From NCBI GenBank assembly GCA_944385475.1, contig CALWXJ010000021.1:22542-86541 (forward strand): 64,000 nt of DNA, given 5' to 3'. Position numbers and translations under genes: made by a program. Of this stretch, positions 1-64,000 are shown piece by piece. Position 1 is the stretch's first letter, and each line of letters opens with the position of its first letter. Under the pieces are notes generated by a model. That model did no database searches, had not been told where the DNA came from, and saw only the letters and a list, made by a program, of their open reading frames with translations. This DNA comes from an uncultured Oscillospiraceae bacterium. GTDB taxonomy: Bacteria; Bacillota; Clostridia; Oscillospirales; Oscillospiraceae.

Positions 1-1181
1 ATCGGCACCAGATTGTGCCCGATCCCCCGCATGGAGCCCACCAGAATATCCACTGTCCCCATAAAGGGATAGAAAAAGCACAGGATCCGCAGCTTTTCCG
101 TGGCGGCGGCAATGACTGCCGGGGTAGAGGAATAGATGCGCACCAACTGCGGGGTGAAGATAATGACGCTGCCGCACAATATGATCTGTGCCACCACTAA
201 AGCACCAATGGTGGTCAAGCAGATGCGGACGATGCGCCCGTACTTCCGTGCGCCGTAATTTTGGCTGGTGAAAGAGGCGTTGGTCTGGGCGAAAGAGTTC
301 CCCACAGAATATATAAAGGAGTCGATGCTGTTGGCAGCGGAGTTGGCAGCGATGATGGTCTCCCCGAAGAGATTGACAGAGGACTGGATCACCATATTGG
401 AAAGTGAGAACAGCACCCCCTGCAGGCCGGCGGGAAGCCCCACCTCCAAAATGCCCAGGAGGGTGTCCTTATGAAACCGCATTTTTTGAAGCTCCAGGCG
501 AACGGAGCCCTGCTCCCGCATCAAACAGCGCAGCACCAGCAAGGCAGAGATACACTGGGAGATGACGGTGGCAATGGCAACACCTGCCACGTCCAGGCGG
601 CAGACGATCACGAAAAACAGGTTCAGCACCACATTCACCACGCCGCTGACCATTAAAAAATACAACGGCCTGCGGGTATCACCCACGGCCCGCAGCAGCG
701 CTGCACTGAAGTTATAGAGCATGCTGGCAGGCAGGCCCAGAAAATAGATCCGCAGATACAAGGTGGCAAGGCTGATCAAATTGGGCGGGCACTGCATCCA
801 CGTCAGCACCGTAGGGGCGATCACCACCCCCACAAGGCCCATGAAAAAGCCGCTGAGGAGGCTCAGAGGGATGGCGGTGTGGACCGTGCGGTGGAGGGCG
901 GGGCCATTTTTCGCCCCGTAATTCCGGGAGGCCAGGATGTTGGCGCCGGTGGAAAGGCCCATGAGCAAATTGGTGAGAAGGCCCACAAAGGAGGCGGTGG
1001 AGCCCACTGCGCCCATGGAGTTATCCCCGGCATAGCGCCCCAGCACCACGATGTCTGCGGCGTTAAACAGCAGCTGTAAAATGGCTGAGCAAGTCAGGGG
1101 AATGGCAATGCGCAGCAGCTTGGATAAAATGGGGCCGTTGCACATGTCGATTTCATAAGACCGAACCCGCGCTTTTTCCAT
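1..1181 (-). CDS. MATE family efflux transporter, C-terminal end outside the window
   Basis: The reverse strand reads as a polytopic membrane protein of 393 visible residues whose C-terminal end lies beyond position 1. It begins with a short cytoplasmic stretch followed by hydrophobic helices, and carries the N-terminal NGPI, LQLLFNAADIVVLG and NSMGAVGSTA-type segments typical of MATE exporters. A second set of similar segments around residues 235-290 reflects the two-fold repeat of the fold. MATE proteins expel cationic drugs or metabolites using a Na+ or H+ gradient. The start ATG has an AGGAGGT ribosome site 8 bases upstream. Family members are usually about 450 residues, so roughly 60 residues are missing. 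The substrate cannot be told from the sequence. Confidence 0.9.
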   Translation of the reverse strand, partial: MEKARVRSYEIDMCNGPILSKLLRIAIPLTCSAILQLLFNAADIVVLGRYAGDNSMGAVGSTASFVGLLTNLLMGLSTGANILASRNYGAKNGPALHRTVHTAIPLSLLSGFFMGLVGVVIAPTVLTWMQCPPNLISLATLYLRIYFLGLPASMLYNFSAALLRAVGDTRRPLYFLMVSGVVNVVLNLFFVIVCRLDVAGVAIATVISQCISALLVLRCLMREQGSVRLELQKMRFHKDTLLGILEVGLPAGLQGVLFSLSNMVIQSSVNLFGETIIAANSAANSIDSFIYSVGNSFAQTNASFTSQNYGARKYGRIVRICLTTIGALVVAQIILCGSVIIFTPQLVRIYSSTPAVIAAATEKLRILCFFYPFMGTVDILVGSMRGIGHNLVP

Positions 1182-1245
1182 TGGGTACCTCCTGTTGTCC
1201 GGGGGAGGGCCGTGCCTCCCATGAAATCGGGGAATGGTGGCATTT

Positions 1246-1275
1246 ATTGTAGCATGGCTTTTGCGGAAAAGCCAT
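1246..1275 (-). promoter_or_regulatory. Promoter and inverted repeat ahead of the MATE gene
   Basis: A TACAAT -10 box with an extended TGC is read on the reverse strand at 1251-1246. Directly upstream of it lies a 9-bp inverted repeat, ATGGCTTTT and AAAAGCCAT, with a GCGG centre (1254-1275). The repeat covers the spacer and -35 region, where no good -35 box is seen, so it is a plausible operator for a local repressor or activator. Confidence 0.45.
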
Positions 1276-1377
1276 ACGTTTTCAAGGGAAATTTTTGCTC
1301 CCGCCCTTTGAGGTCAAGGCCAGTGGACAGCCGCGGAAGGGGAAAAGAGGGACTTTTGAAGAATTCATAGGATTGGA

Positions 1378-1406
1378 TTGAAATAAGGAGGCAAAACTGC
1401 TATCAT
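1378..1406 (+). promoter_or_regulatory. Promoter for the DUF368 gene
   Basis: TTGAAA and TATCAT are separated by 17 bases. The implied transcript starts near 1412, which leaves too little leader for the ATG at 1419 and favours the ATG at 1446. Confidence 0.5.
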
Positions 1407-1445
1407 ATTTGCCTGAAAATGTACAATGCGGACAGAGGTTGGCAC

Positions 1446-2291
1446 ATGGCGCATAAATCTGAAAAAAATCAGTGGTTATTGGCGGCAAAATATTTGCTTT
1501 GCGGCGCTTTGATTGGCGTGGGTGCAATTTTGCCGGGGGTATCCGGGGGCGTGTTGGCGGTGGTGTTTGATGTGTACCGCCCCATGATGGAAATCCTGAC
1601 CCACCCCCGCAGGGCGCTGCCCCGTTACTGGCGGATGTTTGCCCTGATAGGGGCAGGGGCGGCAGCGGGCTTTCTGGGGTTTGCCAGGGGGCTGGCAGCA
1701 GTTTATGAGTATTCCGATACCGTGGCCGTCTGGCTGTTTATCGGGCTGATCGCCGGTACGGTGCCTGCCCTGATGAAGGAAGCTGGCAAGGAAGGCCGCT
1801 GCTGCGCATCTTATATCAGCATGGCTCTTTGCGCCGCAGCCATGTTCTCTGGTTTATTCTATGTCCGCCATGTGGCGCATACGGTGGTAGAGCCTAATTT
1901 TTGGTGGTACAATTTCTGCGGCGCGCTGATCGGTATGGGTGTGGTGATCCCAGGCATGACCTCGTCCCCGGTGATGATGGCGCTGGGGCTGTATCAGCCG
2001 CTGCTGGAGGGCCTTTCCCACATGGATGTAGCGGTGATATCGGCCTGCCTTCCGGGGATGCTGGTTACCATCGCCCTGCTGGCCCGGCTGGTGACATGGA
2101 TGTTCCAAAAGCATTATCCCGTGGCTTTCCACGGCATTGTGGGCATCGTCCTTGCCTCTACACTGGTGATTATCCCAGTGAGCTATGGGAATTTTGGAGA
2201 GATCGTGCTCTCCGCTTTGTGCTGCGGCGGGGGATTTGCCCTGGCCTTGCTGCTGGCCCGGCTGGGAGGGCCGGAGACCCAGGGGGCGTGA
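1446..2291 (+). CDS. DUF368 family membrane protein, PopT-type polyprenyl-phosphate transporter
   Basis: The 281-residue product has about eight hydrophobic helices and two copies of the diagnostic DUF368 motif: GAILPGVSGG near residues 26-35 and GVVIPGMTSS near 165-175. The two copies suggest an inverted-repeat fold. Members of this family (PopT) have been shown to return undecaprenyl phosphate to the inner face of the membrane so it can carry peptidoglycan and teichoic acid precursors again. The ATG at 1446 is chosen over 1419 because AGAGG lies 8 bases upstream and the predicted transcript starts at about 1412. The gene stands alone between its own promoter and a strong terminator. Confidence 0.85.
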   Translation: MAHKSEKNQWLLAAKYLLCGALIGVGAILPGVSGGVLAVVFDVYRPMMEILTHPRRALPRYWRMFALIGAGAAAGFLGFARGLAAVYEYSDTVAVWLFIGLIAGTVPALMKEAGKEGRCCASYISMALCAAAMFSGLFYVRHVAHTVVEPNFWWYNFCGALIGMGVVIPGMTSSPVMMALGLYQPLLEGLSHMDVAVISACLPGMLVTIALLARLVTWMFQKHYPVAFHGIVGIVLASTLVIIPVSYGNFGEIVLSALCCGGGFALALLLARLGGPETQGA

Positions 2292-2293
2292 AG

Positions 2294-2343
2294 AAAAACA
2301 ATACGGCCCCGGGAGCTTTTGCTCCCGGGGCCGTATTGTTTTT
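2294..2343. terminator. Bidirectional terminator between DUF368 and EamA genes
   Basis: A 20-bp perfect stem (2297-2316 with 2321-2340) closes on a TTTT loop and is flanked by A and T runs. It can stop transcripts from both converging genes. Confidence 0.9.
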
Positions 2344-2356
2344 CTCAAAAGAGGAA

Positions 2357-3283
2357 TCACAGGTCCAAAAATCCCATCACAGCAATGCCTGCTACAATCA
2401 GTACGATCATAGCATAGTGCTTCCAGGAGAGCTTTTCCTTCAAAAAGATCCGGCTCCAAAGAACGGAGGCAGCACAGTAGGAGGAGATGATGGGGGCAGA
2501 CATAGCCAGGTGCTCCGTGTCTGCCACGGCATAGATGTAGGCAAACTGACCAGCCGTCTCAAAGATGGCGCCGGTGTATTTGGGCGCTTCCATCCGGGAT
2601 ACCAGACGGTCTTTTTTTATCAGTACCACATAGATAAAGCAGAAAATGCCTGATAGCAAAAATGTCAGCTCATAGGCCACGTTTGCGCTGGCCTCATAGT
2701 CCTCCACCACGGCAGCCAGGCGCTCCAGCACCCGGTTGTCAGCAAAGGTGCCCAGGGCATCCAGCAGGCAGTAGGCCACAGGCAGCGCCAGGGCCAAAAA
2801 GCTCTTGCTGTACTTATAATTGCCGATCTCCTGCCGGGCCTCCCGCAATGCCGGATCTTCCCGGGCATCCACCACTCCCAGGCCGATGGCACCCACGCAC
2901 ACCAGCAGCACCGCAAACAGCGCCAGGGGGGAGTAGCCCTCCATCCCCACGAACACCAGGGTCATCACCGCCACCAGCGCTCCGGAGGAGTTGCAGATGG
3001 GGGAGGAGATGGAAAGTTCGATATAGCGAAGCCCCAGATAGCCCATGGTCATGGATCCGATGTACAGCAGCGATACCGGAAGGTATGTCCACAGGATCTG
3101 CAGATTGATGACCGTACCCCCCACGAAGATCTCATAGGCGGCGTGCAGGCCCATCACGATGCCCACCGCCATCACCATCTTCAAGTGGCTGTACCGGTCG
3201 GAAGCGTCCCGGCAGCCGATTTTGGAAAAGAGGTCTGATCCGCTCCAGCACAAAAGCGCAATAATGGAAAGCCAAAACCACAT
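2357..3283 (-). CDS. EamA/DMT family transporter
   Basis: The 308-residue protein consists almost entirely of hydrophobic helices, about ten by eye. A charged loop near residues 130-150 separates the two halves, as in the drug/metabolite transporter superfamily. The C-terminal half keeps the family pattern of a helix, a short FLKEKLSW-type amphipathic stretch and a final helix. Such proteins move metabolites or amino acids across the membrane; the substrate is unknown. The ATG at 3283 has AAAGGAG upstream, so the longer upstream extension is not used. It lies about 107 bases after the methionine gamma-lyase-like gene on the same strand and may be cotranscribed with it. Confidence 0.8.
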   Translation of the reverse strand: MWFWLSIIALLCWSGSDLFSKIGCRDASDRYSHLKMVMAVGIVMGLHAAYEIFVGGTVINLQILWTYLPVSLLYIGSMTMGYLGLRYIELSISSPICNSSGALVAVMTLVFVGMEGYSPLALFAVLLVCVGAIGLGVVDAREDPALREARQEIGNYKYSKSFLALALPVAYCLLDALGTFADNRVLERLAAVVEDYEASANVAYELTFLLSGIFCFIYVVLIKKDRLVSRMEAPKYTGAIFETAGQFAYIYAVADTEHLAMSAPIISSYCAASVLWSRIFLKEKLSWKHYAMIVLIVAGIAVMGFLDL

Positions 3284-3389
3284 AATCTGTTTCTCCTTTA
3301 TCTTTTTACATACACAAGTGAAAAACGCGGTGGGACAAGATACCGTATCTGTATCCCCACGATCCCCGGTCCAAAAGCCCGGAAAAAAC

Positions 3390-4682
3390 TCAGGGCAAAG
3401 AGACAAGCCCGGCGTCCAGGAGCTTTTGCAGACTGTTGAGAATCCCCAATTTGGCGTGGTACCACGTCAGTCCACCCTGGAAATAGACGGCATAGGGGGA
3501 GCGGATGGGGCCATCGGCGGAGAGCTCAATGGAGCTGCCCTGGACAAAGGCGCCAGCTGCCATAATTACATCGCTGTCATACCCCGGCATGGACCAGGGT
3601 TCCGGCGTGACATAGCTGTCCACCGGGGCGGCGGACTGGATACCCTTGCAGAAGGCCACCATGGCCTCGGCGCTGCCCAAAGTCACCGCCTGAATGATAT
3701 CGTGGCGGTCCTCCTTGGCTCCCGGCACACAGGGAAATCCCAGGGACTCATAGATATTGGCGGCAAATACCGCGCCTTTCAAAGCCCCGGCCACGACCGT
3801 GGGGGAGAGGAAGAGCCCCTGGTAAAAGGCGGGCATCAATCCCAGGTTGGCCCCTACTTCCTGCCCCAGGCCGGGGGCGGAGAGGCGGTAGGCACAGCGA
3901 TCCACGCACTCTTTCGTGCCGCAGATATATCCTCCGATGGGGGCCAGGCCGCCTCCGGGGTTTTTGATGAGGCTCCCTACCACCATGTCCGCTCCGTAGT
4001 CAGAGGGCTCCAGGGTCTCCACAAATTCTCCGTAACAGTTGTCCACCATGATCTTCACATCCGGCTTGATGGACTTACAAAAGGAGATAAGCTCGCCGAT
4101 TTGGGCAGGAGAGAAGCTGGGCCGGGTGGCGTAGCCCTTGGAGCGCTGAATAGTAATGAGCTTTGTGCGGGCATGGATCTTCTGGCGGATGGCGTCATAG
4201 TCAAAAGAGCCGTCAGGTTTTAAATCTGCCTGGGCATAGGTCACGCCGTATTCCCGCAAAGAGCATTTGCTGGGCCGGATGCCGATGACCTCCTCCAGCG
4301 TGTCATACGGGGCGCCAACAGGGCTGAGCAGCTCGTCCCCGGGCAGGAGATTGGCGCTTAAGGCCACGGTCAGAGCGTGGGTACCGCAAGTGATCTGGGG
4401 ACGCACCAGCGCGGCCTCTGTATGAAAGACATCTGCATATACCCGCTCCAGGTTATCCCGTCCGTCATCGTTGTAGCCGTAGCCCGTGGTGGCGGCAAAA
4501 TGTGTGGCGTTGACCCGGTTTTTCTGCATGGCGGCAAGGACCTTGAGCTGGTTATGCTCCGCTGTGCGGTCGATTTGATCGAATCTGGGGCGCAGCTGCT
4601 GCAAAATTGCCTCGCCGTATTCATATACAGCCGGGCAGATCCCCAATTGCGTATACATGGTTTCAATCCCCATCGTATTCAT
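3390..4682 (-). CDS. Methionine gamma-lyase family protein (YnbB-like PLP enzyme)
   Basis: The 430-residue protein belongs to the PLP fold type I group often annotated as aluminium-resistance protein or methionine gamma-lyase family. A QITCGTHAL segment near residue 97 and a SLIKNPGGG segment near residue 240, whose lysine should bind PLP, support this. Relatives split carbon-sulfur bonds of amino acids, but this YnbB branch lacks a proven substrate. The start codon overlaps the end of the upstream AbrB-type gene by 20 bases, which suggests translational coupling. A second ATG at 4673 with AAAGGA upstream is an equally good start. The EamA transporter downstream could export or import its substrate; that link is an inference. 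Confidence 0.85.
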   Translation of the reverse strand: MNTMGIETMYTQLGICPAVYEYGEAILQQLRPRFDQIDRTAEHNQLKVLAAMQKNRVNATHFAATTGYGYNDDGRDNLERVYADVFHTEAALVRPQITCGTHALTVALSANLLPGDELLSPVGAPYDTLEEVIGIRPSKCSLREYGVTYAQADLKPDGSFDYDAIRQKIHARTKLITIQRSKGYATRPSFSPAQIGELISFCKSIKPDVKIMVDNCYGEFVETLEPSDYGADMVVGSLIKNPGGGLAPIGGYICGTKECVDRCAYRLSAPGLGQEVGANLGLMPAFYQGLFLSPTVVAGALKGAVFAANIYESLGFPCVPGAKEDRHDIIQAVTLGSAEAMVAFCKGIQSAAPVDSYVTPEPWSMPGYDSDVIMAAGAFVQGSSIELSADGPIRSPYAVYFQGGLTWYHAKLGILNSLQKLLDAGLVSLP

Positions 4683-4905
4683 CCTTTTTCCCTAAAATTT
4701 CATCCGCCAGATCGTGGAGGATCTCCGGCCTCGTCACCACCAGGCCGGAACGCTCGTTGCCCAGGATCAGGAGGGTATCTCCCGGGGAGATCCCAAAATA
4801 GCGCCGGGCTTCCTGAGGGATAACGATCTGGCCCCGGTCTCCCACTTTGGCAGTACCGAAGACCCGGTTTTTTGACTGTCCCAGCACATGCTTTCCACCA
4901 GCCAA
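4663..4905 (-). CDS. AbrB/SpoVT-type transcription regulator
   Basis: The product contains the swapped-hairpin AbrB fold: GTAKVGDRGQIVIPQEARR followed by an FGISPGDTLLILG turn. This resembles small Clostridial regulators of about 80 residues. No ATG is available in frame. A TTG at 4905 with AAGGGGG 8 bases upstream is chosen because a promoter at 4948-4976 places the transcript start near 4941, excluding the TTG further upstream. A GTG at 4887 is an alternative. The gene overlaps the PLP enzyme gene and probably controls this small operon. Confidence 0.75.
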   Translation of the reverse strand: MAGGKHVLGQSKNRVFGTAKVGDRGQIVIPQEARRYFGISPGDTLLILGNERSGLVVTRPEILHDLADEILGKKDEYDGD

Positions 4906-4947
4906 GCCATGAGCCCCCTTTGGTTCATATTTTTCACACAAGTATGA

Positions 4948-4976
4948 ATTATAACGCCTGCAGAGAGTGGATGCAA
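4948..4976 (-). promoter_or_regulatory. Promoter of the AbrB / PLP enzyme operon
   Basis: On the reverse strand, TTGCAT (4976-4971) and a perfect TATAAT (4953-4948) are 17 bases apart. Confidence 0.7.
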
Positions 4977-5142
4977 GAAGAAACTGCAAAAAATACGGTT
5001 ATTTTTACCATTGGGGAAAAAGAGCCTGAACATGGACAGGAAACGGCTATTTTGCTTGAAAGGGGTGGAAAAGCCGCACTTCCTATGGTATGATCTGAGC
5101 AGAAAAAACAGGGGAGGAACGTGGGTTTAAAAGGAGGGTGGC

Positions 5143-5649
5143 ATGAAGAGGAGATGGAGAAAAATCCTATCTGGGGCACTTGCGCTTTGCGGGGTCGCCT
5201 TTGTCCTGATTTATACCCGTCCGCTGACCATTGAGCAGCGATATCCCTTTTTGGATCTGTCAGAGTGCACACAGATTCGGGGGTATTATGACAGGGGGGA
5301 AGGCGCTGCACCGATTCCGTTCCTCCTTCAGACAGGGGACCCGGATTTCCAGGAGCTTTTGGAGCTGTTCCACCGTCCTGCTTTTCGCACCAAGGTGAGC
5401 AACCTCCTCCCCTCTGGGACGAAGGTCCACCGCTATGAGGAGGGGGATTTCTGCTGGTCCGTCATGTTCCGCTTCGAAGAAGTCCTCTTTCCTGACGGCA
5501 GCGCCGGCAGCGGGGACATGCTGCATGTGGACAATTTCTTTGGAAAAGTGACCCTGTCGTTCGATGGAGAGAATATTTCATGCACGGTTGAAAATCAGGA
5601 ACAGTGGCTGCGGGAAGTGATGGACATCATCACCCGGTACCCCCAGTGA
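5143..5649 (+). CDS. Uncharacterised membrane-anchored protein
   Basis: The 168-residue product starts with a positively charged segment and one hydrophobic helix (residues 8-25), so it is likely anchored in the membrane or secreted with the rest outside. The remaining sequence is mixed and acidic, with no motif I recognise. AAAGGAGG lies 7 bases before the ATG, a strong ribosome site. It stands alone, with the convergent NlpC/P60 gene downstream. No function can be proposed. Confidence 0.7.
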   Translation: MKRRWRKILSGALALCGVAFVLIYTRPLTIEQRYPFLDLSECTQIRGYYDRGEGAAPIPFLLQTGDPDFQELLELFHRPAFRTKVSNLLPSGTKVHRYEEGDFCWSVMFRFEEVLFPDGSAGSGDMLHVDNFFGKVTLSFDGENISCTVENQEQWLREVMDIITRYPQ

Positions 5650-5749
5650 GGATACGGGTCTTTTGAAGGAATCCGCTGCCGGAAAGAAGAGGAGGACGCC
5701 TGGGAGCTCACGGATCCGGAAGGAGCAAAGGCATCCAATTCCCTGAAAA

Positions 5750-5786
5750 AGAATAAAAAAACGGCGGCACGCATTGCGTGCCGCCG
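5750..5786 (-). terminator. Terminator of the NlpC/P60 gene
   Basis: An 11-bp stem (5762-5772 with 5776-5786) is followed on the reverse strand by six T residues. Confidence 0.85.
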
Positions 5787-5803
5787 AAATGGTTATAGGA
5801 GGA

Positions 5804-6703
5804 TCAAAGGTGAAGTCCGCCCACAAAGTAACGGTTGTAGTAGCCACTGGTCAGGTCACTGATGATCACACCGCCGGATCTGGAAGAAGAGGCGTGAATG
5901 AACTGACCATTGCCCACATAGATGCCGGTATGGGAGCAGGCCTTGCCGGCGTTGAGACTGGGATCGTTGAAGAACACCAGATCGCCGGGCTGCAGGGCGC
6001 CCACGCTCCAAACCTTGGTGCCAAGACCGCTTTGCCACTGAGAGGTGGCGGAGTGGGGCAGAGCGTATCCAAACTGCTGGTAGATGTACATGGTGTAGCC
6101 GGAACAGTCAAATCCACTGGGGGAAGCGCCGCCGTACACATAACGCACGCCTAAGTACTGCTGGGCCAGATCCACCACGGAAGACCCCGAGGAGCTGGCG
6201 GTGGATTGGGTCAGGTCCAGAAGATCGCTCCGGATGTACCCTTCCGTGCCGTACTGGCAGGTGACATCGTACCATCCGTCTTCAAACCCGTTGACCGTTA
6301 CCGTGGTCCCCTGGGTCAGCGTGGCCACAGCTTCGGCATCGGTAGAGGGACCGGAGCGGACATAGGCGCTGGAGACGCTGACCCGTCCGGGAGCTTCGAA
6401 TACATTGTCCTGGTCGATCACCACATAATCCGCGGAGAGATAGCCGATCATGCCATCGAAATTCACCTTGTACCAGCCATCGGTCTCATCGTCCAAAATG
6501 GCCACGGCAACGCCCTTGTCCAAGTTGGTGAGGATCTCGGTGGAGGTGGAGGGCCCTTCCCGTAGACGAAGGGGGGAATCGGTGGTGGCGCCTACGCCAA
6601 TGGCGAGGTCACCTTCGGCGGCCCAGGCGGATGCGGTCATCATCAAAGTCGCCAGAGAGGCAAAGAGGAAAGCTCTGGAGACTTTTCCCAGAAAGTGTGT
6701 CAT
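5804..6703 (-). CDS. Secreted SH3-domain NlpC/P60 peptidoglycan hydrolase
   Basis: The 299-residue protein has a signal peptide (residues 1-28, cleavage after ASAWA). Two bacterial SH3 domains follow (about 32-98 and 104-163), each with the LRxGPST and GWYxV patterns. A short serine-rich linker leads to an NlpC/P60 domain from about 174 to the end. The predicted catalytic triad is Cys200 in FDCSGY, His258 in CSHTGIY and His270 in QFIHAS. Such enzymes cut the D-glutamyl to diamino-acid bond of stem peptides outside the cell and help daughter-cell separation or wall turnover. AAAGGA is 9 bases before the ATG. The upstream small gene lies 47 bases away on the same strand and may share its promoter. 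Confidence 0.9.
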   Translation of the reverse strand: MTHFLGKVSRAFLFASLATLMMTASAWAAEGDLAIGVGATTDSPLRLREGPSTSTEILTNLDKGVAVAILDDETDGWYKVNFDGMIGYLSADYVVIDQDNVFEAPGRVSVSSAYVRSGPSTDAEAVATLTQGTTVTVNGFEDGWYDVTCQYGTEGYIRSDLLDLTQSTASSSGSSVVDLAQQYLGVRYVYGGASPSGFDCSGYTMYIYQQFGYALPHSATSQWQSGLGTKVWSVGALQPGDLVFFNDPSLNAGKACSHTGIYVGNGQFIHASSSRSGGVIISDLTSGYYNRYFVGGLHL

Positions 6704-6750
6704 TGGTCAGCGTCCTTTCGTCATAGCATTTGTGAAGAGGTGCGAAGAAA

Positions 6751-7059
6751 TTATTTTTCTTTTCCTGATAAAGCCCGATCCAGCCAAATGGCAGCGATGT
6801 CCATGGCAGAATACAGGCTGTCTTTTTCACTTTTTTTCACCACCCGGTCCCGGGAGCGCAGGTCAGGATCTGTCAGCTGCAGCTGGATGGAGACTTTGTC
6901 CGCTACTTCCAGGTCCTGTTCTTTCTTGGTGCTGAGGATCTGCATCATGATGATATATTTTTCAGCCATCGTCCCGTAATAGATCAAATTATCGATCCGC
7001 CGCAGGGGATGGCCCTTGTACATCAGACCTTCTGCCTTGGGGGTTTTGCCGTCTGCCAT
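6751..7059 (-). CDS. Uncharacterised small protein
   Basis: The ATG at 7059 with AAAGGAG upstream gives 102 residues. The sequence is rich in charged and polar residues, with an MYKGHPLRRIDNLIYYG segment near residue 13. It has no signal peptide or membrane helix. I do not recognise the family. It is preceded by a near-consensus promoter flanked by repeated GTTACA motifs, so its expression is probably regulated. It lies 47 bases before the NlpC/P60 gene on the same strand. Confidence 0.65.
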   Translation of the reverse strand: MADGKTPKAEGLMYKGHPLRRIDNLIYYGTMAEKYIIMMQILSTKKEQDLEVADKVSIQLQLTDPDLRSRDRVVKKSEKDSLYSAMDIAAIWLDRALSGKEK

Positions 7060-7088
7060 GAAAACACTCCTTTGAAAAATGTAACCGA

Positions 7089-7117
7089 ATTGTAACATAT
7101 TTTATCCATTTTGTCAA
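7089..7117 (-). promoter_or_regulatory. Near-consensus promoter with flanking GTTACA repeats
   Basis: Reverse-strand TTGACA (7117-7112) and TACAAT (7094-7089) are 17 bases apart. GTTACA or its complement occurs three times around this promoter, near 7082, 7092 and 7125. This could be an operator. Confidence 0.75.
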
Positions 7118-7200
7118 CAATGGGTTACAAAGAAAATCCTGGGAAAAAACTGGAACTTCTCAGAAAGGGTCAACCGCTGGAAGAAAAGGTGGAACAGGCA

Positions 7201-7236
7201 AAAAAATTCCCGCGGAGTTTTCTCCGCGGGAATTTT
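7201..7236 (-). terminator. Terminator of ireB
   Basis: A 15-bp stem (7203-7217 with 7222-7236) is followed by a T run on the reverse strand. T residues on the forward side make it two-way. Confidence 0.85.
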
Positions 7237-7246
7237 ACTGTTTTTT

Positions 7247-7495
7247 TTATTGGGGATCCAGGTAGCGCCGCACCAGAACCTGCAGCAGCTCATCCCGGTC
7301 AATTTTACGGATGAGGGTCCGGGCGTTGTTGTGGTTAGTGATATAGGTGGGGTCCTCTGACAGAATGTAGCCTACAATCTGATTGATGGGGTTGTACCCC
7401 TTTTCCTCAAGAGCGCGGTAGACCGCCGTCAGGATCTGGCGGATCTCTGCGTCTTTATCAAGCTTGAGACTGAATTTTTGCGTAAAATCATCCAT
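7247..7495 (-). CDS. ireB: IreB family regulatory phosphoprotein (UPF0297)
   Basis: The 82-residue product matches the IreB/DUF965 family almost end to end, with the hallmark [17 protein letters not shown] segment near residues 32-48 and the RKIDRDELL ending. In Enterococcus faecalis IreB is phosphorylated by the PASTA-domain Ser/Thr kinase IreK and limits cephalosporin resistance, acting in the cytoplasm. In many Firmicutes this gene sits next to ruvX; here it follows pheT instead. It has its own promoter (7556-7584) and terminator, so it is likely a single-gene unit. Confidence 0.92.
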
Positions 7496-7555
7496 TCGGA
7501 CACCGCCTTTCTATCGGAGAGTCGAAACTCGCCGGGAGGTTACATGCTGCCATAT

Positions 7556-7584
7556 AGTATACTCGATTTCAGGAAAAGTGTAAA
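7556..7584 (-). promoter_or_regulatory. ireB promoter
   Basis: Reverse-strand TTTACA (7584-7579) and TATACT (7561-7556) are 17 bases apart. Confidence 0.65.
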
Positions 7585-7618
7585 GGGTTTTGAAAAGTTT
7601 TTTCCCCTGAAGAAAGTA

Positions 7619-7645
7619 CCTGCCGGGGAGGATTTCCCCGGCAGG
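7619..7645 (-). terminator. Hairpin after pheT
   Basis: An 11-bp stem (7619-7629 with 7635-7645) lies just past the pheT stop. There is no clear T run on the reverse strand, so termination may be incomplete. Confidence 0.5.
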
Positions 7646-7660
7646 CAGGCGAATTGATTT

Positions 7661-10351
7661 TTAGCGCAAAACGGCGCCGTATTCTTTTTCCAAAAGGGCA
7701 AGGATGTTCTTCACATCGGCGTCGGCCTCCTCGGCGGTAAGGCTTCTTTCATCCGAGCGCAAAGTCAGATTAAAGGCCACACTCTTTTTGCCGGGGGCGA
7801 TCCCTGTGCCTGTGTAGACATCAAACAGCGTCACTTCTTTCAAAAGTCCCTGCGCCCCCCGGCGGATGCACTCCTCCAGATCCCCCACGGGGATGGCCGC
7901 GTCACACACCACGGCGATGTCCCGGGTGACGGCGGGGAAACGGGGCAGAGGCTGATAGACGGGATCGGTGCCCTTGCACGCATGCAGCGCCTCAAAGCAA
8001 AGTTCTGCGGCATAGAGCTCGCAGTCCACTCCATAATTGGCGGCTACCAGAGGATGGATCTGGCCGAAGACGCCCAGAAGGCGGCCTGCGCTGTATACCT
8101 TGGCGCAGCGGCCGGGGTGGTAGGAGGGGTTGTCGGTGCAGGCGGTGAAAGTGGCGTCAAAAATCCGAAGGCCTGTGAGGATGGTCTCCACAGCGCCCTT
8201 GAAGGTAAAGAAGTCCATATCCTCTCCATAAGCTCCCAGAGCCAGGACCTTGGGCTCGTGAGCCAGGCCATCCTCCCGCTTGAAATAGGTCCGGCCCAGC
8301 TCGTAGAGCCTGGCAGATTTATTGCGGAAGTTATAGTTGCGGCTCAAGATCTCCAGCATGGAGGGGAGGATGGTGGTACGCATGATAGAGGTGTCCTCTC
8401 CCAGGGGGTTGAGGATCTTCAAGGAGTCCCGCAGGGGGGAGTCCTTGGGCAGATTGATCTTATCATAATAAGTGGGGCTGATGAAGGAGTACGTGATGAT
8501 CTCATCATACCCAGCCTCCCGGCAAAGATCTCCCACGGTATTTTCCGTCTTTTGCACCGGGGAGAATCCCCGCCGCTCCGTCAGGCCAGTGGAGAGGGTG
8601 TCGGGAATGCTGTTGTAGCCGTAAAAACGGGCGACCTCTTCGGCGATATCAGAGTAGTGCTCCACATCGCTGCGCCAGGAGGGCACATGGATGAGATCGC
8701 CTTCCAGCCCAAAGCCCAGGGAGAGCAGGATGGTGCGCATCTGCGCCTCATCCACATCCGTGCCCAGCAGGGCGTTGATCTTCTCCGGCTCCAGCTTCAC
8801 GGTGACCGGAGCGGAGTCCTTGGCGATGACGTCCATGACGCCGTCCACCACCTCGCCGGCTCCCAGCAGCTCCACCAGCTCACAGGCCCGCTGCACGGCC
8901 TTCATGGTATTCATGGGGTCCAGACCCTTTTCATACCGGGCGGAGGCCTCGGTGCGCATATTCAGGGCGGTGGCGGTGCGGCGGACGGAGGCGCCGTTGA
9001 AGTTGGCGGATTCAAAGAGGACCATGGCGGTGTCACCGATGATCTCACTGTTGGCGCCGCCCATGACGCCGGCGACGCACACGGGCTTGTGCTCATCACA
9101 GATGCAAAGCATATTGGTGGTGAGTTTGCGGGCGTTGCCGTCCAGGGTCTGGATAGTCTCGCCTTCCCGGGCGGGGCGGACCACGATCTTCCCGCCCTCC
9201 ACGCAGGAGAAGTCAAAGGCGTGCATGGGCTGGCCGTATTCCAGCATCACATAGTTGGTGATGTCCACGATGTTGTTGATGGGCCGGACGCCGGAATTGC
9301 GCAGCCGCTCCCGCATCCAGGCGGGGGAGGGCTTGATCTTTACATTTTTCACCAGGCGGGCGGTGTAGCGGGGGCACAGGTCACCATCTTCAATCTCAAT
9401 ATCCACCAGGTCGGCGATAGAGCCGCCGCAGCCGCGGATCTCCGGGGTGTGAAGCTTCAGGGGGGCGTGGAAGGTGGCGCTGGCCTCCCGGGCAAGACCG
9501 ATGACGCTGAGGCAGTCAGGCCGGTTGGGGGTGATCTCGAATTCCACCACGTGGTCATCGGCACCAATGACGGCGGCAATATCATCGCCGGGTTTCACGC
9601 CCTCTTCCCGGAGCACCCAGATGCCGTCGGTGATGCAGTGGGGGAACTCCTTTTGGTCAGCGTGGAGGTCACAGAGGGTGCAGATGGCGCCGTCTATGGT
9701 GTTATAGGCCACCAGGTCGCCCGCGTGGATGTTCTGGCAGGGGGTGTCAGGCGCCGCGGTGGCGCCGCCGATATCCAGGCAGGTGTGGTAGGAGCCATTG
9801 GGCTGGGACTCACACTCTAAAACCCGGGCGGCAACCACAGGACCATAGATCTTATGGCCCGGCTGCACATCCGCGGGGATAGAGGGCTTGGCCGGATCCA
9901 GAGGGTGATAGTCACCCAGCAAGGCGGCAGGGGTGATGACGGCATCGGGATAGTCGTGCTCCGCGGTAAGGTTTAGTTCCTTGAGGGAGCAGAGCATGCC
10001 GCAGGAGTCAACCCCCCGGAGCTTTCCGGAGTGGATCTCCACATGGCCGGGCAGCAAGGAGCCGTCCTTGGCCACCGGCACCAGATCTCCGGGGTGGATG
10101 TTCCATGCGCCGGTGACGATCTGGAGGGGCTGATCCTGCCCGATATCCACCTGGCACACCCACATATGATCGGAGTCAGGGTGGCGCTCCATGGAGATAA
10201 TCCGGCCCACCACCACGTTTTTCAGCGATTCATTCAGGATCTCCGTGACCTCCACCTTGGAGCCGGAGAGGGTCATGGACTCGGCAAAGGTGCGGTCGTC
10301 CACACCGGCGATGTCCACAAATTCATTGAGCCATTTTCTGGATAATTTCAT
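7661..10351 (-). CDS. pheT: Phenylalanyl-tRNA synthetase beta subunit
   Basis: The 896-residue protein begins with the PheT signature MKLSRKWLNEFV. It continues through the tRNA-binding EMAP-like domain (about 40-130), the B3/B4 domain with EFEITPNRPDCLS near residue 272 and B5. It ends with the ferredoxin-fold anticodon-binding domain. It pairs with PheS to charge tRNA-Phe and the B3/B4 domain edits misactivated tyrosine. The usual bacterial length is about 800. The excess of about 90 residues lies near 130-235, between the EMAP-like domain and B3/B4. The gene starts 16 bases after pheS, so both are read from the T-box controlled transcript. Confidence 0.97.
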   Translation of the reverse strand: MKLSRKWLNEFVDIAGVDDRTFAESMTLSGSKVEVTEILNESLKNVVVGRIISMERHPDSDHMWVCQVDIGQDQPLQIVTGAWNIHPGDLVPVAKDGSLLPGHVEIHSGKLRGVDSCGMLCSLKELNLTAEHDYPDAVITPAALLGDYHPLDPAKPSIPADVQPGHKIYGPVVAARVLECESQPNGSYHTCLDIGGATAAPDTPCQNIHAGDLVAYNTIDGAICTLCDLHADQKEFPHCITDGIWVLREEGVKPGDDIAAVIGADDHVVEFEITPNRPDCLSVIGLAREASATFHAPLKLHTPEIRGCGGSIADLVDIEIEDGDLCPRYTARLVKNVKIKPSPAWMRERLRNSGVRPINNIVDITNYVMLEYGQPMHAFDFSCVEGGKIVVRPAREGETIQTLDGNARKLTTNMLCICDEHKPVCVAGVMGGANSEIIGDTAMVLFESANFNGASVRRTATALNMRTEASARYEKGLDPMNTMKAVQRACELVELLGAGEVVDGVMDVIAKDSAPVTVKLEPEKINALLGTDVDEAQMRTILLSLGFGLEGDLIHVPSWRSDVEHYSDIAEEVARFYGYNSIPDTLSTGLTERRGFSPVQKTENTVGDLCREAGYDEIITYSFISPTYYDKINLPKDSPLRDSLKILNPLGEDTSIMRTTILPSMLEILSRNYNFRNKSARLYELGRTYFKREDGLAHEPKVLALGAYGEDMDFFTFKGAVETILTGLRIFDATFTACTDNPSYHPGRCAKVYSAGRLLGVFGQIHPLVAANYGVDCELYAAELCFEALHACKGTDPVYQPLPRFPAVTRDIAVVCDAAIPVGDLEECIRRGAQGLLKEVTLFDVYTGTGIAPGKKSVAFNLTLRSDERSLTAEEADADVKNILALLEKEYGAVLR

Positions 10352-10367
10352 GTTCCGTTACCTCCCC

Positions 10368-11393
10368 TTAAAACTGCTCCAGGAAGCGGATGTCGTTTTC
10401 AAAAATCAGCCTGAGGTCGCTGATTTTGAAACGTCCCAGAGCCAACCGCTCCAGCCCCATGCCAAAGGCAAAGCCGGAGTAGACATCCGGGTCCACATTG
10501 CAGTTGCGCAGCACTTTGGGATGGACCATACCGGCGCCCAGCACCTCGATCCATCCCTCTCCCTTGCAGGTGGGGCAGCCCACGCCGCCGCACTTGTGGC
10601 ACTGGATATCCATCTCACAGGAGGGCTCTGTAAAGGGGAAGTGGTGGGGGCGGAAGCGGGTGACGGTATTGGGACCGTAAATTTTCTTGATGACGGCATT
10701 CAGCGTGCCCTTGAGGTCCGCCATGGTGATGCCCTTGTCCACCACCAGTCCTTCGATCTGGTGGAACATGGGGGAGTGGGTGGCATCCACCTCATCTTTG
10801 CGGTACACCCGGCCAGGCACGATCACCCGGATGGGAAGACTCAGGGTCTCCATAGCCCGGATCTGCATGGGAGAGGTCTGGGTCCGCAGCAGGGTGCGGG
10901 AGTCCTCATCCAGATAAAAGGTGTCAGACCACTCCCGGGCGGGATGGTCATCAGGGGTATTGAGCTTGGTGAAGTTATAATCGGACAGTTCCACCTCAGG
11001 CCCGTCCAGTACTTCAAAGCCCATGTTCAAGAAGATGTCCTTGATCTCATCCAGCACCATATACATCGGGTGCTTGTGACCAATGCGGACGGGTTTGCCG
11101 GGGATGGTGACGTCCAGGGCCTCATCTTTGAGACGCTTCTCCAGCGCCTGGGCATCCAGTTCCCGGGAGCGCTGCTCCAGTGCCTCCTCCAGATCGGCCC
11201 GGGCGGCATTGGCCAGCTGCCCCATGACGGGGCGCTCTTGGGGAGAGAGCTTGCCCATCTGCTTGAGCAGGGCAGTGAGTTCGCCCTTTTTTCCCAGGTA
11301 CTGCACCCGAACAGAGTCCAGCTGTGCAGAGTCCTCTGCGGAAGCCACGGCCTCCAGCGCTTGGGCACGAATGGTTGCCAACTGTTCTTTCAT
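10368..11393 (-). CDS. pheS: Phenylalanyl-tRNA synthetase alpha subunit
   Basis: The 341-residue product has the N-terminal coiled coil that contacts tRNA (about 1-85). The class II catalytic core follows, with GFEVLDGPEVE, the motif 2 region around FHQIEGLVVDK and motif 3 GFAFGMGLERLAL near the C-terminus. A CHKCGGVGCPTC cluster near residue 265 is characteristic of many bacterial PheS proteins. The enzyme activates phenylalanine and transfers it to tRNA-Phe. The ATG at 11393 follows AAAGGAG. It is the first gene after the T-box leader and is followed directly by pheT. Confidence 0.97.
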   Translation of the reverse strand: MKEQLATIRAQALEAVASAEDSAQLDSVRVQYLGKKGELTALLKQMGKLSPQERPVMGQLANAARADLEEALEQRSRELDAQALEKRLKDEALDVTIPGKPVRIGHKHPMYMVLDEIKDIFLNMGFEVLDGPEVELSDYNFTKLNTPDDHPAREWSDTFYLDEDSRTLLRTQTSPMQIRAMETLSLPIRVIVPGRVYRKDEVDATHSPMFHQIEGLVVDKGITMADLKGTLNAVIKKIYGPNTVTRFRPHHFPFTEPSCEMDIQCHKCGGVGCPTCKGEGWIEVLGAGMVHPKVLRNCNVDPDVYSGFAFGMGLERLALGRFKISDLRLIFENDIRFLEQF

Positions 11394-11446
11394 AATGACG
11401 ACTCCTTTTTGAGAAGTAATGGATGGGAAAGGGGGCGGCAGGCAAC

Positions 11447-11680
11447 AAAAAAGCCCTTCGTCCCTCCTTGGGACGAAAGGCTTCCTTCCGCGGTACCACC
11501 CAAATTCGCGCAGCAAAAGCCGCACGCACTTGACCCCGGTAACGGTGGGGGATCCGGCCGTGTCTCCACGGCAGCTCCCGGGCGAACCAAACCGGGCGTC
11601 CGCGGTCTGGCTTGCAGCCGGTGACCAGACCTCTCTTGGCGGCGTATCGCGGTTATTTTCCCGTTCATCACTGATATCAA
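11447..11680 (-). ncRNA. T-box leader controlling pheST
   Basis: The reverse strand carries the T-box core AATTTGGGTGGTACCGCGG (11506-11488). Stem I elements lie upstream, with an AGAGAG followed by a GGTCTGG/CCAGACC stem. A terminator stem at 11451-11483 with a T run lies downstream. The predicted specifier is UUC at 11586-11584, coding for phenylalanine. UGGU in the T-box loop can pair with the ACCA end of tRNA-Phe. Uncharged tRNA-Phe is expected to stabilise the antiterminator and turn on pheST. Confidence 0.93.
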
Positions 11681-11686
11681 ATACCA

Positions 11687-11715
11687 CTTATAGCACACAA
11701 AAAAGGGAAATGCAA
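11687..11715 (-). promoter_or_regulatory. pheST promoter
   Basis: Reverse-strand TTGCAT (11715-11710) and TATAAG (11692-11687) are 17 bases apart with a TGC extension, directly upstream of the T-box. Confidence 0.6.
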
Positions 11716-11766
11716 GCCCCAATCCGCCAAATTTCTCCGGAGGGGCCGGTACTTTTTCGGAAATTT

Positions 11767-12663
11767 TCAATCTTCCCCCCGATAGGGATCCAAAATGATA
11801 TGGACCACGCCGCAGAGAATGGCCGCCACAGGGAAGACCCACCAAGCCTCCCCCCAGGCGTATCGGGTAAGTCCCAACCCCACATAGACGGCGGTGGTGG
11901 CGGTCATGATGGCAGCGGAGATGGTCCCGACGAGGTTTAGGCGCCGTTTGGCCTCTGGAGTGGGGTTGTTGTCCCGGTTGTATTTCCAGACCTTATATTT
12001 TTCCTCCTGCATCCCGCCATAGACGAAGGAGAAAACCGCTCCGGAGAGAAGCAGTAAAAACGCCGCCCCGGCAATGGACTCATAGGGCTCCTCCTCCGGC
12101 AGCAGGGAAAAGGTCAGCACCAGCAGCGCCACCCCCAGCAGGATGGCCCCTACACCGCCGGCGATGAACCATACGAATTTTTGGTGAAAGGCGTCTTTTT
12201 CTCCTTCCGTATAGAAATCCGGGATGACAGGGTGCTTTTTTTGAAACCCGTCATATTGGATGCCGCTGGCCACCATGACCACCACGGCCACGGTGATGAT
12301 CAGCAAAAAAGCGGCAACACAGAGCATCTCCGGAGCCCCCAGGGCTTGGCTGAGAACCATCAGCGCGACTCCCGCGATAATGCCTGCAACGGACAGGGAG
12401 ATCCGCAGGGAAAAGCGATTCATAAAAGCGTCGTACTGGGCGGTATCCCCCACCTCCGCCTCTTCCATGTTTCCCCGCAGCAGGGTATCCATACTGACGC
12501 CATAGAGGTCGCAGATCCGCAGCAGGGTATTCATCTCAGGAAAGCTGGCGCCGGACTCCCATTTGCTCACGGACTGGCGGGAGACACCCAGCTGCTCGGA
12601 TAGCTGCTCTTGGGTGATGCCGGCCCGAAGGCGGATGTACTGCAGGTTCTCTGAAAAAGCCAT
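11767..12663 (-). CDS. XRE-family regulator with C-terminal membrane domain
   Basis: The 298-residue protein starts with a helix-turn-helix of the XRE type (residues 5-60; QLSEQLGVSRQSVSKWE). About six membrane helices follow in three pairs. Such fusions are thought to couple DNA binding to a membrane signal, but the ligand is unknown. AGGAGG lies before the ATG at 12663. The ATG further upstream would lack a ribosome site. Because its C-terminus is hydrophobic, the protein probably sits in the cytoplasmic membrane. It is divergent from the Nnr gene and may regulate itself or a neighbour. Confidence 0.8.
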   Translation of the reverse strand: MAFSENLQYIRLRAGITQEQLSEQLGVSRQSVSKWESGASFPEMNTLLRICDLYGVSMDTLLRGNMEEAEVGDTAQYDAFMNRFSLRISLSVAGIIAGVALMVLSQALGAPEMLCVAAFLLIITVAVVVMVASGIQYDGFQKKHPVIPDFYTEGEKDAFHQKFVWFIAGGVGAILLGVALLVLTFSLLPEEEPYESIAGAAFLLLLSGAVFSFVYGGMQEEKYKVWKYNRDNNPTPEAKRRLNLVGTISAAIMTATTAVYVGLGLTRYAWGEAWWVFPVAAILCGVVHIILDPYRGED

Positions 12664-12825
12664 AGGGGAAGACCTCCTGTTGTTTGTTGGCCTCATTCTA
12701 CAGTAGCGGCGGGCGCAACGCCATGGATTTTGTGTTGCGTTTGGGGATTTTCCTGTCATGTTTGGGTTGCACGCCCCATTTTATCAGGATTTTTTCCGGA
12801 TGCAAAGAGAAGCTGCGAGAAGTGA

Positions 12826-12854
12826 TTGAAAAAGTTTGGTGTTCTTTTTATAAT
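12826..12854 (+). promoter_or_regulatory. Promoter for the nnr-alr region
   Basis: TTGAAA and a perfect TATAAT are separated by 17 bases, ahead of the NAD(P)HX repair gene. Confidence 0.7.
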
Positions 12855-12903
12855 AGGTTGACTACGAAAAATGCCTTCGAGAAGAATGACAGGAGGATGG
12901 GAT

Positions 12904-14451
12904 ATGAAACTCACAACGGCATCCCAAATGCGGGAACTGGACAGACGGGCCATTGAGGAGGAGGGGATCCCCTCCATTGACTTGATGGACCGGGCGGCGG
13001 AGGGTGTTGCCCAGGCCGTGGGGCAGCTGCTGCCCCTGCCTTTGCGCCGGGGCAAGGTGGCTGTTGTGTGCGGTACGGGCAACAACGGCGGAGACGGCAT
13101 TGCCGCTGCCTGTCTTCTGGCGGGAAAGGGCGTCAGCGTGCGGGTATTTTTGGTAGGAGCGGAGGAAAAGATGACCCCGGACGCCAGGGAAGAGGCCCGG
13201 CGCCTTTTGGAGTGCGGCGTATCTTTGGAGGCCTTTGATTCGGAGGATACCGCCCAGCGGTCCTGGGTTTTGGGCTGCCAGGTGCTGGTGGATGCGCTGT
13301 TTGGCGTGGGCCTTTCCCGCCCAGTGGAGGAAGAGAGCGCCTACGGCCGCGCCATCGCCTTGATCAACCGTGCCCCGGCTGCAGTGGTGGCGGTGGATAT
13401 CCCCAGCGGCATCGACGCAGACACGGGGCGGGTGATGGGCCGTGCTGTGAAGGCAACGTGCACCATCACCTTTACTGGCATGAAAATCGGCCACGCCGTG
13501 GCAGAGGGCGCCCTTTACAGCGGCGTCGTCCGGGTATGGGACATTGGGATCCCCCAGAAGGCGCACAGGGGGCTTCTTTGCCCTGTTCAGACGGTGGAGG
13601 AGGACTTTGCCCGCTGGGCACTGCCCCGGCGGGCGGAAGACGGCCACAAGGGCACCTTTGGGAAAGTCCTGGTCCTGGGGGGCAGCCGGGGATATACCGG
13701 CGCGCCCTACCTTGCGGCACTGGGGGCGGCAAGAAGCGGCTGCGGGCTGGTGTTTTTGGGCGTGCCGGAGGGGATCTGGGCGATTGAGGCGGCCAAATGC
13801 GACGGCGCCATGCCCTTCCCCCTGCCGGGGAAGGAGGATGCCGGCAGAGTGGATGAGACGGCCCTGCCGGCCCTTTTGGAGAAAATGGAGATCTGCGATG
13901 TTCTGGCCCTGGGTCCGGGCCTTGGCAGGGACGCTTCCACGGACTGGCTGATCCGGGAAGTGCTGCGGCAGGTGGAGAAGCCTGTGGTGCTGGACGCTGA
14001 CGGCATAAACGCCCTGGAAGGACATATAGATGTTTTGGATGGCAGAAAGGGAAGGATCACCATTGTGACCCCCCATGAAGGAGAGTTTGCCCGCATGGGC
14101 GGCGACCTTACCGGGGGCGACCGGGTGGGCGCGGCCCGGGCGTTTGCGGCAGACCACGGGTGTTATCTGGTGCTGAAGGGCCATAGGACCCTTACTGCTG
14201 CCCCGGAGGGCAATGTGCTGGTGAACACCACCGGAGGATCCGGCCTTGCCAAGGGGGGCAGCGGCGACGTCCTCACCGGGGTGATCGCCTCGCTGCTGGC
14301 CCAGGGGGCTCCGGCGGTGCAGGCCGCGGCGCTGGGGGTGTGGCTCCACGGGCGGGCGGGGGATCTTGCCGCCCAGCGCCTCACCGCTTACGGGATGACC
14401 CCGAAGGACACGGCGGACGCTCTGGCGGCGGCCATTGGAGAAATCGTGTAA
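12904..14451 (+). CDS. nnr: Bifunctional NAD(P)H-hydrate epimerase / ADP-dependent dehydratase
   Basis: The 515-residue protein fuses two domains. The N-terminal YjeF domain (about 1-215) has GTGNNGGDG at residues 57-65 and converts R-NAD(P)HX to the S form. The C-terminal ribokinase-like domain (about 225-515) has GGSRGYTGAP, GPGLGRD, LDADGINAL, TPHEGEFARM and GGSGDVLTG, and dehydrates S-NAD(P)HX back to NAD(P)H using ADP. AGGAGG precedes the ATG at 12904. It heads a forward cluster with a lipoprotein, alr and mazF. nnr beside alr is a common Firmicutes arrangement. Confidence 0.94.
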   Translation: MKLTTASQMRELDRRAIEEEGIPSIDLMDRAAEGVAQAVGQLLPLPLRRGKVAVVCGTGNNGGDGIAAACLLAGKGVSVRVFLVGAEEKMTPDAREEARRLLECGVSLEAFDSEDTAQRSWVLGCQVLVDALFGVGLSRPVEEESAYGRAIALINRAPAAVVAVDIPSGIDADTGRVMGRAVKATCTITFTGMKIGHAVAEGALYSGVVRVWDIGIPQKAHRGLLCPVQTVEEDFARWALPRRAEDGHKGTFGKVLVLGGSRGYTGAPYLAALGAARSGCGLVFLGVPEGIWAIEAAKCDGAMPFPLPGKEDAGRVDETALPALLEKMEICDVLALGPGLGRDASTDWLIREVLRQVEKPVVLDADGINALEGHIDVLDGRKGRITIVTPHEGEFARMGGDLTGGDRVGAARAFAADHGCYLVLKGHRTLTAAPEGNVLVNTTGGSGLAKGGSGDVLTGVIASLLAQGAPAVQAAALGVWLHGRAGDLAAQRLTAYGMTPKDTADALAAAIGEIV

Positions 14452-14467
14452 AAACGGAGGGTTTTCG

Positions 14468-15085
14468 GTGCGCAAAGGACGCTGCGTACCAATGATAGCC
14501 CTGTGCCTGTTCCTCTGCGCCTGCAGCCAGGGGGAAGATACAGGGGAGACGGATTGGCAGTGGCGCTACCAAGACGCCGCGCACTGCCAAATGGAGGCGG
14601 TGGTCCGCTGTGACCAGGAGGGCCTTTTGTGGGAGGCCACGATGACCTGCGACTATGTCCCGGAGGGAGAGAGCACAGTGGAGGTACTCTCCCCGGAGCA
14701 CCTGGCGGGGGTGAAGGCCGTTGTTTCCGACACCGACTGGCAGGTCCTCTATGAGGACCTGTGCCTGGATATGGGACCGCTGAGCCGGGAGCAGATCAGC
14801 CCCGCTGCGTGTTTGCCCCGGCTGATGGACGCCCTGCGGGAGGGGTGGGTCCTGTCCCGGAGCGAGGAGAACAGGGAGGATGTGCCCTGCCTGCGACTGG
14901 AGCTGGATCAGACGGGCCAGGAGGGGAAGATCCTCTCCACCATCTGGCTGCGGCAGGAAGACGATGTGCCCCTGCGGGGAGAAATTGCTGTAGACGACAC
15001 AGTAATTTTAACGGCGGAGTTTACGAACTTTACATTTTATGATACAATGCAAAGCGATACAGATACGGAAGAGGGCGGGGCATAG
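14468..15085 (+). CDS. Putative lipoprotein
   Basis: Starting from GTG at 14468, with GGAGG 7 bases upstream, the 205-residue product has a short hydrophobic signal and an LCAC lipobox. The acylated cysteine is predicted at residue 19. The mature part is acidic and soluble, resembling LolA-like or outer-leaflet-bound proteins of Clostridia, but I do not recognise a defined domain. It lies 16 bases after nnr and 29 bases before alr. Shared expression with alr suggests a cell-envelope role, which is an inference. Confidence 0.75.
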   Translation: MRKGRCVPMIALCLFLCACSQGEDTGETDWQWRYQDAAHCQMEAVVRCDQEGLLWEATMTCDYVPEGESTVEVLSPEHLAGVKAVVSDTDWQVLYEDLCLDMGPLSREQISPAACLPRLMDALREGWVLSRSEENREDVPCLRLELDQTGQEGKILSTIWLRQEDDVPLRGEIAVDDTVILTAEFTNFTFYDTMQSDTDTEEGGA

Positions 15086-15114
15086 CCCCAGGAAAAGAGA
15101 GGAAGGAGCCATCC

Positions 15115-16284
15115 ATGGAAGAGGATCTTTGGCTGCGCAGGACCTGGGCGGAAATTGATTTAGACGCCATTGCCCACAACTATGAGCAGGCCAGAAAACA
15201 AATCGGACCCAAGGTGAAATACCTGGGAGTGGTAAAGGCGGACGCCTATGGCCACGGCGCCGTGGAGGTGGGACGTGAGCTGGAACGGCTGGGGGCGGAC
15301 TATCTCGCGGTATCCAGCATTGACGAGGCCCGCCAGCTGCGCCGCCACGGGATCAAAATGCCGATCCTCATCCTGGGGCACACCCCTGGGGAAATGGTGC
15401 CGGATCTGATTCGCTACGGGATCGATCAGGCGGTCTCCTCCCTGTCCAAGGCAGAGGCGTACAGCGCCGCCGCCATGTCCTGCGGGAAGAGTCTTCGGAT
15501 TCACATCAAGGTGGACACCGGCATGTCCCGCCTGGGCTTTTTGGCCCGGGGGGAGCATTTCCAAAGCGCGGTGGAGGGGATTGCCCACGCCTGCTCTCTG
15601 CCGGGGCTGAAGGCGGAGGGGATCTTTACCCACTTTGCTGTCTCCGACGCGGACGATGGGGACAGCGAGGCCTATACAAAAGAGCAGTTTTCCCTCTTTT
15701 GCCGGGTGATCGACGCCTTGGCACAGCGGGGGTGCACATTCCCCCTGCGCCATTGCACCAACAGCGGCGCCCTGGCCCGCTATCCCGAGACCTATATGAA
15801 TATGGTCCGTCCCGGGATTGCGCTTTACGGCGCGGGAGAGGATGCCCAGCGTCTGGATCTGTGGCCGGCGATGAGCCTTAAGACCACCATCTCCACCATC
15901 AAAATCCAGGAGGCTGGGACGGATATCAGCTATGGGCGCACGTTCCGCACCGCCCGGCGCAGCCGCATCGGTGTGCTGCCTGTGGGCTATGCCGATGGGC
16001 TTATGAGGAGCCTTTCCAATCGGATGTCGGTCTGGACCGGATATGGTATGGCCCCCCTCCGGGGCCGTATCTGCATGGATATGACCATGGTGGACCTCAC
16101 GGATCTGCCGGAACTGACCGTCGGAGACATAGTGGAGATCTTTGGTCAGCACCAGAGCGTCAACACCCTGGCGGAGCTGGGCGGCACCATCCCCTACGAA
16201 CTGATGTGCGCTGTGAGCAAACGAGTCCCCCGGATCTACCTGAAAGAGGGCAAAGAGGTGGGACGTATCCTGAACCTGAACTGA
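15115..16284 (+). CDS. alr: Alanine racemase
   Basis: The 389-residue PLP enzyme converts L-alanine to D-alanine for peptidoglycan. The PLP lysine is Lys41 in VVKADAYGHG, and the second catalytic base is the tyrosine of DISYGRTF near residue 267. An N-terminal barrel and a C-terminal beta domain with RGRICMDM are visible. AGGAAGGAG precedes the ATG. The gene sits between a lipoprotein gene and a MazF-type gene, which echoes the alr-ndoAI-ndoA order of Bacillus. Confidence 0.96.
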   Translation: MEEDLWLRRTWAEIDLDAIAHNYEQARKQIGPKVKYLGVVKADAYGHGAVEVGRELERLGADYLAVSSIDEARQLRRHGIKMPILILGHTPGEMVPDLIRYGIDQAVSSLSKAEAYSAAAMSCGKSLRIHIKVDTGMSRLGFLARGEHFQSAVEGIAHACSLPGLKAEGIFTHFAVSDADDGDSEAYTKEQFSLFCRVIDALAQRGCTFPLRHCTNSGALARYPETYMNMVRPGIALYGAGEDAQRLDLWPAMSLKTTISTIKIQEAGTDISYGRTFRTARRSRIGVLPVGYADGLMRSLSNRMSVWTGYGMAPLRGRICMDMTMVDLTDLPELTVGDIVEIFGQHQSVNTLAELGGTIPYELMCAVSKRVPRIYLKEGKEVGRILNLN

Positions 16285-16445
16285 CGGTCTGCACCTGCTG
16301 CCCTGCCGCCGCATAAGATGGCCTGGGGCAAGGAGGACGCAATTTTGCCCCTTGCCGAGTATAAATCCCGCGCACGCGTGGGAGAATGAAAGTGGCCTCA
16401 CTGAATGACAGTGATGGGTACTTCTTTCGGCGGAGTGTGAACGTT

Positions 16446-16814
16446 GTGGATACAAGTGTCAGACGCGGCGACATTTATTATGCCGATCTCTCCCCGGTGG
16501 TGGGCAGCGAGCAGGGCGGGGTCCGTCCGGTATTGATCATTCAAAATGATACTGGAAACCGGTACAGCCCCACCGTCATCGCGGCGGCCATTACGTCTCA
16601 GACGGGCAAAGCCCGCCTGCCGACACATATCGACCTTCCTGTGGACTCCAGCAGTGGCCTGACAAAGGATTCCATTATTCTCCTGGAGCAAGTGCGCACG
16701 CTGGATAAGCGGCGGCTGCGGGAGCGAATGGGCCATGTGGAAGAGGGCGTGATGGAGCGGGTGGATACGGCCATTGCGGTGAGCTTTGGACTGCCCCACG
16801 ACCAGTTGATCTGA
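16446..16814 (+). CDS. MazF/PemK-type mRNA endoribonuclease toxin
   Basis: The product (122 residues from GTG at 16446) matches the EndoA/MazF family. [12 protein letters not shown] opens the barrel, [12 protein letters not shown] includes the catalytic arginine region, and [16 protein letters not shown] follows near residue 75. MazF enzymes cut single-stranded mRNA at short sequences and are held in check by an antitoxin. GGAG lies 10 bases before this GTG. An ATG at 16386 is in frame but would add an unusual N-terminal stretch. No mazE-like frame is visible in the 161 bases after alr. Confidence 0.88.
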
Positions 16815-16823
16815 ACAGGCGGT

Positions 16824-16848
16824 CCTCCCGGAAATCTTTTCCGGGAGG
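16824..16848 (+). terminator. Hairpin after mazF
   Basis: An 11-bp stem with a TCT loop follows the mazF stop. There is no T run, so this may be a weak terminator or an RNA-stabilising stem. Confidence 0.4.
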
Positions 16849-16882
16849 AGCGCCCTTCACAAATGAAGCGGAGGTACATAAG

Positions 16883-17389
16883 ATGATGAACAAAATCCCA
16901 CGGCGTGTCCTTGCCATGCTCCTTTTGATCGCGGCACTGGCGGCGGGCACCACAGTTTCCCTGGCGGCGGAGGCTGGCTCACCCCAGGATCCTCTGGTGA
17001 CCTTGAGCTACCTCAACGAGACCTTTCTGGGGACCATTTTACAGCGGGTAGATGAAAAGATTGCCCAGCGCAATGACACCCTGGCCCAGCAGATCGGTTC
17101 TGCAGGACTGGGCACCCAGTCTGCCGCGAATTTTACCGTGGTGACCCTTTCCAGTGGGCAGACCCTCACAGGCGGTGTGGGGTGTGAAGTGATGCTGCGG
17201 GTGGGATCGGCGGTATGCGTCGCCTCCTCCACGCCGGGACTTGTCAATGAGACCACCGGCTCCACCATAAACGGCGGTGCCAGCCTCAGTCAAAATCACC
17301 TGTACATGATGACCATTGAAGGGCGGGGCGTTCGTGCCACTGCCGCCACCACAAAGCTGCTGGTTCGAGGCAGTTATACCATCACCTGA
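16883..17389 (+). CDS. Uncharacterised exported protein
   Basis: The 168-residue product has a clear signal peptide (residues 1-29, cleavage after SLAAE or nearby). A DPLVTLSYLNETFL segment and a short helical region (about 46-65) come next, then a beta-rich, Gly/Ser/Thr-rich part. I know similar leading segments from uncharacterised Oscillospiraceae proteins, but no function. GGAGG lies near the start with GATG spacing. A strong terminator directly follows the gene. Confidence 0.7.
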   Translation: MMNKIPRRVLAMLLLIAALAAGTTVSLAAEAGSPQDPLVTLSYLNETFLGTILQRVDEKIAQRNDTLAQQIGSAGLGTQSAANFTVVTLSSGQTLTGGVGCEVMLRVGSAVCVASSTPGLVNETTGSTINGGASLSQNHLYMMTIEGRGVRATAATTKLLVRGSYTIT

Positions 17390-17404
17390 GGACATGAAGC
17401 GGTC

Positions 17405-17442
17405 CGTCTGCGCATATAATGGCGCAGACGGGCTGTTTTTTT
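17405..17442 (+). terminator. Terminator of the exported protein gene
   Basis: A 9-bp stem (17405-17413 with 17422-17430) is followed by seven T residues. Confidence 0.9.
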
Positions 17443-17456
17443 CAGGCGGTGGCGGC

Positions 17457-17975
17457 ATGGACCGGGTGACATTGGTGGCAGAGGGGAGAAATGTGGGGGA
17501 GCTGCGGGCGACGCAGCGGGGGGACCAGACCTGGTTTGAAGGCAGCGCCCGACTGCCGGAGGGAGGCCCCTGGTGCCTGTGGGCCATTGGAACAGAGGGA
17601 GAACTGCGGCTGGGAGTCATGGAGCGCCAGGGACAGGAGTGCTGGCTTCGCATGGGCTTTTCCCAGAGGATGACCGGAGCTGTGGGGAAATTGATCCGGG
17701 GGGAGGCCCGCCTGCCGGCGGCCACGCCCCAGTGGAAGATGGAACCATCACCTCAGGCCCTCTTCCACAAAGAGTGGCTGCGGCGGCGGGTGCAGGGTCT
17801 GGAGGGCTGCCGGAGCCGGAGGGCAGGGCAGGGATTCAGCCTGGCGGTGCCCTTTGACAGGAATGCTCCCTTTCCACTGGAGACACTTTTTTGCCTGTGT
17901 CGGCTGCAGACCATCGGATCAAAGCCGTATGTTGTCTTTACCTTTGACCAGCAGGAGCGGCCCTTGATCTCCTGA
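17457..17975 (+). CDS. Uncharacterised protein
   Basis: From ATG at 17457 the product has 172 residues, basic and rich in Arg, Gly, Trp and Leu. There is no signal peptide or membrane helix. The earlier in-frame ATG at 17394 lies ahead of the upstream terminator hairpin, so it is unlikely. Only a weak GGCGG ribosome site is seen. The first half resembles a beta-sandwich, with repeats of aromatic and Gly residues. I do not recognise the family. It comes before nrdR, separated by about 210 bases. Confidence 0.6.
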
Positions 17976-18033
17976 AGAGGGAAAAATGTGGGATTCAAAT
18001 CGGAAAACCCTACCACTTTTGATCTTTTTATGC

Positions 18034-18186
18034 TATAATATCTCTCAAATAGCTGCCTGGACCTCATTCCCGCCGGATGCCCGATGGGGCAGACCCCGTT
18101 TGGGACAGGCTCCAATGGGGAAAGGTGAATGCCCTGGCCAGCCAATACGCCGGAAGAACCGGTATAAGAGAGAGTGGGTAATCGTC
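18034..18186 (+). promoter_or_regulatory. nrdR upstream region with extended -10 box and folded leader
   Basis: A TGC-extended TATAAT is at 18034-18039 without a clear -35 box. The following 145 bases contain a TGCCC/GGGCA stem, a CCCC/GGGG stem enclosing TTGG/CCAA, and a CCGG/CCGG stem just before the gene. I do not match it to a known riboswitch class. Confidence 0.4.
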
Positions 18187-18642
18187 ATGAAGTGTCCGTT
18201 TTGTGGGTATAACGAGAGCAAGGTGATCGACTCCCGTCCTGCCGAGGAAGGAGCCAGCATCCGTCGCCGCAGAGAATGCCTGTCCTGTGCCAAGCGCTTT
18301 ACCACGTATGAAACGGTGGAGAGCCTGCCCATCGTGGTGATCAAAAAGGATGGCAGCCGCCAGAGTTTTGACCGGGCAAAAGTGCTGCGGGGCATGATCC
18401 GGGCCTGTGAGAAGCGCCCGGTGGCCCTGGCGGATCTGGAGCGGATCGCCGATGAGATCGAGCAGGAGCTGCAAAACTCCATGGAGCGGGAAGTCCGCAC
18501 GGAGGTCATCGGAGAAAAGGTCATGGAGCGCCTGCGGGATACAGATGAGGTGGCCTATGTGCGGTTTGCCTCTGTTTACCGCCAGTTTAAAGATATTGGA
18601 ACCTTCATGCAGGAGCTGAACAAGCTTCTGGCCCAAAAGTGA
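18187..18642 (+). CDS. nrdR: Transcriptional repressor of ribonucleotide reductase genes
   Basis: The 151-residue product has the NrdR zinc ribbon: CPFC at residues 3-6 and CLSC near 31-34. The ATP-cone domain follows from about 49 to 139, starting with [14 protein letters not shown]. NrdR senses ATP and dATP and represses nrd operons by binding paired NrdR boxes. The length matches the family. The ribosome site (GAGAG) is weak, which may keep the repressor scarce. A strong terminator ends the gene. Confidence 0.96.
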
Positions 18643-18653
18643 TATGGATTTTA

Positions 18654-18690
18654 CCGCCCCGGCACATCGTGTGCCGGGGCGGTTTTTTTT
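18654..18690 (+). terminator. nrdR terminator
   Basis: A 13-bp stem with a TCG loop (18654-18682) is followed by eight T residues. Confidence 0.95.
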
Positions 18691-19073
18691 CAGAAAATGT
18701 TTTCCAGCCAGGGCTGCTCCGTGTCGGACATCAGGCGCAGCTGATCCCGCAGGTCGGAAATCTCCGCCTGAAATTCTGTGATCTCCTCTGTGTCGGCAAA
18801 GGCCATGGCCCGGCGATACATGGCCTCGGCGTCGTCTACGGTGTCATGGCGCAAAGTGACATGAAGATAGGTCTGGTGGACAGACCAGTCTGCATAGCTT
18901 TGAAGCAGGGCCTCCTTGGTTTCTGTCCAGTTTCCCGATTGCGCGATGGTCCCCACGGTTTGCAGCTGGGCCTGCCACTGGGCGGCCAAAGCCGCCACCC
19001 GTTTGCTGTTCCATAGGCCAAAGACCATCAGAGCGCACAGGATCAAAATAGGGGGGAGATAGCCTTTTCTCAT
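18690..19073 (-). CDS. DUF4363 family protein
   Basis: The 127-residue product has one N-terminal membrane helix (about 5-22) and a long, mainly helical, mostly acidic extracytoplasmic part. This fits the DUF4363 family of Clostridia, which is usually coupled with DUF421 genes. GGAGGG precedes the ATG at 19073. Its start overlaps the stop of the DUF421 gene by four bases (ATGA), a strong sign of translational coupling. The function is unknown. Confidence 0.75.
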   Translation of the reverse strand: MRKGYLPPILILCALMVFGLWNSKRVAALAAQWQAQLQTVGTIAQSGNWTETKEALLQSYADWSVHQTYLHVTLRHDTVDDAEAMYRRAMAFADTEEITEFQAEISDLRDQLRLMSDTEQPWLENIF

Positions 19074-19753
19074 GGACGTCCCTCCTTTTTCACACACACC
19101 ACGTGCCCGTCGGCATCCACCGTCATCAAAAATACCTCCTGATGGGACTGGACACCGTGCTCTGCCAGCTGTTTGGAGAGCCATTGCTGGTTGAGTCCAC
19201 AGCTGCGCAGATTTTCAGACAGCAGCCGCCCGTCACTGATGACAACCTGCGGCAAGGAGGCGTCCTCCTCCAGCTGCAGCCCAAGCTGCCGGGCGGTGGG
19301 AGGCTGGCTGCGGTTCCATGGGAGAACAGACAACTGGCCGGAGTTTTCCAGCACGGCGCAGCGGACGTCCTCAATGGAAAAATAGCCCTGTTCCCGCAGT
19401 TCCTCCAAAAGCTCATCAAGGGTATAGCGGTTGCGGCGCATCGCCTGCTGCTGAAGGACGCCGTCCTGGATCAAAACCGTGGGAACACCACATAGCAATT
19501 GCCTTAATTTCAAATTTTGTAAAGATATTTGGCTTAACAGCATGGAGAGGGAGAGAAGGGTCAAAATGGGGATGATCCCCGACAGCAGGGGGATCCCAAA
19601 ATCCTGCATGGGAACAGTGGCCAGGTCAGAGATCATCATGGTCAGAGCCAGCTCTCCCGGTTCCAGTTCACCGATCTGGCGCTTTCCCATCAGGCGCAAG
19701 CCGCCCATAATGAGCAAATACAAAATGACAGTGCGGATAAAAGCAGTCAGCAT
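19070..19753 (-). CDS. DUF421 (YetF-type) membrane protein
   Basis: The 227-residue product has three N-terminal membrane helices with the family motifs GGLRLMGKRQIGELEPGEL and an adjacent TMMISD stretch. A soluble cytoplasmic domain of two small alpha/beta units follows, ending in VFLMTVDADGHV. DUF421 proteins such as YetF are found in sporulating Firmicutes and some have been tied to spore biology, but the mechanism is not settled. GGGAGG lies before the ATG at 19753. DUF4363 follows with a four-base overlap. Confidence 0.85.
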   Translation of the reverse strand: MLTAFIRTVILYLLIMGGLRLMGKRQIGELEPGELALTMMISDLATVPMQDFGIPLLSGIIPILTLLSLSMLLSQISLQNLKLRQLLCGVPTVLIQDGVLQQQAMRRNRYTLDELLEELREQGYFSIEDVRCAVLENSGQLSVLPWNRSQPPTARQLGLQLEEDASLPQVVISDGRLLSENLRSCGLNQQWLSKQLAEHGVQSHQEVFLMTVDADGHVVCVKKEGRP

Positions 19754-19883
19754 GGCAGTTCCCTCCCGCAGAAGTATTTGCCTTTTTGCGGCAATTATGT
19801 AAAGAAGGGGCTTCCCTTCCCGGGGAAAATCGGATATAATGGCACAAATCGCAGCAGAGAAAGGAGGACCGGGGGAGAGCCCA

Positions 19884-20050
19884 TTGAAAAGCGCCATGTG
19901 CCCGCTTTTGCGGGACGACGAGGAGAGGGGAGCGTCGGGGCTGGCAAAGGCCCCGCAATCGAATATTCGGCGGATGCCCTTCCGTAAGCGTGGGTGCGGA
20001 CACAGCGGACAAATATGCAGGTGACTGCAAAACAAAGGCGCTGTGACCAC
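19884..20050 (+). ncRNA. glmS ribozyme riboswitch
   Basis: The leader shows the conserved glmS ribozyme: an AAAA-GCGCC cleavage site at 19890/19891, a GACGACGAGG segment, ATTCGGCGGATGCCC (about 19964) and a GACTGCAAAACAAAGGCGCTGTGACC end whose GGCGCT pairs back. Glucosamine-6-phosphate triggers self-cleavage, which destabilises the glmS transcript. A -10 TATAAT lies at 19835-19840, while its -35 box (TTCCCT) is weak. A further GACAAAT/ATTTGTC hairpin lies between the ribozyme and the ribosome site. Confidence 0.96.
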
Positions 20051-20111
20051 GAAAAAGCGACAAATGGCTGCGGATTTGTCCTTTTGAGTAAATATCAGGA
20101 GGATCGTTAAT

Positions 20112-21950
20112 ATGTGCGGAATCATTGGTTATGTGGGCCGGGAAGAAGCGGCCCCTATTTTGCTGGACGGACTTTCCCGGATGGAGTACCGAGGTTACGA
20201 CTCCGCCGGTATTGCCGTTCGTTCAGAGGACGCAGGACTGCAGGTACGCAAGTCCCGGGGCAGGCTCCAGGTCCTCTCGGACATGGTTCATGGCGGCGCT
20301 GACCTCAAGGGGACGCTGGGCATCGGACACACCCGCTGGGCCACACATGGAGAGCCCAACGACATCAACGCCCACCCCCACGTCAGTGAAAACGGAAAGA
20401 TCGCCCTGGTGCACAACGGCATCATCGAAAACTACCTGGAGCTGAAAGAACACCTGATCAAGCAGGGGGTCAAATTCCAGTCCGATACGGATTCGGAGGT
20501 GGTGGCCCAGCTGCTGGAATTCCACTATCATGAGTGCGGCAACATGCTGGAGGCAGTGGGCCGCTGCCTGCGGCGGATCGAGGGGTCCTATGCCTTCGGT
20601 ATTATCTGCGCCGACTACCCCAATGCCCTCATTGCCGCCCGGAAGGACAGCCCCCTGATCCTGGGATATGGCAAGGACGGCAATTTCATCGCCTCTGACG
20701 TGACGGCCATCATCAAGCATACCCGGGATGTGGTGTATATGGATGATGGGGAGATCGCTGTGGTCACTGCCGATCATATCGATGTCTTTGATGACGAGAT
20801 GATCCCGGTGGAAAAGACCCACAGCCATGTGGACTGGGATGTGTCCTCTGCAGAGAAGGGGGGATATCCCCACTTCATGCTCAAGGAGATCTTTGAGCAG
20901 CCTGAGGCCATCCGCAAGACCATCTCTCCCAGGATTCGGGATGGCCGGGTGGTGCTGGACGATCTGCACTTGTCGGAGGAGTATGTGCAGGGCCTTTCCC
21001 GGATCTTCATCGTGGCCTGCGGCTCCAGCTATCATGTGGGCATGGTGAGCAAATATACCTGGGAAAAACTGCTGCGCCGTCCGGTGGAGGTGTGCCTGGC
21101 ATCGGAGTTCCGCTATGGGGAACCGCTGGTGGACGAGAAGAGTTTGGTGATCGTTATCAGCCAGTCCGGGGAGACGCTGGATACCATGGCCGCCATGCGG
21201 GAGGCCAAGCGTCTGGGGGGCAGGACTCTGGCCATCGTCAATGTCGTGGGGTCCTCCATTGCCCGGGAGGCGGATGACGTGCTCTATACCTGGGCCGGGC
21301 CTGAGATCGCCGTGGCCACCACCAAGGCCTACTCCACCCAACTGGCGCTAATGGACTTAGTAGGTTTATATTTGGGGGATCTTCTGGGCACCGTATCCTC
21401 CCAGGAGTATCAGGCGGTAATAGAGGCCATGGGCCGCCTGCCGGATCAGATGCAGCAGGTGCTGGACCATGTGGAAACCATCCAATACCACGCCTGCCAA
21501 TATTTCAATCACGATTCCATCTTCTTCATTGGCCGGAACCTGGACTATGCTATGGGACTGGAGGGATCTTTGAAGCTCAAGGAGATCAGCTATATCCACT
21601 CCGAAGCCTATGCCTCCGGGGAGCTGAAGCACGGCACCATCTCCTTGATCGAGCCGGGGACGCTGGTGGTGGCCCTGGGAACTTACGCGCCTCTTTTTGA
21701 CAAGGCCATGAGCAATGTGGTGGAGGTCAAGGCCCGTGGGGCAGAGGTCCTGGCAATTACCACGGAGCGGTTTCAGGAGAAAATGGAGAAGACAGCCGAT
21801 TCCACTGTAGTGGTGCCGGACACCCATGCCATCGTGCAGCCGTCCTTGGGGGTGGTGCCGCTGCAGCTGTTTGCCTACTATGTGGCGCTGCAGCGGGGCT
21901 GCGACATCGATAAGCCCCGGAACCTGGCCAAGAGCGTCACGGTGGAGTAA
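20112..21950 (+). CDS. glmS: Glutamine--fructose-6-phosphate aminotransferase
   Basis: The 612-residue enzyme makes glucosamine-6-phosphate, the first step towards UDP-GlcNAc for the wall. Cys2 (after Met1) is the glutaminase nucleophile, followed by GIIGYVG and the RMEYRGYDSAG motif. Two SIS isomerase domains occupy the C-terminal half, with CGSSYHVG, SQSGETLDT and the ending DKPRNLAKSVTVE. AGGAGG precedes the ATG. Its leader ribozyme gives product feedback. Confidence 0.98.
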   Translation: MCGIIGYVGREEAAPILLDGLSRMEYRGYDSAGIAVRSEDAGLQVRKSRGRLQVLSDMVHGGADLKGTLGIGHTRWATHGEPNDINAHPHVSENGKIALVHNGIIENYLELKEHLIKQGVKFQSDTDSEVVAQLLEFHYHECGNMLEAVGRCLRRIEGSYAFGIICADYPNALIAARKDSPLILGYGKDGNFIASDVTAIIKHTRDVVYMDDGEIAVVTADHIDVFDDEMIPVEKTHSHVDWDVSSAEKGGYPHFMLKEIFEQPEAIRKTISPRIRDGRVVLDDLHLSEEYVQGLSRIFIVACGSSYHVGMVSKYTWEKLLRRPVEVCLASEFRYGEPLVDEKSLVIVISQSGETLDTMAAMREAKRLGGRTLAIVNVVGSSIAREADDVLYTWAGPEIAVATTKAYSTQLALMDLVGLYLGDLLGTVSSQEYQAVIEAMGRLPDQMQQVLDHVETIQYHACQYFNHDSIFFIGRNLDYAMGLEGSLKLKEISYIHSEAYASGELKHGTISLIEPGTLVVALGTYAPLFDKAMSNVVEVKARGAEVLAITTERFQEKMEKTADSTVVVPDTHAIVQPSLGVVPLQLFAYYVALQRGCDIDKPRNLAKSVTVE

Positions 21951-22058
21951 AAAAGAGCTGGAGATCGGCAAAAAGGGATTTGGCCGGGATCTCTGGGCTT
22001 CCAACAAAAAAGTCCCCTCCGGCCTCCCCCATGGGATATGGGGAGGGGAGGAGAACAG

Positions 22059-22102
22059 GACCCCGCCGCAAAGCGCCTGCTTTGCGGCGGGGTCTTTTTT
22101 TA
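22059..22102 (+). terminator. glmS terminator
   Basis: A 15-bp stem (22059-22073 with 22080-22094) is followed by a T run. Confidence 0.9.
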
Positions 22103-22134
22103 AAACAGAGGCCGGCCTTTCCCGGGAAATGGGA

Positions 22135-22848
22135 TCATTTCGCGTGTTTTCCCAGATAGGCCTCTTTGACCTTCTCATTGGCCAGGAGTTCCCTGCCGGT
22201 GCCCTGAAGGGTGATGCGTCCGGTTTCCATGACATAGGCAAGGTCTGCGATCTTCAGTGCCATGTTGGCATTTTGCTCTACAAGCAGTACGGTCATGCCC
22301 TGGCGGTTGATCTGCTGAATGATCTTGAAGATGTCCTGCACCACCAGAGGGGCAAGGCCCAGGGAGGGCTCATCCAGCATCAAAAGCCGGGGGCGGGACA
22401 TCAGCGCCCTGCCCACCGCCAGCATCTGCTGCTCGCCGCCGGACAGGGTTCCCGCCAGCTGCCAGCTGCGCTCTTTCAGCCGGGGGAAGAGTTCATAGAT
22501 CCACTGGATGTCCTTTTCGATCTGGGCTTTGTCCTTTCGCAGGTATGCGCCGATTTTCAGATTTTCCAGTACCGTCATGTCCGCAAATACCCGGCGGCCC
22601 TCAGGACTCAGGGCGATGCCCTGCTCCACGATTTTGTCGATGCTTTGGCCCAAAAGCTCTTTCCCGTTCCATTGGATGGAGCCGGAACCTGCCTTGACAA
22701 GGCCGCTGATAGTTCGCAGCGTGGTGGATTTTCCGGCGCCGTTGGCGCCGATGAGGGTGACGATCTTCCCGTCGGGGACCTCCAGATCAATGCCTCGCAG
22801 GGCCTGGATCCCACCATAGGCGACAAAGAGTTTTTCAATTTTAAGCAT
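22135..22848 (-). CDS. livF: Branched-chain amino acid ABC transporter ATP-binding protein LivF
   Basis: The 237-residue ATPase has Walker A GANGAGKST near residues 34-42, signature LSGGEQQ near 137 and Walker B LLMLDEP near 156. The EPSLGLAPLVV stretch is typical of LivF. It forms the ATPase pair with LivG at the cytoplasmic face and drives amino acid uptake. It overlaps livG by 8 bases, so translation is coupled. It is the last gene of the liv operon. Confidence 0.95.
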   Translation of the reverse strand: MLKIEKLFVAYGGIQALRGIDLEVPDGKIVTLIGANGAGKSTTLRTISGLVKAGSGSIQWNGKELLGQSIDKIVEQGIALSPEGRRVFADMTVLENLKIGAYLRKDKAQIEKDIQWIYELFPRLKERSWQLAGTLSGGEQQMLAVGRALMSRPRLLMLDEPSLGLAPLVVQDIFKIIQQINRQGMTVLLVEQNANMALKIADLAYVMETGRITLQGTGRELLANEKVKEAYLGKHAK

Positions 22849-23683
22849 CTTCCGCCACCCCCAAGTACGCGTCGATCACCCGCTGATCGTTGCGGATCTG
22901 CTCCGGTGTGCCCCGGGCGATGAGTTTGCCGAAATCCAGCACATAGATCTGGTCAGAGATGCCCATTACCAGATCCATGTGATGTTCAATCAGCAAAATG
23001 GAGATGTGGAAATCCCAGCGGATCTGGGCGATGAATTCCGTCAGATCATCTGTCTCCTGGGGATTCATGCCGGCGGCAGGCTCATCCAGCAGTAAAAGGG
23101 TCGGATCCGTGGCCAGAGCCCGGGCGATCTCCAGCCGCCGCTGCTTTCCATAGGGCAGGGAGGTGGCAAGTTCCCCCCGGTCATCCGCCAGCCCCACGAT
23201 CTCCAAAAGTTCCTGAGCCCGCTTGCGCTGTGCGGATTCCTCCTTGCGGTTGAGGCGGAACGTGGCGGAAAAGACGTTGCTGTGCCGGCGGCAGTGCATG
23301 GCGATGAGCACATTGTCAAATACAGACTGGGATTTCCAAAGCCGGATGTTCTGGAAGGTGCGGGCCATGCCCAGCTGCGTGATTTTATCCGGCGTGGGGG
23401 AGAGAACATGGCTGTATGCTCCGGCGTTTTGACCCTTGTACTGGGCCTTCATCTTCCCCTGAGGATGATTTTCGATGATTTTCTTTCCCTGGAAGTAGAC
23501 GGCGCCGTTGGTGGGCTGATATACGCCGGTGATGACATTGAAGGCGGTGGTCTTTCCGGCGCCGTTGGGACCGATGAGCGCCACAATCTGCCCTGGGTCG
23601 ATGGAGAGATTCAGATTGTCCACGGCCACCACACCGCCAAACTGCATCGTGACATTTTCCACGCGGAGGATGGGATCACTCAT
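22841..23683 (-). CDS. livG: Branched-chain amino acid ABC transporter ATP-binding protein LivG
   Basis: The 280-residue ATPase has Walker A GPNGAGKTT near residues 38-46 and Walker B LLLLDEPAAGMN near 187. The signature region reads LPYGKQRRLEIARAL, as in LivG proteins, which have the FG-type Q loop. A ~25-residue insertion follows residue 75 and appears before the GMARTFQNIRLW segment. It overlaps livF and livM by a few bases on either side, consistent with coupled translation. Confidence 0.95.
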   Translation of the reverse strand: MSDPILRVENVTMQFGGVVAVDNLNLSIDPGQIVALIGPNGAGKTTAFNVITGVYQPTNGAVYFQGKKIIENHPQGKMKAQYKGQNAGAYSHVLSPTPDKITQLGMARTFQNIRLWKSQSVFDNVLIAMHCRRHSNVFSATFRLNRKEESAQRKRAQELLEIVGLADDRGELATSLPYGKQRRLEIARALATDPTLLLLDEPAAGMNPQETDDLTEFIAQIRWDFHISILLIEHHMDLVMGISDQIYVLDFGKLIARGTPEQIRNDQRVIDAYLGVAEDA

Positions 23684-24789
23684 TTTCCGGCCACCTCCTT
23701 TTTTTGCTTTTTCGGGCGCCGCCCCAAGAGATCGGGCAGCTCCTTGTCGCCCATCAGGCCCCTGCGGAAGAAGAGGACGATGACCATGATGATGACGGAG
23801 AATACCGCCATGCGGAAACCGTTTTTAAAGAGGCCCGGGGCATGGATGCCCAGGAAGGTGCCCGAATCCAGTCCCCGCAGCCACCATTCAGAGCTGAAAA
23901 TATAGAGGAAGCTGGCGATGATGGAGCCGGTAATAGAGCCGATGCCGCCGATGACCACGATCAGCAGGATCTCATAGGTCATGGAACTTCTGAAGGGCAG
24001 GGCTGCCACCGTTCCCATATACATGGCCATCATGCCCCCGCCCACGCCGGCAAAGAAGGAGCTGATGACAAAGGACATCCGCTTGTGATGGGAGAGGTTG
24101 ATCCCCATGGCCTCCGCCGCCACCTCGTCGTCCCGGATGGCCTTGAAGGCCCGGCCATAGGTGGAGTTGATCAGCAGCACCACCGCGAAGATCAGCACCC
24201 CCGCCAGCAGCACATAGGAGGTGGCCCGGGAGAAGGTGGGATAGCTCTTGAGGAGGTTGGAGCCGTTGGTAATAGGGCCCAGGCCGTTCCACTGGAACAG
24301 CGTCCGCAGGATCTCTGCAAAGCCCAGTGTGGCAATAGCCAGATAATCGGATTTCAGTCGCAGCACCGGAAGGCCAATGAGGTAGGCCAAAAGAGCTGCC
24401 AGCAGTCCCCCCACCAGCAGCGCTGCCAGCATACCCACCAGGGTCCCCAGATCCTCTCCCAAAAACGAGAAGATCTCCGGCAGGGAAAAGTGCAAAAGGC
24501 CGCCGTCAAAGTACTGATAGACACTATCCCGCTTGGCCACGGGGATGGTCAGCACCGCATAGGCGTAGGCACCCAGGAGCATAAAGCCCGCCTGCCCCAG
24601 GGAGAAAAGCCCGGTAAAGCCGTTGAGCAGATTCATGGAGACCGCCACCAGCATATACACAGAGGCCTTGCTGATGACCTTTACGGCGATATGATAGCTG
24701 GGTAAAGTGGCATCCACCACAAGGCAGGCCGCCAGCGCTGCTGCAAGGACGGCCAGGGTCAAGAGCTTCTTTCGTTTTTCGCTTGTCAT
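23680..24789 (-). CDS. livM: Branched-chain amino acid ABC transporter permease LivM
   Basis: The 369-residue permease has about nine or ten membrane helices and the LivM-type motifs NLLNGFTGLFSLGQAGF and AFKAIRDDEVAAEAMGIN, the cytoplasmic coupling loop. A C-terminal cytoplasmic tail ends in a lysine-rich segment. The ATG at 24789 is chosen because AGGAGG lies 7 bases upstream; the ATG at 24795 is too close to it. It starts 13 bases after livH ends. Confidence 0.95.
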   Translation of the reverse strand: MTSEKRKKLLTLAVLAAALAACLVVDATLPSYHIAVKVISKASVYMLVAVSMNLLNGFTGLFSLGQAGFMLLGAYAYAVLTIPVAKRDSVYQYFDGGLLHFSLPEIFSFLGEDLGTLVGMLAALLVGGLLAALLAYLIGLPVLRLKSDYLAIATLGFAEILRTLFQWNGLGPITNGSNLLKSYPTFSRATSYVLLAGVLIFAVVLLINSTYGRAFKAIRDDEVAAEAMGINLSHHKRMSFVISSFFAGVGGGMMAMYMGTVAALPFRSSMTYEILLIVVIGGIGSITGSIIASFLYIFSSEWWLRGLDSGTFLGIHAPGLFKNGFRMAVFSVIIMVIVLFFRRGLMGDKELPDLLGRRPKKQKKEVAGK

Positions 24790-24802
24790 ATCCATCCCTC
24801 CT

Positions 24803-25681
24803 TCATACCTTGTCGGTGACCTTCTCACCGAACAGGCCGGTGGGCTTGACGCACAGCACCGCGATCAGCAGGGCGAAGGTGAAGGCATCGGAAAAGGTGG
24901 TGTAGCCCAGGCCTTTGATGAGCTCTTCACAAAGTCCGATGATAAAGGCGCCCACCACCGCTCCCGGAATGGAGCCGATCCCGCCGAAGACCGCCGCCAC
25001 AAAGGCCTTGAGCCCCGGCATGGAGCCGGAGGTGATGGTGACGGAGGGGGAGTTGGTGAAAAAGAGCATGGCTCCCACCGCCGCCAGGAAAGAGCCGATG
25101 ACGAAGGTCATGGAGATAACGGAGTTGATTTTAATACCCATGAGCTGCGCTGTTTCAAAGTCTCTGGCAGCCGCCCGCATGGCCATGCCCATCTTGGTGT
25201 GGTTGATGAGATATACCAGCGCTGCCACCAGCAAGATGGTCAAAAGGGGCGTTACCAGTGTGACCCGTTTGGTAGACTGGCCGAAGAGCGTGATATTGTC
25301 ACTGATCCAGGGGATGGGGTTTACTACCGGCTGGGCTACGCCGCCGGTGATATAAAAGGCCAGGTTTTGGATGAGATAGCTCACACCGATGGCGGAGATC
25401 ATCAAGGACATCCGGGGGGCGGTGCGCAAGGGCCGGTAGGCCACCCGCTCGATGACAAAGCCCAGGGCCACCGTGGCGATACACACCAGAGGCAGAGCGA
25501 TATAAAAGGGCATGGCGGTGGTGGTGTAGACCATCACCAGGCCCGCCACCATAAATACATCTCCATGGGCGAAATTGATCAAACGCAAAATACCATAGAC
25601 CAGGGTGTAGCCAATAGCAATCAAAGCGAACTGGCCGCCCACGGAGACGCCGTTGATGAGATAGGGTAAAATAGATTCCAT
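24803..25681 (-). CDS. livH: Branched-chain amino acid ABC transporter permease LivH
   Basis: The 292-residue permease has about eight helices, and starts with SVGGQFALIAIGYTLVYG and NFAHGDVFMVAG, both typical of LivH. The coupling loop is RAAARDFETAQLMGI. AGGAGG lies before the ATG at 25681. It pairs with LivM to form the channel. A terminator-like hairpin lies between livK and this gene and probably lowers its expression relative to the binding protein. Confidence 0.95.
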   Translation of the reverse strand: MESILPYLINGVSVGGQFALIAIGYTLVYGILRLINFAHGDVFMVAGLVMVYTTTAMPFYIALPLVCIATVALGFVIERVAYRPLRTAPRMSLMISAIGVSYLIQNLAFYITGGVAQPVVNPIPWISDNITLFGQSTKRVTLVTPLLTILLVAALVYLINHTKMGMAMRAAARDFETAQLMGIKINSVISMTFVIGSFLAAVGAMLFFTNSPSVTITSGSMPGLKAFVAAVFGGIGSIPGAVVGAFIIGLCEELIKGLGYTTFSDAFTFALLIAVLCVKPTGLFGEKVTDKV

Positions 25682-25761
25682 AGGGAGACCTCCTGTGGAT
25701 TGGGTTGAAAGATGGAAACACCCCTGGGAAAAGACGGGCTGCCGGGGCGGTCGCATTTATG

Positions 25762-25805
25762 GAAAAAGAGGGTGGCGGAGAGAGAGCGCCGCCACCTTCT
25801 TTTTC
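25762..25805 (-). terminator. Attenuating terminator between livK and livH
   Basis: An 8-bp GGTGGCGG/CCGCCACC stem at 25771-25796 is followed on the reverse strand by CTCTTTTT. Partial read-through would give more binding protein than permease. Confidence 0.7.
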
Positions 25806-25817
25806 CGGTATGAAGGG

Positions 25818-27017
25818 TTACTTCACACCCTGCACTTTCTCAAACTCCCACACGCCATCGGTGGTGTTGGCTACCTTAATAAAGGCAGAGTCCCGCTTGG
25901 CATCGCCAATTTCATCAAACTCGATCAGGCCGGACACCCCCTCGTAACTAACAGAGGGCAACGCCGCCATCACATCGGCGGGATCTGTACTGCCGGCGGC
26001 TTTCAGGGCCTCCAGGGCAGTAAAATAGGCGTCATAGCCCATCACGGTGACGGCGGCCACCATGTCATTGCCGCCGTTGTTGGTCATGGCGTCGGGATTG
26101 GAATTGATCCACTCTTTGATCCCGGCGTCAAAGTCGGGGTCGCCGCCTTCCTGGTAGAAGGTGGTGACGGCGATGCGGACGTCCTTGCCCACGGCGCTTT
26201 CCACCACTTTGTTGCTGTCCCAGGTGTCGGATCCCAGCAGTGTGCCGTCAAAACCCTGGGAATCTGCCGCCTCCACAATGAGCTGGGCGTAGTTGATGGA
26301 GACGGGAGCGAAGATGGCGCCGGCGCCGGCGGCCTTGGCGTTGTTGATATAGGAGACGAAGTTGGCGTTGCCGTCATTGAAAGTTTCAGATACAACGCTT
26401 CCCCCCAGGGCCTCAAAGGCCTCGGTAAAGTAATACACCAGGCCCTGGTCGTAGTCACTGCCCAGCATGGACAGGGTATAGGCCGTGGTAATGCCTAAGG
26501 TGTCATAGGCGTAGCTGGCCAGAGCCGGACCCTGGAAGGGGTCGGTAAAGCAGATGCGGAAATAGCAGTCATAGTCCGAGGTGACCTGGGGATTGGTGCA
26601 GGAGACGCCGATGGCAGGGACCCCTGCTTCCTCAAAGATCTTACCTCCGGCCACAGAGACGCCGGAGCCATAGGAGCCCAGGACCACAGACACGTCCTTA
26701 TCCACCAACTGCGAGGCAGCAGAGGGGCCGTTTTCCGGGGTGGTGCGGTTATCCACGATCTCCAGTTTGACATCATAGGTCTCCCCGGCGATCTCCACCG
26801 TGGGCTGGATGGACTGGGCATACTGCATGCCCAGGATCTCCTGTTTTCCGCCGGGGCCGTTGTCCCCTGTCTGGGGCTCATAAACGCCGATTCGGACTTC
26901 CTTGGCACCCTCCGTGCCGCCATCTTCACCAGAGGCCTCTCCACCGCCTCCGCAGGCGGTCATACCTAAAATCAGAGCCATTGCCAGGGACAGGGAAAAA
27001 AGCTTCTTCATACTCAT
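25818..27017 (-). CDS. livK: Branched-chain amino acid ABC transporter substrate-binding lipoprotein
   Basis: The 399-residue product has a lipoprotein signal with the lipobox MTAC; the acylated cysteine is near residue 20, followed by a Gly/Glu-rich linker. The periplasmic-binding-protein type I fold follows, with VRIGVYEPQTG, VLGSYGSGVS and FRICFTDPFQG segments. It captures branched-chain or related amino acids outside the cell and delivers them to LivHM. GGAGGAG precedes the ATG at 27017. Its ligand range cannot be read from the sequence. Confidence 0.93.
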   Translation of the reverse strand: MSMKKLFSLSLAMALILGMTACGGGGEASGEDGGTEGAKEVRIGVYEPQTGDNGPGGKQEILGMQYAQSIQPTVEIAGETYDVKLEIVDNRTTPENGPSAASQLVDKDVSVVLGSYGSGVSVAGGKIFEEAGVPAIGVSCTNPQVTSDYDCYFRICFTDPFQGPALASYAYDTLGITTAYTLSMLGSDYDQGLVYYFTEAFEALGGSVVSETFNDGNANFVSYINNAKAAGAGAIFAPVSINYAQLIVEAADSQGFDGTLLGSDTWDSNKVVESAVGKDVRIAVTTFYQEGGDPDFDAGIKEWINSNPDAMTNNGGNDMVAAVTVMGYDAYFTALEALKAAGSTDPADVMAALPSVSYEGVSGLIEFDEIGDAKRDSAFIKVANTTDGVWEFEKVQGVK

Positions 27018-27074
27018 GAGACTTCTCCTCCGTTTCCCGGTAAAGCTTCCCTCTTTACCAGTTAAGATATTCAC

Positions 27075-27103
27075 ATTTTATGAAATTGGAAAAACCTTCG
27101 CAA
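27075..27103 (-). promoter_or_regulatory. liv operon promoter
   Basis: Reverse-strand TTGCGA (27103-27098) and TAAAAT (27080-27075) are 17 bases apart. Confidence 0.6.
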
Positions 27104-27379
27104 GATGAATATTCAACAGAAAAAAAGCGGCATTTTTCGAATTGGACGCAAAAATCCTCCATAAAAAGATAAATATCTTTATTATAAAGACAGAACTTTT
27201 GCGAAATAAATTAAAAACGGACATTTGTCCCTCATATAAGGACAATTAAAGTTTTGTGCAAATTCACGATACAAAAATGAAGGAGAAAAATTGGAAGAAA
27301 TCATAATTGCTTGCAGGCTGCAGGTTCCAAAGCGGCGCCATCCAAGTTCTGGAAAGTCGGCGGAACAGGGGATGGTGCG
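27104..27379. other. AT-rich intergenic region
   Basis: No gene or supported small frame is seen between the liv promoter and the muramidase promoter. The stretch is AT-rich, unlike the surrounding DNA. It holds a GGACA-TT-TGTCC inverted repeat at 27219-27230 with a further GGACAA 9 bases later, a possible regulatory site. Confidence 0.5.
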
Positions 27380-27408
27380 TTGACAGGGCAGGGGGGGTAT
27401 GGTACGAT
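27380..27408 (+). promoter_or_regulatory. Promoter for the SLH-GH25 gene
   Basis: TTGACA and TACGAT are 17 bases apart, about 75 bases before the start codon. Confidence 0.7.
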
Positions 27409-27483
27409 AGAAACCTGAAATTTAGGGGCTGCTGCCCCTGTTTTCCGGCGGTATTTGTCGAATTTTGGGGAAAGGACACGAGC

Positions 27484-29139
27484 ATGAAAAAAAGGAAAAT
27501 CTGCGGAAGGCTGCTCTCACTGGTGCTGGCGGCAGGAATGTGCCTGCCGGCACAGGCTGCGTTTACCGATACAGAGGGCCATTGGGCGCAGGCAGCGATC
27601 GATAAATGGAGCCAGGAGTATGGCATCATCCAGGGATATGAGGACGGCAGTTTCCAGCCGGATCAGTTCGTTTCCCGGGGGGCGTTTGCCGGTATTTTGG
27701 ATCGCTTCCTCCGCTTTCGGACGGCCTCTGCCCCGGAGACGTTTTCCGATATTTCCGGGAATTTTTGGGAACAGGAAATTTTGAAGCTGCACGCAGCCGG
27801 TGTTTATCTGGGAAATGAGGGGATGGCCCTTGCGGGGGACAGCATCACCCGTCAGCAGGCGGTGACCATGATCGCCCGGGCCTTCCAGGTAGAGGCGTCC
27901 ACGACTTCTCTGCCCTATGGGGATGCGGACATGATTGCGGAGTATGCGCGCCCCGCTGTGGCGGAATTCACTGCCCGGGGATACATCAATGATGTGCGCG
28001 ACGGCAACTTTCGGCCCACGGATCCCATCACCAGGGCAGAGATCATCAATATTTTAAATAATATGATCATGGTCTTGATCCAGGAAAATGAGACGTATGA
28101 TCAGGATGTTCCCGGTACCGTGATGATCAACTCCACGGAGGGCGCCGTTTTGAAGGATATGGTCATCAGCGGCGATTTGATTTTGGCCCCCGGGGTCGGA
28201 GGGGAAGTGGTGCTGGACGATGTTACCATCGGCGGCAGCATCCGCAACTTCAGCCCTATTATTCCCACAGTGGATGATGACGACAGGGAGGAGCCTGAGG
28301 ATCCCCAGGATCCGGAAGATCCGGAGCAGACGGAGGGGATCGACCCCTCCACGGTTTATGAACCCGGTACCACTACGGGGGAGACGTTCCAGTATAACGG
28401 GACATCCATTCCCATTTATGAAGACCGGCCGCTGAACGTCTTTGCCCAGGGGGACTTCTCCTGGGACGGCGATCGCCTGGTGTATGAGGGGGACGATTTC
28501 CGCACTCGCTTTGGCATTGACGTGTCGGCCTATCAAAACCGCGCTTCGGAAAATGAGACCATTGACTGGGAGGCAGTCCGGGACGACGGTGTGGAATTTG
28601 TATTTGTCCGGGCGGGCCTGCGGGGATACGGCAGCGGCGCACTGCTGGAGGATGCCTATTTCCATAAAAATGTGGAAGGAGCCCTGGAGGCGGGACTGGA
28701 GACGGGTGTCTACTTTTTCTCCCAGGCCATCACTGTGGAGGAGGCCATTGAAGAGGCGGACATGGTGATCCGCATGCTGGACGGCCATGACATCGACGGC
28801 CCTGTGGCCTACGACTGGGAGATGCACGACAGTACATACCGCGTCTATGGCATCAGCCCCGAGATGGCCACAGCATGTGCCGTGGCCTTCTGCCGGCGCA
28901 TTGAAGAGGCGGGATATACCCCCATGGTCTATGCCAGCACCTATGTTAATTATGTAAAGTATGACCAGGGGGCCATCGCGGATTACCTCAGCTGGTATCC
29001 CGAATATAAGAGCGATCAGTCCGAAAAGCTCTATCCCACTTTGCTCTATCATATGGATTACTGGCAGTTTACCAGCAGCTGCACCATTGATGGGATCGGT
29101 GGCCGGGTAGATGCCAACTTGCAGTTTATCCGCCGATAG
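27484..29139 (+). CDS. SLH-domain protein with C-terminal GH25 muramidase
   Basis: The 551-residue protein has a signal peptide (residues 1-26). Three S-layer homology repeats come next (about 28-195), each with the GYEDGSF or GNFRP turn and RxxAxxI pattern. A small beta-rich segment and an acidic Pro/Asp/Glu linker (near 262-280) follow. A GH25 domain runs from about 340 to the end with FGIDVSAYQ, VFVRAGLRGYGSG and PVAYDWEMHD, which carry the catalytic acidic residues. The SLH repeats should tether it to the wall, where the muramidase cuts MurNAc-GlcNAc bonds. AAAGGA precedes the ATG. The role may be wall remodelling or lysis of rivals. Confidence 0.92.
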   Translation: MKKRKICGRLLSLVLAAGMCLPAQAAFTDTEGHWAQAAIDKWSQEYGIIQGYEDGSFQPDQFVSRGAFAGILDRFLRFRTASAPETFSDISGNFWEQEILKLHAAGVYLGNEGMALAGDSITRQQAVTMIARAFQVEASTTSLPYGDADMIAEYARPAVAEFTARGYINDVRDGNFRPTDPITRAEIINILNNMIMVLIQENETYDQDVPGTVMINSTEGAVLKDMVISGDLILAPGVGGEVVLDDVTIGGSIRNFSPIIPTVDDDDREEPEDPQDPEDPEQTEGIDPSTVYEPGTTTGETFQYNGTSIPIYEDRPLNVFAQGDFSWDGDRLVYEGDDFRTRFGIDVSAYQNRASENETIDWEAVRDDGVEFVFVRAGLRGYGSGALLEDAYFHKNVEGALEAGLETGVYFFSQAITVEEAIEEADMVIRMLDGHDIDGPVAYDWEMHDSTYRVYGISPEMATACAVAFCRRIEEAGYTPMVYASTYVNYVKYDQGAIADYLSWYPEYKSDQSEKLYPTLLYHMDYWQFTSSCTIDGIGGRVDANLQFIRR

Positions 29140-29240
29140 AAAAGAGTCCTCGCCCCAAGAGCACATCTTTTCCGCGGCTTTCGGGGCCTTTACATTGCGA
29201 TCCCTGTGAAGAACAAGACATCATTTGAGGAGGCGCCTTT

Positions 29241-29990
29241 ATGAAATCTCAGAGCTGGCTGACGATGGAGAGTCTGATCCATCTGAGTGAAAAACTCTCC
29301 TACAAAACCGGCCGCAGCGGGTGCTATCAGCCCTACTGGTCCTGCGTTTGGCCCCTGGACTATCCCTCCTGGTACTGCCGCACCCACGTTCTCTCCTGCC
29401 CGGAGGGAATGGTGGAGCAGATGGCACAGGACCTGGCCCAGGGAGCCCGGGATGGGCTTCGGCCGCCTCTGGTGAGCGTGGTGGTGGAGGATGTGCCCGA
29501 GACGTTCATCCCCGCGCTGGAGCGCAACGGATTTGTGCTGCGCAAGCCGCAAACAGGCATGCTTTTGGAGATCGACCGCTATGAAGCCCGGGGGGAAGAC
29601 CCCCACGTGGTGGAGATTGGGCCAGACCGTCTGATGGAGTGGTCTGAGATCTGTGCCCAGGCATTTTCCAAGGAGAATGAGCCTGAGACCATGCGTCTTT
29701 TCATGCAGGACCCCTCTTGCCATTTCTATGCCTATGAGGATCAGGGGCGGATCGTAGGAACGCTTTTGATGTCGCTGCAATATCAAAATGCGGGGCTCCA
29801 CGAGGTGGGAACGCTGAAAGAGTGCCGGGGGCGGGGGATCTGTCATGCCCTGCTGAACCGGGCCTTCCTGGATGCCCGAGCCTGGGGATACCCGCTGATG
29901 AGCCTGCAGGCCTCCATCTATGGCCGGCCGGTCTACGAGACCATCGGTATGCGCCCGGTGTGTCAGATCCGCACCTTCGCGATGGAATAA
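29241..29990 (+). CDS. GNAT family N-acetyltransferase
   Basis: The 249-residue product has a divergent N-terminal half and a GNAT core from about 120. The acetyl-CoA binding loop reads ECRGRGICHALLN near residue 195. The YETIGMRPVCQI ending is typical. It moves an acetyl group from acetyl-CoA to an unknown amine. GAGGAGG precedes the ATG. A strong terminator follows. Confidence 0.85.
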   Translation: MKSQSWLTMESLIHLSEKLSYKTGRSGCYQPYWSCVWPLDYPSWYCRTHVLSCPEGMVEQMAQDLAQGARDGLRPPLVSVVVEDVPETFIPALERNGFVLRKPQTGMLLEIDRYEARGEDPHVVEIGPDRLMEWSEICAQAFSKENEPETMRLFMQDPSCHFYAYEDQGRIVGTLLMSLQYQNAGLHEVGTLKECRGRGICHALLNRAFLDARAWGYPLMSLQASIYGRPVYETIGMRPVCQIRTFAME

Positions 29991-30013
29991 AGCGAAGGGG
30001 AAGAAAAGGAAAG

Positions 30014-30056
30014 AACAGCGCCCCGCTGCCGGCAACGGCGGTGGGGCGCTGTTTTG
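30014..30056 (+). terminator. GNAT gene terminator
   Basis: An 11-bp outer stem (30014-30024 with 30043-30053) ends in TTTT. Confidence 0.75.
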
Positions 30057-30069
30057 AAAGAGGAGGGTG

Positions 30070-30174
30070 TTACTTGCGGTTTTCCTTCTGCTGACGCTGT
30101 TCCTGGTTGGTCTGCTTCTTCTGCTCGTTCTTCTGCTCATTCTGGTTCTTCTGCTGATTATTCTCACGGGCCAT
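30070..30174 (-). CDS. 34-residue Gln/Asn/Lys-rich peptide
   Basis: The frame starts at an ATG with AAAGGAGGTG 5 bases upstream, the strongest kind of ribosome site. It encodes 34 residues composed almost only of Gln, Asn, Lys, Glu and Arg after MARE. The product should be soluble, disordered and highly polar. Peptides of this composition are found in Clostridia without a known role. The strong ribosome site argues that it is translated, but its small size limits certainty. Confidence 0.6.
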   Translation of the reverse strand: MARENNQQKNQNEQKNEQKKQTNQEQRQQKENRK

Positions 30175-30347
30175 GGGGTACACCTCCTTTCCGGCACAAT
30201 TGATGACGGTGGATAGTGTTGACAAAGGAGGCGGGAAATATACCGAAAGGGCCACATTTTGGATTTTTTTTGGAGCAGCCAGAGCCTCCCTCTTCTCCCA
30301 GGGAAGAGGCCCTACAGAGAGGATACGGAGTGGAAGCTAAATTTTTA

Positions 30348-30376
30348 TTGACAACCCTTTTTAGGGGTGGTATACT
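30348..30376 (+). promoter_or_regulatory. infC-rpmI-rplT promoter
   Basis: TTGACA and TATACT are 17 bases apart, a near-consensus promoter. The spacer holds an ACCC/GGGT inverted repeat. Confidence 0.9.
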
Positions 30377-30383
30377 ATTTCCG

Positions 30384-30532
30384 CAAAACAAAGAAGGCTG
30401 ATTGCATCCGCCTCACCTTGCGCCTGCGGGCAAAAAGGTCAACAGCGTTGTTACGAGACTGCCGAAGGGCGGTTTCTTGTTGCGCGGATGCCTTAGGGTA
30501 TCCGCGTTTTGTGATTTTTGGATGGAGGTGCT
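30384..30532 (+). ncRNA. L20-type leader of infC
   Basis: The leader ends in a CGCGGAT/ATCCGCG terminator stem (30483-30506) followed by TTTTGTGATTTTT. GCATCCGC at 30404-30411 is complementary to GCGGATGC at 30484-30491 and would break the terminator. This matches the ribosomal protein L20 autoregulation of Firmicutes infC operons. Confidence 0.8.
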
Positions 30533-31057
30533 TTGACCATAGCTAAGTTAGTGCATGAACTGAATGAGGACATCAATGACAAAGAAATTCGCCTGATCGG
30601 AAGCGGCGGCGAGCAGCTTGGCATCATGGCCCCGGCTGACGCGCTGAAGATTGCGGACGAGCAGGGACTGGATCTGGTCAAGATCTCGCCTCAGGCCACC
30701 CCTCCGGTGTGCAAGCTGATGAACTATGGGAAATTCCGCTTTGAGCAGAGCAAAAAGGAAAAGGAAGCCCGGAAAAATCAGCATGTGGTGGAGATCAAGG
30801 AGATCCGCATGTCTCCCGGCATTGATGTGGGCGATTTCAACACCAAACTGAAAAATGCGCAGAAGTTCATTGCTGATGGCAACCGGGTCAAAGTTTCCGT
30901 TCGCTTCCGTGGTCGGGAGATGGCCCATACCGATATTGGCAAGGATCTGTTGGATCAGTTTGCCCAGCAGTGCGGGGAAGTGGCCAATGTAGATAAGGCT
31001 GCCAAACTGGAAGGCCGGATGATGTCTATTTTCCTCTCTCCCAAAAGCGGGAAATAA
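30533..31057 (+). CDS. infC: Translation initiation factor IF-3
   Basis: The 174-residue product has the IF3 N domain (NEDINDKEIRLIGSGGEQLGIM near residues 11-30) and the C domain from about residue 90, with KEIRMSPGIDVGDF. IF-3 keeps the 30S subunit free and checks initiator tRNA pairing. No ATG is suitable. TTG at 30533 lies 4 bases after GGAGG; an ATA two codons later is also possible, since infC genes often use rare start codons to regulate themselves. Confidence 0.95.
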   Translation: MTIAKLVHELNEDINDKEIRLIGSGGEQLGIMAPADALKIADEQGLDLVKISPQATPPVCKLMNYGKFRFEQSKKEKEARKNQHVVEIKEIRMSPGIDVGDFNTKLKNAQKFIADGNRVKVSVRFRGREMAHTDIGKDLLDQFAQQCGEVANVDKAAKLEGRMMSIFLSPKSGK

Positions 31058-31093
31058 CGAAAGAATGTCACAGATACGGAAGGAGTTACGATT

Positions 31094-31291
31094 ATGCCTA
31101 AGCTGAAAACCCATAGCGGCGCCAAGAAGAGATTCAACCTCACCAAGACCGGCAAGATCAAGCGCGCCAAGGCCTATAAAAGCCACATTCTGACCAAGAA
31201 GGACACCAAGCGTACACGCCGTCTGCGTGCCGGCGGCTATGCCGACGCCACCAATATGGATGCCGTGCGCAAGATGATCCCCTACAAGTAA
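31094..31291 (+). CDS. rpmI: Ribosomal protein bL35
   Basis: The 65-residue basic protein begins [14 protein letters not shown] and matches bL35 over its whole length. It is a structural protein of the 50S subunit. It lies 36 bases after infC with GGAAGGAG upstream of the ATG, the standard infC-rpmI-rplT order. Confidence 0.98.
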
Positions 31292-31327
31292 GATTCCGGA
31301 TACGTTTAGAATAGGAGGCTTTTACAA

Positions 31328-31678
31328 ATGGCAAGAGTGAAAGGCGCGATGATGACGCGCAAGAGAAGAAATAAGACCCTGAAGATGGCCAAGGGCTATT
31401 GGGGTTCCAAGTCCAAGCATTTCCGTGTAGCTAACCAGGCGGTCATGAAGTCCCTGACCTATGCCTATACTGGCCGCCGGCTGAAGAAGCGTGATTTCCG
31501 CTCTTTGTGGATCACCCGTATCTCCGCCGCCTGCAAGATCAACGGCATGAACTACTCCACCTTCATGCACGGACTGAAGAAAGCTGGCGTTGAGATCAAC
31601 CGTAAGATGCTCTCCGAGCTGGCGATCTCCAATCCTGCTGCTTTCACCCAGCTGGTGGAAATGGCCAAGAACGCCTAA
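31328..31678 (+). CDS. rplT: Ribosomal protein bL20
   Basis: The 116-residue product begins with the RNA-binding stretch [16 protein letters not shown] and keeps the bL20 pattern throughout, including [11 protein letters not shown]. It binds 23S rRNA early in 50S assembly and is expected to bind the infC leader for feedback control. AGGAGG precedes the ATG. Confidence 0.98.
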
Positions 31679-31700
31679 GGGACCTGCAAAAGTAAATTCT

Positions 31701-31735
31701 GCGGCCCGGATCTTTTGATCCGGGCCGCGTTTTTT
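31701..31735 (+). terminator. rplT terminator
   Basis: A 12-bp stem with a TTTT loop is followed by six T residues. Confidence 0.95.
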
Positions 31736-31754
31736 ACAGAGTGAAATGTAGATC

Positions 31755-31794
31755 AAAGAGGGACCTGCGGCCAAAAGCCACAGGTCCCTCTTTT
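31755..31794. terminator. pspA-side terminator
   Basis: A 13-bp stem (31755-31767 with 31781-31793) flanked by A and T runs lies past the pspA stop and can act in both directions. Confidence 0.8.
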
Positions 31795-31820
31795 AGGAGA
31801 TATTGAAAAGGAAAAACCCT

Positions 31821-32501
31821 TTACAGTCCCAACTCTTTCTTCAAGCGGGAGAGTTCATCGTCCACAGCTGCGTCAGCAGCGCCCTGGGCGTATTTTTTCT
31901 CCAGGGCATCCGCCTGGCTGACGGGCTTTTTATTCAGCTCTGCCATGGCGTTGGCGCTGTCCAGCATCTGGTCCGCCTTCTGCTCCATACGGTCAAAGGC
32001 GTTCATGGCATCTCCGGCCCGGTCAGAACCGGAGGAGACCTTTGCCATCTGCTGCTGTGTCTTTGCCACTGCCACCTTGGCCTTGATAGCGGCCTGGCGG
32101 GTATGGAGGGTCTCGATGTCCTCCACCAGTTTATCGTGCATCTGCCGCATTTTTTGGGCGTTTTCCCGGGCGGCGGCATAGGTGGCCTGCAGACTCTCTC
32201 CCGCCTGGGTCAGCTGCTGCTTCTTGCCTAAAAATACCCGGGCATCACCCTCATTGCCGGCCATCAGGGCCTTTTTGGCCAGATCTTCATATTTTTTTAC
32301 TTCTGCCGCGTTTTCCTCCACCATGCGTTTGGTGCGGCTTTCCTCCGCCATGACAGAGGCGGTCTCTTTCTTTACTTCAGCCAAACTCTCCGTGAGATCC
32401 CGCAGATATTGATCCACCATTTTGGCGGGGTCCTCACAGCGGTCCAGCAAGTCGTTGATATTTGCCTTGATGATATCGCCGAAGCGCTCCAAAATAGCCA
32501 T
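31821..32501 (-). CDS. PspA/IM30 family protein
   Basis: The 226-residue protein is nearly all helix, with long coiled-coil stretches between residues 25 and 190. It begins with the amphipathic MAILERFGDIIKANINDLL helix typical of PspA/IM30. A DPAKMVDQYLRDL segment follows. These proteins bind stressed membranes and form ESCRT-III-like assemblies that restore barrier function. AAAGGAG precedes the ATG. It is preceded at 45 bases by a glycine-rich membrane protein gene, an arrangement reminiscent of PspA next to TPM-domain genes in Bacillus. Confidence 0.92.
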   Translation of the reverse strand: MAILERFGDIIKANINDLLDRCEDPAKMVDQYLRDLTESLAEVKKETASVMAEESRTKRMVEENAAEVKKYEDLAKKALMAGNEGDARVFLGKKQQLTQAGESLQATYAAARENAQKMRQMHDKLVEDIETLHTRQAAIKAKVAVAKTQQQMAKVSSGSDRAGDAMNAFDRMEQKADQMLDSANAMAELNKKPVSQADALEKKYAQGAADAAVDDELSRLKKELGL

Positions 32502-32546
32502 AGAATTGCTCCTTTCTGCATCTTGTGTGTGATGAAAAGCGGAATA

Positions 32547-33623
32547 TTACTCCTCGTCTTTGGGAGGTTGCTCATATTTGCGGGCCAGATCCTCTGCATC
32601 CTGGTCGCCAAATTTCTCCAGAGGTGTTTTTAAAATGTCCTCCATCTGTTTGCGCTGGGCCTCCTTATCCCGGAGGACCTTTTTTACCACCAGGAAGATC
32701 ACAACGGCCACAGCCACCACTGCCACGCAGATCATGATCACCGGCAGGGGAGAGGTCTGCACTGTCATGATCCGCTCCGCGGTTTTTTCAAAGGTGAGAG
32801 AGAAGACCTCTTCTTCAGAGATGGAGTAGTCGTTATAATAGCGATCCAGATAGTCTGCCAAAATGGCGATTGCCTCTGTATCCATGACGGTCTTGGCCTG
32901 GGAGCCCACAGTGTAGCCACAGTTATAAGAGCCGTTGCCGTCGTCACAAAACACCAGCAGGAAATGCCCCTCATCCTGGAAGAGCTGCGGGTAGAGTTCC
33001 TCAGACAGGGAGGTCAGCTGGTCGGAAGAGGTGATCTCCCCGTTTGGAAGCAGGTAGAGGTAGGGCTGCACACCAGTGGCCTGATAGAAGTTCTTCATTC
33101 CGCTGGTCAGCGCATTGGGATTGGAGAACCAGCCGCCCTCATCCGTATAATATCCCGTCTCCTCTACAGCATCCGCGGGCAGCTTTTCCCGGGCATAGGT
33201 GGAGGCCTGGATATCATCGTGGCCATAACTGCCCCCGGAGAAAAAGATCCCTCCGAAAGAGGCGAAGAAGAACAGCAGCACAGCCACTACCATGAAGATC
33301 ACCAGGCTGGTGGCGCATCCCATGCCGTCCCCCCGTTGGGGAGAAGGCCCTCCGCCCACAAAGACGGGGCCGGTATGGATGACGGGCCGGGGCCGGAAAA
33401 ACCATCCTCCGTGAGGCCGTGGGGGTCTTGGAGCCCGGGGGCCGCTAACCCCTCCTCCGGAGTGCCCGCCGGATCGTCCGCCGCCAAAGGACCGTCCGCT
33501 GGATCGCCCGCCGCCAAAGGACCGTCCGCCGCCGGAAAAGCCGCCGGAAGAACGCCCGCCGCCGGAAAAGCCGCCCCGGGAACCGCCGGAAAAACCGCCG
33601 CGTCCGCCGCCTGATCTGCCCAT
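32547..33623 (-). CDS. Glycine-rich TPM-like membrane protein
   Basis: The 358-residue protein starts with an extreme low-complexity Gly/Arg/Ser stretch (residues 1-60; about half glycine) and then an Arg/Pro-rich bridge. A membrane helix lies near 105-125. An extracytoplasmic region of about 150 residues comes next, with TGVQPYLYLLPNG and FLLVFCDDG, as in TPM domains. A second helix precedes an acidic and lysine-rich cytoplasmic tail. It probably works with PspA in membrane stress; this is an inference from position. The GGR repeats resemble RNA-binding RGG stretches but could simply be disordered. Confidence 0.7.
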   Translation of the reverse strand: MGRSGGGRGGFSGGSRGGFSGGGRSSGGFSGGGRSFGGGRSSGRSFGGGRSGGHSGGGVSGPRAPRPPRPHGGWFFRPRPVIHTGPVFVGGGPSPQRGDGMGCATSLVIFMVVAVLLFFFASFGGIFFSGGSYGHDDIQASTYAREKLPADAVEETGYYTDEGGWFSNPNALTSGMKNFYQATGVQPYLYLLPNGEITSSDQLTSLSEELYPQLFQDEGHFLLVFCDDGNGSYNCGYTVGSQAKTVMDTEAIAILADYLDRYYNDYSISEEEVFSLTFEKTAERIMTVQTSPLPVIMICVAVVAVAVVIFLVVKKVLRDKEAQRKQMEDILKTPLEKFGDQDAEDLARKYEQPPKDEE

Positions 33624-33663
33624 AGTCGCGCTCCTTTCCCAAAAGGCTGCTGATTTGCAGCTT

Positions 33664-33692
33664 ATTTTATGCCATCAAAAGATCGCCGTCAA
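33664..33692 (-). promoter_or_regulatory. Promoter of the Gly-rich / pspA operon
   Basis: Reverse-strand TTGACG (33692-33687) and TAAAAT (33669-33664) are 17 bases apart. Confidence 0.65.
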
Positions 33693-33732
33693 TACAGGGG
33701 GAAGATTTCTTACAATTTGTTTTCAATCCCCT

Positions 33733-34782
33733 TCATTTTCTGGAAGAAGCGGAATAAAAATAGGGGCCGACTCCCTCCTTGGAGGGGGAGGCATACGTCC
33801 AGGTGAACCCCTGGTCCACAGCGTACCAATCCCACGGCTGCGGCTCTTCCGCCCCTGCCAGGGACAATAGTTCCTCCTTGGAGACCAGCTGCGTCTGGGG
33901 CTGACCCTGGGGCGGCTGCTGACCGTAAAACACCAGGCACTGTCCCTCCGGCACCATGGAAAGAGCCATCAGGGCGGGCATGCCCTCCAGACAGGGAAGC
34001 AGCTTTTTCGCAAAGAGGTTCCAAAGGGGATTTTCTCCGCCAAGGACATACCGGCCCAGGTCAGATTCGGACACACCTGCTGTAAAGGCATCCAGCCACC
34101 GGTTTCTGGCAGAGCGGGCATCGTTGGGCACCGGCTCCTCCCAGGGCAGGATCATGGTGCCCACACAGCGGTGAATGGGCTGCCCCAGATCATAGAATTT
34201 GGCCTCATAATCCGTCATGACCCCCACAGGGCCGTTTTCGTGGAGGTGGTAGGTGACCTCGGACAGAGCAAAGCCAAACCGGGGCAGTTCCTCCAGGGAG
34301 AAGTCAAACAGCGGGCGATTGTCCGTCTTGAAATGGATCTGGCCCCCCTCCTTCAGAACCTGGCGGTACAGCCGCAGGAAATTCCCATGGGTCAATCGCC
34401 GCTTGGCGTGACGGTTGCTGGGCCAGGGGTCGCAGAAGTTGATATAGATGCGGTCCACCTCACCTGGAGCAAAAAAGGAGGGCAGTTGGTCGGCGTTGGC
34501 ATCTACAAAAAAGACATTGTGCACTCCGGCGTTGCGGCAGCGCTCCATGGCCACCACCATGGCGTCGGGCACCATCTCGATGGCGATAAACAGAACATCA
34601 GGCTCCTGCGAGGCCGTGCCAGCGGTAAAGCGCCCTTTCCCGCAGCCCAGCTCCACCCGCAGTTCCCGGGCCTGGGGCATCAGTTCCCGCCATTTGCCCC
34701 GGCGGTCGTAGGGGTCGCGGATCAAAGAGGCGCCGCAGCGCTCCATACGGGGGATGAGGTTTTTCTTTTTTCTCATTCGCAT
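33733..34782 (-). CDS. trmB: tRNA (guanine-N7)-methyltransferase with extra C-terminal domain
   Basis: Residues 1-215 are a full TrmB enzyme. VELGCGKGRF binds S-adenosylmethionine, an AIEMVP motif comes next and NFCDPWPSNRHAKRRL carries the catalytic and tRNA-binding residues. It methylates G46 of tRNAs. TrmB usually ends near 215-240 residues, but here a further 130 residues of unknown type follow. This part contains a DLGRYVLGGENPLWNLFA segment and ends with an aromatic FTWTYA.PSKEG-like tail. No stop or frameshift separates the parts. GGAGGG lies before the ATG. Confidence 0.9.
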   Translation of the reverse strand: MRMRKKKNLIPRMERCGASLIRDPYDRRGKWRELMPQARELRVELGCGKGRFTAGTASQEPDVLFIAIEMVPDAMVVAMERCRNAGVHNVFFVDANADQLPSFFAPGEVDRIYINFCDPWPSNRHAKRRLTHGNFLRLYRQVLKEGGQIHFKTDNRPLFDFSLEELPRFGFALSEVTYHLHENGPVGVMTDYEAKFYDLGQPIHRCVGTMILPWEEPVPNDARSARNRWLDAFTAGVSESDLGRYVLGGENPLWNLFAKKLLPCLEGMPALMALSMVPEGQCLVFYGQQPPQGQPQTQLVSKEELLSLAGAEEPQPWDWYAVDQGFTWTYASPSKEGVGPYFYSASSRK

Positions 34783-35018
34783 TGGGTGAACCCTCCGGTA
34801 GCAAAAATGGGCCGGGAAAGCGGTGCCGCTCCGGCGCCCGCCATGACGGCGCAGACAAGCGGCAAGATGCCCTGCCGCCTCAGATAGAATAACAGTATAT
34901 ACGAAGGAGCGGCGTTTCGCAAGTGCCCTCCCAAATTTGTGCCCTCTAAGGAGAGATTGGATTTCGGGGAAAAGCCGCTGCTTTTTCCCGGAAGAAAAGC
35001 CAGGAAAAGGAAAGATAC

Positions 35019-35047
35019 TTGACAGGGGAGGAGGGCAGATCTAAAAT
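35019..35047 (+). promoter_or_regulatory. Promoter of the glycerophosphodiesterase gene
   Basis: TTGACA and TAAAAT are 17 bases apart, 33 bases before the start codon. Confidence 0.8.
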
Positions 35048-35079
35048 ATTTTCCGGCATTTGGGAAAGGAGAGGGAAGC

Positions 35080-36129
35080 ATGGAGGCAGTTACAGGCAAA
35101 AAAACAGGAAAAAGGCGCTGGCTCCGGGCCGCGGCCATTTTGGCGGGGGTGCTTTGCGCACTGGCTTTGGCGGGGGTGCTGATCGTACGCCACGACTGGT
35201 CCGGCGCACCTCCCATCTCCACCGCATCGTGCGCGAATCCCCACATTGCCGCAGATGGCATCTGCCGCATATCCGCCCATCGCTCCGGAGGCGGGATCGC
35301 CCCGGAAAATACGCTGATGGCTTTTCGTAACTGTGTGGAAGGACAGGCGTTTTCCGTGGATATTTTTGAATTTGACCTGCACATCACAAAAGACGGGGAG
35401 CTGGTCCTCCTCCACGATGACACGCTGGACCGCACCAGTGACGCAGTGGAGGTTTTCGGCTGTGAAAACGTGCTGCCTGCGGAGCACACTTATGAGGAGC
35501 TGCGCCAGCTGAACATGGGGGAGAGCTTCACGGCTTCCGATGGGACGACTCCATACCGGGGACTGCGGGGGGAGGACGTGCCGGAGGAGCTGCGGATCCT
35601 GCGGCTGGAGGATGCGTTTGCGTTTCTCCGGGAATACGGGGACTATGATTTTGTCATCGAGATCAAGGACAGCGGGGAAAATGGCCGCAAGGCCTGCGAC
35701 CGCCTCTCCCAGATCCTGGAGGACTATGGCCTGACCCAGCGGGCCGTGGTGGGGACGTTTCACGCCGATATCACAGAGTATTTGGATGCGGCCCACCCGG
35801 AACTGCTGCGGTCGGCCAGTATGAAAGAGGTGGCACTGCTGTACGGCGCGTCGCTTTTGGGGATTGATGTTCCCAAGGAGACGTTTGCCTTTGACGCCCT
35901 GCAGATCCCCTGCACCTACTATGGCATCCGCCTGGATACCACCCGGCTCATCAACTATGCCCACGCCCGGGATATTGCCGTGCAGTTTTGGACCATCAAC
36001 GATCCGGACACGGTATCGGAGCTTGCCGCCAAGGGAGCCGACTGCGTCATGACGGACTACCCAGACATGGCCTATGCGGCGCTGTATGGGACTAACGGGG
36101 AAGGACAGGGTGCGGAAAAAGCCGCATAA
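35080..36129 (+). CDS. Membrane-anchored glycerophosphodiester phosphodiesterase family protein
   Basis: The 349-residue protein has one N-terminal membrane helix (about 16-37) and an extracytoplasmic GDPD barrel from about 65. Catalytic motifs are AHRSGGGIAPENT (histidine near 67), EFDLHITKDG and LLHDDTLDRT. The C-terminal part has QFWTINDPDTV and a GADCVMTDYP end. Such enzymes hydrolyse glycerophosphodiesters to glycerol-3-phosphate. An insertion of about 25 residues follows near residue 150. AAAGGAG precedes the ATG. Confidence 0.9.
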   Translation: MEAVTGKKTGKRRWLRAAAILAGVLCALALAGVLIVRHDWSGAPPISTASCANPHIAADGICRISAHRSGGGIAPENTLMAFRNCVEGQAFSVDIFEFDLHITKDGELVLLHDDTLDRTSDAVEVFGCENVLPAEHTYEELRQLNMGESFTASDGTTPYRGLRGEDVPEELRILRLEDAFAFLREYGDYDFVIEIKDSGENGRKACDRLSQILEDYGLTQRAVVGTFHADITEYLDAAHPELLRSASMKEVALLYGASLLGIDVPKETFAFDALQIPCTYYGIRLDTTRLINYAHARDIAVQFWTINDPDTVSELAAKGADCVMTDYPDMAYAALYGTNGEGQGAEKAA

Positions 36130-36162
36130 AAAAGGCGGAGGGGCCGGGGCCCTTCCGCCTTC
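36127..36162. terminator. Terminator between GDPD and degV genes
   Basis: A GC-rich stem (36132-36161) carries an A run on one side that becomes a T run for the reverse-strand degV transcript. The forward side has only TTCTTA. Confidence 0.75.
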
Positions 36163-36216
36163 TTATATGACTGGATGGCTGCCTTTCCAGGGGACACCCC
36201 GGGCAGCGCAGGCAGC

Positions 36217-37068
36217 TTATTTCTTGTTGGGGAAAAAGGCAATGGCCACCACGCCCGGACCGGTATGGGTGCCGATGGTGCTGCCGATGCTGGAGATGGG
36301 GAGATGGTCTGTTTTCTCCTCATAGACTGAGGCACTGTCAGCGATATATTTTTGCAGCAGATGGTCGCTCAGGCCGCTGTACGCCAGGCAGAAGGGCTTG
36401 GAAAAGTCAATGCCCCCGGTCTCCCGCATTAAGGTCATCAGCATGTTGTTGCCGTTTTTGGAGCCCCGGGCCTTCCCCAGGATCACCACCTGGCCGTGCT
36501 CAACGGCGATCACGGGCTTGATGGACAGCAGCGTTCCCGCCATAGCGGCGGCGGAGGAGATGCGCCCCCCCTTTTTCAGATACTCCAGCGTGTCTAAAAG
36601 GGCGATGAGGCGGATCTCCTTTTTCTCCTGGTTCAAAGACGCCGCAATCTCCTGAATAGAGTGGCCCTGGTCCCGCAGCTCCATGGCCCGCTGGATCAAA
36701 ATCCGCTGTCCCACCGTGACATTTTCGCTGTCCACCACTACGCATTCGGGGAAATCCTCCGCCGCGATGCAGGCGCTCTGGTAACAGCCGGAGAGCTTGG
36801 CGGACAAGGTGATGCACACTGCCTGATCCCCCCGGTCCCGGATCTTTTGGAAGGCGGCGGCATAGGCGTAGGGGGTCAGCTGGCTGGTGGTGGGGAGGAT
36901 ATCAGACTCAATGAGTTTTTGAAAAAATTGGGTGTGGTCAATATCCACGCCGTCCCGGTACTCTTCGGCGCCGAAGATGGTCTTCAGGGGCAGGACCTCG
37001 ATGTCCCATTCCCGGGCCTCAGCCTGGGTGATATCACTGGCGGAATCGGTAATGATGCAGATGCTCAT
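36217..37068 (-). CDS. DegV family fatty-acid-binding protein
   Basis: The 283-residue protein has the DegV fold: IITDSASDI at residues 5-13, TTSQLTP near 60, a SGCYQSA motif near 93 and a C-terminal GTHTGPGVVAIAFF. DegV/FakB proteins hold a fatty acid for the kinase FakA, which phosphorylates it for phospholipid synthesis. No fakA gene is in the window. GAGGAG precedes the ATG. Confidence 0.93.
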   Translation of the reverse strand: MSICIITDSASDITQAEAREWDIEVLPLKTIFGAEEYRDGVDIDHTQFFQKLIESDILPTTSQLTPYAYAAAFQKIRDRGDQAVCITLSAKLSGCYQSACIAAEDFPECVVVDSENVTVGQRILIQRAMELRDQGHSIQEIAASLNQEKKEIRLIALLDTLEYLKKGGRISSAAAMAGTLLSIKPVIAVEHGQVVILGKARGSKNGNNMLMTLMRETGGIDFSKPFCLAYSGLSDHLLQKYIADSASVYEEKTDHLPISSIGSTIGTHTGPGVVAIAFFPNKK

Positions 37069-37153
37069 TTTGGATGCTCCTCATAGGGTTGTTGGGGGTC
37101 GGCGGCGGCCGTGGCAGGCAGCCGGAAGCCTTCCCGGGTAAAATGCTTCGTGC

Positions 37154-37182
37154 AGTATACTATAATTTCCCCCTTTTCGCAA
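37154..37182 (-). promoter_or_regulatory. degV promoter
   Basis: Reverse-strand TTGCGA (37182-37177) and TATACT (37159-37154) are 17 bases apart. Confidence 0.7.
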
Positions 37183-37221
37183 GCATAAATCTTCCAAAGA
37201 TGGACAAAATGCGTCAAGTAC

Positions 37222-37250
37222 TTGACAAAGGGTTCGTTCCCTCTTAAAAT
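37222..37250 (+). promoter_or_regulatory. leuS promoter
   Basis: TTGACA and TAAAAT are 17 bases apart. The -35 box lies inside the perfect palindrome GTCAAGTACTTGAC (37213-37226). Confidence 0.85.
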
Positions 37251-37256
37251 AACTGC

Positions 37257-37516
37257 TGATAATGACTTTGATGGGAAAAAAGACGGGGCGTCCCGCCTCC
37301 AGAGAGCCGGCGGAAGCTGCGAGCCGGTGGGGGAGCACCGTGTATCCTGGTCCCGGAGTTGCCCGCCTGAACCAACAGTAAGGCGGGCCGGAAGGCGCCG
37401 TTATTTGCCGGGCCCTACGGGGCGATGAGGGCCGCTTGGGCAACTGGCGGCTGAATCAGGGTGGTATCGCGTTTCGACGCCCCTGACCGCGTAATGCGCG
37501 GCCAGGGGCGTTTTTT
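37257..37516 (+). ncRNA. T-box leader controlling leuS
   Basis: A T-box core AATCAGGGTGGTATCGCG (37454-37471) is followed by a terminator stem (37478-37510) and a T run. Upstream are GATGGGAAAA, AGAGAG and a GCCGGC-type stem of Stem I. The predicted specifier CUG at 37347-37349 codes for leucine and is at the same offset from the GGAGYUGC element as UUC in the pheS leader. UGGU in the T-box can pair with the ACCA end of tRNA-Leu. Confidence 0.93.
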
Positions 37517-37616
37517 CGGCGCCGCCCGCCGTGGTGCCACATGCCCCGGGAGACAGGGATGTCCCATCTGCCCAAAAGGAAAATACCATTCCAGGAGAAT
37601 GGGAAGGAGAGAGACC

Positions 37617-40043
37617 ATGAAGTACGATTTTGCCAGCATTGAGAAAAAGTGGCAGCAAAAATGGCTGGAGGAGAAGCCTTTTGCCGCTGTCACCGGGGAT
37701 AAGACCCGGGAGAAATTTTACGGCCTGATCGAGTTTCCCTATCCCTCCGGACAGGGCCTCCACGTCGGCCACGCCCGCCCCTTTACCGCCATGGACATCA
37801 TTTGCCGGAAAAAGCGGATGCAGGGGTACAACGTCCTCTTCCCCATTGGCTATGATGCCTTTGGCCTGCCTACGGAGAATTATGCCGTCAAGCACCACAT
37901 CCATCCTGCCAAGGTGACCCATGACAACATTGAAAATTTCCGTAAGCAGCTGCATATGCTGGGCTACTCTTTTGACTGGGATCGGGAAGTGAACACTACG
38001 GACCCCAATTATTATAAGTGGACCCAGTGGATCTTTTTGCAGATGTTCAAGAAGGGCCTTGCCTACAAGGCCTCCATGCCGGTGAACTGGTGTACCAGCT
38101 GCAAAATCGTCCTGGCCAATGAGGAGGTCGTGGACGGCGTCTGCGAGCGCTGCGGCGGCGAGGTCATCCGTAAGGAAAAGAGCCAGTGGATGCTGGCCAT
38201 CACCAAGTATGCCGACCGCCTCATCGATGATCTGGATGATCTGGACTATATCGAACGGGTAAAGATCCAGCAGAAGAACTGGATCGGCCGGTCTGAGGGC
38301 ACGGAGGTGGACTTCACCGCCACCAACGGCGACAAGCTGACGGTTTACACCACCCGCTGTGATACCCTCTTCGGCGTCACCTACATGGTCATCTCCCCCG
38401 AGCATCCTTTCTTGCAAAAGTGGAAGGATCAGATCAAGAACTGGGACGTCGTGGCGGCCTATATCGACGAGGCAGCCCACAAATCCGACTTTGAGCGCGG
38501 TGAGCTGAACAAGGAGAAGACCGGCGTCCGACTGGAGGGCATTGAGGCCATCAACCCCGCCAGCGGCAAGCAGGTGCCCCTGTTTGTCTCCGACTATGTC
38601 CTCATGGGCTACGGCACCGGCATCGTCATGGGCGTGCCCGGACACGACCAGCGCGACTGGGAATTTGCCACGAAGTTCGGCCTGCCCATCATTGAGGTGG
38701 TCAAGGGCGGGGACATCACCAAAGAGGCCTTCACCCTCAAGGATGACACGGGTATCATGGTCAACTCCGGTTTCCTGGACGGTATGACGGTGAAAGAGGC
38801 CATCCCCGCTATGAAGAAGTGGGTCACGGAGCAGGGCATCGGCCGCCCCAAGACCAACTTCAAGCTCCGGGACTGGGTCTTCAGCCGCCAGCGCTACTGG
38901 GGCGAGCCCATCCCTCTGGTGAACTGCCCCAAGTGCGGCTGGGTGCCCCTGCCGGAGGATCAGCTGCCCCTGCTGCTGCCGGAGGTAGACTCCTATGAGG
39001 TCACCGATACCGGCGAGTCCCCCCTGGCCAAGATGACCGACTGGGTCAACACCACTTGCCCCTGCTGCGGTGGCCCTGCCCAGCGTGAGACGGACACCAT
39101 GCCCCAGTGGGCCGGTTCTTCCTGGTACTTCCTGCGGTATATGGATCCCCATAACGACAAGGCCCTGGCCAGTAAGGAGGCTTTGGATTACTGGTCTCCC
39201 GTGGACTGGTACAACGGCGGCATGGAGCATACCACGCTGCACCTGCTCTACTCCCGCTTCTGGCATAAATTCCTCTATGACATCGGCGTGGTGCCCGCCA
39301 AAGAACCCTATGCCAAGCGCACCAGCCACGGCATGATCCTGGGTGAGGGCGGCGAGAAGATGTCTAAATCCCGGGGCAATGTGGTGAACCCCAATGATAT
39401 TGTGGAGCAGTATGGCGCTGATACCATGCGGCTTTATATCATGTTTGTGGGAGACTTTGAGCAGGCCGCCACCTGGTCCAATGAGGCGGTGAAGGGCTCC
39501 AAACGGTTTTTGTTTTTTGTGTGGAACCTGGCGGAGGGCGCCGGCGAGAGCTATGAAGTGACGCCTGCCAATGAGGCCATCATCCACAAGACCATCAAGA
39601 AGGTCACGGAGGACATTGACTCCTTGAAGATGAATACCGCCATTGCCGCGCAGATGTCCCTGGTCAACGAGCTCTCTGCCAACGGGTGCACCCGGGGGGA
39701 TGTGCAGTATTTGCTGCTGCTGCTCAATCCCTTTGCCCCCCATATCACGGAGGAGCTGTGGGAGATGCTGGGCTTTGCGGCCAAGACCGGGAAGATGTGC
39801 TGCCAGGCCCAGTGGCCCGTGGCCGATGAGAGCAAGACCGTGGCTGCCACGGTGGATATGGCCGTCCAGGTGAACGGCAAGCTCAAGGGCAGCATCTCCA
39901 TGCCCACGGACAGCGAGGAATCCGCTGTGGTGGAGGCCGCCTTGAAGGTGGAGAAAGTGGCCAAGGCCGTGGAAAATATGAAGATCGTGAAGACCATCCT
40001 GGTGAAGAACCGGCTGGTGAACCTGATCGTCAAGCCCCAGTAA
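37617..40043 (+). CDS. leuS: Leucyl-tRNA synthetase
   Basis: The 808-residue class I synthetase starts [16 protein letters not shown]. The HIGH-type motif is [13 protein letters not shown], followed by the editing domain with [14 protein letters not shown] (about 250). A zinc-binding stretch CPKCGWVP is near 440. The KMSKS signature is present as [10 protein letters not shown] near 580. The anticodon-binding domain and a C-terminal peptide with SMPTDSEE follow. The ATG at 37617 follows GGAAGGAG. The gene is preceded by its T-box. Confidence 0.98.
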
Positions 40044-40068
40044 GTTGCTTCCCCCAGAGATATCCGCA

Positions 40069-40109
40069 GACGCCGGAACGAAGGCTCTTTCGTTCCGGCG
40101 TCCGCTTTT
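40069..40109 (+). terminator. leuS terminator
   Basis: A 14-bp stem (40069-40082 with 40089-40102) is followed by CGCTTTT. Confidence 0.8.
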
Positions 40110-40340
40110 GCCCGGCGCTTTTATGGGCAATTTCTTCCGAAATACCGGTATTTGGATCTGATTTTTGTCAGTTGATTGACATGCAACAGGGCACTGGCAT
40201 ATAACGGCCTGAGGGGAAGTTTTCCGTAAAGGGCATTTGCACAGGGTGAAGGCGGGGCAGAGGAGGGGATTTCGAGGCAAGGCCGCAGAGTGCTTGATTT
40301 GCCAGTATTTATCCCAAAACGGGACTTTTCGAAAATTTTC
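40110..40340. other. Intergenic region without a supported gene
   Basis: Between the leuS terminator and the rpsU promoter I see no convincing frame with a ribosome site and no RNA I recognise. There is a GAAATACCGGTATTTGG inverted repeat around 40140. Confidence 0.4.
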
Positions 40341-40369
40341 TTGACAAGCAGAAAGATCCTCTATATAAT
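40341..40369 (+). promoter_or_regulatory. rpsU promoter
   Basis: TTGACA and TATAAT, both perfect, are 17 bases apart. The 80-base leader contains GCCATA/TATGGC and GTATCC/GGATAC stems. Confidence 0.93.
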
Positions 40370-40452
40370 AAGCATGTTAAAGCCATAGAATTGTTTATGG
40401 CCCTTAAAGTATCCTGGATTGAGCCGGATACCTCGGAGGGAGGGAAAGATAG

Positions 40453-40635
40453 ATGTCTGAGATCCACGTGAAGGACGGCGAGTCCATCGATAGCGCCCTG
40501 AAGCGTTTTAAGCGCAGCTGCGCTAAGGCGGGCGTGATCGCGGAGGTCCGCAAGAGAGAGCACTATGAGAGCCCCAGCGTAAAGCGCCGCAAGAAGTCTG
40601 AGGCCGCTCGCAAGAATAAGAAGCGCTTTTATTGA
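40453..40635 (+). CDS. rpsU: Ribosomal protein bS21
   Basis: The 60-residue basic protein begins [19 protein letters not shown] and ends in an Arg/Lys-rich tail, matching bS21. It sits at the 30S platform near the anti-Shine-Dalgarno sequence and helps mRNA binding. GGAGGG precedes the ATG. It is a single-gene unit with a consensus promoter and a strong terminator. Confidence 0.97.
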
Positions 40636-40643
40636 TTGCTAAT

Positions 40644-40674
40644 AAAACGCCGTGCCTGCAGGCACGGCGTTTTT
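40644..40674. terminator. Terminator shared by rpsU and the convergent gene
   Basis: A 13-bp AACGCC-type stem with a TGCA loop, flanked by A and T runs. Confidence 0.9.
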
Positions 40675-40678
40675 CTGC

Positions 40679-41446
40679 CTATTTGGCGGTACTGAAGAGG
40701 GCGCTTGCCAGGTCCTTGATCTCCGCCCAAGGGAGAAACGCAGCGGTGTATCCAAGGGATGCCCCGATCTGCAGCTTTTTGCGCAGCGTGGCGGCATCGT
40801 CATAAAGGACAAAGCGGGTTTGGGGGCCCTGCCCGTAAGTGAAATACCGGGTGCAGAGATCCTGGGAGAAAAAGACGCTGGGACGATGCTCCTCTGTGAT
40901 TTTTTGAAGCTGCGCCTCTGTCAGGCTCTGGCCCACACCGGAGGGACAGGGAAGGGGAAATTCCATCCGCATTTGTTGCATGCTTAAGGCAGAAGGCCCC
41001 TTTCGGCGCTGAAGCTGTTCTTGCAGGTACTGGTCAAATTGACCGCCGGACAGGGCTGTCTCCACCAGCACAGTCCCAGCGGGAGATGCCCCGGCATAGG
41101 CCGGCGGCAGGTAGAGCCTTCGCCGGCCACCCTGAAGGCGGCGGTCCAATGTCTGGGTGAGCGCTGTGAGGTCCCGGCGCTGGGGCTGATCAAAATCCAA
41201 AAGGACGCCGCCGTAATTGCGCCGCCCGCACTCTCTCAAGATGGCGGCGACCAGAGATTCCGGATCCGCCACCTCCGGGGCGCTGTGGTCGGTAAGGCCC
41301 AACAGCCCTCCCTGAGTCTGCAGCAGCAGATTGTGCCGCAGCAGGGTGGAATCAGGGCCGATATGGTAGGCCATATGGGCCAAAGGGCGGCGGTAGCGGC
41401 CCGCCTCCCGTTCTTCCGCCGGCGCGGCGGCAATCAAAATCTGCAC
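40679..41446 (-). CDS. Uncharacterised protein, possible TIM-barrel glycosidase-like fold
   Basis: The product has 255 residues, starting from GTG at 41446 with GGGGGAG 6 bases upstream. A YGGVLLDFDQP segment near residue 80 resembles the DxxDxD-like strand of GH18 relatives. A later VLYDDAATLRKKLQIGASLGYTAAFLPWAEI pattern also fits the end of such a barrel. The typical acidic catalytic pair is not clear, so it may be a non-enzymatic binder. No signal peptide is visible. It is divergent from yqeG and has no obvious partner. Confidence 0.6.
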   Translation of the reverse strand: MQILIAAAPAEEREAGRYRRPLAHMAYHIGPDSTLLRHNLLLQTQGGLLGLTDHSAPEVADPESLVAAILRECGRRNYGGVLLDFDQPQRRDLTALTQTLDRRLQGGRRRLYLPPAYAGASPAGTVLVETALSGGQFDQYLQEQLQRRKGPSALSMQQMRMEFPLPCPSGVGQSLTEAQLQKITEEHRPSVFFSQDLCTRYFTYGQGPQTRFVLYDDAATLRKKLQIGASLGYTAAFLPWAEIKDLASALFSTAK

Positions 41447-41458
41447 GGCAACTCCCCC

Positions 41459-41487
41459 TTGTCACTGGCCGGGCCAGATGGTATACT
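41459..41487 (+). promoter_or_regulatory. yqeG promoter
   Basis: TTGTCA and TATACT are 17 bases apart. Confidence 0.65.
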
Positions 41488-41524
41488 CAAGTGGTATCAC
41501 TACTATGTGAAAAAGGAGCCAATT

Positions 41525-42034
41525 ATGTCCTTTTCCCTAATTCCGGACCGTCTGTATGACCGCTATGCCCAGATCACGCCGGAGCAGCTGCAGGGCCTGG
41601 GCGTGAAGCTGCTGCTCAGCGACCTGGACTTTACGCTGGCACCAAAATCCGTCCGCTGTCCGGATGAGGCGCTGCACCGGTGGATCCACGCCATGACCCA
41701 GGCGGGCATCACGGTGATGATCGTCTCCAATAACCGCTCCGGGAAGCGGGTGCGGGAATTTTGCGCGGATCTTGGGATCTCTTACCAGGGGCATGCCGGA
41801 AAGCCCAGCCCCAGGGGACTGCTGGCGGCTATGGATCGGGCAGGGGCGAAGCGGGAGCAGACGGTGATGCTGGGAGACAAGCTCCTGACAGACGTGCTGG
41901 CGGCCAAGCGGGCGGGAGTCTTATCCTTTATGGTGGAGCCTGCGGGAGGTGCGGTGACACCTTGGCAAAAAGTGCTTCACGCGCTGCAGGAGCCCTTTAA
42001 AGACGTCTGCCGCCGGCAAATGGAAAAAAAATGA
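41525..42034 (+). CDS. YqeG family HAD-IIIA phosphatase
   Basis: The 169-residue product has the HAD motif LLLSDLDFTL near residue 33, where the two aspartates flank Leu. The VSNNRSGKRV threonine/serine motif (about 75), a KPSPRG lysine motif (about 105) and MLGDKLLTDVLAAKRAG (about 130) follow. This matches YqeG, which in some bacteria acts as a phosphatidylglycerophosphate phosphatase-like enzyme, though its physiological substrate here is unproven. GGAG lies before the ATG. Confidence 0.9.
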   Translation: MSFSLIPDRLYDRYAQITPEQLQGLGVKLLLSDLDFTLAPKSVRCPDEALHRWIHAMTQAGITVMIVSNNRSGKRVREFCADLGISYQGHAGKPSPRGLLAAMDRAGAKREQTVMLGDKLLTDVLAAKRAGVLSFMVEPAGGAVTPWQKVLHALQEPFKDVCRRQMEKK

Positions 42035-42066
42035 GGAATTTTTCCCCGGGAATCGGGGAAAAACCC

Positions 42067-42095
42067 TTGCAATGGGGAACAACATGGGATAAAAT
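42067..42095 (+). promoter_or_regulatory. efp promoter
   Basis: TTGCAA and TAAAAT are 17 bases apart. Confidence 0.65.
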
Positions 42096-42183
42096 ATCAT
42101 CGGTATTTTATGGGCGAGAAAATGGAGAAAATGTCCTGCCGCAGGTCGTTTTCTCATGAAACATCTGTGAGGAGGAAGTTATT

Positions 42184-42753
42184 ATGCCTACAATTACTGC
42201 CGGCGATTTTCGCAATGGCGTCACGTTTGAGATGGATGGAAAAGTCATGACCGTGGTGGAGTTCCAGCACGTCAAGCCGGGCAAGGGCGCGGCTTTTGTG
42301 CGGACCAAGTACAAAAACGTCATGACCGGTGCCATCCGTGAGGAGTCCTTCAACCCCACCGCCAAATTTGAGCAGGCCGTGGTGGAGCGCAAGGATGCTG
42401 AATACAGCTATAACGATGGGGATCTTTATTACTTTATGGATCCTGAGACCTTTGACATGACCCCGCTGAACCGGGATGTGCTGGGGGATGCCTTCAAGTT
42501 CGTCAAGGAGAACACCATGTGCAAGCTGGTGAGCTACAAGGGCAATGTGTTCTCCGTGGAAGTCCCCAACTTCATGGATCTGGAAGTCACCCAGACTGAG
42601 CCTGGCGTCCGGGGCGACACTGCCACCAATGTCACCAAGCCCGCCACGCTGGAGACCGGCGCTGTGATCAAAGTGCCCCTCTTTATCAACGAGGGGGATA
42701 AGATCCAGGTGGACACCCGTACGGGAGAATACCTGGGCCGCAGCAAGGAATAA
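42184..42753 (+). CDS. efp: Elongation factor P
   Basis: The 189-residue product begins with the EF-P domain I ([14 protein letters not shown]) and the loop [12 protein letters not shown], whose lysine reaches the peptidyl centre. Domains II and III follow. EF-P rescues ribosomes stalled on proline runs. GAGGAGG precedes the ATG. In this group the loop lysine is sometimes unmodified; no epmA-like gene is visible in the window. Confidence 0.97.
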
Positions 42754-42760
42754 TCGCAGG

Positions 42761-42783
42761 AAGGGGGCGCTGTCCCCCTTTTT
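42761..42783 (+). terminator. efp terminator
   Basis: A 7-bp stem AAGGGGG/CCCCCTT followed by TTT. Confidence 0.7.
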
Positions 42784-42853
42784 CTGTTCCCGCCGTCTTG
42801 AAAGGGCGGCACGAGCTGAAAATTTTTAGATGAGTTTGGAAAGGGGTATCGTT

Positions 42854-43276
42854 ATGGAAATCATGGAGCGCGTTTCTTATCTCAAGGGCCTGGCAGAGGG
42901 CATGGAGCTGGACGTGGAGAAGAAAGAAGGAAAGCTGCTTGCCGCCATCATCGACGTCCTGGAGGACATCGCCCTGGAGCTGGAAGACATTCAGGATGAC
43001 CAGGCAGAGCTGGCAGACGGCCTGGACGTGGTCAGCGATGATCTGGAGGATGTGGAGGACGTGGTCTTCGGCGAGGAGGAAGACGAGGACGAAGAGGACG
43101 AGGATGAGGATTGCTACGCCACCACCTGCCCCAATTGCGAAGAGACGATCTACTTCGACGAGTCCATCCTGGATGACGGAGAGGTGACCTGCCCCAACTG
43201 CGGCGAGAAGCTGGAGTTTGATATGGACAGCCTGGATGAGACTGACGGGGAAGAGGACGACGGCTCGGAAGAGTGA
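42854..43276 (+). CDS. CD1247-like acidic zinc-ribbon protein
   Basis: The 140-residue product starts with the MEIMERVSYLKGLAEGMEL segment that marks the CD1247 N-terminal family of Clostridia. An acidic helical part (about 25-75) follows, with a run of Glu/Asp near 72-88. The C-terminus has a zinc ribbon, CPNCEETIYFDE then CPNCGEKLEFD. AAAGGGG precedes the ATG at 42854. The zinc ribbon hints at nucleic acid or protein binding. The function is unknown. Confidence 0.8.
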   Translation: MEIMERVSYLKGLAEGMELDVEKKEGKLLAAIIDVLEDIALELEDIQDDQAELADGLDVVSDDLEDVEDVVFGEEEDEDEEDEDEDCYATTCPNCEETIYFDESILDDGEVTCPNCGEKLEFDMDSLDETDGEEDDGSEE

Positions 43277-43300
43277 TGACGGCTTTTTCCTGCTGAGATG

Positions 43301-43338
43301 AAACCACGCCCGGCGCAAAGCGCCGGGCGTGGTTTTTT
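43301..43338 (+). terminator. Terminator of the CD1247-like gene
   Basis: A 16-bp stem with an AAA loop, followed by six T residues. Confidence 0.92.
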
Positions 43339-43346
43339 ATAGGTTA

Positions 43347-44357
43347 TCAATGTAAAGGAAATTTACTTTCCCCTTCAAGAAAATCAGAAAAATCGAGGGA
43401 GCGAAAGGCCGCAACTTCCCGGGAAAAGGCGTCATCCCACTGTGACAGCCGTCCACAGCCCTGCAGCAGCGGATCAATATAGCGCAGCTTGGCGCGCACT
43501 TGGAGAGCACCTGCTCCGGAAGAGGAGGAGAGGGCACGGACCCGAAAAAGTCCGGTATAGTACTGCCACAAAGCCCTGCAGGATGGGTCTGCCGTGAGTT
43601 TTGCAATGACTTCCGGCTCCGTGGTCCACAGGTCAGCGGGGGTGAGGATGCCCCGCTGCAGGGCGGCTTTCAGCAGCCGGGCCAGAGTCTCCATGGCAAA
43701 GCGGTCCTCCGGGGCTACATAAACCCGCCCAGTGGACAGGGCCAAGCGGCCGAAAGATGCTGCCTGGGGGGCGTGGAGGAAGGAAAGCTCTTCTTCCCCA
43801 CCGTCCTCTGCCAGTCCCACCGTCAAATCACCATAGAGCCGGCAGATCTGATCCTGGTCTGCAAAACCATAGCTGAGAAGGTTGCCCAGGGTGTACTCCA
43901 GCCGGTCGGCCGACAGGCGGGGGGAGTCGTTGTCCGCAATGGGGTAACGATGGTAGTCCGCTACATCCTCCAATGTCAGATCCAAGGATTTCAGCGCTGT
44001 CATCAGGGGGGGAGAAGCGGCGATCAGCTCCGCCGTTTGCCTTTCTGTAGCACTTTGCCGGAGATGATCTCCCAGCAAAAAATCCACCACATGGGCAAAT
44101 ACCGGGGTAGCCACATCGTGGAGAAGGCCGGACACGGTCTGGGCGGTGTTTCCGGTGAAATGGTAGATGATCAGGGCTACCCCCACGCTGTGATCAAAGC
44201 GAGAATAGGGCAGCCAGGAGGAGAAGGAGGGCACTGCGGTATACTCGCATCCGCAGTGTATCCCCACCTTCCGCAGCCGCTGCAGAGGCGGCGTTGCCGC
44301 CAGGGCGGGGAGGAAGGAGGGGATCTGCGGGTGGTAGAGATTCCACAGGGCTTTCAT
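43347..44357 (-). CDS. HD-domain phosphohydrolase
   Basis: The 336-residue product shows the HD signature: RFDHSVGVALI near residue 53, with LLHDVATPVFAHVVDF near 78. An SADRLEYTLG aspartate lies near 150. Such proteins are metal-dependent phosphohydrolases of nucleotides or other phosphomonoesters. The second half is uncharacterised. AGGAGG precedes the ATG. The coaW gene lies 37 bases upstream on the same strand, so they are likely cotranscribed. Confidence 0.85.
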   Translation of the reverse strand: MKALWNLYHPQIPSFLPALAATPPLQRLRKVGIHCGCEYTAVPSFSSWLPYSRFDHSVGVALIIYHFTGNTAQTVSGLLHDVATPVFAHVVDFLLGDHLRQSATERQTAELIAASPPLMTALKSLDLTLEDVADYHRYPIADNDSPRLSADRLEYTLGNLLSYGFADQDQICRLYGDLTVGLAEDGGEEELSFLHAPQAASFGRLALSTGRVYVAPEDRFAMETLARLLKAALQRGILTPADLWTTEPEVIAKLTADPSCRALWQYYTGLFRVRALSSSSGAGALQVRAKLRYIDPLLQGCGRLSQWDDAFSREVAAFRSLDFSDFLEGESKFPLH

Positions 44358-44394
44358 AGACCGCCTCCTGGTGAAATTCCCCCGATAGCCGCCG

Positions 44395-45234
44395 TCACAG
44401 TGCCCCCTCCGTTTTCAAACTGCTGAGGCCCGCGCCGATGGCGGTGGCAAAGGTGGCGTTTTCCGGCAGGATATAGCGGATGCCATAGAGCTTTTCAAAG
44501 GTGGCGAAATTGGTGCGCACCTGGGGCAAGGTGGTGACGGAACCGGTGAGGACCACGGTTTGGGTCTTGCAGCATTGACAGGCCAAAACCGTCATGGTTC
44601 CAATGGCCTGAAGCACCAGATTGATGACTCCGGCGGCAAGGTCGGCAGGCGAGGCATCCTCGGCCAGATTGCCGAAGTTGGCGGCGGTCATGTCGGGATC
44701 CAGGCTGGCGGCGGCGCTTTTGGCAATATCCTTGATGGTGAGATCCACATGGTTGAGGTCGCCCCCCTCTGCCAGCTTTTTGATCTGGCCGAACCGCTCC
44801 ATGCCCACCAGCTTGCTGCAAAGCCCACCCAGGGTGCCCCCGCCGATCCCGCTGCCGCACAGGTGCCGGACGCCCTTTCCCCGTTCCGCCCACAAAAAGG
44901 CGGTGCCGGTGCCCATGGTCACCACTACGGCGGAGGACTGGCCCGAAAGAGCCAGTGCCCCGGTGCCGCTGGAGAGAAATTCATCCACTTTTCTGGTGGG
45001 CAGATCATAGATATCCCCGTCTACATAGCTGGCCCCCACACCGGTGAGGACCACCCGCTTTACATCCTGCAGGCGAAGGCGGTTGCTGGTGAGATAATTG
45101 CCGAAGGCGCCATATAAACTGGTAGCCTGGTCCTCCGCCCGAACCCGCAGCATGGACAGCACGCTGCCGTCTGGCCGCAGCCCCACGATTTTTGTGGCAG
45201 ATCCGCCGATATCGATCCCCAAGATCACATCCAT
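44395..45234 (-). CDS. coaW: Type II pantothenate kinase
   Basis: The 279-residue ASKHA-fold kinase starts VILGIDIGGSATKIVGL, with the phosphate loop DIGGSATK. GTGTAFLWAERG and HLCGSGIGGGTLGGL follow, which bind pantothenate and ATP. The product converts pantothenate to 4'-phosphopantothenate, the first step of CoA synthesis, and is insensitive to CoA feedback in type II forms. GGGAGGA precedes the ATG. It is divergent from pncB, so two cofactor pathways are controlled from one intergenic region. Confidence 0.95.
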   Translation of the reverse strand: MDVILGIDIGGSATKIVGLRPDGSVLSMLRVRAEDQATSLYGAFGNYLTSNRLRLQDVKRVVLTGVGASYVDGDIYDLPTRKVDEFLSSGTGALALSGQSSAVVVTMGTGTAFLWAERGKGVRHLCGSGIGGGTLGGLCSKLVGMERFGQIKKLAEGGDLNHVDLTIKDIAKSAAASLDPDMTAANFGNLAEDASPADLAAGVINLVLQAIGTMTVLACQCCKTQTVVLTGSVTTLPQVRTNFATFEKLYGIRYILPENATFATAIGAGLSSLKTEGAL

Positions 45235-45305
45235 GCCAGTGTTCCTCCCATGCGGTCCCGCCGCCCTCCCCGGTGATCCGGGGACGTGATAATTGATATG
45301 ATAGT

Positions 45306-45334
45306 ATGATAAAAAAGGGGAGAGGGAATGTCAA
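45306..45334 (-). promoter_or_regulatory. coaW promoter
   Basis: Reverse-strand TTGACA (45334-45329) and TATCAT (45311-45306) are 17 bases apart. Confidence 0.75.
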
Positions 45335-45370
45335 TCTTTTTTGCCAAAAGCGACGGATTTTGAGAAAGTG

Positions 45371-45399
45371 TTGCTTTTCCTCGAAATGGCGCATATAAT
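45371..45399 (+). promoter_or_regulatory. pncB promoter
   Basis: TTGCTT and TATAAT are 17 bases apart. Confidence 0.65.
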
Positions 45400-45435
45400 C
45401 AAAGAAATTGTTTTATCGAAAGAGAAGTGTTTGCT

Positions 45436-46884
45436 ATGGATTCACAGCAAAAACTCAACATGACCATGCTCTGCGACTTCTATGAGCTGACCATGGGCAA
45501 TGGATATTTCCAGTCCGGGATGCGGGAGCGCATGACCTATTACGACGCCTTTTTCCGCAGGATCCCCGACCAGGGGGGCTTTGCCATCTGCGCGGGTCTG
45601 GAGCGGCTGATCGACTACATTGAAAATCTCCATTTTACTGATGAGGATATTGCCTACCTGCAAAGCAAGAAGCTGTTCTCTCAGGAGTTTTTGGACTACC
45701 TCCGGGAGTTTCGCTTCACCGGGGACATCTGGGCAGTTCCGGAGGGGACGCCGGTATTTCCCCGGGAGCCGGTGGTGACCGTGCGGGCGCCGGCCATTCA
45801 GGCGCAGCTGATCGAGACGTTTCTGCTCCTGACCATGAATCACCAGAGCCTCATCGCCACCAAGGCCAACCGGATCGTCCGGGCCGCCCAGGGGCGGACG
45901 GTGCTGGAGTTCGGCTCCCGCCGGGCCCAGGGGACGGACGCCGCCATCACCGGCGCCCGGGCGGCCTATATCGGCGGCTGCGCCGGCACGGCCTGCACCA
46001 TCTCTGACCAGCTCTATGGCGTACCCGCCGGAGGCACCATGGCCCATGCCTGGGTGCAGATGTTTGACTCGGAGTATGATGCCTTCAAGACCTATTGTGA
46101 GATCTATCCCACCAATGCAACGCTGCTGGTGGATACCTATAATACGCTTCATTCCGGCATTCCCAACGCCATCCGGGCCTTTAACGAAGTGCTGCGGCCC
46201 CGGGGGATCACCAAGTGCGGCATCCGTCTGGACTCCGGTGACATTGCCTATTTGACCCAGGCAGGCCGGAAAATGCTGGACGAGGCAGGGTGGCAGTCCT
46301 GCCAGATCTCCGTGTCCAATTCCCTGGATGAGTATTTGATCCAGGATCTTTTGCTCCAGGGCGCCCAAGTGGACATGTTTGGCGTGGGAGAGCGGATGAT
46401 CACCGCCAGCAGTCAGCCGGTGTTTGGCGGCGTTTATAAGCTCTGCGCCATTGAAGACCAGCAGGGAGAAATTATTCCCAAGATCAAGATCAGTGAGAAT
46501 GTGGAGAAGATCACCATTCCCCACTTTAAAAAAGTATACCGGATCTTCGATCGGGCCACCGGGAAGGCAGAGGCGGACTATATCACCCTTTACAATGAGA
46601 CCGTGGATCCCTCCCAGCCCCTGGAACTGTTTGACCCCAATGCCACCTGGAAGCGCAAGACCTATACGGATTTTGTTGCCCGGCCGCTGCAGGTGCCGAT
46701 TTTCCAGGGAGGGCGCCTGGTGTATCGCCGTCCCGCTCTTCCGGAGATCCAGCGCTATTGCCGCCAGCAGGTGGACACGCTCTGGGATGAGGTGAAGCGG
46801 TTTGAAAACCCCCACATCTACTATGTGGATCTGAGCGAAAAACTTTGGGATATCCGGCAGACGCTGCTCCACCAGCGCCGCTGA
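45436..46884 (+). CDS. pncB: Nicotinate phosphoribosyltransferase
   Basis: The 482-residue enzyme forms nicotinate mononucleotide from nicotinate and PRPP using ATP. LCDFYELTMGNGYF near residue 15 and EFGSRRAQG near 155 mark the active site, including the histidine in MAHAWVQMF near 206. The KCGIRLDSGDIAYLT segment lies near 265. GAGAAG precedes the ATG at 45436; an in-frame GTG at 45427 is less likely. This is the NAD salvage entry. A terminator follows. Confidence 0.96.
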   Translation: MDSQQKLNMTMLCDFYELTMGNGYFQSGMRERMTYYDAFFRRIPDQGGFAICAGLERLIDYIENLHFTDEDIAYLQSKKLFSQEFLDYLREFRFTGDIWAVPEGTPVFPREPVVTVRAPAIQAQLIETFLLLTMNHQSLIATKANRIVRAAQGRTVLEFGSRRAQGTDAAITGARAAYIGGCAGTACTISDQLYGVPAGGTMAHAWVQMFDSEYDAFKTYCEIYPTNATLLVDTYNTLHSGIPNAIRAFNEVLRPRGITKCGIRLDSGDIAYLTQAGRKMLDEAGWQSCQISVSNSLDEYLIQDLLLQGAQVDMFGVGERMITASSQPVFGGVYKLCAIEDQQGEIIPKIKISENVEKITIPHFKKVYRIFDRATGKAEADYITLYNETVDPSQPLELFDPNATWKRKTYTDFVARPLQVPIFQGGRLVYRRPALPEIQRYCRQQVDTLWDEVKRFENPHIYYVDLSEKLWDIRQTLLHQRR

Positions 46885-46926
46885 CAGTCCATGCGGACGG
46901 CTGAGCCGTCCGCATGTGTCGTTTTT
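46883..46926 (+). terminator. pncB terminator
   Basis: A 13-bp inverted repeat around 46890-46916, extended by GACA/TGTC, followed by GTTTTT. Confidence 0.85.
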
Positions 46927-46940
46927 AGGGGAAGGAGAGG

Positions 46941-46969
46941 TTGCAGCCTGCTTCGGAGTTTGCTATAAT
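46941..46969 (+). promoter_or_regulatory. cls promoter
   Basis: TTGCAG and TATAAT are 17 bases apart. Confidence 0.7.
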
Positions 46970-47012
46970 TTTTCCATTACGGGTAAACCTGCAGCTTAGG
47001 AGGTGCGTGTGG

Positions 47013-48575
47013 ATGAAACGAAAAGCGGATTATGCTTCCGAGCGGGTGGAGCGGCGGATCAGCGCAGCCACCAGCATTTTGATGTGCGCCATGACGGTCA
47101 TTGCGCAGATCGCCGTGACCCTGGCGGTGGACTATTTTTTGGAGTCCTATGCCAATTTCATCTATGCGCTGCTGGAGGTAGCCAGTATTCTGGTGGCCAT
47201 TTGGGTCTATCAGCGTTCCGGAAGCCCCAGCTATAAGCTGGTGTGGATGTGCCTGCTGCTGGCTATGCCGGTTTCGGGAATGATTCTGTTCTGCCTGTGG
47301 GGTGGTACCCATCAGGCAAAGCAGCTGAGTTTGAAAAAGATCCCTCCCCTGCCTCAGCGGGAGAGTCTGCAGATGGCCAGCGAGACCAATCTCTCCCGGC
47401 TTACCCGGGAGTCCCCCTTCCTGGGGCGGGTGGCGGCATATCTGCAAAAACGGGGATTTTGGCTGTACCGCGATACCACGGCGAAGTACTTTGGAGATGG
47501 GGGCGCTTTCTTCGAGGATCTGCTTGCAAATCTGCGCCAGGCGGAAACGTACATCTTTATTGAGTACTACATCGTGGCAGAGGGGAAGATTTGGGACCAG
47601 ATCTTTTCTGTTTTGAAAGAGCGCTCTGCCGCGGGGGTGGAAGTCTGCCTGATTTTTGATGATTTCGGCAACCTCACCCGGATGTCTGATGCCACGCTGC
47701 AGGCGATCCAGGACGCCGGCATCGAGGTGGAGGTCTTTAATCCTGTCCACCGATATGTCAGCCGGATCTATTTCAACTACCGGGATCACCGGAAGATCGT
47801 GGTGATCGACGGGCACGTGGCCTATACCGGCGGCATCAACATCGGAGACGAGTACGCCAACCTCTTCGTGCGCTTTGGCCACTGGAAGGACAGCGGCATT
47901 CGCATTGAGGGAGAGGCAGTTTGGGGATTTGCCGCCCAGTTCATGCAGATGTGGAAGATGATGGGCCGCACGTTTCCCAATGAAGATGATTTTTACCGTT
48001 CCCGCAGAGAGATGCCGGAGGGCACGGGTTGGTGCCAGCCTTTTTGCGATGGCCCGCTGAACAATCCCGATAATCCGGCAGAGGCCGTCTATCTCCAGCT
48101 TATCGCGTCGGCCCAGCGGATGCTGTATATCACAACGCCCTATTACGCAGTGGAGGATTCCATGCAGCAGGCGCTTTGCATCGCGGCGGATGCCGGCGTG
48201 GACGTGCGGCTGTTGGTGCCCGCTATCCCGGACAAGAAATTTGCCTATATGGCTGCGGAGACCTACTGGGGGGAATTGCTGCGCCATGGGGTGAAGATCT
48301 ACAAATACACCCCGGGCTTTCTCCATGCCAAAAGTGTCCTGGTGGACCGGGAGGTGGCCCTGGTTGGCAGCATCAATATGGATTACCGGAGCTTCCAGCT
48401 CCATTATGAGTGTGGGGTACTGCTGTATCGGATGCCGGCGGTTGAAGAGCTGCTGGAGGATATGGATGATATTATAGAACAAAGCCAGCGATATACCTTG
48501 AAGGACTGGGAAAAGCGTTCGTGGCCCCGGCGGGTGGCCTCGTCCTTGCTGCGTCTTGCGGCGATCTGGTTTTGA
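47013..48575 (+). CDS. cls: Cardiolipin synthase
   Basis: The 520-residue protein has two or three N-terminal membrane helices and two phospholipase-D-type HKD motifs. The first is HRKIVVIDG near residue 264. The second is HAKSVLVDREVALVGS near 440. It makes cardiolipin from two phosphatidylglycerols at the membrane. AGGAGGT precedes the ATG at 47013. The gene is followed by the TtcA-like gene at 24 bases. Confidence 0.95.
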   Translation: MKRKADYASERVERRISAATSILMCAMTVIAQIAVTLAVDYFLESYANFIYALLEVASILVAIWVYQRSGSPSYKLVWMCLLLAMPVSGMILFCLWGGTHQAKQLSLKKIPPLPQRESLQMASETNLSRLTRESPFLGRVAAYLQKRGFWLYRDTTAKYFGDGGAFFEDLLANLRQAETYIFIEYYIVAEGKIWDQIFSVLKERSAAGVEVCLIFDDFGNLTRMSDATLQAIQDAGIEVEVFNPVHRYVSRIYFNYRDHRKIVVIDGHVAYTGGINIGDEYANLFVRFGHWKDSGIRIEGEAVWGFAAQFMQMWKMMGRTFPNEDDFYRSRREMPEGTGWCQPFCDGPLNNPDNPAEAVYLQLIASAQRMLYITTPYYAVEDSMQQALCIAADAGVDVRLLVPAIPDKKFAYMAAETYWGELLRHGVKIYKYTPGFLHAKSVLVDREVALVGSINMDYRSFQLHYECGVLLYRMPAVEELLEDMDDIIEQSQRYTLKDWEKRSWPRRVASSLLRLAAIWF

Positions 48576-48599
48576 TATGTTCCGTGTTTGGAGGTACGC

Positions 48600-49472
48600 A
48601 TGTCCCGTGAATTGACTGCTCAGGAGGTGGCGGAGCGCAGCCTCATCAAGACCTATCGAAAGCGCCTTTGGAACCCCTTTATCGCCGCTGTGAAGCGCTA
48701 TGAGCTGGTAAAGCCCGGAGATCGCATTGCTGTTTGTATTTCCGGAGGGAAGGACTCCGTGCTTTTGGCCAAACTGATGCAGGAGCTCCAGCGGCATACA
48801 GACCGGCCCTTCCACCTGGAGTTTTTGGTGATGGACCCCGGCTACCGACAGGAAAACCGGGATCTCATCACCTCTAACGCCCAGCGGCTGGGAATCCCCA
48901 TCACAGTGTTTGACAGCAACATCTTTGATGTGACCGTACAGGTGGAGAAGAACCCCTGTTACCTGTGTGCCAGGATGCGTCGGGGATTTTTATATGCCCG
49001 GGCCCGGGAGTTGGGGTGCAATAAAATTGCCCTGGGACACCATTTTTCCGATGTGGTGGAGACAACGCTGCTGGGCCTTTTTTATGGTGCCCAGCTCCAG
49101 GCCATGCCCCCAAAGCTCCACAGCAAAAACTTTCCCGGCATGGAGCTGATCCGCCCGCTGTATTGTGTTCACGAAGAGGATATCATCGCCTGGCAGAACT
49201 ACAATCAACTGCGCTTTTTGCAGTGCGCCTGCCGCTTCACGGAGGGGCGGGATGCCGCGGAAGACGGGGTGGGAGAGAGTAAGCGCCAGGAGATGAAAAT
49301 ACTGCTGCGGCAGCTGCGCAAGACAAATCCTAACGTGGAAAAAAGTATTTTTCGGGCCATCCATGGCGTGCAGCTGGACACCTTCCCCGGCTATAAGACC
49401 GGAGGCGTGCTTCACACCTTTTTGGACACATATGATGCCGCGCCCTGGGAGGGGGAGGAAAAAGAACCATAA
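48600..49472 (+). CDS. TtcA/TilS-type PP-loop tRNA thiolation protein
   Basis: The 290-residue product has the PP-loop SGGKDS near residue 51. CYLCARMRRG near 121 and a later CACRF near 205 would hold a [4Fe-4S] cluster, as in TtcA. Such enzymes add sulfur to C32 of tRNA, or a related target. GGAGG precedes the ATG at 48600. The exact tRNA target cannot be told from the sequence. A strong terminator follows. Confidence 0.85.
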   Translation: MSRELTAQEVAERSLIKTYRKRLWNPFIAAVKRYELVKPGDRIAVCISGGKDSVLLAKLMQELQRHTDRPFHLEFLVMDPGYRQENRDLITSNAQRLGIPITVFDSNIFDVTVQVEKNPCYLCARMRRGFLYARARELGCNKIALGHHFSDVVETTLLGLFYGAQLQAMPPKLHSKNFPGMELIRPLYCVHEEDIIAWQNYNQLRFLQCACRFTEGRDAAEDGVGESKRQEMKILLRQLRKTNPNVEKSIFRAIHGVQLDTFPGYKTGGVLHTFLDTYDAAPWEGEEKEP

Positions 49473-49519
49473 AAGTTGCTTTTTCGGGGGCAGGGGAGCC
49501 TGCCTGCGGGGTATGAAGA

Positions 49520-49551
49520 AAGACCTGGGGAAGCTGTCCCCAGGTCTTTTT
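49520..49551 (+). terminator. Terminator of the TtcA-like gene
   Basis: A 12-bp stem with an AGCTG loop, followed by TTTTT. Confidence 0.88.
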
Positions 49552-49554
49552 CAC

Positions 49555-49588
49555 ATAAAAATGGAGCAAGCGAAAAAACGCTTGCTCC
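49555..49588 (-). terminator. tRNA-Gln terminator
   Basis: A 10-bp GGAGCAAGCG/CGCTTGCTCC stem, followed by ATTTTTATG on the reverse strand. Confidence 0.85.
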
Positions 49589-49592
49589 CATG

Positions 49593-49666
49593 TGGCAGCG
49601 GGTGAAGGATTCGAACCCTCACATACAGAGTCAGAGTCTGCTGTGCTACCCTTACACAAACCCGCT
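49593..49666 (-). tRNA. tRNA-Gln (anticodon CTG)
   Basis: The reverse strand folds into a cloverleaf. The 7-bp acceptor is AGCGGGT/ACCCGCT, and the D arm is GTGT/GCAC-like. The anticodon stem is GCAGA/TCTGT and encloses CTCTGAC, giving anticodon CTG. The T arm GAGGG/CCTTC has the TTCGAAT loop. The 3' end is G followed by an encoded CCA. The discriminator G fits tRNA-Gln. Confidence 0.95.
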
Positions 49667-49695
49667 ATTTCTATATGCCGTAGCGAACAGATATT

Positions 49696-49723
49696 ATTAT
49701 ACTAAAATATTTGGATTTGTCAA
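49696..49723 (-). promoter_or_regulatory. tRNA-Gln promoter
   Basis: Reverse-strand TTGACA (49723-49718) and TATAAT (49701-49696) are 16 bases apart. Confidence 0.85.
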
Positions 49724-49801
49724 GCAAATTCTATAATTTTCTAAGACGGAAGAGGAAAAAAGATCCCCGCTGCCTTATGGGGGGAAGGGGATAGAAGAGA
49801 A

Positions 49802-49832
49802 CCTCCCCGGCGCATGGATCGCACCGGGGAGG
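49802..49832 (-). terminator. Hairpin after hydA
   Basis: A 9-bp stem (49802-49810 with 49824-49832) beyond the hydA stop, followed by a T-rich but interrupted stretch. Confidence 0.6.
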
Positions 49833-49841
49833 CTTTGCGCA

Positions 49842-51542
49842 TTATTTGCCTGCTTTGTAGTGCACGTGGAGCAATTCATGGGCACGGCCTTTCAGCTCTC
49901 CCTCAAGCAGCTCCCGGGCCAGGGGATTATAATCAGAGCTCTTGATCATGGAGGCCCGATCCGTAGCATAGAGCCCGGCTGTGCGCTTTTGCTTGCGGTT
50001 GGTAAGGCCAAAGGGCTGGCCTGCTCCGCCTACGCAGCCGCCCTGGCAGCTCATCACTTCCACCAGGTCGAAATAGACCTTGCCGGCCTCAATGTCCGCC
50101 AGGAGTTTCCGGGCATTCACCAGGCCATGGACCACGGCAATTTGAACATCCCGATCGCCGATGGGCAGCGTGACTGCCCGGACGGAATCGTAATCCCGGA
50201 TGCCGGAGAACTCAATGGTCCGCAAAGTATTGTGGCTCTTATCCGCCATGGCGCAGCGGGCCACGGCCTCCGCCACGCCGCCGGTGGTGCCGAAGATGGC
50301 GGCAGCGCCGGTGGCCATGCCGTAGGGCAGATCCGGAGCCTCGCCATCCAGTTCCTTGAAACGGATGCCGGATTCCTTGATCATGGTGATGATCTCCCGG
50401 GTGGTGAGCACCAGATCCACATCAGGCTTGCCGTCGTGCTGGAACTCAGGCCGGGCGGCCTCCATCTTTTTGGCGGTGCAGGGCATGACGGCAATATGAT
50501 AGGTGGTGCGTCCGTCCGCCGCACCTTTTTTCTTGTACTGGTCCCGCAAAACGGCGGAGAACATCTGCATGGGGGATTTGCAGCTGGAGATGTTGCGCAG
50601 ATATTTGGGATCTTCGTTCTCCACATATTTTACCCAGGCGGGGCAGCAGCTGGTGAACATGGGGAAGGGGCCGCCCTTTTCCAACCGCTCCAGGAACTCA
50701 TGGGTCTCCTCGATCACGGTGAGATCCGCGCCGAAGTTGGTATCATAGACTTCATCGGCGCCCATCATTTTCAAAGCAGAGACCAGCTGGTTGAGCATAT
50801 TGGTGCCGGCGGGCAGGCCGAAGGCCTCGCCCAGGGCCACCCGCACAGCGGGTGCCACCTGAAATACCACCCGCTTTTGGGGGTCGTTCAGGGCGTCCCA
50901 GGCCTTGCCGATCTCGTTTTTCACGGTGATGGCGCCGGTGGGGCAGGCGGCGGCGCATTGGCCGCAGCTGACGCACTTGGTCTCAGAGAGCTTCTTGTTG
51001 AAAGCGGGGGTCACCTGCAGCTCGCTTCCCCGCAGGGCAAAGTCCAAAATACCCATGCCCTGCATCTCCTCGCACATGCGCACGCAGTCGCCGCAGAGGA
51101 TGCACTTGTTGGGATCGTGGACAATGGCAGGGGAGGAGGTGTCCTTTTCATAGGTGGGACGGGTATCGGCAAAGCGGATGTTCCGCACGCCGAACTGAAG
51201 GGCCAGCTTCTGCAGCCGGCAGTCACCGCTCATTTCGCAGGTGGTGCAGTCCCGGCAGTGAGAGGCCAGCAGCAACTCCAAAATATTACGGCGGTATTTC
51301 AGCAGCCGGGCGGTATTGGTGCGGATATGCATACCGTCTTTGGGCTCCATGGAGCAGGAGGTATCGATCTTGCCCCGTTCGTCTTCCACTACGCACATCC
51401 GGCAGGCGCCGTAGACAGAAAGCTCTGAGTAATAGCAGAAGGTGGGCATATCGATCCCGGCCTTCCGAATGACTGCCAGGACGTTTTTCTCGCCGTCAAA
51501 GGCTACGCGCTGGCCGTCGACATACATGATTCCCTTTGCCAT
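49842..51542 (-). CDS. hydA: [FeFe] hydrogenase catalytic subunit (HydA-type, bifurcating)
   Basis: The 566-residue protein carries a plant-type [2Fe-2S] site (Cys36, 47, 50, 63). A His-Cys3 [4Fe-4S] site follows (His95, Cys99, 102, 108), then two ferredoxin-type clusters. The H-cluster motifs are TSCCPAW, MPCTAKK and MSCQGGCVGGAGQP. The last has GGAGQP in place of the more common GGGGQP. It reduces protons or oxidises hydrogen. With HydB and HydC it likely couples ferredoxin and NADH. It starts 3 bases after hydB. Confidence 0.96.
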   Translation of the reverse strand: MAKGIMYVDGQRVAFDGEKNVLAVIRKAGIDMPTFCYYSELSVYGACRMCVVEDERGKIDTSCSMEPKDGMHIRTNTARLLKYRRNILELLLASHCRDCTTCEMSGDCRLQKLALQFGVRNIRFADTRPTYEKDTSSPAIVHDPNKCILCGDCVRMCEEMQGMGILDFALRGSELQVTPAFNKKLSETKCVSCGQCAAACPTGAITVKNEIGKAWDALNDPQKRVVFQVAPAVRVALGEAFGLPAGTNMLNQLVSALKMMGADEVYDTNFGADLTVIEETHEFLERLEKGGPFPMFTSCCPAWVKYVENEDPKYLRNISSCKSPMQMFSAVLRDQYKKKGAADGRTTYHIAVMPCTAKKMEAARPEFQHDGKPDVDLVLTTREIITMIKESGIRFKELDGEAPDLPYGMATGAAAIFGTTGGVAEAVARCAMADKSHNTLRTIEFSGIRDYDSVRAVTLPIGDRDVQIAVVHGLVNARKLLADIEAGKVYFDLVEVMSCQGGCVGGAGQPFGLTNRKQKRTAGLYATDRASMIKSSDYNPLARELLEGELKGRAHELLHVHYKAGK

Positions 51543-51545
51543 TGC

Positions 51546-53444
51546 TTAACCCTCCTTGCTGGCAGTGATGGCGCCGAAGGGGCAGCTGCTTACGCAGGCA
51601 CCGCAGTTGACGCACTTTTCGGGATTGATGGTGTGAGGTTTTTTCACCGTGCCGTCGATGGCTTCCATGGGGCAGGTCTTACGGCATTTGCCGCAGCCCT
51701 TGCACTTTTCCGGATCAATTACAGGGTGAGGTTTTTCCTTGTTGCAGATAGGACAGTGGTGGTCCACCACATGGCGCAGGTATTCATCCCGGAAATATTT
51801 CAGTGTGCTCTGCACAGGTTTGCAGGCACTCTGCCCCAGGCCGCACAGGGCGGTGTTGGTAATGGTGTCAGAGAGTTCCTCCAAAAGGTCCAGGTCCTCC
51901 ACAGTGCCTTTGTTGGCGATGACGCGGTCCAGGATCTCCAGCATCCGCTTGGTGCCCTCCCGACAGGGAGTGCACTTGCCGCAGGACTCGTTTTGCGTGA
52001 AGTGCATGAAGAACCGGGCTACTTCCACCATGCAGGTGTCCTCGTCCATGACCACAAGGCCGCCGGAGCCGATCATAGCGCCCAGCTTTTTCAAAGAGTC
52101 AAAGTCCAAAGGCAGATCCAGGTGCTCTTCTGTCAGGCAGCCGCCGGAAGGGCCACCGATCTGCACAGCCTTGAACTTTTTGCCGTTTTTAATGCCGCCG
52201 CCGATGTCGAAGACGATCTCCCGCAGCGTGGTGCCCATGGGCACTTCGATCAGGCCCGTGTTCACCACGTTGCCCGTGAGGGCGAAAGCCTTGGTGCCGG
52301 GGCTATTGGGAGTGCCGATGGTGCGGTACCACTCAGCGCCCTTGGAGATGATGAGAGGGACGTTGGCATAGGTCTCTACGTTGTTGAGAACTGTGGGCAT
52401 GGCCCAGAGGCCGTGCTCAATGGTGCGGGGAGGCTTGACCCGGGGCATGCCCCGCTTGCCCTCGATGGAGGCGGTCAGGGCGCTGCCCTCGCCGCAGACG
52501 AAGGCACCGGCGCCGCGATTGATATGCAGGTGGAAAGAGAAATTGGTGCCCATGATATTGTCACCCAGCAAACCCAGATCTTCCGCCTTCTGGATGGCGA
52601 TGCGCAGCCGGTCCACTGCCAGGGGGTATTCCGCCCGGACATAGATATAGCCCTCAGAGCTGCCCACAGCAAGGCCGGCGATCATCATGCCTTCAATGAC
52701 GCTGTGGGGGTTACCCTCCATGATAGAGCGGTCCATAAAAGCGCCAGGGTCGCCCTCATCGCCGTTGCACACCACATACTTCCTCTCTGCCTGCTGAAGG
52801 CGCGCACCGTCCCACTTCCGTCCGGCGGGGAAGCCGCCGCCGCCCCGGCCACGGAGTCCGGAATCCATGATGGTGCGGCAGATGTCCTCATCTGTCATCT
52901 CAAAAAGGGCCTTTTCAAAGGCGGCGTAGCCACCCTTGGCCACATATTCCTCCAGATCCTCGGCGTCGCTGCGGCCGCAGTTTTCCAGCACCAGACGATG
53001 CTGCTTTTTGTAGAAAGGCATGTCATCCTGGTGGGGATAGGCCACACCGTCCAAGTGGTAGACCAGCCGGTCGATGATCTCTCCGCCCAGGATGGTCTTT
53101 TCAATGATCTCGTGGCAGTCCTCGGGTTTGACATGAATGTACATGATGCCCATGGGCTCGATATGTACCAGGGGGCCCATTTCGCAAAAGCCGTGGCAGC
53201 CGCTCATTTTCACATGAAGGCTTTTTTCCTCCTGGGAGTCGTGCTTGAGCCCCACATAGACGGGCAGGCCTCGGGATTCGCATTCAGCCTTGATATTTTC
53301 ATAGATCTTCATGGAGCCGCCGGCAATGCAGCCGGTGCCGGCGCAAATCAAAACGGAGATGGCCTGCTGGGTCTGCTTCAGGGCGTTTTGAGCAGTAACT
53401 TGAAAAACATGAAACGTATCTCTTGTAAGCTTTCTCTTCACCAT
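51546..53444 (-). CDS. hydB: NADH-binding bifurcating hydrogenase subunit (HydB/NuoF-type)
   Basis: The 632-residue protein has a thioredoxin-like [2Fe-2S] domain (about 28-125). The NuoF core binds FMN and NADH through GLRGRGGGGFPAGRKW near residue 200. CGKCTPCREGT near 487 holds the N3-type [4Fe-4S] cluster. Two ferredoxin-type clusters close the C-terminus. It passes electrons from NADH to HydA. AAGGAGG lies before the ATG, just past the hydC stop. It is close to the HydB of the bifurcating complex of Thermotoga. Confidence 0.96.
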   Translation of the reverse strand: MVKRKLTRDTFHVFQVTAQNALKQTQQAISVLICAGTGCIAGGSMKIYENIKAECESRGLPVYVGLKHDSQEEKSLHVKMSGCHGFCEMGPLVHIEPMGIMYIHVKPEDCHEIIEKTILGGEIIDRLVYHLDGVAYPHQDDMPFYKKQHRLVLENCGRSDAEDLEEYVAKGGYAAFEKALFEMTDEDICRTIMDSGLRGRGGGGFPAGRKWDGARLQQAERKYVVCNGDEGDPGAFMDRSIMEGNPHSVIEGMMIAGLAVGSSEGYIYVRAEYPLAVDRLRIAIQKAEDLGLLGDNIMGTNFSFHLHINRGAGAFVCGEGSALTASIEGKRGMPRVKPPRTIEHGLWAMPTVLNNVETYANVPLIISKGAEWYRTIGTPNSPGTKAFALTGNVVNTGLIEVPMGTTLREIVFDIGGGIKNGKKFKAVQIGGPSGGCLTEEHLDLPLDFDSLKKLGAMIGSGGLVVMDEDTCMVEVARFFMHFTQNESCGKCTPCREGTKRMLEILDRVIANKGTVEDLDLLEELSDTITNTALCGLGQSACKPVQSTLKYFRDEYLRHVVDHHCPICNKEKPHPVIDPEKCKGCGKCRKTCPMEAIDGTVKKPHTINPEKCVNCGACVSSCPFGAITASKEG

Positions 53445-53445
53445 C

Positions 53446-53922
53446 TTACATGGCCTCCTTCTTCCGAATATCCTCTAAGAGGGCAAGCGTGGACTCGGGG
53501 GTCATTTTGGCATGCACCTCTCCGTCGATGGTGATGACGGGGGCCAGGCCGCAGGCGCCAAGACAAGCCACGGTCTCCAGGGTAAACATGGCGTCGGCGG
53601 AAGTTTTCTTCTTCCCGGTGAGGCCCAGGTATTCCCGCAGAGCGTCATAAATAGGGCCGGATTTGCGGACATGACAGGCAGTGCCGTCACAAACCTTGAT
53701 GATGTGCTTGCCCTTGGCCTCCAGAGAAAAGTTTTCATAGAAGGTGGCAACGCTGTACACTTTGGCCGTGCTGATGCCAAGCCGGTCAGCGATCAGGGTC
53801 AGGTCCTCCTCGCTGAGGTAGTTGTGAGCCGCCTGCGTCTCTTGCAGAATAGCGATGAGATTGGATTGACAGGAGCCGTGGGCCTCAATGATTTGTTCCG
53901 TGATATCCGTTTTCTTTTTCAC
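53446..53922 (-). CDS. hydC: NuoE-like [2Fe-2S] subunit of bifurcating hydrogenase (HydC)
   Basis: The 158-residue product starts at GTG 53922 with AAAGGAGG 7-8 bases upstream. Earlier frames would extend past the promoter region. The NuoE pattern is present: ATFYENFSLE, CDGTACHVRKSG and VACLGACGLAP provide the four cysteines of the [2Fe-2S] cluster. It accepts or passes electrons between HydB and the rest of the complex. It is the first gene of hydCBA. Confidence 0.95.
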   Translation of the reverse strand: MKKKTDITEQIIEAHGSCQSNLIAILQETQAAHNYLSEEDLTLIADRLGISTAKVYSVATFYENFSLEAKGKHIIKVCDGTACHVRKSGPIYDALREYLGLTGKKKTSADAMFTLETVACLGACGLAPVITIDGEVHAKMTPESTLALLEDIRKKEAM

Positions 53923-54049
53923 TATGTATCCTCCTTTTCTGTCTCCGGTCTGCCCTTCAAAAACAAAAGGACGCGCCTGATAGAGAGGCGGCAGATTCTT
54001 GGGGCATGTCGGGACAAAGACACGTTGCCGCTGGGACGCTAACATTTTT

Positions 54050-54079
54050 ATTATAATTACCGCCTTTCGAATTTGTCAA
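54050..54079 (-). promoter_or_regulatory. hydCBA promoter
   Basis: Reverse-strand TTGACA (54079-54074) and a perfect TATAAT (54055-54050) are 18 bases apart. The transcript has a leader of about 120 bases. Confidence 0.75.
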
Positions 54080-54331
54080 ATTGAACTTTACGAAAAAAGT
54101 GGACGTGTTAAGAATTTGTCAAAAACATATAATTATTGATATATAAACTATTAAAATGATATAAACTATCAAACAGTCAAACCCCCAAGAATCCATTGGA
54201 AAAAGGGCAGACATGGACAAACTCCCATTTCGGTATGCTTGCTTCCAAAATTTCCTGTATGTTCCTCGTAAAAACGGCGAATCCGGAGGTGTGCGGCGCA
54301 GCATTTACGGGAGCTGGGGCTGGAAAGGGGC
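54080..54331. other. AT-rich intergenic region with direct repeats
   Basis: No gene is seen. GAATTTGTCAAA occurs at 54069-54080 and again near 54111-54122. ATATAAACTAT-type copies lie about 20 bases apart near 54140 and 54160, a spacing of two helix turns. These sit upstream of the hyd promoter and could be regulator sites. Confidence 0.45.
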
Positions 54332-54360
54332 TTGACATTTTTCTGATGCTTCGGTAGAAT
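54332..54360 (+). promoter_or_regulatory. lar operon promoter
   Basis: TTGACA and TAGAAT are 17 bases apart; the transcript is expected to start near 54367. Confidence 0.85.
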
Positions 54361-54366
54361 ACGCTC

Positions 54367-54540
54367 AGGCCTGCAAAGCAGAGCCTTGGTGCAAAGCGCC
54401 CCGTGCCCCAAGGGTGCGGTATCCGCCGGAGAGGGACTTTTCGGCGGAAAAGCCATCATGAAATATAGGACTGAAATGGTATGCTAAGAAGGCATACGGA
54501 CCTTCCCGCAGGGAGGGCCGTAGGTCTTTTTGTTTTTTGT
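54367..54540 (+). ncRNA. Structured leader of the lar operon, class unknown
   Basis: By eye the RNA folds into a row of stems. AGGC-CTGC/GCAG-GCCT has an AAA loop (54367-54386). GGUGC/GCGCC has an AAA loop (54388-54400). An 8-bp CCGUGCCC/GGGUGCGG stem has a CAA loop (54401-54419). CCGCCG/CGGCGG encloses 13 bases (54423-54447), and GUAUGC/GCAUAC encloses UAAGAAG (54479-54497). A terminator stem (54496-54521) follows, with a T-rich tail from 54527. Larger features of known riboswitches are absent. No promoter lies between the terminator and larE, so read-through must feed the operon. Confidence 0.6.
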
Positions 54541-54568
54541 TAAGCTATACACAGCGGAGAGGAGTCAA

Positions 54569-55321
54569 ATGGATCTCATATCGTTTTTTAAAGAGTGCCC
54601 CCAGGTGGCACTCGCCTTTTCCGGGGGAGTGGATTCGGCGTATCTCATGTATGCGGCCAAGTGCTGGAGTCAGCGGGTGAAGGCCTATTATGTCCACTCT
54701 GCCTTCCAGCCGGCTTTTGAGCTGGAAGATGCCCGCCGCCTTTCGGAGCAGCTGGAGGTGGAGATGGAGGTGCTGGAGGCGGATGTGCTCTCCTGTCCGG
54801 AGGTGGTGGCCAATCCGCCGGAGCGGTGCTATTATTGCAAGCGCCTTATTTTCTCCGCTATCAGCCAGGCAGCGGCCCGGGACGGATTTTCCGTCCTGAT
54901 AGACGGGACCAACGCCTCGGATGATGCCGCGGACCGTCCTGGCATGCGGGCGCTGCGGGAGCTTTCTGTACGCTCACCACTGCGGGAGTGCGGACTGACC
55001 AAGGGGGAGATCCGGCGCCTTTCCCGGGAGGCAGGACTTTTCACTCATGATAAGCCCTCCTATGCCTGCCTGGCCACCCGAATCCCCACCGGCACTGCCA
55101 TCACGCCCCAGGCTCTGCAGCGCACAGAGGCGGCAGAGGCCTATCTTGCAGGGCTGGGACTGCGGAATTTCCGGGTGCGGGATCTGCATGGATTTGCCCG
55201 GATCCAGGTGCCGCAAAGCGGATTGGAGGAAGTCCTGCGCCGCAAAGAGGAGATTACGGCCCGCCTCAAGGGCCTTTATCAAGGGGTTTTACTGGATTTG
55301 GAGGTACGAGATGAACAATGA
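54569..55321 (+). CDS. larE: Sulfur transferase LarE for the nickel-pincer cofactor
   Basis: The 250-residue PP-loop protein has SGGVDS at residues 18-23. It also has CxxC at Cys87 and Cys90 and a third Cys167 in SYACLATR. LarE converts the carboxylates made by LarB into thiocarboxylates. Some LarE proteins lose sulfur from a single cysteine; others carry three cysteines that hold a [4Fe-4S] cluster. The CxxC plus C pattern suggests the cluster type, by inference. GAGGAG precedes the ATG. It overlaps larB by 11 bases. Confidence 0.93.
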   Translation: MDLISFFKECPQVALAFSGGVDSAYLMYAAKCWSQRVKAYYVHSAFQPAFELEDARRLSEQLEVEMEVLEADVLSCPEVVANPPERCYYCKRLIFSAISQAAARDGFSVLIDGTNASDDAADRPGMRALRELSVRSPLRECGLTKGEIRRLSREAGLFTHDKPSYACLATRIPTGTAITPQALQRTEAAEAYLAGLGLRNFRVRDLHGFARIQVPQSGLEEVLRRKEEITARLKGLYQGVLLDLEVRDEQ

Positions 55322-56066
55322 GATCAAGCGCATTTTGGAAGAGGTCCAGCAGGGGCAGTTGTCTGTGGAGGAGGCCCTGCTAAAGATCAAGATGGAGCCC
55401 TTTGCCGACATCGGGTATGCTAAGGTGGACCTTCACCGCAAGCTTCGCCAGGGGACGGCGGAGGTTATTTACGGGGCCGGTAAGACGCCAGAACAGATGA
55501 TCGGCATCGTCTCTGCCATGAAGCAGGGAGGACAAAATACCATCCTCATCACCCGGATCAGCCCGGAGGCGGCTCGGGAAGTGGAGGCGGTGCACCCTCT
55601 GCGCTATAATGCCGCTGCCCGGGTGGCGGTGATCGGCCAGCCCCCCAAGCCGGATGGCATCGGACACATTGTGGTGGCCACCGGCGGCACCAGTGACATC
55701 CCGGTGGCGGAAGAGGCTGCGGAGACTGCAGAGATCTTCGGCAACGAGGTAGTGCGTCTCTACGACGTGGGCGTGGCGGGACTGCACCGGCTGCTGTCCC
55801 ATATGGATACCATTATGGAGGCCAGTGTCATTATTGCTATCGCCGGCATGGAGGGGGCCTTGGCCAGTGTCATCGGAGGTCTTGCGGACTGCCCCGTTAT
55901 CGCAGTGCCCACCAGCGTGGGATACGGCACGGCGTTCCACGGACTGTCAGCGCTGCTGTCTATGCTCAACTCCTGCGCCAGCGGCGTGTCGGTGGTAAAC
56001 ATCGACAATGGCTTTGGCGCCGGGTTCCTGGCCAGCCGGATCAATCACATGGACGTAAAAAAGTAA
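55311..56066 (+). CDS. larB: Pyridinium-3,5-biscarboxylic acid mononucleotide synthase
   Basis: The 251-residue product has an N-terminal helical segment and a PurE-like carboxylase domain from about 115, with VVATGGTSDIPVAEEA and VPTSVGYGTAFHGL. LarB adds CO2 to nicotinic acid adenine dinucleotide and splits it to the biscarboxylic mononucleotide. GGAGGT lies before the ATG at 55311, inside the end of larE. The short overlap suggests coupled translation. Confidence 0.95.
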   Translation: MNNEIKRILEEVQQGQLSVEEALLKIKMEPFADIGYAKVDLHRKLRQGTAEVIYGAGKTPEQMIGIVSAMKQGGQNTILITRISPEAAREVEAVHPLRYNAAARVAVIGQPPKPDGIGHIVVATGGTSDIPVAEEAAETAEIFGNEVVRLYDVGVAGLHRLLSHMDTIMEASVIIAIAGMEGALASVIGGLADCPVIAVPTSVGYGTAFHGLSALLSMLNSCASGVSVVNIDNGFGAGFLASRINHMDVKK

Positions 56067-56147
56067 ACTGCCTTTCCAAAGGTGCCAGAGGGCCCACGGG
56101 AAAGCTGAGAAATGATAAATTTTAATTATATAAAGGAGAAGAGAGCT

Positions 56148-57023
56148 ATGAAAACCCTGTACTTAGATTGCGGAATGGGCGCTGCCGGAGATATGCTCAC
56201 CGGGGCGCTGCTGGAGCTGATCCCGGATCCCGACGCCTTTTTGGAAAAGATGAATGCCCTGGGGATTCCCGGCGTGGAGATGAAGAAGGAGCCCTCTGCC
56301 AAATGCGGGATCCTGGGCACTCATGTACGGGTCCTGGTCAACGGAGAGGAAGAGCACAGCCATGATCACCATCATCACCACCACGACCACGAGCATGAGC
56401 ATGACCACGACCATGAGCACGACCACGAGCATGAGCATGAGCATGAGCACGAGCATGAGCACGAGCATGACCATGACCATGAACACGGCCACCACCATCA
56501 CCACAGCGGCATGCACGACATTGAGCACATCGTCAACGACCATCTGGCAAACGTGCCGCAGAAGGTCAAAGAGGATGTGCTGGCGGTCTTCGGCCTCATC
56601 GCTGAGGCGGAAAGCCATGCCCATGGCATGCCGGTCACGGAGATTCACTTCCATGAAGTGGGCACCATGGACGCCATTGCGGATATCACCGCTGTATGCA
56701 TGCTGATGAACGAAATCCACCCTGACGAGGTGGTGGTTTCTCCCGTCCATGTGGGCAGCGGACAGGTACACTGCGCCCATGGCATCCTGCCGGTTCCCGC
56801 TCCTGCCACGGCATTTGTTCTCAAGGGCGTGCCTATTTACGGCGGCGATGTGGAAGGCGAGCTGTGCACACCCACCGGCGCGGCTTTGATCAAGCACTTT
56901 GCCACCCGCTTTGGAAAGATGCCCCTCATGCGGGTGGAGTCCATCGGTTACGGCATGGGTGAAAAGGACTTCAAGGCGGCCAATTGCGTCCGGGCCATGC
57001 TGGGTGAGAGCGAGGAAGGCTGA
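56148..57023 (+). CDS. larC1: Nickel insertion protein LarC, N-terminal part (LarC1)
   Basis: The 291-residue product begins MKTLYLDCGMGAAGDM, typical of LarC. Residues 70-119 form a stretch of about 30 histidines alternating with Asp and Glu. After it the fold continues with PVTEIHFHEVG and ELCTPTGAALI. LarC places nickel into the pincer nucleotide using CTP. The ATG at 56148 has AAAGGAG upstream. The reading frame ends in TGATG, overlapping the ATG of larC2. The His-rich stretch may bind or store nickel. Confidence 0.93.
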   Translation: MKTLYLDCGMGAAGDMLTGALLELIPDPDAFLEKMNALGIPGVEMKKEPSAKCGILGTHVRVLVNGEEEHSHDHHHHHHDHEHEHDHDHEHDHEHEHEHEHEHEHEHDHDHEHGHHHHHSGMHDIEHIVNDHLANVPQKVKEDVLAVFGLIAEAESHAHGMPVTEIHFHEVGTMDAIADITAVCMLMNEIHPDEVVVSPVHVGSGQVHCAHGILPVPAPATAFVLKGVPIYGGDVEGELCTPTGAALIKHFATRFGKMPLMRVESIGYGMGEKDFKAANCVRAMLGESEEG

Positions 57024-57469
57024 TGAGCACGGATGAGGTGTGCGGCCTCAGCTGCAATGTGGACGACATGACGGCCGAGGAGATGGGCTTTGCCATGGAG
57101 CAGCTGCTCCATGGCGGCGCTCTGGAGGTATATACCACCCCCATCGGCATGAAAAAGTGTCGCCCGGGGACGATGCTCACGGTCCTGTGCCGGGAGGCGG
57201 ACCGGGAGGAGATGGTGAGGCTGCTGTTTCTCCATACCACCACCATCGGCGTGCGGGAGTCCTGCTACCGCCGCTATGTGTTGGACCGGGAGGCGGATAC
57301 CCGTTCCACGCCTTGGGGGCCGGTGCGGCGCAAGACCTCCCGGGGATATGGGGTGTGCCGGTGGAAATATGAGTTTGACGACCTCTCCCGCCTGGCAAAG
57401 GAGCAGGGTGTGAGCCTGCGGGAAGCAGCCCGGATGGTAGAGGAAGCGGGCAGCGATTCAGAAAACTAA
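57023..57469 (+). CDS. larC2: Nickel insertion protein LarC, C-terminal part (LarC2)
   Basis: The 148-residue product covers the C-terminal LarC domain, with VCGLSCNVDDMTAEEMG and VYTTPIGMKKCRPGTML. The last 25 residues are helical. The sequence is in the -1 frame relative to larC1 and has its own ATG overlapping the larC1 stop. In Lactobacillus plantarum, LarC is made as one protein by programmed frameshifting. A frameshift here would have to occur within 13 bases, or the parts could work separately. Confidence 0.92.
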   Translation: MSTDEVCGLSCNVDDMTAEEMGFAMEQLLHGGALEVYTTPIGMKKCRPGTMLTVLCREADREEMVRLLFLHTTTIGVRESCYRRYVLDREADTRSTPWGPVRRKTSRGYGVCRWKYEFDDLSRLAKEQGVSLREAARMVEEAGSDSEN

Positions 57470-57473
57470 ACAG

Positions 57474-57510
57474 CGGCGGACGAAGCCACTGGCTTGGTCC
57501 GCCGTTTTTT
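57474..57510 (+). terminator. lar operon terminator
   Basis: An 8-bp CGGCGGAC/GTCCGCCG stem with an inner AAGCC/GGCTT stem and six T residues. Confidence 0.92.
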
Positions 57511-57536
57511 CTAAGGCGGGAGGGACGCTTCCGTCG

Positions 57537-57566
57537 TTGCAAGGAGGGCCGGCCTTGTGCTATACT
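57537..57566 (+). promoter_or_regulatory. Promoter of the thiamine pyrophosphokinase gene
   Basis: TTGCAA and TATACT are 18 bases apart with a TGC extension. Confidence 0.65.
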
Positions 57567-57592
57567 TGGGAAAAAGACAAGGGAGGCATCCC

Positions 57593-58255
57593 ATGGAGCG
57601 CTGTTTTATTTTTGCCGCCGGCACCTTCCACGGCCTCTATGAAAGGCCCAGGGAGGGGGAGGACTTCGTCATCGCGGCCGATGCCGGGTATCATACTTGC
57701 CGGGAGGTGGGGATTGTTCCGGACCTGCTGATTGGGGATTTTGATTCCATGGAGCAGCCGTCGGACTTTGAAAACATCACCCGTGCCCCGGTGGAAAAAG
57801 ACGATACCGATATGATGCTGGCGATTAAAGCCGGATTAGAAAAGGAATGTAAAGATTTTATACTTTACGGGGGAACCGGAGGAAAACGGCTGGATCACAC
57901 GCTGGCGAACCTCCAGGCGCTGCTGTACTTGCGCCGTCATGGCGCCAGGGGTTTCTTATTTGATCAGGAGTTTTGCTGGACGGCCATGGAAAACGAGTCG
58001 CTCCACCTTTTTCGGGAGGTGGAATGGGGGCTTTTGTCCCTTTTTGCATTGGGCGAGCAGGCAGAGGGGGTCACCATCGTCGGCGCCCAGTATCCCTTGA
58101 CGGAGGGGACCCTTCAGGCGGCGTTTCCCCTGGGGGTCAGCAACCATTTCCTCCAGCCGGAGGCCATGATCCGGGTAAAGCGGGGAGCAGTGCTGGTGGG
58201 GTGGCAGATCCCGCCTTCCGGCGGCGGGATTGCCATGCCCCGATGGGAGGAATAG
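57593..58255 (+). CDS. thiN: Thiamine pyrophosphokinase
   Basis: The 220-residue product has AADAGYHTCREVGIVPDLLIGDFDS near residue 25, whose acidic groups bind metal and ATP. EKDDTDMMLAIKAG and GGTGGKRLDHTLANLQAL follow, all typical of this enzyme. It converts thiamine to thiamine diphosphate. GGGAGG precedes the ATG at 57593. It has its own promoter; no thiamine riboswitch is seen here. Confidence 0.92.
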   Translation: MERCFIFAAGTFHGLYERPREGEDFVIAADAGYHTCREVGIVPDLLIGDFDSMEQPSDFENITRAPVEKDDTDMMLAIKAGLEKECKDFILYGGTGGKRLDHTLANLQALLYLRRHGARGFLFDQEFCWTAMENESLHLFREVEWGLLSLFALGEQAEGVTIVGAQYPLTEGTLQAAFPLGVSNHFLQPEAMIRVKRGAVLVGWQIPPSGGGIAMPRWEE

Positions 58256-58312
58256 AGATCGGGGAAAAGCGGCAGAGCCCTTGTCCGCCAGGGTGCGCTG
58301 GCATATTTTTAT

Positions 58313-58341
58313 TTGACGGCAGAGGCAAAACGTGGTAAACT
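58313..58341 (+). promoter_or_regulatory. Promoter of the cytidylate-kinase-like gene
   Basis: TTGACG and TAAACT are 17 bases apart. Confidence 0.65.
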
Positions 58342-58424
58342 ATCCATAGGAAAGCACCATAAATCAGTCCCCTCCATTTCGGAATGAGGGCCGTATTTGG
58401 CACAACTGTAAAGGGGGTCTTTTT

Positions 58425-59075
58425 ATGAAAACCATCATTACCATCGGCCGGCAGTTCGGCAGCGGAGGCAAGGAAGTGGGCATCCGCGTAGCCAAGGAGA
58501 TGAACATTCCTTTCTATGATAAGGAACTGCTGCAGGAGGCCGCAAAGGAAAGCGGCCTGTGCGAGAAAGTGCTGGAGAGCTTTGACGAGCGGCCCAAGAG
58601 TCTTCTGTACTCCATCGCCACGGACTCCTATCCCTTCCCCATCTCCGGGGGCGCCCACAACACGCTGGAACAGCAGGCCTATTTGGCCACCTTTACCACC
58701 ATTCGCACCATTGCCCAGCAGGGCCCCTGCGTGATCATCGGCCGCTGCGCCGACTATGCCTTGGCGGGGAACCCCGATTTGCTGAGCATTTTCATCTGCG
58801 CTCCTCTGGAAGACCGCATTGCCCGGGTGGCCAAGCGGCAGGATCTGACACCGGAGAAGGCAAAGGCGCTGATCCAAAAGACGGACCGCCGCCGGGCCGC
58901 CTATTATGAGTACTATGCCTCCAAGGACTGGGGCGATGTGGACAGCTATGACTTTTGCATCAACAGCAGCTTCCTGGGCCTCAGCGGCACAGTGGAGATG
59001 ATCCGGGCCCTGATCGAGCACAAGGAGCACCCTGTTCCCAGCCCCACGGAGGTGGATCCCACCCAGAAGGGTTAA
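58425..59075 (+). CDS. Cytidylate kinase-like protein
   Basis: The 216-residue product has a P-loop variant GRQFGSGGKEVG near residues 8-19, ending with Gly-Lys-Glu in place of the usual GKT/S. IIGRCADYAL near 107 and DRRRAAYYEYY near 160 match the cytidylate-kinase-like family of Clostridia. These are related to Cmk, but their substrate is not established. AAGGGGG precedes the ATG. A strong terminator follows. Confidence 0.85.
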   Translation: MKTIITIGRQFGSGGKEVGIRVAKEMNIPFYDKELLQEAAKESGLCEKVLESFDERPKSLLYSIATDSYPFPISGGAHNTLEQQAYLATFTTIRTIAQQGPCVIIGRCADYALAGNPDLLSIFICAPLEDRIARVAKRQDLTPEKAKALIQKTDRRRAAYYEYYASKDWGDVDSYDFCINSSFLGLSGTVEMIRALIEHKEHPVPSPTEVDPTQKG

Positions 59076-59119
59076 AAGATCCGGAAATTTCGCAGCAAAG
59101 ACCTTTGAGCAACTGCATA

Positions 59120-59166
59120 GAAGCAGCCCTGGGGGGACCATCGGTCCCCCCAGGGCTGCTTCTTTT
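59120..59166. terminator. Bidirectional terminator between the kinase-like and WapI-like genes
   Basis: A perfect 20-bp stem with an ATC loop followed by TTTTC. Confidence 0.93.
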
Positions 59167-59185
59167 CTTCGGAGGAAGCGGCCTC

Positions 59186-59626
59186 TCATGCCCGGTCGGG
59201 ATATTGGGCGCACCAGGATTCCAGCTCTTCCACCAGGCCGTTCAGCTCCTGGGGAGAGAGGGTACACTGGATGTCGGCGGTGTCCTCCGCGTCCCAGGCG
59301 TGGGGCAGGAAAAAGGAGATATCTGCCCAAAAGGCGCCTTGCCCGTCACTTTGCATGGCGATGTCCAGATAGGGCTCCACAAAGGAACACTCATAGTGGT
59401 CCTGGGCACCGGAGAGCAGGACTTTCAGGCCGGCGGTCATCTCCCGCAGTTCATAGGTCAAAAGACAGCTGTTGCTGTCGCTTACAGGTTTTCCGCCCTT
59501 GGGGGTGAAGGTGCACTGCACCACCAGCCAGTTGCGGTCGTCGCTTTTGGGCTGTCCCCCGTCAGGTGGGAACTCATAGCCGGTGACCTGCAGCTCCATC
59601 ACGGAGCCGTCAGATGTAAAACGCAT
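59186..59626 (-). CDS. WapI family immunity protein-like
   Basis: The 146-residue product has a YEFPPDGG opening, a DRNWLVV strand, a SCLLTYELREM segment and an LFVEP-like FVEPYL near 80. An ELESWCAQYPDR end completes the pattern of the WapI-type immunity family. In Bacillus, WapI blocks the toxic tail of the contact-dependent toxin WapA. No matching toxin gene is visible nearby, so the role is uncertain. AGGAGG precedes the ATG. Confidence 0.55.
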   Translation of the reverse strand: MRFTSDGSVMELQVTGYEFPPDGGQPKSDDRNWLVVQCTFTPKGGKPVSDSNSCLLTYELREMTAGLKVLLSGAQDHYECSFVEPYLDIAMQSDGQGAFWADISFFLPHAWDAEDTADIQCTLSPQELNGLVEELESWCAQYPDRA

Positions 59627-59642
59627 AAAAGCCTCCTGGTGT

Positions 59643-60665
59643 TCAGCCGTGATGGGCGGCGTAGAATTCGTCGTAGTCTTTGAGCATCAGCTGCAGCAGA
59701 TTGGGGATGTCCAGCCCATAGGGACAGCGGCTTTTGCAGGCATCGCAGTGGATGCAGTTTTCGATCTGATGCATTTTTTTGTACCACTGGTCTTCCATGT
59801 AGGGCTGGTAGGGAGAGCGCCGCAGCAGAGCGGACATGCGGGCCGCCTGGGGGATGTCGATATCCACGGCGCAGGGCAGACAGTAGCCGCAGCTGCGGCA
59901 GAAATTACCTGCCAACTCTTTGCGGTCCTGTTCAATCACTGCCTGCAGCTGGGGAGTCATGGGGGGATTTCTGTGGGAGAGCTCCAGCCACTGGCGCAGC
60001 TCCTCCTCCCGCTGGATCCCCCAGATGGGGACCACATTGTCAAACTGCTCCATGAAGACATGGCAGGCCTCGGCATTGTTCAAAAGCCCGCCGCAAAGGC
60101 CCTTCATGGCGATGAATCCCATGTCTGATTCCTTGCAGGCGGATACCAGCTCCGCTTCCTCCGGGCTTGCCAGATAGGAAAAGGGGAACTGCAGCGTCTC
60201 AAAATTTCCGGAGGCGATGGCCTCCCGGGCCACCTGCAGGCGGTGGTTGGTGATCCCGATATGGCGGACATAGCCCTTTTTCTGCATCTCCAGAGCAGCG
60301 GCAAAGGGCCCGTCAGGATCTTGGATATCCGGCAGTTTTTCGGGGTTGTGGAACTGCAGCAGATCAATGTAGTCGGTGCGGAGCATCCTGAGGCTGTTTT
60401 CAATGTGAGAGAGGACGGTCTTTTTATCCCCTCCGCCGCTTTTGGTGGCAATGACCACATTGTGCCGGATGCCCTCCAGGGCCTGCCCCAGTTTTTCCTC
60501 GCTGTCGGTATAGGCGTTGGCGGTGTCAAAGAAATTGATGCCGCCGTCATAGGCCTGGCGGACCAGCTTTACGGCATCGGCCTTGGAGATGCGCTGGATG
60601 GGCAGTGCGCCAAACGCCGGCCGGGTTACATAGAGGTCTGTGCGGCCCAGTCTGATGGTTTGCAA
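59643..60665 (-). CDS. Aldo/keto reductase with C-terminal ferredoxin domain
   Basis: The 340-residue product starts at TTG with AGGAGGG 8 bases upstream. The AKR barrel has GGINFFDTANAYTDSEEKLG near residue 40, whose aspartate and tyrosine are part of the catalytic set, and a lysine in IATKSGGG. Near 260 and 300 it has CRSCGYCLPC and CIHCDACKSRCPYG, two [4Fe-4S]-type motifs. It likely passes electrons between ferredoxin or NAD(P)H and a carbonyl; the substrate is unknown. It is divergent from the ModE-like gene. Confidence 0.9.
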   Translation of the reverse strand: MQTIRLGRTDLYVTRPAFGALPIQRISKADAVKLVRQAYDGGINFFDTANAYTDSEEKLGQALEGIRHNVVIATKSGGGDKKTVLSHIENSLRMLRTDYIDLLQFHNPEKLPDIQDPDGPFAAALEMQKKGYVRHIGITNHRLQVAREAIASGNFETLQFPFSYLASPEEAELVSACKESDMGFIAMKGLCGGLLNNAEACHVFMEQFDNVVPIWGIQREEELRQWLELSHRNPPMTPQLQAVIEQDRKELAGNFCRSCGYCLPCAVDIDIPQAARMSALLRRSPYQPYMEDQWYKKMHQIENCIHCDACKSRCPYGLDIPNLLQLMLKDYDEFYAAHHG

Positions 60666-60735
60666 GAGGATCCCTCCTTCGGTCCGCCGGGGCGGACAAA
60701 ATCGTTCTTCATGATTGTAGCATAGTTTTTTCCGT

Positions 60736-60763
60736 TTGCAAATCCATAGCGGTATGTTACAAT
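60736..60763 (+). promoter_or_regulatory. Promoter of the ModE-like gene
   Basis: TTGCAA and TACAAT are 16 bases apart, with a TGT extension. Confidence 0.65.
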
Positions 60764-60785
60764 GGCAAAAAGGGGAGGTGGGGAT

Positions 60786-61154
60786 GTGGAGCAGGCGCTG
60801 CGGGTAAAATTGATCATCCGGCTTTGCGGGGGGGAAGATGGCCGGGGGTTCGGCCCTGGCGTGATGACGCTGATGGAGCAGGTGGCGGAGAAAAAATCTC
60901 TCCGTTCTGCAGCAGCAGCCATGTCTATGGCCTATTCCAAGGCCTGGCGGATCATGCACGCAGCGGAGGAGATCTGCGGCTGCAAGCTGCTTGCCACGTC
61001 CACCGGCGGCGCCCACGGCGGCGGCGCGGCCCTGACGGAGGAGGGACAGGCCCTCCTGGAGGCGTACCGGGCCTTTTCCCAGGATTTGCAGGCATACGGC
61101 GAGAAGTGCTTCAATCTGTATTTTTCCAAGTTCAAACAAGGCCGAAAAGGATGA
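60786..61154 (+). CDS. ModE/LysR-type winged-helix DNA-binding protein
   Basis: The 122-residue product starts at GTG 60786 with GGAGGTG 5-7 bases upstream. A winged helix-turn-helix runs from about 20 to 85, with LMEQVAEKKSLRSAAAAMSMAYSKAWRIMHAAE as its core, similar to the N-terminal domain of ModE. The C-terminal ligand domain of ModE is missing, so it is a single-domain form often found beside molybdenum or redox genes. It may regulate the divergent reductase. A GATGCCG/CGGTATC-type stem follows the gene. Confidence 0.8.
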   Translation: MEQALRVKLIIRLCGGEDGRGFGPGVMTLMEQVAEKKSLRSAAAAMSMAYSKAWRIMHAAEEICGCKLLATSTGGAHGGGAALTEEGQALLEAYRAFSQDLQAYGEKCFNLYFSKFKQGRKG

Positions 61155-61160
61155 GGTTCA

Positions 61161-61204
61161 GATGCCGTGTCCCCTATAAGAGGACACGGTATCTAAATTT
61201 ATTT
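61161..61204 (+). terminator. Hairpin after the ModE-like gene
   Basis: A 12-bp stem with a G-T pair (61161-61172 with 61182-61193), followed by an AT-rich stretch. Confidence 0.6.
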
Positions 61205-61238
61205 CAGGAGAGAAGATCTGTATTTTTTCTGCAAACTC

Positions 61239-61268
61239 TTGACACTACCCGTGAAAGAATGGTAAATT
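61239..61268 (+). promoter_or_regulatory. Promoter of the surface protein gene
   Basis: TTGACA and TAAATT are 18 bases apart. Confidence 0.6.
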
Positions 61269-61286
61269 ATGTCTATCCAACAAGGA

Positions 61287-61335
61287 CTCTGCCCAGAAAC
61301 TGAGAAGGCGATACTTTCTGTGTTATCGGGCAGAG
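61287..61335 (+). other. Leader stem before the surface protein gene
   Basis: CTCTGCCC (61287-61294) and GGGCAGAG (61328-61335) pair, enclosing CAGAAA/TTTCTG. The stem ends just before the AGGAG ribosome site. Confidence 0.5.
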
Positions 61336-61360
61336 AGAAATAGGAGAGGAGTATGTACAA

Positions 61361-64000
61361 ATGATCAGGAAGCGGATTTTTTCAGTGGCGCTTTCCTTGG
61401 CGATGGTATTGACGCTGCTGCCTGTGACGGCATTGGCTGCAAATGATGATGGAATGCCCACGGCAAGTGGTTCTGCCTTCTATGCCAACGGCACCCACAT
61501 TTACATCACGAAGGATGCCCCAGTGGGTGGAGATATGGCTTCTTTTCCCGGCTTCACCACGGGCAGCAGTGCCTACATCAGCTGGGATGACGGCGGAACC
61601 ACCAAGTATGTGGGTGTAACCGAAGGCACGTCGGTCTACGGCGGCGGAGACGGCAGCACTACGCCTGTGACGATTTCCAGCACCTATATCACCATGACCG
61701 GCGGAAGAATCAAAAACCTCCATGGCGGAAACCGGGGTTACAAGTCCAATACGGAGGAGACTTGTTCCGTGGTAGAGGGGAACGTGGTGATGGACATCTC
61801 CGATGAGGCAGATGTCTGGTATGTCCTCCACGGCGGCGGTACCAACAATACCAGCGTAAAGGGCACGGTCTACATGACCTTTACCGGCGTGGATCTTTCT
61901 GATTCCCCTGACCAGCTCTATGTCAACGGCGGTATCAACGGCAATGGCAGTGAAGGCACCCGGGACATTGAAAAGGGAAAGATGGAGACCTATGCGGTGG
62001 TCAACGATGTGGTGATCCGGGCCTCCAATAGTCAGTTTTATCTCCTTGGTGTCGGTCCCTCCGGCAGCGGGAAAGTGGGCAGCGGCGAAGTGATTTTGGA
62101 TAACTGCTCCGTTAAGGCCCTCCTCCTCGGCGGTATCAATGGCGAGGTGGAATCTTCCACACTGGAGGCCACTGACTGCGGCATCGAGAATTTTTCCGCC
62201 ACCAACCGGGGCTTTGTGGGCACCGCTGATGTCACCCTGGAAGGGGGCAGCGTGGGCACACTGGAATTTGGCGCGGGTGCGGGATGCTTTGAAACGGACT
62301 CCGGAAAACCCGACGGCAGCGGCGTCACCGGGGAGAGCACCTGGAACATTTCCGCCACTACCGATGTGACCGAGGCACTGCTCACCCCGCTGGTAAAGCG
62401 GGATAAAAACGACGTCTACACCGCTACTTTTGATGGGATCTCCATCCAAAAAGAGGGAGAGCCCCTCGATGTGACGGTGAAGGAATTTGATCCCACATCG
62501 GCAACTGAGGTGAAAGAGTTTGCCGTCTCCAGCGGCGCTGCGCTGACCATGGAGGGCGTGAACGCCACAGTGGCCAGCGGCGCCACCTTCACCAATATGG
62601 GCACCGTGGAGATGTCGGAGGGCACCACCTTGACGGTGGATGGTACGTTTGAAGACATGGGCGGCGAAGTCAAGGGCGGCAGCGTAGTGCCTAACGGCGG
62701 CACTGTGACGGAATATGTCGCCCGGATCGGCTCTGATGGCTACGATACGCTGCAGGGCGCCATCGATGTTGCCGAAGCGCAGGATACCGTTGTCCTTTTG
62801 AAGGATACTAAGGAGAATGTCACCATTCCCGCAGACAAGGACATCATTCTGGAGCTCAACGGAAAAACCCTGGATGGCGGCACCACCCCCAGCAAGGCCG
62901 CCCTTACCAATAACGGTATCGTGGTGATCCAGGACAGCAGCGAAGAAGGCACTGGCACCATCAAGCGCTCTGACAATGGACCTTACGGCTGCTTTTATAC
63001 CGTCTATAACTATCAGGGAACCATGACCATCAAGAGCGGCAATATCAGCAATAACGCGGGCTCTCCCACCACGTGGTCGGGCTCCTCCTTGATCTGCAAC
63101 GGTCGTTATCAGCCGGCCACACTGAACATTGAGGGCGGCAACATCCAGCAGGACAATTTCATCGCGGTGAAAAATGATGAAAAGGGCACGCTGAATATTA
63201 CCGGCGGTATCATCAAGTCTGAGACCCAGGCGGTACAGAACTGGCACAAAGCCGATATTTCCGACGGGGAATTGACGGGCTCCGTGACCACCTGGGCATA
63301 TGGCAGCTACGCCGGCGACACGCGGATCCGGGACGATGCCCAGATCAATGGCGATGTGGGTACCTATTGGTATAACGAGGCCTCCGGTATGTCCCCGGCT
63401 GACGGGGTTGTCCCCGTTGCCAAGATCACTGGCGGCACAGTGAGCGGCAGACTCCTCAAGGGCAGCACCCTTGATGGAAGCGTCAGCGATGTGGAGCCGG
63501 CGGAATCGGAGACAGGCAGCATCGCCGTCTCTGGCGGCGCCTTCGGCAATCCTGTCAATCCTCTCTATCTGGATGCGGACTTGAAGTATGAGGCCAACAA
63601 CGGCCAGACCTATTCTTACCATGAGACGTTTGACGAGGCTGCGGAGGCCGCCGGAAGCGCCGGCAGCATCACGGCGGTCCGCCCGACAGCAGAGGAAATG
63701 GTGACGCTTCCCGCCGTGTCCCGCCCCAGCTATGTTTTCCTGGGCTGGGCGGCTCCAGACGGCACCGTTTATGCTGCGGGAACAGAAGTCCCGGCCAGCC
63801 TCGTCTCTGGTCTTACTCCTCTTTGGGAGCGGCTGGATTACGGCCACTCCGGTTCCTCCTCCAGCACCTCCAGCGGGGATTACCGCGTCAGTGTGGACGC
63901 GGGCCGGCACGGCGATGTCTCCGTCTCCCCCACCCGGGCGGATGAAGGGGACACGGTCACCATCACCGCGGAGCCTGACAAGGGCTACGAGGTGGACGAG
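61361..64000 (+). CDS. Large secreted surface protein, C-terminal end outside the window
   Basis: The frame is open for 880 codons up to the last base. A signal peptide (about 1-27, cleavage after ALA) opens the product. A long Gly/Thr/Ser-rich beta repeat region follows, with many STYITMTGG and MTIKSGNIS-type turns, as in beta-helix adhesins. The last 120 residues show an InlB-like repeat (RPSYVFLGWAAPDG) and a YRVSVDAGRHGDVSVSP repeat. This type commonly ends in SLH or sortase signals beyond the window. GGAGAGGAG precedes the ATG. It may bind glycans or the gut surface. Confidence 0.85.
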   Translation, partial: MIRKRIFSVALSLAMVLTLLPVTALAANDDGMPTASGSAFYANGTHIYITKDAPVGGDMASFPGFTTGSSAYISWDDGGTTKYVGVTEGTSVYGGGDGSTTPVTISSTYITMTGGRIKNLHGGNRGYKSNTEETCSVVEGNVVMDISDEADVWYVLHGGGTNNTSVKGTVYMTFTGVDLSDSPDQLYVNGGINGNGSEGTRDIEKGKMETYAVVNDVVIRASNSQFYLLGVGPSGSGKVGSGEVILDNCSVKALLLGGINGEVESSTLEATDCGIENFSATNRGFVGTADVTLEGGSVGTLEFGAGAGCFETDSGKPDGSGVTGESTWNISATTDVTEALLTPLVKRDKNDVYTATFDGISIQKEGEPLDVTVKEFDPTSATEVKEFAVSSGAALTMEGVNATVASGATFTNMGTVEMSEGTTLTVDGTFEDMGGEVKGGSVVPNGGTVTEYVARIGSDGYDTLQGAIDVAEAQDTVVLLKDTKENVTIPADKDIILELNGKTLDGGTTPSKAALTNNGIVVIQDSSEEGTGTIKRSDNGPYGCFYTVYNYQGTMTIKSGNISNNAGSPTTWSGSSLICNGRYQPATLNIEGGNIQQDNFIAVKNDEKGTLNITGGIIKSETQAVQNWHKADISDGELTGSVTTWAYGSYAGDTRIRDDAQINGDVGTYWYNEASGMSPADGVVPVAKITGGTVSGRLLKGSTLDGSVSDVEPAESETGSIAVSGGAFGNPVNPLYLDADLKYEANNGQTYSYHETFDEAAEAAGSAGSITAVRPTAEEMVTLPAVSRPSYVFLGWAAPDGTVYAAGTEVPASLVSGLTPLWERLDYGHSGSSSSTSSGDYRVSVDAGRHGDVSVSPTRADEGDTVTITAEPDKGYEVDE

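Follow-up and report, generated by a model that had tools for sequence, protein, structure and literature searches.

A conserved tandem-hairpin leader, probably a transcription attenuator, lies ahead of genes for nickel-cofactor synthesis and metal uptake across related gut bacteria

The lar operon of an uncultured Oscillospiraceae bacterium is preceded by an RNA leader that probably acts as a transcription attenuator of a conserved class absent from Rfam, in which termination would be the default and would be relieved by a factor responding to a metal or cofactor signal. In related bacteria of the gut, genes for nickel-cofactor synthesis and for metal uptake were found to be preceded by a leader of the same design. 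The leader lies in a 64,000-nucleotide stretch of DNA (hereafter, the window); its parts and the lar genes are on the forward strand. The original prediction of a structured leader of unknown class on this operon was borne out: the leader is conserved, its stems covary and it includes a terminator switch.

A consensus scan placed a sigma-70-type promoter at 54332-54360 (TTGACA and TAGAAT separated by 17 nucleotides, 11 of 12 positions), in agreement with the good promoter initially proposed. The minimum free energy (MFE) fold of 54361-54545 began with three hairpins, whose loops are AAA, AAA and CAA, and continued with a stem of 12 bp, a second, weak stem and a terminator; these are the three hairpins, two further stems and terminator that had been foreseen; its energy was -82 kcal/mol (z = -4.27), and none of 200 dinucleotide shuffles was equally stable. 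The first two hairpins, H1 (54368-54385) and H2 (54388-54400), both with an AAA loop, agree in position with the H1 and H2 of relatives, in which the H1 loop is mostly AGGAA, AGAA or UGAA rather than AAA. An extra hairpin with a CAA loop, H2b (54401-54419), and a 12-bp linker hairpin, Hx (54422-54448), follow in the fold; a hairpin between H2 and H3 was also seen by eye in some leaders of the same genus (e.g. L233, L236, L238 and L240). H3, the putative antiterminator (54479-54497; arms GUAUGCU and GGCAUAC around an AAGAA loop), folds with -7.0 kcal/mol, and the intrinsic terminator (54486-54538; stem 54486-54531, U-rich tail from 54527) with -26.5 kcal/mol. For 54479-54531, which covers H3 and the terminator stem, z was -4.41.

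The operon begins with larE (54569-55321; TIGR00268 LarE, 244.8 bits, cut-off 150), followed by larB (55311-56066; NF033503 LarB, 289.2 bits, cut-off 175), the start codon of which was inferred by reading the translation. larC (56112-57469) consists of two overlapping ORFs, 56112-57023 and 57023-57469, matching positions 1-238 and 241-373 of the PF01969 Ni_insertion profile, a split that presumably reflects the programmed frameshift of larC. The first of these ORFs contains a long His/Asp/Glu-rich stretch, and a thiamine diphosphokinase gene (TIGR01378, 57557-58255) lies 3′ of larC on the same strand.

Sequence and folding indicate that the weak H3, with its ANGAA, AGAA or UGAA loop, and the strong intrinsic terminator are mutually exclusive. 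In the window the two have 12 nucleotides in common (54486-54497), namely the H3 loop and the entire H3 3′ arm, from which the 5′ arm of the terminator is built, as is typical of the family. The last two stems had been thought to share 2 bases and thereby possibly to switch; the switch stands, but the overlap is much larger. When MFE folds were computed for a growing transcript with ends at 3-nucleotide steps, H3 formed with seven pairs in transcripts reaching as far as 54518 and with five pairs at 54521-54524, and from 54527 onward it was displaced by the terminator. Since H3 folds first and is then displaced by a stronger structure, it would behave as an antiterminator that loses unless held. 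This geometry alone is no proof, since an alternative hairpin of at least 6 bp was found at 11 of the 87 terminator-like sites in the window and is thus not rare; as judged from sequence, the specific evidence for an H3 switch is its match to relatives.

LarE searches matched 97 of 200 genomes of the family and 27 of 86 of the genus; in a genome contig collection, the best 80 of 192 stretches were taken. The DNA upstream of larE was read by eye at 30 family loci, 32 contig loci (two of them starting within the gene) and 22 of the 27 genus loci, while 40 more family loci and the rest of the contig loci were screened by script only. Reading by eye identified the same layout in 33 larE leaders besides that of the window, all checked for distinctness: two short hairpins, a linker of variable length, and an H3 with a similar loop inside a terminator. 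The H1 and H2 loops of these relatives include AGAA, UGAA, AGGAA, AAGAA, ACGAA, AUGAA and ACAA, and in almost every case a C-G pair closes the loop. In several leaders one hairpin departs from the pattern (L041, L045, L046, L053, L070, L071 and L232), and the layout is partial in L239. A strict descriptor applied by script, which demands two hairpins of this type together with H3 and a T-run, accepted 18 of 169 unique larE upstream regions, compared with none of 8450 shuffles; the 18 positive loci all fell among the 103 with a LarE at least 52% identical to that of the window, and the other 151 regions had no leader by this descriptor.

The comparison of lar leaders from relatives, which had been suggested as a check for covariation, showed covarying stems and conserved loops. 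In the H3 alignment (19 relatives) 93.2% of the cells were paired, with changes on both sides in six of seven pairs. The corresponding values were 97.5% and eight of ten pairs in an H1-H2 alignment of 12 relatives with tetraloops, and 94.2% and five of ten pairs in one of 12 relatives with pentaloops. The covariation scores of the H3 and H1-H2 sets were reached by none of 500 shuffles and fell when the structure was slid along the alignment, although the fragments had been trimmed by hand to the hairpins, which favours structure, and the rows are related by descent. Stem lengths, spacers and linker vary widely among relatives; only the loops are nearly constant, the GAA being invariant in the H3 set. 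At the DNA level, a search of 60 relatives with the leader gave only short matches outside its own genome (best E value 0.0013).

With Rfam at gathering score, three matches were obtained in the whole window and none at the leader, where a search with E values up to 10 gave only four sub-threshold hits. Elsewhere in the window, a T-box leader (37259-37487, 100.5 bits) and a glmS ribozyme/riboswitch (19879-20055, 49.2 bits) reached the gathering score. Among the relatives, 14 larE loci had no Rfam 15 match at gathering score, and a search of seven further loci that allowed E values up to 1 found only two hits below threshold, one for a viral-type IRES model and one for a miRNA model. The absence of a family match at the leader agrees with the earlier statement that it resembles no known riboswitch class. 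Its proposal as a candidate new regulatory RNA thus survived both refutation tests set beforehand, namely a match in Rfam and a lack of covariation.

The leader had been described as one of the lar operon, but this specificity was not borne out, since transporter genes of several types (nickel-type and Fec-type ABC, CbiM and ECF) are preceded by it as well. Such loci were sought with models of H1-H2 (R1 and R2) and of H3 (R3, built without the window); the matches were only partly read by eye, so that the leader counts are lower bounds. For R1, 15 of the 30 loci read were accepted, and several others, including L196, L203, L204, L208 and L211, were rejected because they resemble coding sequence. 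A further 18 R1 and R2 loci yielded 11 leaders (L245, L247, L248, L252, L257, L280, L281, L282, L284, L286 and L292) and seven rejections, while only one of the six R3 loci read was accepted (L312), loose matches being often false. At the level of the class, R1 at an E value of 0.003 matched four of 391 genomes, three of them with leaders before ECF genes and one in coding sequence.

The leader was found before solute-binding proteins of nickel/peptide-type ABC systems (L198, L201, L247, L362, L363 and L365), a Fec-type ABC operon that includes a methyltransferase gene (L360 and L361), FecCD (L195), CbiM (L284, as well as L346 with an H3-like hairpin only), a larB operon (L312) and a methyltransferase (L345). 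By eye, the operon of L360 and L361 also encodes an FmdE-like protein; it lies some 4-5 kb upstream of larE. The commonest served gene outside lar encodes an ECF S-component, the substrate of which is uncharacterised, at 15 loci (L189, L197, L199, L202, L205, L210, L252, L280, L281, L282, L286, L292, L357, L358 and L359). Gene assignments were confirmed by family tests on examples (SBP_bac_5 for L198, FecCD for L195, CbiM for L284, ECF_trnsprt for L202 and L205) and otherwise made by eye.

Antitermination is not the sole use of the hairpins, since tandem hairpins without a terminator were seen in some ECF leaders (L205, L280, L282, L286, L292 and L357). In L358 a hairpin resembling H3 is present but no T-run follows it, and L252 is unusual in that its terminator is overlapped by the second hairpin. 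At L280, L282, L286 and L292 (around position 1501), tandem AGAA hairpins abut a conserved CTTTTTGAGAAGGAG ribosome-binding region and there is no terminator; these leaders are perhaps a translational form of the switch. The idea that the ribosome-binding site of such terminator-less leaders is masked by a hairpin was considered and discarded, as that hairpin is unstable (-0.2 kcal/mol for the CTTTTTGAGAAGGAG stretch alone).

The best-supported sequence of events is termination by default and read-through that depends on a factor. In the absence of the signal the terminator would win and transcription would stop before larE; in its presence a trans-acting factor would recognise the loops of H1, H2 and H3 and hold H3, allowing the polymerase to read through. 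A factor reading the loops is proposed because the three hairpins share the letters of their loops and not those of their stems. The signal would report nickel, cobalt or the nickel-pincer cofactor, given that the genes behind the leader are mostly concerned with the import or use of these metals. A link between the leader and nickel is plausible from the genes served, of which we infer nickel to be the common thread; cobalt or another metal is also possible.

A protein-free riboswitch, in which the hairpin array itself would bind Ni2+, Co2+ or the pincer nucleotide and so shift the balance between H3 and the terminator, would likewise fit the metal-related genes served, and purine-rich loops could bind metal ions. 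We nevertheless consider it unlikely, since no conserved core or junction exists beyond three short, separate hairpins of which the loops alone are constant, and Rfam, which covers the known metal riboswitches, gave no match. The initial suggestion that the leader could sense nickel, NaAD or the pincer cofactor was not upheld in the sense of an aptamer: what is conserved, a short hairpin loop present three times, suggests a site for a trans-acting factor instead of the core of an aptamer.

A candidate for the factor postulated in the attenuation model is DUF3842, the gene for which lies just before the leader, or divergent from it, in many relatives (e.g. L070, L071, L075, L081, L248, L252 and L359; identity tested with PF12953 on L075). 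It occurs in 57 of the 200 family genomes: in 22 of 24 genomes with the leader compared with 35 of the 176 others (Fisher P = 6e-12, kinship ignored). The 24 genomes are an incomplete list made by hand from larE loci and R1 or R3 matches, with the window genome included, as well as two weak cases (L193, where the contig ends, and L207, where the served gene is ambiguous); G209 and G183, found later at DUF3842 loci, were excluded from the test. The association did not extend to LarE, which was used for comparison together with ANTAR (DUF3842 in 24 of 97 genomes with LarE and 33 of 103 without; P = 0.28), and all eight leader genomes lacking LarE contain DUF3842. In two genomes, G177 and G231, the leader is present and no DUF3842 match was found. 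The window genome keeps the gene away from larE (L347, 3614-3991; G000 C43:47113-47490), after an oligopeptide/nickel-type ABC ATPase (PF08352), and neither R1 nor R2 matched at that locus.

DUF3842 may belong to the same pathway without being its regulator. It has no sequence relative in the PDB, and no paper on it was found in the literature collection consulted. An AlphaFold model built from eight sequences, with a mean pLDDT of 81 and values below 50 in two segments, resembled generic Rossmann domains, the best being UbiX-like and saccharopine dehydrogenase (TM about 0.5); the model neither supports nor excludes RNA binding. We tentatively suggest, as one possibility among others and a rather unlikely one as it stands, that this small, Rossmann-like protein is the sensor, which would bind a nucleotide of the nickel or nickel-pincer pathway or a metal signal, grip the ANGAA-type loops and block termination. 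If so, DUF3842 would represent a new type of antiterminator that binds RNA, and it would have its own regulon of metal-import and nickel-cofactor genes in Clostridia.

The leader could instead be an ANTAR target, bound by an antiterminator with that domain, the loops of which are unusual. In the part of the literature on ANTAR targets consulted (PMC3369931), these too consist of small hairpins in tandem, with A-rich loops that are conserved, and the final hairpin overlaps a terminator. The loops here, however, are not hexaloops with A at position 1 and G at 4: those of H1, H2 and H2b in the window have 3 nucleotides and that of H3 is AAGAA, and in relatives most have 4 or 5. An ANTAR domain was present in 19 of the 24 leader genomes, a weak association given its presence in 104 of the 176 others (P = 0.07), and was not found in G165, G182, G203, G256 or the window genome (G000), the last of these absences being uncertain as that genome is 86% complete. 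Membership was rejected on the loops, a decision to which the pattern of occurrence lends weak support, and we regard this reading as very unlikely.

R3 ranked the window H3 first of two matches in the 64 kb (E = 0.00026; the next, 0.61) and best in the window's own genome (E = 0.007), in which the other three matches (E = 0.08-0.45) were not leader-like. The pentaloop set was chosen with the window H3 already known, so that R3 is a held-out test of letters and not of design. R1 and R2 gave no match to H1-H2, for which reason H3 was modelled separately, and the strict descriptor rejects the window because it disallows AAA loops; at the expected place lie two hairpins closed by C-G, with AAA loops. 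The leader precedes larE (TIGR00268), one of the gene contexts of the family. In G021, whose LarE (69%) was the most similar to be found in a relative, larE lies in a nickel-type ABC operon, and the H3 of its nickel-type ABC leader (GGTATGCCAGAAGGCATACGG) differs from that of the window (GGTATGCTAAGAAGGCATACGG) solely at the 5′ side of the loop. From these sequence comparisons we call the window leader a divergent member, with H3 and terminator intact and the H1 and H2 loops shortened to AAA.

That shortening, which leaves H1 and H2 unscored by R1 and R2, and the finding of a single element in its own genome would also fit a decayed relic, in which H1 and H2 have lost their loops and a constitutive terminator is left. 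The promoter is strong, however, as is the terminator, H3 is intact with a conserved loop, larEBC is intact and the genome retains DUF3842, which makes decay improbable, to about the same degree as an ANTAR target or slightly more so. Classical attenuation, in which a translated leader peptide would set the choice between H3 and terminator, was rejected as extremely improbable: a small ORF in the window (ending ...MKYRTEMVC) does stop within H3, but ORFs of at least six codons stopping there occur in only eight of 33 leaders and their peptides are unrelated.

A literature search covering mainly titles and the openings of abstracts found no description of this leader, nor of RNA control of nickel-pincer cofactor synthesis. 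Among known systems, the NiCo (czcD) riboswitch is likewise tied to nickel and cobalt genes; it is a four-way junction aptamer, whereas the leader had no match in Rfam 15, searched whole. The BglG/LicT RAT element resembles it in that a weak antiterminator hairpin overlaps the terminator, the RAT being stabilised by protein. It is, however, a single hairpin whose two asymmetric internal loops are recognised by a CAT domain, and inspection of the leaders showed a repetition of short hairpins that are perfectly paired and end in small loops. The GGA-like letters that many AGGAA loops contain are reminiscent of the hairpin-loop sites of CsrA/RsmA, but many loops here are AGAA, UGAA or AAA and contain no GGA. 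The closest likeness is to the ANTAR dual-hairpin antiterminators, as far as the consulted part of PMC3369931 describes them: those of the eut, nas and ami leaders comprise two hairpins with hexaloops bearing A at position 1 and G at 4, in tandem, with conserved terminal loops that are recognised, variable stems, and a last hairpin that excludes the intrinsic terminator. The present leader differs in its 3-5-nucleotide loops, in having a hairpin pair near the 5′ end and a distant third as antiterminator, and in its lack of a tight link to ANTAR genes. In our reading, the leader thus follows a known principle, antitermination through the recognition of loops, but its RNA layout and the set of genes served are new, and the factor may be new as well. 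If this is right, it adds an unclassified RNA family, the gene set it serves and one testable candidate protein of uncharacterised function, and three questions, concerning the factor, the signal and what the uncharacterised ECF transporter carries, would become tractable together.
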